Shown here: in pieces, positions 1 through 16,625 of the stretch | Layout: each line of letters starts with the position of its first letter | Numbering within the stretch: position 1 is the stretch's first letter | NCBI GenBank assembly: GCA_027021085.1 | Contig: JALUVB010000250.1 | Span: 1-16,625, forward strand | Source: a bacterium | Lineage (GTDB): Bacteria > CAIJMQ01 > JAADFP01 | DNA length: 16,625 nt | Reading direction: 5' to 3' | Position numbers and translations under genes: made by a program | Notes under the pieces: model-generated | What the model was told of the DNA's origin: nothing | The model's database searches: none | What the model saw: the letters and a program-made list of their open reading frames with translations, nothing else

Positions 1-537
1 CAGGTGGCAGAAAGCAAAGGGTGGGATTTTGAAAAGGCAAAGGGTTACTGTACAAGTGAGTATCAGAAGCTGGGGGACAGGGACCTGCGCTGGTATGATA
101 TTGAGTACTGGCTAAAGAGGTTTGGCATAGAGACTCCGGCCATAGAGATACTGCGAAAATGGGAGAAGTCCATCAGGGTTTACCCGGATGTTTCTACTAC
201 TCTGAGAAAGCTGGCCAAAAGCGGTTTCAGGTTAATTGTCATCACCTGTATGCCCAGAATATTTCTCAAGGAGAAAATTCATAGGTTTGATTCTTTCTTT
301 GAGAAAGTATTTTCCACCATAAGTGATTTCAAGAAAGTTAAATCTCCGGATGTCTATCGGCATATTGCCGGGGAAATTCTTACAGAACCTGCTTCTATTC
401 TCCACGTAGGAGACCATCCTATGCTTGATTACGAGTTTTCCCGCCAGGCTGGCTACAGGAGTATTCTTATAGAAAGGGAGGGAAAAAGCCACCCGGAAAG
501 CATACAGAACCTGGGAGATATTTTTTCTTACTTATGA
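1..537 (+). CDS. HAD-superfamily hydrolase, 5' end missing
   Basis: This is the C-terminal part of a haloacid dehalogenase-fold phosphohydrolase; the substrate cannot be told. The frame is open to the left edge. The first possible start is GTG at 4, but the nucleophile motif DxDx(T/V) that must open a HAD protein is absent, so the true start lies upstream and the gene is partial. Counting from that GTG, a helical cap runs over about residues 8-60. HAD motif II is VITC with Thr81, the motif III lysine is in KSPDVY (Lys113), and motif IV is HVGDHPMLDYEFSRQAG, with Asp137 and Asp142 as Mg2+ ligands. The pattern fits phosphoglycolate-phosphatase-like or HAD-IA enzymes. A 181-bp spacer separates it from rplU, so an operon link is doubtful. 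Confidence 0.85.
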   Translation, partial: QVAESKGWDFEKAKGYCTSEYQKLGDRDLRWYDIEYWLKRFGIETPAIEILRKWEKSIRVYPDVSTTLRKLAKSGFRLIVITCMPRIFLKEKIHRFDSFFEKVFSTISDFKKVKSPDVYRHIAGEILTEPASILHVGDHPMLDYEFSRQAGYRSILIEREGKSHPESIQNLGDIFSYL

Positions 538-541
538 ATTT

Positions 542-547
542 TATAAT
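542..547 (+). promoter_or_regulatory. Possible -10 box upstream of rplU leader
   Basis: An exact TATAAT lies 5 bp after the HAD gene stop. The hexamer 17 bp upstream (tatttt) is a poor -35. If used, transcription would begin near 553 and give a leader of about 165 nt before rplU that contains the hairpins at 575-627. Confidence 0.35.
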
Positions 548-561
548 GCATGCTGTGGAAT

Positions 562-630
562 CCTGTGGGCAAGCGCAGGTGCTTATGCCTGCTTCCATTA
601 TCTGCCGGAATAGCGGGGTGTTCGCTAAGC
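562..630. other. Structured intergenic block (leader or antisense ncRNA)
   Basis: This is part of the 181-bp gene-free stretch 538-718. Three short inverted repeats abut one another: GCAGG/CCTGC (575-592), TTCC/GGAA (593-610) and TAGCG/CGCTA (611-627). An alternative outer pairing GCTTA (581-585) with TAAGC (626-630) would enclose the second and third. On the plus strand this could be an rplU leader. On the minus strand it reads GCGAAC, then GGAAGCAGG, TAAGC, TTGCCC and CAGG in the same order as bacterial SRP RNA. However, the usual GUCAGG before the apical loop is missing and the loop is about 10 nt rather than a GNRA tetraloop. Strand and identity are unresolved. Confidence 0.3.
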
Positions 631-718
631 CGGGCAAAATGCGGTAAAATAAAGAGGAGTGAAAATTTATTTTTAAGAGGTTATGAGTTAAAGACAGGCA
701 CAATTCAGGAGGTAAATA

Positions 719-1048
719 ATGAAAGCAGTTATAGGAACCGGAGGGAAGCAATACATAGTAAAGGAAGGGGAAGTCATTGAAATAGAAAGGGTGGGTGTTC
801 CTGCTGGCAAGAAGATAGAATTTAAAGAGGTTTTTGCCCTGGGTGAAGAAGGAAATATGAAGTATGGTAGCCCTGTTTTGAAAGGCGCGAAAGTAAAAGG
901 GGAAGTTCTGGAAGAGATAAAAGGGGACAAGAAAATCTCTTTCAAGTATCGTAAGAAGACGGATTCTCACTGGAAAAAGGGACATCGGCAGATTTTTACC
1001 CGGGTGAAGATAACTTCCATTATTGACGCAGGGGAAAAAGAGAAGTAA
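719..1048 (+). CDS. rplU: 50S ribosomal protein L21
   Basis: L21 binds 23S rRNA in the large ribosomal subunit. The 109-residue length is normal. The family pattern is clear: N-terminal AVIGTGGKQYIVKEGEVI, a middle VKGEVLEEIKG strand, and the C-terminal signature KKGHRQIFTRVKITSI. ATG 719 is preceded by a strong ribosome site (CAGGAGG, 7 nt before). Unusually, rpmA (L27) does not follow; most bacteria keep rplU-rpmA, often with obg. Instead an unknown membrane protein begins 10 nt after the stop, so the genes down to the HU-like protein probably share a transcript. Confidence 0.97.
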   Translation: MKAVIGTGGKQYIVKEGEVIEIERVGVPAGKKIEFKEVFALGEEGNMKYGSPVLKGAKVKGEVLEEIKGDKKISFKYRKKTDSHWKKGHRQIFTRVKITSIIDAGEKEK

Positions 1049-1058
1049 AATTGTTGCT

Positions 1059-1616
1059 ATGAGAAATAAAAAGATAGAATGGAACATTAATCTGGTTAAA
1101 GAGTTTATTGCACAGTGGCAAGATTTCGGCAACTTTCTCAATCTCCCTCCGGACAGAGAGGTATCTGCGGAAGACGAGCAGAAATTCATGGATATGAAAA
1201 GCATGATTGCCCGCAGATGCCAGGTTCTCCATGAGAGCTTAGAGCAGGGGTTTATGGTGGAAGGCAAGATCCTGGATGTTCTCTCGCAGGCTCCCGGGCT
1301 TCAACAGATACTTACCCAGCCAATGCATATCAAGAAATTGCAGAATGACTGGCATGCTGCCTACATAAGTCTGAATAAGCTCCTGGGAGGGCTGGAGGCC
1401 AAAAAGGCAGAACTTGCCCGGGTATCCCGGTTTGGGTTCAGCTTCCGTAATTTTGTCCGCCATCCCCTTACCACCTTAATATTTCTTATTGCGGTAATCA
1501 TGCTTTTTTATGCTTTCCTGGCAAGCTTCCTCACCCCGGAAAAAATCTCTGCATTGAAAGACAAACTTCCCTTCCTGAGCGAGAATGCTCCTGGGGACAC
1601 GGAGCAGCAGGAGTGA
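1059..1616 (+). CDS. Unknown single-pass membrane protein
   Basis: I do not recognise a family. With ATG 1059 the product is 185 residues; a TTG at 1023 would add 12 residues but would overlap rplU, so ATG is preferred although its ribosome site is weak. Residues 1-130 are mostly charged, helix-prone cytoplasmic sequence, including a long helical stretch around 85-122. One hydrophobic segment lies at about 137-157 (LTTLIFLIAVIMLFYAFLAS). A polar tail of about 28 residues follows. Arg and His before the segment suggest the N-terminus stays inside. The gene starts 10 nt after rplU, and its stop overlaps the start of the HU-like gene by 4 nt (GTGA), so translation is probably coupled. Confidence 0.75.
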   Translation: MRNKKIEWNINLVKEFIAQWQDFGNFLNLPPDREVSAEDEQKFMDMKSMIARRCQVLHESLEQGFMVEGKILDVLSQAPGLQQILTQPMHIKKLQNDWHAAYISLNKLLGGLEAKKAELARVSRFGFSFRNFVRHPLTTLIFLIAVIMLFYAFLASFLTPEKISALKDKLPFLSENAPGDTEQQE

Positions 1617-1885
1617 AGAAAAAAGACATAGTAACCAAAATATCGCACGATACAGGCATATCTTCAAATCTGGTTAAGGCAGTAATAGATAGATTCATGG
1701 AAGAAATATCGTGTGCCTTAGAAAAGGGGGAACGCGTAGAACTGCGCAGATTCGGGGTTTTCAAAGTAGTGTATCGCAGGGGAAGAGAAATGCTCCATCC
1801 GCGTTCAGGTAAAAAATTGATTGTCCCGGAAAGAAGGCATCCATTCTTCAAAGCGAGCAAGACACTTAAAGAACGCCTACAGTAG
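1613..1885 (+). CDS. HU/IHF-family DNA-binding protein
   Basis: This is a nucleoid-associated dimeric protein that bends DNA. The 90 residues match the family length. The N-terminal helical dimer part (MKKKDIVTKISHDTGISSNL) is followed by ELRRFGVFKVVYR and the DNA-binding arm with its proline turn, LHPRSGKKLIVPERRHPFFK, then the terminal helix SKTLKERL. HU usually has RNPRTG at the arm tip; here it reads LHPRSG, so it is a divergent HU/IHF-like paralogue and not clearly HupB. The start is GTG 1613, overlapping the upstream stop, with GGAG at 1601-1604 at good spacing. No riboswitch or operator is seen. Confidence 0.93.
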   Translation: MKKKDIVTKISHDTGISSNLVKAVIDRFMEEISCALEKGERVELRRFGVFKVVYRRGREMLHPRSGKKLIVPERRHPFFKASKTLKERLQ

Positions 1886-1890
1886 TGAAC

Positions 1891-1920
1891 TTGCCTGTAC
1901 ATAATCGTGTTAACTAAATA
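1891..1920 (+). promoter_or_regulatory. Candidate promoter of the ABC exporter genes
   Basis: TTGCCT (1891-1896) and TAAATA (1915-1920) are spaced 18 bp apart. The -10 ends 6 nt before ATG 1927, and there is no Shine-Dalgarno, so a transcript from here would be leaderless. A second reading of the -10 is TGT-TAACTA just upstream. This is pattern matching only. Confidence 0.35.
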
Positions 1921-1926
1921 TTTACT

Positions 1927-2856
1927 ATGGGCGATGTTGCACTCCGGATAGAAAACCTTACCAAGGAATACAAAATCAGCAAAGGTGAACGGGTAAGAGC
2001 CCTGGATTCTCTCAACCTGCAAGTTAATGCAGGTACAATGTTTGGCCTGCTGGGACCGCAGGGAGCAGGCAAGAGTACGTTGCTCAAGATACTTGTGGGT
2101 CTCAGCAAGCCTACAAAAGGAAGAACTCTTATATTTGGCAGAGAACAAAGGGACTGGAGGACAAGAGCCCGCATAGGGTTTCTGACCCAGGAGCCATGTT
2201 TCTGTGATTTCCTTACCGGGGAAGAACTGCTTTTGCATACAGGCAGATTTTTTGGGATTCCACCGGAAGAGAGCAGTAAACGGGCAGAGGAACTTTTATC
2301 TCTGGTAGGGCTGGAAGAGGCAAAAAGCAGAAAAATCAAGGATTATTCCCGGGAAATGCTGCAGCGAATAGGCATTGCCAGAGCACTTATTAATGACCCC
2401 GAACTCCTTCTTCTGGATGAACCCGAGGCCGGGCTTGATCCCAGGAATCAAAAAGAAATCAGGGGTATAATAACGGCGCTCTCCGGCCGGGGAAAGACTA
2501 TCCTGCTCACTTCTTCCCATCTTGTGGAAACTGGCAGCATATGTGACTCTGTAGCAATTATTTACCAGGGAAGGGTGACACGAAGAGGCAGGCTAACAGA
2601 GTTGCTCAGGAAGGGAGAGGGGAAAAAAGTTACTTTCCGCATAGAAAAAAAGGGGGTATTAAATACTATTAATGCCTCTTACCGGAGCGAAGAAGCAAAC
2701 GGACAAATAACCGTGCATGTGCCCCATCAAAAAGCCTGCGATGAGATTATCAGCACTGTTCTTTCCAGGGGAGGAAGTATAATCCGGGTGGAAGATGAGC
2801 AGCTGTCCCTGGAAGAGATTTACCAGGAAGAAATCTTAAGGGAGACACATGTTTAG
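1927..2856 (+). CDS. ABC transporter ATP-binding protein (ABC-2/CcmA type)
   Basis: This is the ATPase subunit of an ABC-2-type exporter that works with the permease encoded next. The 309 residues hold one nucleotide-binding domain (about 5-225) and a C-terminal extension (about 226-309) of the kind seen in drug, polysaccharide and Nat/Bcr-type exporters. Motifs are Walker A GPQGAGKST (43-51; Gln replaces the usual Asn), Q-loop Gln88, Walker B LLLLDEP (160-166), the D-loop GLDP and switch His198. The signature is YSREM (140-144), lacking both glycines of LSGGQ; related exporters usually keep one (YSKGM). An in-frame stop at 1915 forces ATG 1927, which has no ribosome site. It overlaps the permease gene by 8 nt. 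The cargo is unknown. Confidence 0.93.
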   Translation: MGDVALRIENLTKEYKISKGERVRALDSLNLQVNAGTMFGLLGPQGAGKSTLLKILVGLSKPTKGRTLIFGREQRDWRTRARIGFLTQEPCFCDFLTGEELLLHTGRFFGIPPEESSKRAEELLSLVGLEEAKSRKIKDYSREMLQRIGIARALINDPELLLLDEPEAGLDPRNQKEIRGIITALSGRGKTILLTSSHLVETGSICDSVAIIYQGRVTRRGRLTELLRKGEGKKVTFRIEKKGVLNTINASYRSEEANGQITVHVPHQKACDEIISTVLSRGGSIIRVEDEQLSLEEIYQEEILRETHV

Positions 2857-3613
2857 GAGGATAATCACTTTGGCAAAGGTAACCTGCCGGGAAACCCTGC
2901 GAAAAAAACCGCTTATCATTTTGTTTATAGCTTCGCTTATTTTTATAGGCAGTGCGCAATTGTTTTTCCTTTTGAAAGCCGGGATTCCTTTAAAAACAAT
3001 GCAGGCAGTATGGCTGAAGAGCTTGATAGGCTTCAGTACGTTACTTGCAGTTTACCTGGGTGCCTGCCTTCTTTTTGCCGAGGAGGGGAAAAATAAGCTC
3101 TATTCTCTTCTCTCTCTCCCGGTAAGAAGAGGAGAGATAGTTATAGGTAAATTCATAGGGGGAGCAGTTGCCCTGCTTCTTCTGTTGCTGCTTATGGGGA
3201 TAGTTTTTATTGCGGTTACGGGATTAAAACAATTTTCCAGTTTACTTATCTGGCAGGCAGTATTACTTGCTTCCTGGGAAATGCTCCTGGTTTTTTCTCT
3301 TTCCCTGATGCTTTCTACCCTGGCCACGCCCCTGTTAAATATTTCACTTTCCCTCTTCGTGTCCCTGGCAGGTAATATTTCAGCTTCCTTGAAATTCCTG
3401 GGTAACCAGATAGATAACCTGGTGGTAAGTTTCCTGGCCAAAATTTTTTATTATTTCGTTCCTCACCTGCATAGATTTGATATTACTTCCAATGTGATTG
3501 CGGGTGAAGAAGTTACCTTTTCCCTTATCTGGAAAGACCTTGCTTATGGGTTTTACTATATGGCATTATTCCTGACTATTGGTATAATTCTTTTTTCAAG
3601 AAAAGAGTTATAA
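2849..3613 (+). CDS. ABC-2 family permease
   Basis: This is the membrane subunit paired with the ATPase encoded just upstream. Its 254 residues contain about six hydrophobic segments: near 23-43, 60-78, 103-127, 134-156, 160-176 and 233-250. The stretch LYSLLSLPVRRGEIVIGKFIGG between the second and third is the typical coupling region of ABC-2 permeases. ATG 2849 lies inside the end of the ATPase gene (8-nt overlap), indicating translational coupling and a fixed subunit ratio. One permease gene implies a homodimeric membrane part. The substrate cannot be inferred; the following gene, tyrS, is a housekeeping gene. Confidence 0.9.
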   Translation: MFRRIITLAKVTCRETLRKKPLIILFIASLIFIGSAQLFFLLKAGIPLKTMQAVWLKSLIGFSTLLAVYLGACLLFAEEGKNKLYSLLSLPVRRGEIVIGKFIGGAVALLLLLLLMGIVFIAVTGLKQFSSLLIWQAVLLASWEMLLVFSLSLMLSTLATPLLNISLSLFVSLAGNISASLKFLGNQIDNLVVSFLAKIFYYFVPHLHRFDITSNVIAGEEVTFSLIWKDLAYGFYYMALFLTIGIILFSRKEL

Positions 3614-3626
3614 GGAGAAGTAAAAA

Positions 3627-4883
3627 ATGAAAAAGTTACGGGTAGAAGAAGAGCTGACAGTAATACAAAAGGGAAGCGAGGAGATAATTAACCGGGAAGA
3701 ATTAAAAGAGAAACTTGTAAGGGTGAGAAAAGAGGGGAGGGGATTGAAAGTAAAATGGGGAGCTGACCCCACCGCTCCTGATCTTCATTTGGGGCACATG
3801 GTAGTGCTAAGAAAGCTGAGAGACTTCCAGGATTTAGGCCACGAAGTGATATTCCTTATCGGGGATTTTACTGCTACCATTGGTGATCCCTCCGGGAAGA
3901 CAGAAACCAGGCCTCCTCTCTCGGAAAAAGAAGTAAAAGATAATGCGCGTACTTATACAGAGCAGGTTTTTAAAATTTTGGATAGAGAGAAAACAAGAGT
4001 AGTATACAACTCTTCCTGGTTAAAAAATATTTCTCTCCGGGATTTTCTCATCCTTTCTTCTCTCCAGTCGGTCTCCCGGATGCTGGAGAGGAACGAATTT
4101 CAGGAAAGACTCAGGGCAGGAAAAGATATAAGGATATCGGAATTTCTCTATCCCCTCCTCCAGGCCTACGACTCCGTGGTCTTAGAGGCAGATGTGGAGA
4201 TAGGTGCTACAGAACAAAAATTTAATTTACTTATGGGAAGAGTCATCCAGAAGAGAATGGGGAAAGAGCCGCAGGTGGTAATAACACTTCCCGTCCTGGA
4301 AGGGCTGGACGGAAAGAGGAAAATGAGCAAGAGCTTTGGTAACTATATAGGTATTAATGAACCGCCGGAAGAAATATTTGGGAAAGTCATGTCTATCCCG
4401 GATGAGATTATGTTCAAGTACTACCTGTTACTCACTCCTCTCTCCAGGAAAGAAATAGAAGGTTTAAAGAAGAAGGTGGAAGAAGGCAGACTGCATCCGA
4501 AAGAAGTAAAAGAAAATCTTGCTTTCATGCTTACCTCGTTCCTGCATTCCGAAAAAGAGGCAGAACAAGCAAAGACTGACTTCCAGGCAAAACACAAGCC
4601 TAACCTTTCCTGGGAAGAACGAATAAAAGATCTGCATATCGAAGAAGTCCGGCTGAATGAGCGGGATTTACGCCAGGGCAAAATATGGATATGCCGTCTT
4701 ATAACTCTGTGCAGGGCTGCCTCCAGTAATTCGGAGGCTGCACGGCTTGTCCAACAGGGAGCAGTGGAAATTGATGGAGAAAAAATAACGGATAAAGCAA
4801 GCGAAATTCCTATCCGGGCTCCCCATTCATTTCTACTCAGGGTGGGGAAAAGACGCATCTATCGTATACTACCGCCTGCTTGA
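3627..4883 (+). CDS. tyrS: Tyrosyl-tRNA synthetase
   Basis: Charges tRNA-Tyr with tyrosine in the cytoplasm. It is a class I synthetase of 418 residues. The Rossmann core begins [15 protein letters not shown], with the HIGH-type motif HLGH at 54-57. Tyrosine-pocket residues appear in [26 protein letters not shown] (from residue 175). The KMSKS loop is at 232-236, and a C-terminal S4 RNA-binding domain covers about 350-410 ([19 protein letters not shown]). ATG 3627 follows an AAGGAG ribosome site. The 13-nt gap after the permease stop leaves no room for a T-box leader. It faces thiE tail to tail across 21 bp with no obvious terminator hairpin. Confidence 0.97.
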
Positions 4884-4904
4884 GGGTGGTGTTCTGTTTC
4901 TGCC

Positions 4905-5924
4905 TCATGCCTCCTCCTCCCTTTCCCAGGCTTTCACCCATTCCTGAGCCTTCTTTCTGATATCCCCTTCCCGGAGAATACCGGAGATGACAGCTACTCC
5001 GTCCACTCCTGCCTTCTTCAGCTCAGGAAGGAATGGCAGGGTAATTCCTCCTATAGCTACCAGAACCCCTGCTATTTTCTTTCTTGTTTTTTTAAGTACT
5101 CCCAAGCCGAGAGGAGGAGGTAAATCTTTTTTGGAGGTGGTAGGGAAAACAGGCCCCAGGGAGACGTAATCAGCCCCTTCTTCTATCCCGGCTATGGCTT
5201 CTACCCGGGACCTTACCGTGAGCCCTATTATTTTCTCTTCACCCAGAATTTTCCTCGCTTCTTTTACGGGTAAATCTTCTTTGCCCAGATGGACTCCGTC
5301 TGCATTGATACTTAAGGCAATGTCCACCCGGTCGTTAATTATCAACACTGCCGAATATTTCTGGGTTAATTCTCTAACTATAAAGCTTTTTTCCCACAGT
5401 TCCCGCGTGTTAGAGGATTTATCCCGGAATTGCAGGAAGCGAATTCCCCCTTCTAAGGCCTTTCCCACAATTTCCTCATAAGGTTTCCCGGCAATTCTTT
5501 CGTCCGCAATAAGATAAATGCCAATTTTGGCTAATTTATCTTTCTTTGCTAAACAAGAAAGCAGCTGCTTCTCCAGCTGGTAGGCAAGGAATCTCAAGTC
5601 CATCAAGTTCCTGGATAAGGTGGGTTTTTCCAGGCGTGAGAATTCCTCCATTACTCTGAGGGATTCTTCTGCCCGGGAAAAGTTTGCCTTTACCAGCTCC
5701 GAAAGGTGTGCATAAGAAAGGGAAGAAAAATTTTTCCCGATATCAGTTTCTGCATTCCTGAAACTGTAAAGGGGAAAAGAGCTAAGAATCTTTTGTAAAG
5801 AATGGCGTAATCTTCTGATTTCTTGTGTAAGAGCAGTATCTTTGAGAATAAAACGGGCTACTTCTTCCACCACTCTTATCCCTTCCCTGGCCCGGTTATA
5901 GTTTACATCTATGATTTGCCACAT
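4905..5924 (-). CDS. thiE: Thiamine-phosphate synthase with N-terminal ThiD2 domain
   Basis: ThiE joins HMP pyrophosphate to the thiazole phosphate to make thiamine phosphate. This 339-residue protein carries an extra N-terminal domain (about 1-125; IIDVNYNRAREGIRVVEEVARF) of the ThiD2 type, proposed in other phyla to be an alternative HMP-phosphate kinase. Fusion of the two would link consecutive steps. The ThiE barrel (about 133-335) shows QFRDKS (165-170), INDR (196-199), DGVHLGKEDLP (209-219), GPVFPTTSKKD (257-267) and IGGI (291-294). GLTVRSR replaces the usual GxSxH, so one active-site His is absent. An in-frame TAA two codons upstream fixes ATG 5924, which has no clear ribosome site. 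No THI-box was found upstream. Confidence 0.93.
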   Translation of the reverse strand: MWQIIDVNYNRAREGIRVVEEVARFILKDTALTQEIRRLRHSLQKILSSFPLYSFRNAETDIGKNFSSLSYAHLSELVKANFSRAEESLRVMEEFSRLEKPTLSRNLMDLRFLAYQLEKQLLSCLAKKDKLAKIGIYLIADERIAGKPYEEIVGKALEGGIRFLQFRDKSSNTRELWEKSFIVRELTQKYSAVLIINDRVDIALSINADGVHLGKEDLPVKEARKILGEEKIIGLTVRSRVEAIAGIEEGADYVSLGPVFPTTSKKDLPPPLGLGVLKKTRKKIAGVLVAIGGITLPFLPELKKAGVDGVAVISGILREGDIRKKAQEWVKAWEREEEA

Positions 5925-5957
5925 TTTTTACAGGAAAAAACCACGAATTCCACATCC

Positions 5958-5976
5958 TCCCGAGATAAGATCGGGA
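5958..5976. repeat. 6-bp perfect hairpin, REP-like
   Basis: TCCCGA (5958-5963) and TCGGGA (5971-5976) flank a 7-nt loop in the 132-bp spacer between rfaE2 and thiE. On the minus strand the setting is CTGTCATG before the stem and GGATGTGGAATTC after it. This resembles the GTCATTCCCG...CGGGAATC palindromes dispersed in many bacterial genomes. No U-run follows at once, so it is a poor terminator. Confidence 0.45.
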
Positions 5977-6046
5977 ACATGACAGTCGAACGAGTCTTGT
6001 GTTGCAGATTCACACTTTACCTCCCATCCCTGCTTGCTATCTCCCC

Positions 6047-6067
6047 CCGCTACTAACTACTCGCTAC
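6047..6067 (-). repeat. Heptad tandem repeat, 3 units
   Basis: Read on the minus strand: GTAGCGA (6067-6061), GTAGTTA (6060-6054), GTAGCGG (6053-6047). It is preceded by AGTAAATA and followed by a G-run. The first unit forms the last codons and stop of rfaE2. The same 7-nt units occur at 16101-16128. Confidence 0.8.
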
Positions 6068-6539
6068 TATTTACTCCCTTAATCTTATCCAGTATTCCGC
6101 TGGTGGAGTAGCCTTTCTTGTAGGGGATTATTACCACTTCCCCCCCCCATGATTCTACCAAATCCCCCCCTATTACTTCTTCTTTCTTCCAGTCCCCTCC
6201 TTTTACCAGGACATGGGGTTTTAATTCGCTAATGATATTGTAGGGGGTATCTTCTTCAAATATGGTTACGTAATCTACCATCTCCAGGGAAGCCAGTATC
6301 TCGGCTCGCTCGTCCTGTGGAAATACTGGCCTTTCCTTTCCTTTTAATCTTTGCAAAGAGGCATCAGAGTTTATTCCTACTATCAGTATATCTCCCCTGG
6401 CTTTAGCCTCCTGCAGGAGATAAAGGTGCCCGGGATGAAGAATGTCAAAACATCCGTTGGTGAAAACAACAATTTTCCCACTTCTTCTTTCTTCTTCCAG
6501 AATATTCCCCAATTCTTTCCTGGTTTTCATTTTGCCCAT
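6057..6539 (-). CDS. rfaE2: Heptose-1-phosphate adenylyltransferase (RfaE2/HldE C-terminal type)
   Basis: Transfers AMP from ATP to D-glycero-beta-D-manno-heptose 1-phosphate, giving the ADP-heptose used for the LPS inner core. It is a cytidylyltransferase-fold enzyme of 160 residues, matching the stand-alone domain; the kinase domain (RfaE1) is not in the window. Visible signatures are FTNGCFDILHPGH with HxGH at 35-38, VGINSDASLQRLKG, ERPV, EEDTP and VLVKGGDW. The end of the protein (VNSSE-stop) is encoded by the heptad repeat. Two long G tracts, G9 (6148-6140) and G7 (6170-6164), lie in the coding strand and encode WGGE and IGGD. ATG 6539 has no ribosome site; a -10 box lies 6 nt upstream. 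A second in-frame ATG exists three codons later. Confidence 0.94.
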   Translation of the reverse strand: MGKMKTRKELGNILEEERRSGKIVVFTNGCFDILHPGHLYLLQEAKARGDILIVGINSDASLQRLKGKERPVFPQDERAEILASLEMVDYVTIFEEDTPYNIISELKPHVLVKGGDWKKEEVIGGDLVESWGGEVVIIPYKKGYSTSGILDKIKGVNSSE

Positions 6540-6545
6540 ACTGCT

Positions 6546-6554
6546 ATTTTAGCA
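6546..6554 (-). promoter_or_regulatory. Extended -10 promoter of rfaE2
   Basis: The minus strand reads TGC-TAAAAT, an extended -10, ending 6 nt before ATG 6539. The -35 region is weak. With no Shine-Dalgarno present, the transcript would start at or next to the ATG. Confidence 0.45.
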
Positions 6555-6629
6555 AAAAGAAGCATTTCCCCATCCTCACCCGGCGAGGTATTCACTGTGG
6601 GATCTGGTTCACCCTCCAAGCTCTAATCC

Positions 6630-7511
6630 CTATGTTAGCTTCCCTGTTCCCCCGGGGGATTTTTCCATACTGTTGAAAGTAAGCTGGATGCCTTTTTCAG
6701 CACTGTAACGCGGTGTCCAGGAAAGGAGGATTCTTGCTTTGGAGGGAGAGAGTGTAACCTGCGGGAAGGGAGGAGGGAGGTGGGAAAATTTTATGCGGTT
6801 TTCCTCTTTGTGGGCGAGAGAAAGAATTTTTCTGGCTATTGTTTTAAGGGGGGTTGCCCTACCGCTGGCTATGTTGATTGTTTCTTGCCTTAATTTATCT
6901 CTATCTTCTATGACTCTTTCCAGGGCGCGCAGAAAATCCTGCACATAGAGGAGGTCAAATATTCCTTCCCCCTTTTCCCACAGGGTGATCTCTTTATCCT
7001 CCAGGACATTTCTGATGGAACGGGATATCCACCCTTCTACCCCGGGGCCGTACATTTCCCCTGTGCGCAGGATGATAGGCGAGAAGTGTGTTTTGTAAGA
7101 ATAGAATTTCAATTTGTCCTCTATAATCAGCTCTTTCCACCCTCTTTCCTCTGCGGGAGATGCCAGGCTGTCTTCCTGGACAGGAAGAATGCGGGGTGTA
7201 CCGTATACGTGGTAGGAATTAACCAGAATTATAAATTTACCGGTTAAGTAAGGGGAGGCGAGCAGGTCTTCCACCGCTTCACATTGGGTATAAGGATATA
7301 CGAGGATAACCAGGTCAGTATTCCTGGTCAGGTTATGTGATGCCTCCTGGGTTAGTTCATCTGTTTCCCAGACAAAGAAATCCTTTCCCCACCCGTTTTG
7401 CTTCTGCCCCTTTTTTTGGGGAATTAGAATAACGGGAAAATCCCCTCTCTCCTGCAGGTATTCTGCGGAAATTTTTACTAAATTAAGTTCGCCACAGAGA
7501 AGGATTTTCAT
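6630..7511 (-). CDS. Degenerate NAD-dependent epimerase/dehydratase-like (SDR-fold) protein
   Basis: The 293 residues follow the extended short-chain dehydrogenase (sugar epimerase) plan. They show a Rossmann-like start (KILLCGELNLV), a strand DLVILVYP, NSYHVYGTPR in place of SSxxVYG, ILRTGEMYGPG, FDLLYVQDFLRALERVIE, INIASG and a final WTPRYSAEKGIQ. The key motifs are gone, however. The N-terminal GxxGxxG is replaced by GELNLVK, and the YxxxK pair aligns with Arg123 and Glu127 in ERGWKELIIE. It may bind a nucleotide sugar without catalysing, or act as a scaffold. Its ATG overlaps the stop of the 58-aa membrane gene (ATGA), so it is probably translated by coupling. rfaE2 follows after 90 bp, which hints at an envelope-sugar role. 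Confidence 0.8.
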   Translation of the reverse strand: MKILLCGELNLVKISAEYLQERGDFPVILIPQKKGQKQNGWGKDFFVWETDELTQEASHNLTRNTDLVILVYPYTQCEAVEDLLASPYLTGKFIILVNSYHVYGTPRILPVQEDSLASPAEERGWKELIIEDKLKFYSYKTHFSPIILRTGEMYGPGVEGWISRSIRNVLEDKEITLWEKGEGIFDLLYVQDFLRALERVIEDRDKLRQETINIASGRATPLKTIARKILSLAHKEENRIKFSHLPPPFPQVTLSPSKARILLSWTPRYSAEKGIQLTFNSMEKSPGGTGKLT

Positions 7512-7684
7512 TTCTTTTTAGTCTTGAAGTGGCTTAAGCCCAGCCTTAAGAATTCAGAAGCATCTTTTGCTATATGGTCAAGCTTGCGCGAAATTTTATT
7601 CATACGAACTTCTAATATCAGTATAAGCACCAGTATCAGAAACACTATCGCACTGGTCATGAAAACTAAATACGGTTCTGCCAT
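7508..7684 (-). CDS. Small membrane protein, 58 aa
   Basis: A short open frame not resembling any family I know. It encodes MAEPYLVFMT, then a hydrophobic segment of about 17 residues (roughly 9-25: SAIVFLILVLILILE), then a basic amphipathic tail (VRMNKISRKLDHIAKDASEF...SHFKTKKK). That is one membrane span with a positively charged cytoplasmic tail. Support for a real gene: a near-perfect ribosome site GGAGGTGA 5 nt before ATG 7684, a stop that overlaps the SDR-like gene start by 4 nt, and no other explanation for the 180-bp gap. It is divergent from the zinc-ribbon gene with 30 bp between start codons, so its promoter must lie inside that gene. Confidence 0.85.
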   Translation of the reverse strand: MAEPYLVFMTSAIVFLILVLILILEVRMNKISRKLDHIAKDASEFLRLGLSHFKTKKK

Positions 7685-7697
7685 TTCTTCACCTCCG

Positions 7698-7706
7698 TGA
7701 TATAAT
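7698..7706 (+). promoter_or_regulatory. Extended -10 promoter of zinc-ribbon gene
   Basis: TGA-TATAAT is an extended consensus -10 ending 8 nt before ATG 7715. It sits within the 30-bp gap between divergent genes, and its -35 region would fall in the first codons of the minus-strand 58-aa gene. The transcript would be leaderless or nearly so. Confidence 0.55.
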
Positions 7707-7714
7707 TTAATTAA

Positions 7715-7957
7715 ATGGTTAAATTAAACTTCTCTCTCCTTATTCTTATCTATCTTTTCCCCTGGCTGGTTATCCTCGGATACTTCTGGGTAAGGAATGA
7801 ATCCCGCAAGAAGATGCGTTTCCTTCCGCCTTCCCCGTCTCTCACTACACGCTGCCCCATCTGCACCCATGTTTACCTCTCTTCTCCCCAGGGGGAGTAT
7901 TCCCATTGCCCCCGTTGCGGCAGTCTCAACCTAAAAGGTCCTTCCGCAGAAGATTGA
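7715..7957 (+). CDS. Membrane-anchored zinc-ribbon protein
   Basis: Eighty residues. A hydrophobic N-terminus (about 6-25, FSLLILIYLFPWLVILGYFW) acts as a membrane anchor. A basic linker follows (RNESRKKMRF), then a four-cysteine zinc ribbon, CPIC (47-50) and CPRC (65-68), within RCPICTHVYL and HCPRCGSLN. The ribbon probably faces the cytoplasm, judging from the positive residues after the anchor. No function can be assigned; such ribbons bind metal and often mediate protein or nucleic-acid contact. There is no ribosome site before ATG 7715. The last 32 nt overlap the 3' end of the convergent foldase gene, so the two mRNAs are complementary there. Confidence 0.8.
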   Translation: MVKLNFSLLILIYLFPWLVILGYFWVRNESRKKMRFLPPSPSLTTRCPICTHVYLSSPQGEYSHCPRCGSLNLKGPSAED

Positions 7958-9461
7958 TATCTGCTTCCTTCTTCTTTTCTTCCAGCCATTGAGAAAAGAA
8001 TTGTTCCTTTTTCTCGCTTTCCAGCGCTTGCTTGATTCTTTTGCGCATCTCAGGAGTTAAATCCTTTAAGTCCGGTTCTTCCTTTTTTAGTACCTGTACC
8101 AGGATTGCCTTGTTTCCTATTACGTATACCCGGCTTACTCCGTTCTCCTGCAGATCTTTCTTTATCTGGGGGATGTAACCCACTCCCGGAATAAACCCGG
8201 AGAGCAGCATGGGCCCCTTGCTTTCTTTCTTGAATTTATACTTTTTCTCCAGGGAGGATATGTCTTTTCCCTCTAAAATTCCTGCCCGCACTTTCTCAAG
8301 CAGTGCCTTTGCTCGCTCTATTTTTTGCTCCTCCATCCAGGACTTCTTTACTTTTTCCTTAATTTCATTCCAGGGAGGTAAATAACGGGGCCTCTCGTTA
8401 TCTATTTTCAATACTACGTAGCCGTCTTTCACCCTGAGAGGCTCGCTGGATTCTCCCCGGGGGAGAGATTGCAGCTTTAGCAGGGAAATTCCCACCTCAG
8501 AATAAACATCCTTGCCCTTTATCCAGCCGGTGGTATGTACTTTTCTCTTTCCCTGCAGCACCTTTTCCCAGTCTTTTGCCTCAATCAGGTCCAGGGAAAG
8601 GTTAAAAGCTTTGTTGTTTGCATCAATGCGCGCTTCTTCTGCCCTTATTTTTTTCTCTATTAGCGGCTTTACTTTATCCAGGGGAAGATACTCAGTATCC
8701 GAAGTTTTGAATTCATCCAGATGCTTCTGGTAATAAGCTTTAATCTCTTCTTTATCTATTTTTACCTGTGGGTAGAATTCCTTGTCTTTCACCTTTATCC
8801 AGGTGATCTTGTAAAAGGGGCCTATTCTGAATTTATCCTTGTTCTTTTCCATGTATGCTTTTAACTCGTCCTCTCCTATTTTGATATCTGAAGGCAGCGG
8901 TCCGGGCTTTTTTGTAAGGATGAGGAGAGTGTACCTGGTATTTTCTTCCCTGTATCTCGCTTCCACTTCCTTGTCAGAGACCTTTATCCGTGAGGTAACC
9001 AGGGCCTTCATTTTGTTTATCAGTATATTTTCCTTGGCTGTATTTTCTAAGAATTGAAGTTGCTCATCGGTAAGATTATTCAAATATTCGGGACGGAAAT
9101 TACCCTTTTTGTCTTTAAAGTAGGGCAGTGCCTGGAAGAACCGCAACAAATCCTCTTTGCTCACTTTTAAGCGGTATTTCTTTGCTTCTTCTAGGAGTAT
9201 TGCCTTTTCCACCAGCCTCTGGTAGGCAAGGTTCTTTATCTTAGCGGGGTCTTTGATGAAAGGAAATGTCTCGGAAAGCTGGTTTACTTCCTGGTAAAAA
9301 TCCTTCACGTAGATGGGAGTCCCGTTTACTTTGGCCAGGATGTAGGGTGAGGGAGCCTGAGAACGTGAGTAGCCGTAAAAGAATATGAAGGCAGGGACGG
9401 TGCCAATTATGGTTATCCAGAGAATAACCCGCAATTTTTTTCGGAAAAATTTTAAAAGCAT
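7926..9461 (-). CDS. Membrane-anchored SurA/PpiD-like foldase
   Basis: A predicted periplasmic chaperone for envelope proteins. Of 511 residues, 1-10 are basic, about 11-30 are a single membrane anchor, and the rest should be periplasmic. A SurA_N-type domain begins at about 43 (AKVNGTPIYVKDFYQEVNQL) and continues through RLVEKAILLEEAKKYRLKVSKEDLL. Around 300-370 is PPIase-like sequence (VHTTGWIKGKD, LPRGESSEPLRVKDGYVVLKIDNERP) followed by LPPWNEIKEKVKKSW, as in PpiD. The parvulin domain looks incomplete, so isomerase activity is uncertain. ATG 9461 has a GAGAGGAAG ribosome site. It lies 15 nt after hslU, in one operon with the HslUV protease, pairing folding with proteolysis. Confidence 0.85.
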   Translation of the reverse strand: MLLKFFRKKLRVILWITIIGTVPAFIFFYGYSRSQAPSPYILAKVNGTPIYVKDFYQEVNQLSETFPFIKDPAKIKNLAYQRLVEKAILLEEAKKYRLKVSKEDLLRFFQALPYFKDKKGNFRPEYLNNLTDEQLQFLENTAKENILINKMKALVTSRIKVSDKEVEARYREENTRYTLLILTKKPGPLPSDIKIGEDELKAYMEKNKDKFRIGPFYKITWIKVKDKEFYPQVKIDKEEIKAYYQKHLDEFKTSDTEYLPLDKVKPLIEKKIRAEEARIDANNKAFNLSLDLIEAKDWEKVLQGKRKVHTTGWIKGKDVYSEVGISLLKLQSLPRGESSEPLRVKDGYVVLKIDNERPRYLPPWNEIKEKVKKSWMEEQKIERAKALLEKVRAGILEGKDISSLEKKYKFKKESKGPMLLSGFIPGVGYIPQIKKDLQENGVSRVYVIGNKAILVQVLKKEEPDLKDLTPEMRKRIKQALESEKKEQFFSQWLEEKKKEADINLLRKDLLG

Positions 9462-9476
9462 AGTCTACTTCCTCTC

Positions 9477-10820
9477 TTAAAGAATATAACGGGACAAATC
9501 AACATCTTCTGCCAGGCGGGAGAGTTTCTTCCTCACGTACGCCCGGTTGACTACTATCTTTTCTCCCTTTCTTTCCGGTGCAGTAAAGGAGATATCTTCC
9601 AGGACTTTCTCCATGATGGTATGCAGCCTTCTTGCCCCTATATTCTCTGTTTTCTCATTTACTCTTTCTGATATGGTGGCAATTTCATCCACCGCGGAAG
9701 GAAGCAACTTCAAAGTTACTCCTTCAGTAGCCAGGAGGGCCGTGTACTGCTTGACCAGGGAATTTTCTGGTTCCAGCAGTATCCTCTTAAAATCATCCTT
9801 TGTAAGAGATTTTAGTTCTACCCTTATAGGGAATCTTCCCTGCAGTTCAGGTATAAGGTCGGAGGGACGGGCGACATGGAATGCTCCGGCCGCGATAAAC
9901 AGGATATGGTCTGTTCTCACCATCCCATACTTGGTGGGGACAGAGGTCCCTTCAATAATAGGCAGCAGGTCTCTCTGCACGCCTTCCCGGGAGACATCCG
10001 GCCCGCTACCCTTTTCCCGGCCGGCAATTTTATCTAATTCGTCCAGAAATACAATCCCTAAATTCTCTACCCGGTAAAGAGCTTCCCGGGTTATTTCCTC
10101 CATATCCAGCAGCTTGCCGGTTTCCTCCTGTATAATTATTTTGCGTGCCTCTTTGACCGTTGCCTTTCTCTTTTTTCTTTTCCCCGGCATCATTTTGCCA
10201 AATAATTCCTGAAAGTGCAGTCCCATCTCTTCCACCCCAGAAGAAGAAAATATCTCCACCATGGGCATAATAGGAGATTCTACCTCCAGTTCTACAGTTC
10301 TGTCCTCCAGTTTTCCTTGCTCCAGCATTTTCCTGAATTTATTACGTGTATTCAATGTTTCTTCATCTGTTCTATTGCCCGGTACGAGTAGTTGCAACAG
10401 TTTTTCCTCGGCAAGTGCCCGGGCTCTCTCCTGGATAAGCCGGGTTTTTTCTTCTTTTACCATGCTTACCGAGACATCGGTCAGGTCTCTTATTATTGAC
10501 TCTACGTCTCTTCCTACGTATCCCACTTCCGTGTACTTGGTAGCTTCCACCTTGATAAAGGGTGCCTTGGCCAGGCGGGCCAGCCTGCGGGCAATCTCGG
10601 TTTTCCCCACGCCGGTAGGCCCGATCATGATAATATTTTTGGGAGCTACTTCGTCCCGCAGGGCCGCAGGAAGATTCTGCCTTCGCCAGCGGTTGCGCAG
10701 AGCAATAGCCACGCACTTCTTGGCCTCTTCCTGGCCTATGATGTATCTGTCCAGTTCCCGTACTACTTCACGCGGGGTGAGATTGTAAGCAATCAGCTTT
10801 TCGCTATCTTCTTCTTTCAT
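9477..10820 (-). CDS. hslU: HslU, ATPase subunit of HslUV protease
   Basis: AAA+ unfoldase that feeds proteins into the HslV peptidase chamber in the cytoplasm. With ATG 10820 it is 447 residues, as usual for the family. Features in order are [13 protein letters not shown], Walker A GPTGVGKT (67-74), the pore loop GYVGRD (100-105), the intermediate I domain (about 110-240), Walker B IVFLDEL (256-262), sensor-2 GARR (395-398), and the C-terminal DLSRYIL tail that inserts into HslV. The start overlaps the hslV stop (ATGA); longer upstream starts would run into hslV. The I domain carries a basic patch, [11 protein letters not shown]. Confidence 0.98.
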
Positions 10821-11353
10821 AGTTCTTCTATGGTCATATTGTGGTTGGTGAAAACGCATATTTCTGCCGCAATGCGCAGGCTTTCCTCCACTACTTCTCT
10901 TATGCTGAGAGAGGAGTGTCTTATAAGGGCACGAGACGCTGATACAGCAAAATTACCTCCCGAGCCTATCCCTATAATTCCGTCATCCGGCTCGATAACG
11001 TCTCCGCTGCCCGAGAGGAGGAAAGAGTGTTCTTTATCCGCCACTATCAAAAGTGCCTCCAGCCTTCTTAAGGCTCTATCTGTTCTCCAGTCCCTGGCCA
11101 CTTCAATAGCTGCCCTGGTCAGGTTTCCGTGGAAGCTCTCCAGTTTCCCCTCGAATTTCTCCAGCAGGGTGAGAGCGTCTGCCGTGGAACCGGAAAATCC
11201 TGCCAAAACTTTACCTTCGTATATTTTCCTTACCTTTTTTGCCTTGCCCTTTACTACACTTTCCCCCAGGGAAACCTGCCCGTCTCCTCCCATCACTGTT
11301 TTTCCCTTCCTCTGCACGGAAAGTATAGTGGTTCTATGCCATTCTATCTTCAT
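10817..11353 (-). CDS. hslV: HslV, peptidase subunit of HslUV protease
   Basis: Proteasome-like threonine peptidase that forms two hexameric rings capped by HslU. It has 178 residues. The catalytic Thr is residue 8 (MKIEWHR then TTILSV), so a 7-residue propeptide must be removed; E. coli HslV loses only Met. Other catalytic residues fit: Lys40 (mature Lys33) and Ser131 (mature Ser124) in [15 protein letters not shown] and the [12 protein letters not shown] helix are typical. It is first in the operon hslV-hslU-foldase. ATG 11353 has no Shine-Dalgarno, with a -10 box 6-9 nt upstream, and it is divergent from the phosphomutase gene. Confidence 0.98.
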
Positions 11354-11362
11354 GTTTATACT

Positions 11363-11371
11363 ATATTATCA
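11363..11371 (-). promoter_or_regulatory. Candidate promoter of hslV operon
   Basis: The minus strand reads TGA-TAATAT, an extended -10 ending 9 nt before the hslV ATG. An overlapping alternative, TATAGT (11365-11360), ends 6 nt before it. Both predict a leaderless mRNA. No heat-shock-type operator such as CIRCE was seen. Confidence 0.4.
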
Positions 11372-11378
11372 TAAAAGT

Positions 11379-11387
11379 TGGTATAAT
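11379..11387 (+). promoter_or_regulatory. Extended -10 promoter of phosphomutase-lysS-lol cluster
   Basis: TGG-TATAAT is a consensus extended -10. The -35 is weak. Transcription would start near 11394 and give a leader of about 70 nt containing a GGCAG/CTGCC hairpin (11411-11427), then the GGGAGGGAG ribosome site. It faces away from the hslV -10, only 7 bp distant. Confidence 0.55.
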
Positions 11388-11465
11388 ATGCACTGAGTTA
11401 CAGGTTGTACGGCAGGTTATTTCTGCCTAATATCATTGACTTTAACTGTCAGGGAGGGAGTGATA

Positions 11466-12833
11466 ATGAAAGTCAGCAAAGAAATTTTCCGGCAGTACGA
11501 TATAAGGGGCATTGCAGGGCAGGATGTGACAGAAGAAACTGCCTATCTCATAGGTAAGGCATTTGGCACCTATATCCAGGATAAAGCAGGTAAAAAGGTG
11601 GCAGTGGGCAGAGATGTACGCCTAACCTCTGTATCTTTCAGGAACAGCCTGGTAGAAGGATTGATTTCTACTGGCTGCGAGGTAACTGATGTAGGCGTTG
11701 TTCCTACCCCGGTCTTATATTTTTCCATTCACCATTTTAATAGTGATGGCGGGGTAATGGTAACAGCCAGCCATAATCCCAAGGAATATAACGGATTCAA
11801 GATATGTGTGGGATTGTTTTCCATCTACGGAGAAGAGATTCAGAAAATCTATCGCATGATAGAAGAAGGAAGTTTTCAGGAAGGGAAAGGAAGCGTTGCA
11901 GAAGCTGATCCTCGTGCAGCATATATCGAAGAGGTAACCAGCAAGGTGAATGTGGATAAAAATTTAAAGATAGCGGCAGATTTTGGTAATGGAACAGCAG
12001 GAGAGGTAGCTACCTCTCTTTTCCGGAAGCTCGGCGTGGAGTTGCTTCCGCTTTATACAGAGCCGGACGGAAGATTTCCCAACCATTTACCTGACCCCAC
12101 CATCCCCGAATACATGAAAGACCTCAGTGAGCTGGTAAAGAAAGAAAAGGCACTCCTGGGTATCGGCTTTGACGGAGACGGCGACAGGATAGGGGTGGTG
12201 GATGAAAAAGGGGAGATAATCTGGGGAGACAAGTTACTGGGAATCTTTTCCAGGAAAGTGCTCAAGAACCTGCCGGGAGCAACCATTATCATGGATGTGA
12301 AATGTTCCCAGGGAGTGGCCGAATATATAGAGAAGTTAGGAGGAAAGCCGCTTATCTGGAAGACAGGACATTCCCTGATTAAGGAGAAAATGCGGGAAAC
12401 CGGTGCTCCTCTGGCGGGAGAAATGAGCGGGCACATGTTTTTCAAGGATAATTACCTGGGTTACGATGATGCTATTTTCGCTGCAGCTCGCCTGCTGGAG
12501 ATAATTTCCGAGGAGCATAAACCTTTCTCAGAGCTTATAAACGAGATTCCTGCTTACTACTCTACCCCTGAAATCAGGGTTGATTGCCCGGAGAAGGAAA
12601 AATTCAGGATAGTGGAAGATGTAAAAAGCTACTTCAGCCAGAAATTTCCCGTCATTGATGTTGACGGTATACGATTCATCACTCCTAAGGGATGGGGGCT
12701 TATAAGGGCTTCCAATACACAACCAATCTTAGTGCTTAGGTTTGAGGCAAAGGGAAAAGAGGAACTGGAAGAACTAAAACAGCAGGTTAAGGAAAGGTTC
12801 AAGAAGTACCCGTTTTTGCCTTTGGACTGGTGA
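11466..12833 (+). CDS. Phosphomannomutase/phosphoglucomutase
   Basis: Interconverts hexose 1- and 6-phosphates, supplying GDP-mannose or UDP-glucose routes for LPS and other glycans. It has 455 residues and belongs to the alpha-D-phosphohexomutase (ManB/AlgC) family. The phosphoserine loop is TASHNP with Ser102, the metal site is DGDGDR (236-241), the sugar-specificity loop is GEMSGH (318-323), and the phosphate-binding loop is RASNTQP (414-420). The N-terminus FRQYDIRG is typical. GEMSGH points to dual mannose/glucose use rather than glucosamine. ATG 11466 has a GGAGG site 8 nt upstream; a TTG at 11436 would bypass it. lysS begins 4 nt after the stop. Confidence 0.95.
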   Translation: MKVSKEIFRQYDIRGIAGQDVTEETAYLIGKAFGTYIQDKAGKKVAVGRDVRLTSVSFRNSLVEGLISTGCEVTDVGVVPTPVLYFSIHHFNSDGGVMVTASHNPKEYNGFKICVGLFSIYGEEIQKIYRMIEEGSFQEGKGSVAEADPRAAYIEEVTSKVNVDKNLKIAADFGNGTAGEVATSLFRKLGVELLPLYTEPDGRFPNHLPDPTIPEYMKDLSELVKKEKALLGIGFDGDGDRIGVVDEKGEIIWGDKLLGIFSRKVLKNLPGATIIMDVKCSQGVAEYIEKLGGKPLIWKTGHSLIKEKMRETGAPLAGEMSGHMFFKDNYLGYDDAIFAAARLLEIISEEHKPFSELINEIPAYYSTPEIRVDCPEKEKFRIVEDVKSYFSQKFPVIDVDGIRFITPKGWGLIRASNTQPILVLRFEAKGKEELEELKQQVKERFKKYPFLPLDW

Positions 12834-12837
12834 AATT

Positions 12838-14265
12838 ATGAGTGAAGATTACCATCAGATTAGAAAAGAAAAACTCAAAAAATGGAGAGAAGCCGGTATC
12901 TCTCCCTACGGTGCACGCTTTCTCCCGCTTAATTCGCTGCGGGAAATAAAGGATAATTTTCCTGCCTGGGAAGGGAAAGAAGCCAGGGTGGCGGGAAGGA
13001 TAATGAGCATTCGTGAGCATGGTAAGTCTGCCTTTATGGATATCCAGCAGGAAAGCATAAGGCTACAGATTTACCTGCGCAAGGATATTGTGGGCGAGGA
13101 TAACTTTGCCCGTTTAGGCTGGCTGGATCTGGGAGATGTTATCGGGGCAGAAGGGGAGATTTTTAAGACAAGGAGCGGTGAAGTTACCCTGATGGTTAAG
13201 TCTTTCAGCCTACTTTCCAAGTGCCTGCATCCTTTACCGCAGAAGTGGTATGGATTAAAAGATGTGGAAAAAAGGTACCGCCAGCGCTATCTGGATTTCC
13301 TGGTAAACCCGGAGGTAAGAAATATTTTCCTCACCAGGAGCAAAATAATCTCTTTGCTCAGGAGGTATCTGGAAGAAAAAGGTTTTACGGAAGTGGAGAC
13401 TCCCATGATGCATATCCTGCCGGGAGGAGCACTGGCTGAACCCTTTGTAACCCACCACAATGCTCTGGACATAGATCTTTATTTAAGAATTGCACCCGAG
13501 TTATATTTGAAAAGGCTCATCGTGGGAGGATGGGAGAAGATATACGAGATAAACCGCTCTTTTCGCAACGAGGGGGTTTCCCCCCGCCATAACCCGGAAT
13601 TTACCATGCTGGAGCTTTACTGGGCATATGCGGATTACCAGGACTTGATGCAATTTACCCAGGAAGCTCTGAGCAAGATAATCTATGAAGTATGCAAAAG
13701 TTATGTGATTGAGTACCAGGGAGAGAGCCTGGATGTTTCGCCTCCCTGGGAAAGGATTTCCTTCACGCATGCCTTTAAAGAGATAGCGAATTTGGATTGG
13801 AGAGATGAGAAAGAGGTGGGGAAAAAAGCCTCAGAATGGGGCATAGGGGGAGACACCCCTGGCAAAAACCTGGATGCTATATTCAAGAAAAAGATACTTC
13901 CTCATATTATTCAACCCACCTTTATTTATGATTACCCCCGCATTCTCTCTCCCCTGGCAAAAGGCAAAGAAGAAGACCTCACCGAAAGATTTCAACCTAT
14001 AATCTGTGGTCTGGAATTGGGTAATGCTTATTCAGAACTGAACGACCCCCGGGAACAAAGAGAAAGATTTATTCATCAGAGGAAAGAAAAAGAGTCCGGA
14101 GATAGGGAAGCCCATCCCATGGATGAAGATTTTGTGCAGGCCCTGGAATATGGTATGCCTCCCGTGGCAGGCCTGGGCATAGGGATTGACCGGCTGGTAA
14201 TGCTGGCCACAAATTCCTCAAGTATAAGAGAGGTGATACTGTTTCCTCTTCTACGTCCTGAATGA
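12838..14265 (+). CDS. lysS: Lysyl-tRNA synthetase, class II
   Basis: Charges tRNA-Lys. It has 475 residues, near the usual 490-500. An N-terminal OB-fold anticodon-binding domain covers about 45-125 (ARVAGRIMSIREHGKSAFMDIQ). The class II core has motif 1 GFTEVETP (182-189), motif 2 FRNEGVSPRHNPEFTMLE (242-259), and motif 3 near the C-terminus (GLGIGIDRLVML). The lysine site resembles other bacterial LysRS (PFVTHHNALD, IAPELYLKRLIVGG). ATG 12838 is preceded by GGTGA. Its stop overlaps the next start (ATGA), tying it to the Lol genes; a lysS-lolC-lolD order occurs in several didermic groups. Confidence 0.98.
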   Translation: MSEDYHQIRKEKLKKWREAGISPYGARFLPLNSLREIKDNFPAWEGKEARVAGRIMSIREHGKSAFMDIQQESIRLQIYLRKDIVGEDNFARLGWLDLGDVIGAEGEIFKTRSGEVTLMVKSFSLLSKCLHPLPQKWYGLKDVEKRYRQRYLDFLVNPEVRNIFLTRSKIISLLRRYLEEKGFTEVETPMMHILPGGALAEPFVTHHNALDIDLYLRIAPELYLKRLIVGGWEKIYEINRSFRNEGVSPRHNPEFTMLELYWAYADYQDLMQFTQEALSKIIYEVCKSYVIEYQGESLDVSPPWERISFTHAFKEIANLDWRDEKEVGKKASEWGIGGDTPGKNLDAIFKKKILPHIIQPTFIYDYPRILSPLAKGKEEDLTERFQPIICGLELGNAYSELNDPREQRERFIHQRKEKESGDREAHPMDEDFVQALEYGMPPVAGLGIGIDRLVMLATNSSSIREVILFPLLRPE

Positions 14266-15419
14266 ATTGTCTTTTTTTTCTTACGCTTAAAAGCCTGAAG
14301 GGCAAAAAGGATTCTTTTGCCCACTTCTCCACCTTGGTATCTATCCTGGGGGTGAGCGTGGGAGTGGCGGCAGTGATTGTAGTGATGGGGGTAATGAGCG
14401 GATTTGACGAAGAACTGCAGAACCGAATACTTTCCTTTAAACCCCATATTAGCATAATCTCCTGGGAGAAGTTTACTTACCCTGTACCCTGGGAGAAAAA
14501 AATCCGTTCTCCGGAGATTACCGCAATCTACCCGGTAATATGGGGAGAGGGAATGTTAAAAACATTGGCAGATGTTCCCTTGAGCAAAGGAGTGATAATA
14601 AAGGGAATCCCCTGGGACAAGCTGGCGGATTTAAAAATTAAGCTGAATTATAAGGGCAGGGGATTAATTGTGGGGAAAGGGCTTGCCCGGAGACTGGGGG
14701 TTAAAAGGGGAGACAAACTTTTTCTCCTTACCACGCGTTTGGAGGGTAAGATTCTGCCGGTAGCAGGGATAGCGGAGACAGGGATATACCAGTTTGATTC
14801 TTCCCTGGTGCTCCTGCCTCTTGCCCAGGCACAAAAACTTCTGGGGATGGAGGGAGAAATTAGCGGCATAGATATAAAGATAAAGAACCCGCAAAGAGTG
14901 GAAGAGGTGAGAAAATACCTGGAGAAGTTTGTGCCGAAAAACTTTTCGGTACTTACCTGGAAGGAAACTGAGAAAACATTGTTTGCCGCATTGCGGATGG
15001 AGAAGCTGACCATGTTTACCATTATGTCTCTTATTCTGATAGTAGCCACACTTAGTATTACCGCCTCCCTTATCCTCAAGGTAATGGAGAAGCAAAAGGA
15101 CGTAGGAATTCTGCGGGCACTGGGTTTTACTCCCCGGGAAATAGGCAAGATTTTTCTTTACCAGGGTTTACTTATCGGAATTACCGGGGGAGTGGTTGGA
15201 GAAATTATAGCCCTGGTATTGGAGTTACTCATAAAATACCGCAAGATAGTAAGCCTGCCTCAGGAGATATATTTCCTCTCCTATTTACCGGTGAAAATTG
15301 ACCCCTTGATGTTCCTGTGGATTATGCTTTTTTCCGTATTCACCAGTCTACTGGCTACTATCCTGCCAAGTTACCGTGCCTCACATATCGAGGTATCCAG
15401 GGCATTGCGTTATGAATGA
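14262..15419 (+). CDS. lolC: LolC/LolE-family lipoprotein-releasing permease
   Basis: Inner-membrane subunit that, with LolD, extracts mature lipoproteins and passes them on toward the outer membrane. It has 385 residues in the MacB/FtsX layout: one N-terminal span (about 24-50, with the SILGVSVGVAAVIVVMGVMSGF motif region), a large periplasmic domain (about 51-245), and three C-terminal spans near 249-274, 301-324 and 350-372. The KDVGILRALGFTPREIGKIF coupling loop is the LolC/E hallmark. Only one permease gene is present, suggesting a homodimer (LolF-like) rather than the LolC plus LolE pair. Its stop overlaps lolD by 8 nt. Confidence 0.92.
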   Translation: MNCLFFLTLKSLKGKKDSFAHFSTLVSILGVSVGVAAVIVVMGVMSGFDEELQNRILSFKPHISIISWEKFTYPVPWEKKIRSPEITAIYPVIWGEGMLKTLADVPLSKGVIIKGIPWDKLADLKIKLNYKGRGLIVGKGLARRLGVKRGDKLFLLTTRLEGKILPVAGIAETGIYQFDSSLVLLPLAQAQKLLGMEGEISGIDIKIKNPQRVEEVRKYLEKFVPKNFSVLTWKETEKTLFAALRMEKLTMFTIMSLILIVATLSITASLILKVMEKQKDVGILRALGFTPREIGKIFLYQGLLIGITGGVVGEIIALVLELLIKYRKIVSLPQEIYFLSYLPVKIDPLMFLWIMLFSVFTSLLATILPSYRASHIEVSRALRYE

Positions 15420-16062
15420 TAAACTACAGGCAGAGGGAATAACTAAAAACTTCGTTTCCGGCGGGGAAACAGTAGAGGTATTAAAGGATGTTTCCTTTAC
15501 CATACGGAAAGGAGACTACCTGGTAATAGCCGGGCCTTCAGGTGCGGGTAAATCTACGCTTATTCATATTCTAAGCGGACTTCTTTTCCCCAGCGAGGGG
15601 GAAGTAATATGGAGGGGTAAAAATATTTATGCCTTTTCAGAGGAAGAAAGGTGTTCCTGGAGAAGGGAAAATATAGGGTTGATTTTCCAGTTTTTTTACC
15701 TCCTCTCAGACCTCACTGTCCTGGAAAACATTTATGTGGCAGGCTGGAAAAAGTGGGGGAGAGAAGAAGCAAGGAGGAAATCTTTAGAGATACTTAAAGA
15801 GCTACACCTGGAACACTTGAAAGACCGTTATCCCCAGGAAATTTCCGGGGGGGAACAGCAAAGGGTGGCCATGGGCAGGGCGATTATTAATGAGCCCCAC
15901 TTTATCTTCGCGGATGAACCTACCGGTAACCTGGATAGGAAGAGCGGCGGAGAGGTAATCAAAACCCTGGAAGAAATTCGCAAGAAGAGGAACACGGCTT
16001 TGATAATAGCTACCCATCGTATAGATCTGGTAGAAAGAGCCGATAAGGTGATTCGGCTGTGA
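15412..16062 (+). CDS. lolD: LolD-type ABC ATPase
   Basis: ATPase that powers the LolC/E-type permease encoded just upstream. With ATG 15412 it is 216 residues, a normal LolD length; an upstream in-frame ATG at 15376 lies deep in the permease gene and is less likely. All ABC motifs are intact: Walker [10 protein letters not shown] (41-49), Q-loop Gln93, signature SGGEQQRV (145-152), Walker B FIFADEP (164-170), D-loop NLD and switch His202. [12 protein letters not shown] and the MacB/LolD-type [15 protein letters not shown] fit the lipoprotein-release subfamily. It ends the overlapped string phosphomutase-lysS-lolC-lolD. Confidence 0.94.
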
Positions 16063-16100
16063 AAGATATATTAGACTATAGAGGTTAGACCGGGAAGAAA

Positions 16101-16128
16101 GTAGTTAGTAGCGAGTAGTGGGTAGCGA
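16101..16128 (+). repeat. Heptad tandem repeat, 4 units
   Basis: Four consecutive 7-nt units are GTAGTTA, GTAGCGA, GTAGTGG and GTAGCGA, followed by GGAAAGATAGTAAACAGTAAATAGGGGGG. The pattern GTAGNNN matches the three units at 6047-6067 on the other strand, which also have AGTAAATA and a G6 run next to them. It lies in the 99-bp spacer after lolD; nothing else was seen there. Confidence 0.85.
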
Positions 16129-16161
16129 GGAAAGATAGTAAACAGTAAATAGGGGGGAAAT

Positions 16162-16625
16162 ATGCAAGATAGAGTTAATCTCTGGGTAGAGGGAAGGAGA
16201 GAGGAATACTTGAGGGACCTGGTAGAAAAATTCTTTTACTGCCGGGAAATTTTTATCCGGCTCTGGGAGGAGTTTCAGGAAAAAGGAAGAGTGGATGGCA
16301 GGGTTATGGACGAGTTTATAGGAACGGCAGAAAACAGGGGCGAGTTGTGGCAGTTGAAGGACCTGACGCATGCTCTTCTGGATAGGCCGGTGGAAAGAAT
16401 TACGCATGATTTTGCTTTCGAAAGGTCTATACATCTTCTTTTCCATGACTTGATGAGTTTCAAGGAACACGTGTATGTGGTAAATCAATTTACTGAGACA
16501 CTGTCGCAAAAATATTCTACCGGTGACAGGGAACTTACCCTGGTGCTTAAAAACTTTCAACATCTAATCTCTATCATGCAGAAAGAGATCCCGGAGGAGA
16601 TAAAGTTAGCTTACTCAATGTTTGA
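16162..16625 (+). CDS. Unknown helical protein, 3' end missing
   Basis: An open frame from ATG 16162 to the right edge (154 codons seen), with an AGGGGGG ribosome site 4 nt before the start. No family is recognised. The sequence is rich in charged and aromatic residues and looks wholly alpha-helical (REEYLRDLVEKFFYCREIFIRLWEEFQEKG, then RGELWQLKDLTHALLD and ERSIHLLFHDLMSFKEHVY). It has no signal peptide or membrane span, so it is probably cytoplasmic. It shares the strand of the Lol operon but is set off by the heptad repeat, so co-transcription is uncertain. Codon use is like its neighbours. Confidence 0.75.
   Translation, partial: MQDRVNLWVEGRREEYLRDLVEKFFYCREIFIRLWEEFQEKGRVDGRVMDEFIGTAENRGELWQLKDLTHALLDRPVERITHDFAFERSIHLLFHDLMSFKEHVYVVNQFTETLSQKYSTGDRELTLVLKNFQHLISIMQKEIPEEIKLAYSMF

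Follow-up and report, generated by a model that had tools for sequence, protein, structure and literature searches.

Promoters that abut start codons lacking a Shine-Dalgarno site suggest a class of leaderless genes in an uncultured bacterial lineage

Does a -10 box that ends a few nucleotides before an ATG lacking a Shine-Dalgarno (SD) site, as in front of the zinc-ribbon gene of this locus, mark a gene translated from a leaderless mRNA, and how widely does the genome use such starts? Leaderless initiation is an established, if minority, route into translation and has been documented in many bacteria. Within the window, by which we mean the whole 16,625-nucleotide stretch analyzed, the original prediction had placed boxes 6–9 nt before the ATGs of the ABC ATPase, rfaE2, zinc-ribbon and hslV genes, and all four lie where it put them (Table 1). 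It had also denied these genes a ribosome site, and we found no 4-base SD match at any of the four starts, nor at ATG 1059, which belongs to a fifth layout that had been overlooked (TTGACG-17-TAAAAT-7-ATG). The idea that the four share one layout stood for rfaE2, zinc ribbon and hslV, each of which has an extended -10 box (TGnTAnnnT), but not for the ABC ATPase, whose box is the weakest of the examples and doubtful as it has no sixth-position T and no TG, and the same place reads TGAATA in a genome of the same genus; TTGCCT lies 18 nt upstream of this box. As to the claim that most other genes here carry an SD site, a match was identified in 8 of the 15 (rplU, HU, permease, tyrS, 58-aa gene, foldase, phosphomutase and lysS), which include all five genes that had been named, but the remaining seven have none, and several of those overlap or closely trail the upstream gene.

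Table 1. Candidate leaderless starts of the window and the promoter elements assigned to them
Feature	Position	Strand	Remark
Zinc-ribbon extended -10 box, TGATATAAT (TGA-TATAAT)	7698..7706	+	8 nt before ATG 7715
Zinc-ribbon -35-like element, CTGCCA	7678..7683	+	4/6 to TTGACA; 17 nt before -10
Zinc-ribbon protein gene, 80 aa	7715..7957	+	SD-less; predicted leaderless or few-nt leader
rfaE2 extended -10 box, TGCTAAAAT (TGC-TAAAAT)	6546..6554	-	6 nt before ATG 6539
rfaE2-type nucleotidyltransferase gene	6057..6539	-	SD-less; predicted leaderless
hslV -10 region	11360..11371	-	Two alternative readings of the box
hslV -10, reading 1, TGATAATAT (TGA-TAATAT)	11363-11371	-	Gap 9 to ATG 11353
hslV -10, reading 2, TATAGT	11360-11365	-	Gap 6 to ATG 11353
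hslV gene	10817..11353	-	SD-less; predicted leaderless or leader up to about 3 nt
Post-rplU -10 box, TAAAAT	1046..1051	+	Includes rplU stop TAA; 7 nt before ATG 1059
Post-rplU -35 box, TTGACG	1023..1028	+	5/6 match; exactly 17 nt before TAAAAT
Gene after rplU	1059..1616	+	SD-less; fifth leaderless-type candidate
ABC ATPase weak -10 candidate, TAAATA	1915..1920	+	6 nt before ATG 1927
ABC ATPase gene	1927..2856	+	SD-less; doubtful leaderless candidate

The genome to which the window belongs (G000) is a 1.93 Mb assembly of 307 contigs, mostly of 43–49% GC. Its statistics cover 568 kb readable of the 1.93 Mb (21 short contigs were read as N), alongside pattern counts over the whole genome. Genes were called with a simple purpose-written caller based on codon usage and a coding score, with upstream sequence unused, and the starts depend on this caller; the gap is the number of nucleotides between the end of the -10 box and the start codon, and expectations were derived from gaps 14–89. 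A search for relatives identified six further genomes of the same class and none from other classes of the phylum. Compared with it were G001, which shares its genus, G002, which shares its family, and G004, from another family of the same class; the second family comprised G003–G006. Stretches of G000, G001, G002 and G004 were sampled, and the comparison of orthologues was confined to overlapping samples.

The window's three TGnTAnnnT boxes are beyond chance given a background of ~0.02 per gene at 5–10 nt (2.53/115), and the same signal recurs in its genome, where TGnTAnnnT stands at a gap of 5–10 before 15 of the 115 SD-less genes that come first in their operon, against 2.53 expected (Poisson p 8e-8), compared with one of 88 genes with an SD site (Fisher p 0.001 between the two groups). 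The counts at gaps 5 to 10 were 1, 6, 4, 2, 2 and 0; this peak, centred on 6–7 nt, is what came of the genome-wide distance count proposed in the original prediction, and in the window's own genome it is confined to SD-less operon-first genes, none of the 83 SD-less inner genes having the box in this range. Such boxes do precede 7 of 91 SD-less inner genes in G002, where they are probably internal promoters. Among SD-less first genes the pattern was found in 9 of 45 in G001 (0.39 expected), 6 of 74 in G002 (0.71 expected) and 7 of 113 in G004 (1.18 expected). The peak survives when the window locus and its G001 counterpart are left out, with 13 against 2.53 in the window's genome and 7 against 0.32 in G001. 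In addition, an unseeded EM motif search of the window's genome arrived at TGaTAaAAT with most of its weight at gaps 5–10, in ~29 of 115 genes, i.e., about 25% of SD-less first genes (likelihood 87.6, vs. 56.9 for the best shuffle); run on G001, G002 and G004 separately, it settled on other sequence and not the -10 motif, which the fixed patterns did recover in these genomes. A stricter rule assigns 32 of the 493 genes called in the window's genome (about 6%) to the leaderless type.

Counting patterns without gene calling gave a consistent picture within the window's family. TGNTAWAAT-N6-ATG occurs 18, 24 and 13 times in the whole genomes G000, G001 and G002 (reversed pattern 0, 0 and 1), TGNTAWAAT-N7-ATG 11, 13 and 8 times (reversed 0, 1 and 0), and TGNTAWAAT-N16-ATG 5, 5 and 1 times (reversed 0, 1 and 0), some of the latter containing a gap-6 match. 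Summed over the second family, the pattern occurs 15 times at N6, 24 at N7 and 28 at N16, and its reverse 8, 15 and 10 times, so that the strict pattern has no gap-6 excess over gap 16 there and the excess sets the window's family apart (gap 6 vs. gap 16, Fisher p 4e-7). The two same-family relatives agree strongly and the second family weakly, although G004 nonetheless shows the smaller first-gene signal given above.

The boxes are accompanied by a second promoter element that played no part in how the sequences were selected. When the 67 sequences of the family were aligned on their -10 box, 19 matched TTGACA in at least 4/6 positions with a 17-nt spacer, whereas every other spacer from 10 to 29 gave only 0–6 of 67, and the peak at 17 is present in each genome separately, G004 included. 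In sigma-70 promoters about six bases separate the -10 box from +1, and with this usual geometry a gap of 6 would put +1 on the A of the ATG. Based on these data we consider it very probable that two start systems operate in one genome, and that first genes abutted by a promoter give leaderless mRNAs; the position of the boxes, their enrichment, the -35 spacing, the restriction to SD-less first genes and the conservation are observed, and the RNA 5' end and leaderless translation are what we infer. Operon-internal genes and genes with a 5' leader would mostly start at SD sites, while a minority of first genes would have a sigma-70 promoter, often with an extended -10 (TGnTAwAAT) and a -35 ~17 nt upstream of it, whose -10 ends 5–9 nt, most commonly 6, ahead of the ATG. 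In that arrangement RNA polymerase would begin transcription at the A of the ATG or within about 3 nt of it, and a 70S ribosome would bind directly at the 5' AUG of the resulting leaderless mRNA. In the window the genes of this predicted kind would be rfaE2, zinc ribbon, hslV and the gene at 1059, and possibly the ABC ATPase. The mixed start system of the original prediction is likewise borne out by the -10 peak at SD-less first genes, by the SD sites of about half of the genes, and by the 16S rRNA of relatives: in both G001 and G004 its 3' end reads CCTCCTTTC, with the anti-SD CCTCC, so SD initiation is intact in these relatives and the system mixed (no 16S gene was found in the window's own assembly).

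Other readings of the boxes were considered and rejected, among them that they owe their position to chance, to base composition or to wrong gene starts. Hexamers resembling a -10 box are common in AT-rich intergenic DNA, and TAnnnT alone is expected 19 times at gaps 5–10 in the window's genome; as 37 were observed, as TGnTAnnnT gave 15 against 2.5, and as the reversed-pattern controls are near zero in the window's family, we give chance hardly any weight, and the position profile had already refuted it. Only slightly less remote is the proposal that the starts are misplaced, the true ones lying farther downstream and the boxes being ordinary -10s of leadered genes. The start calls here rest on coding score only, and codon 4 of rfaE2 is another in-frame ATG; yet the hslV, rfaE2 and zinc-ribbon proteins align with those of their nearest relatives from residue 1 or close to it, and starts farther downstream would not give a sharp SD-less peak at gap 6. 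Moreover, long frames are opened by 14 of 18 gap-6 ATGs and by 0 of 4 gap-16 ATGs, and 33 of the 42 ATGs at gaps 5–9 open frames of at least 80 aa.

Somewhat less improbable, though still unlikely, is that the AT-rich boxes belong not to promoters but to an unstructured, A/U-rich region for SD-less initiation, of the Bacteroidota type or bound by S1, in transcripts that start farther upstream. Nakagawa 2017 (PMC5397173) cautioned that S1 binding may underlie an AT bias ahead of SD-less starts. Many genes here, about 41% of those called in the sample of the window's genome, also lack both an SD match and an adjoining -10, which makes a further SD-less start mode possible; overlap coupling may explain part of this class and our crude SD rule another part. 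An A/U-rich region would not, however, account for a position-specific motif (TG, T, A, T) that keeps a constant distance to the start and is concentrated in first genes, for a -35 at exactly 17 nt, or for the lack of TGnTAnnnT at inner SD-less genes in the window's genome (though not in G002). As a reading of genomes, the leaderless interpretation is well supported.

The layout is conserved among close relatives. Homologs of the zinc-ribbon protein were identified in four relatives (G001, G002, G004 and G006; 93, 59, 53 and 52% identity), from which we conclude that the ORF is a real gene, and TATAAT precedes the orthologous ATG by 10 nt in G001 and 5 nt in G002, next to a divergent SD-bearing gene. 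In the window (7684-7715) the SD of this neighbor, the 58-aa gene, lies on the opposite strand inside the spacer of the zinc-ribbon promoter, and likewise in G001 and G002. For rfaE2 the box and gap are identical in G001, and in G002 the gene sits among other neighbors and has an SD site; the hslV -10 region is kept in G001, is replaced by TGTTATCAT with a gap of 7 in G002, and gives way in the other family to an SD site with TATAAT farther upstream. The layout after rplU is also found in G001. The reverse case is lysS, which here is an operon-internal gene with a weak SD match and has adjacent -35, TATAAT and ATG in G002. Among leaderless-type orthologs of G000 and G001 the class agrees in all four true pairs; one pair that seemed to switch class was a false ortholog at 35% identity and was set aside. 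The layout is thus kept within the genus, and its change to an SD site appears to go with a place in an operon (rfaE2) or with a promoter farther upstream (hslV). This may mean that in this small lineage of phylum rank promoter location decides gene by gene, an abutting promoter giving a leaderless start and a promoter moved upstream, or a gene moved into an operon, an SD-led one, and that leaderless starts spread further in the window's family than in its sister family, a combined reading to which we would give an even chance. In the 112 bp between hslV and the divergent phosphomutase gene (11354-11465) both start modes may be found together: hslV has its adjoining -10, and TGGTATAAT on the + strand (about 11379-11387) would give phosphomutase a ~70-nt leader with an SD site.

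The same script, applied to named loci of Bacilli, Nitrospinota, Acidobacteriota, Desulfo/delta and FCB, identified no SD-less first gene with the layout, in sets that, like that of Nitrospirota, were small (35–53 SD-less first genes, 28 in Nitrospinota). Nitrospirota loci had it in 9 of 53 SD-less first genes (0.47 expected), nine different genes with TGnTAnnnT 5–9 nt before the start (loci L054, L056, L058, L060, L063, L067, L079, L100 and L112). A search of the open literature found no paper linking leaderless genes with Nitrospirae, which is not proof of absence. A divergent pair 250 bp apart in L132 (1501-2534) has both genes in the leaderless style, TGGTATAAT-7-ATG and TGGTATACT-7-ATG.

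The closest described counterparts are the TA-led leaderless genes of Zheng et al. 2011 (PMC3160421), SD-less genes with a Pribnow-like signal ~10 bp before the start that occur beside SD-led genes. As here, TG precedes the box (there in some low-GC genomes), orthologs switch between SD and TA signals, and the leaderless mode is only possible for operon-proximal genes; the groups covered there do not include Nitrospirota or, as far as can be told, the window's lineage, and the strict-rule share of about 6% here is below those of Actinobacteria (about 20%) and Deinococcus-Thermus (about 40%). In Deinococcus-Thermus (PMC12340547) experiments showed that leaderless mRNA is made from a -10 box lying a few bp ahead of the ORF and that the spacing between the two matters; the motif there is TAnnnT, at about one third of D. 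radiodurans genes, whereas the predicted leaderless starts described here have the more complete TGnTAwAAT and a -35 at 17 nt. In the account of start classes given for GeneMarkS-2 (PMC9581028), leaderless and SD starts coexist in one class and leaderless transcription is predicted for 21.6% of bacterial species; those classes come from representative genomes, and our placement of this genome rests on our own counts. What we describe would therefore be a new lineage for a known mode, that of leaderless, TA-led genes, and not a new mechanism. The bacteria with a class of leaderless genes would thereby gain an uncultured lineage and also Nitrospirota, and orthologs such as hslV and rfaE2 appear to change between the leaderless and the SD mode from one relative to another. 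A gene caller that expects SD sites may, in this genome, put starts in the wrong place or overlook short genes, the zinc-ribbon gene being an example.
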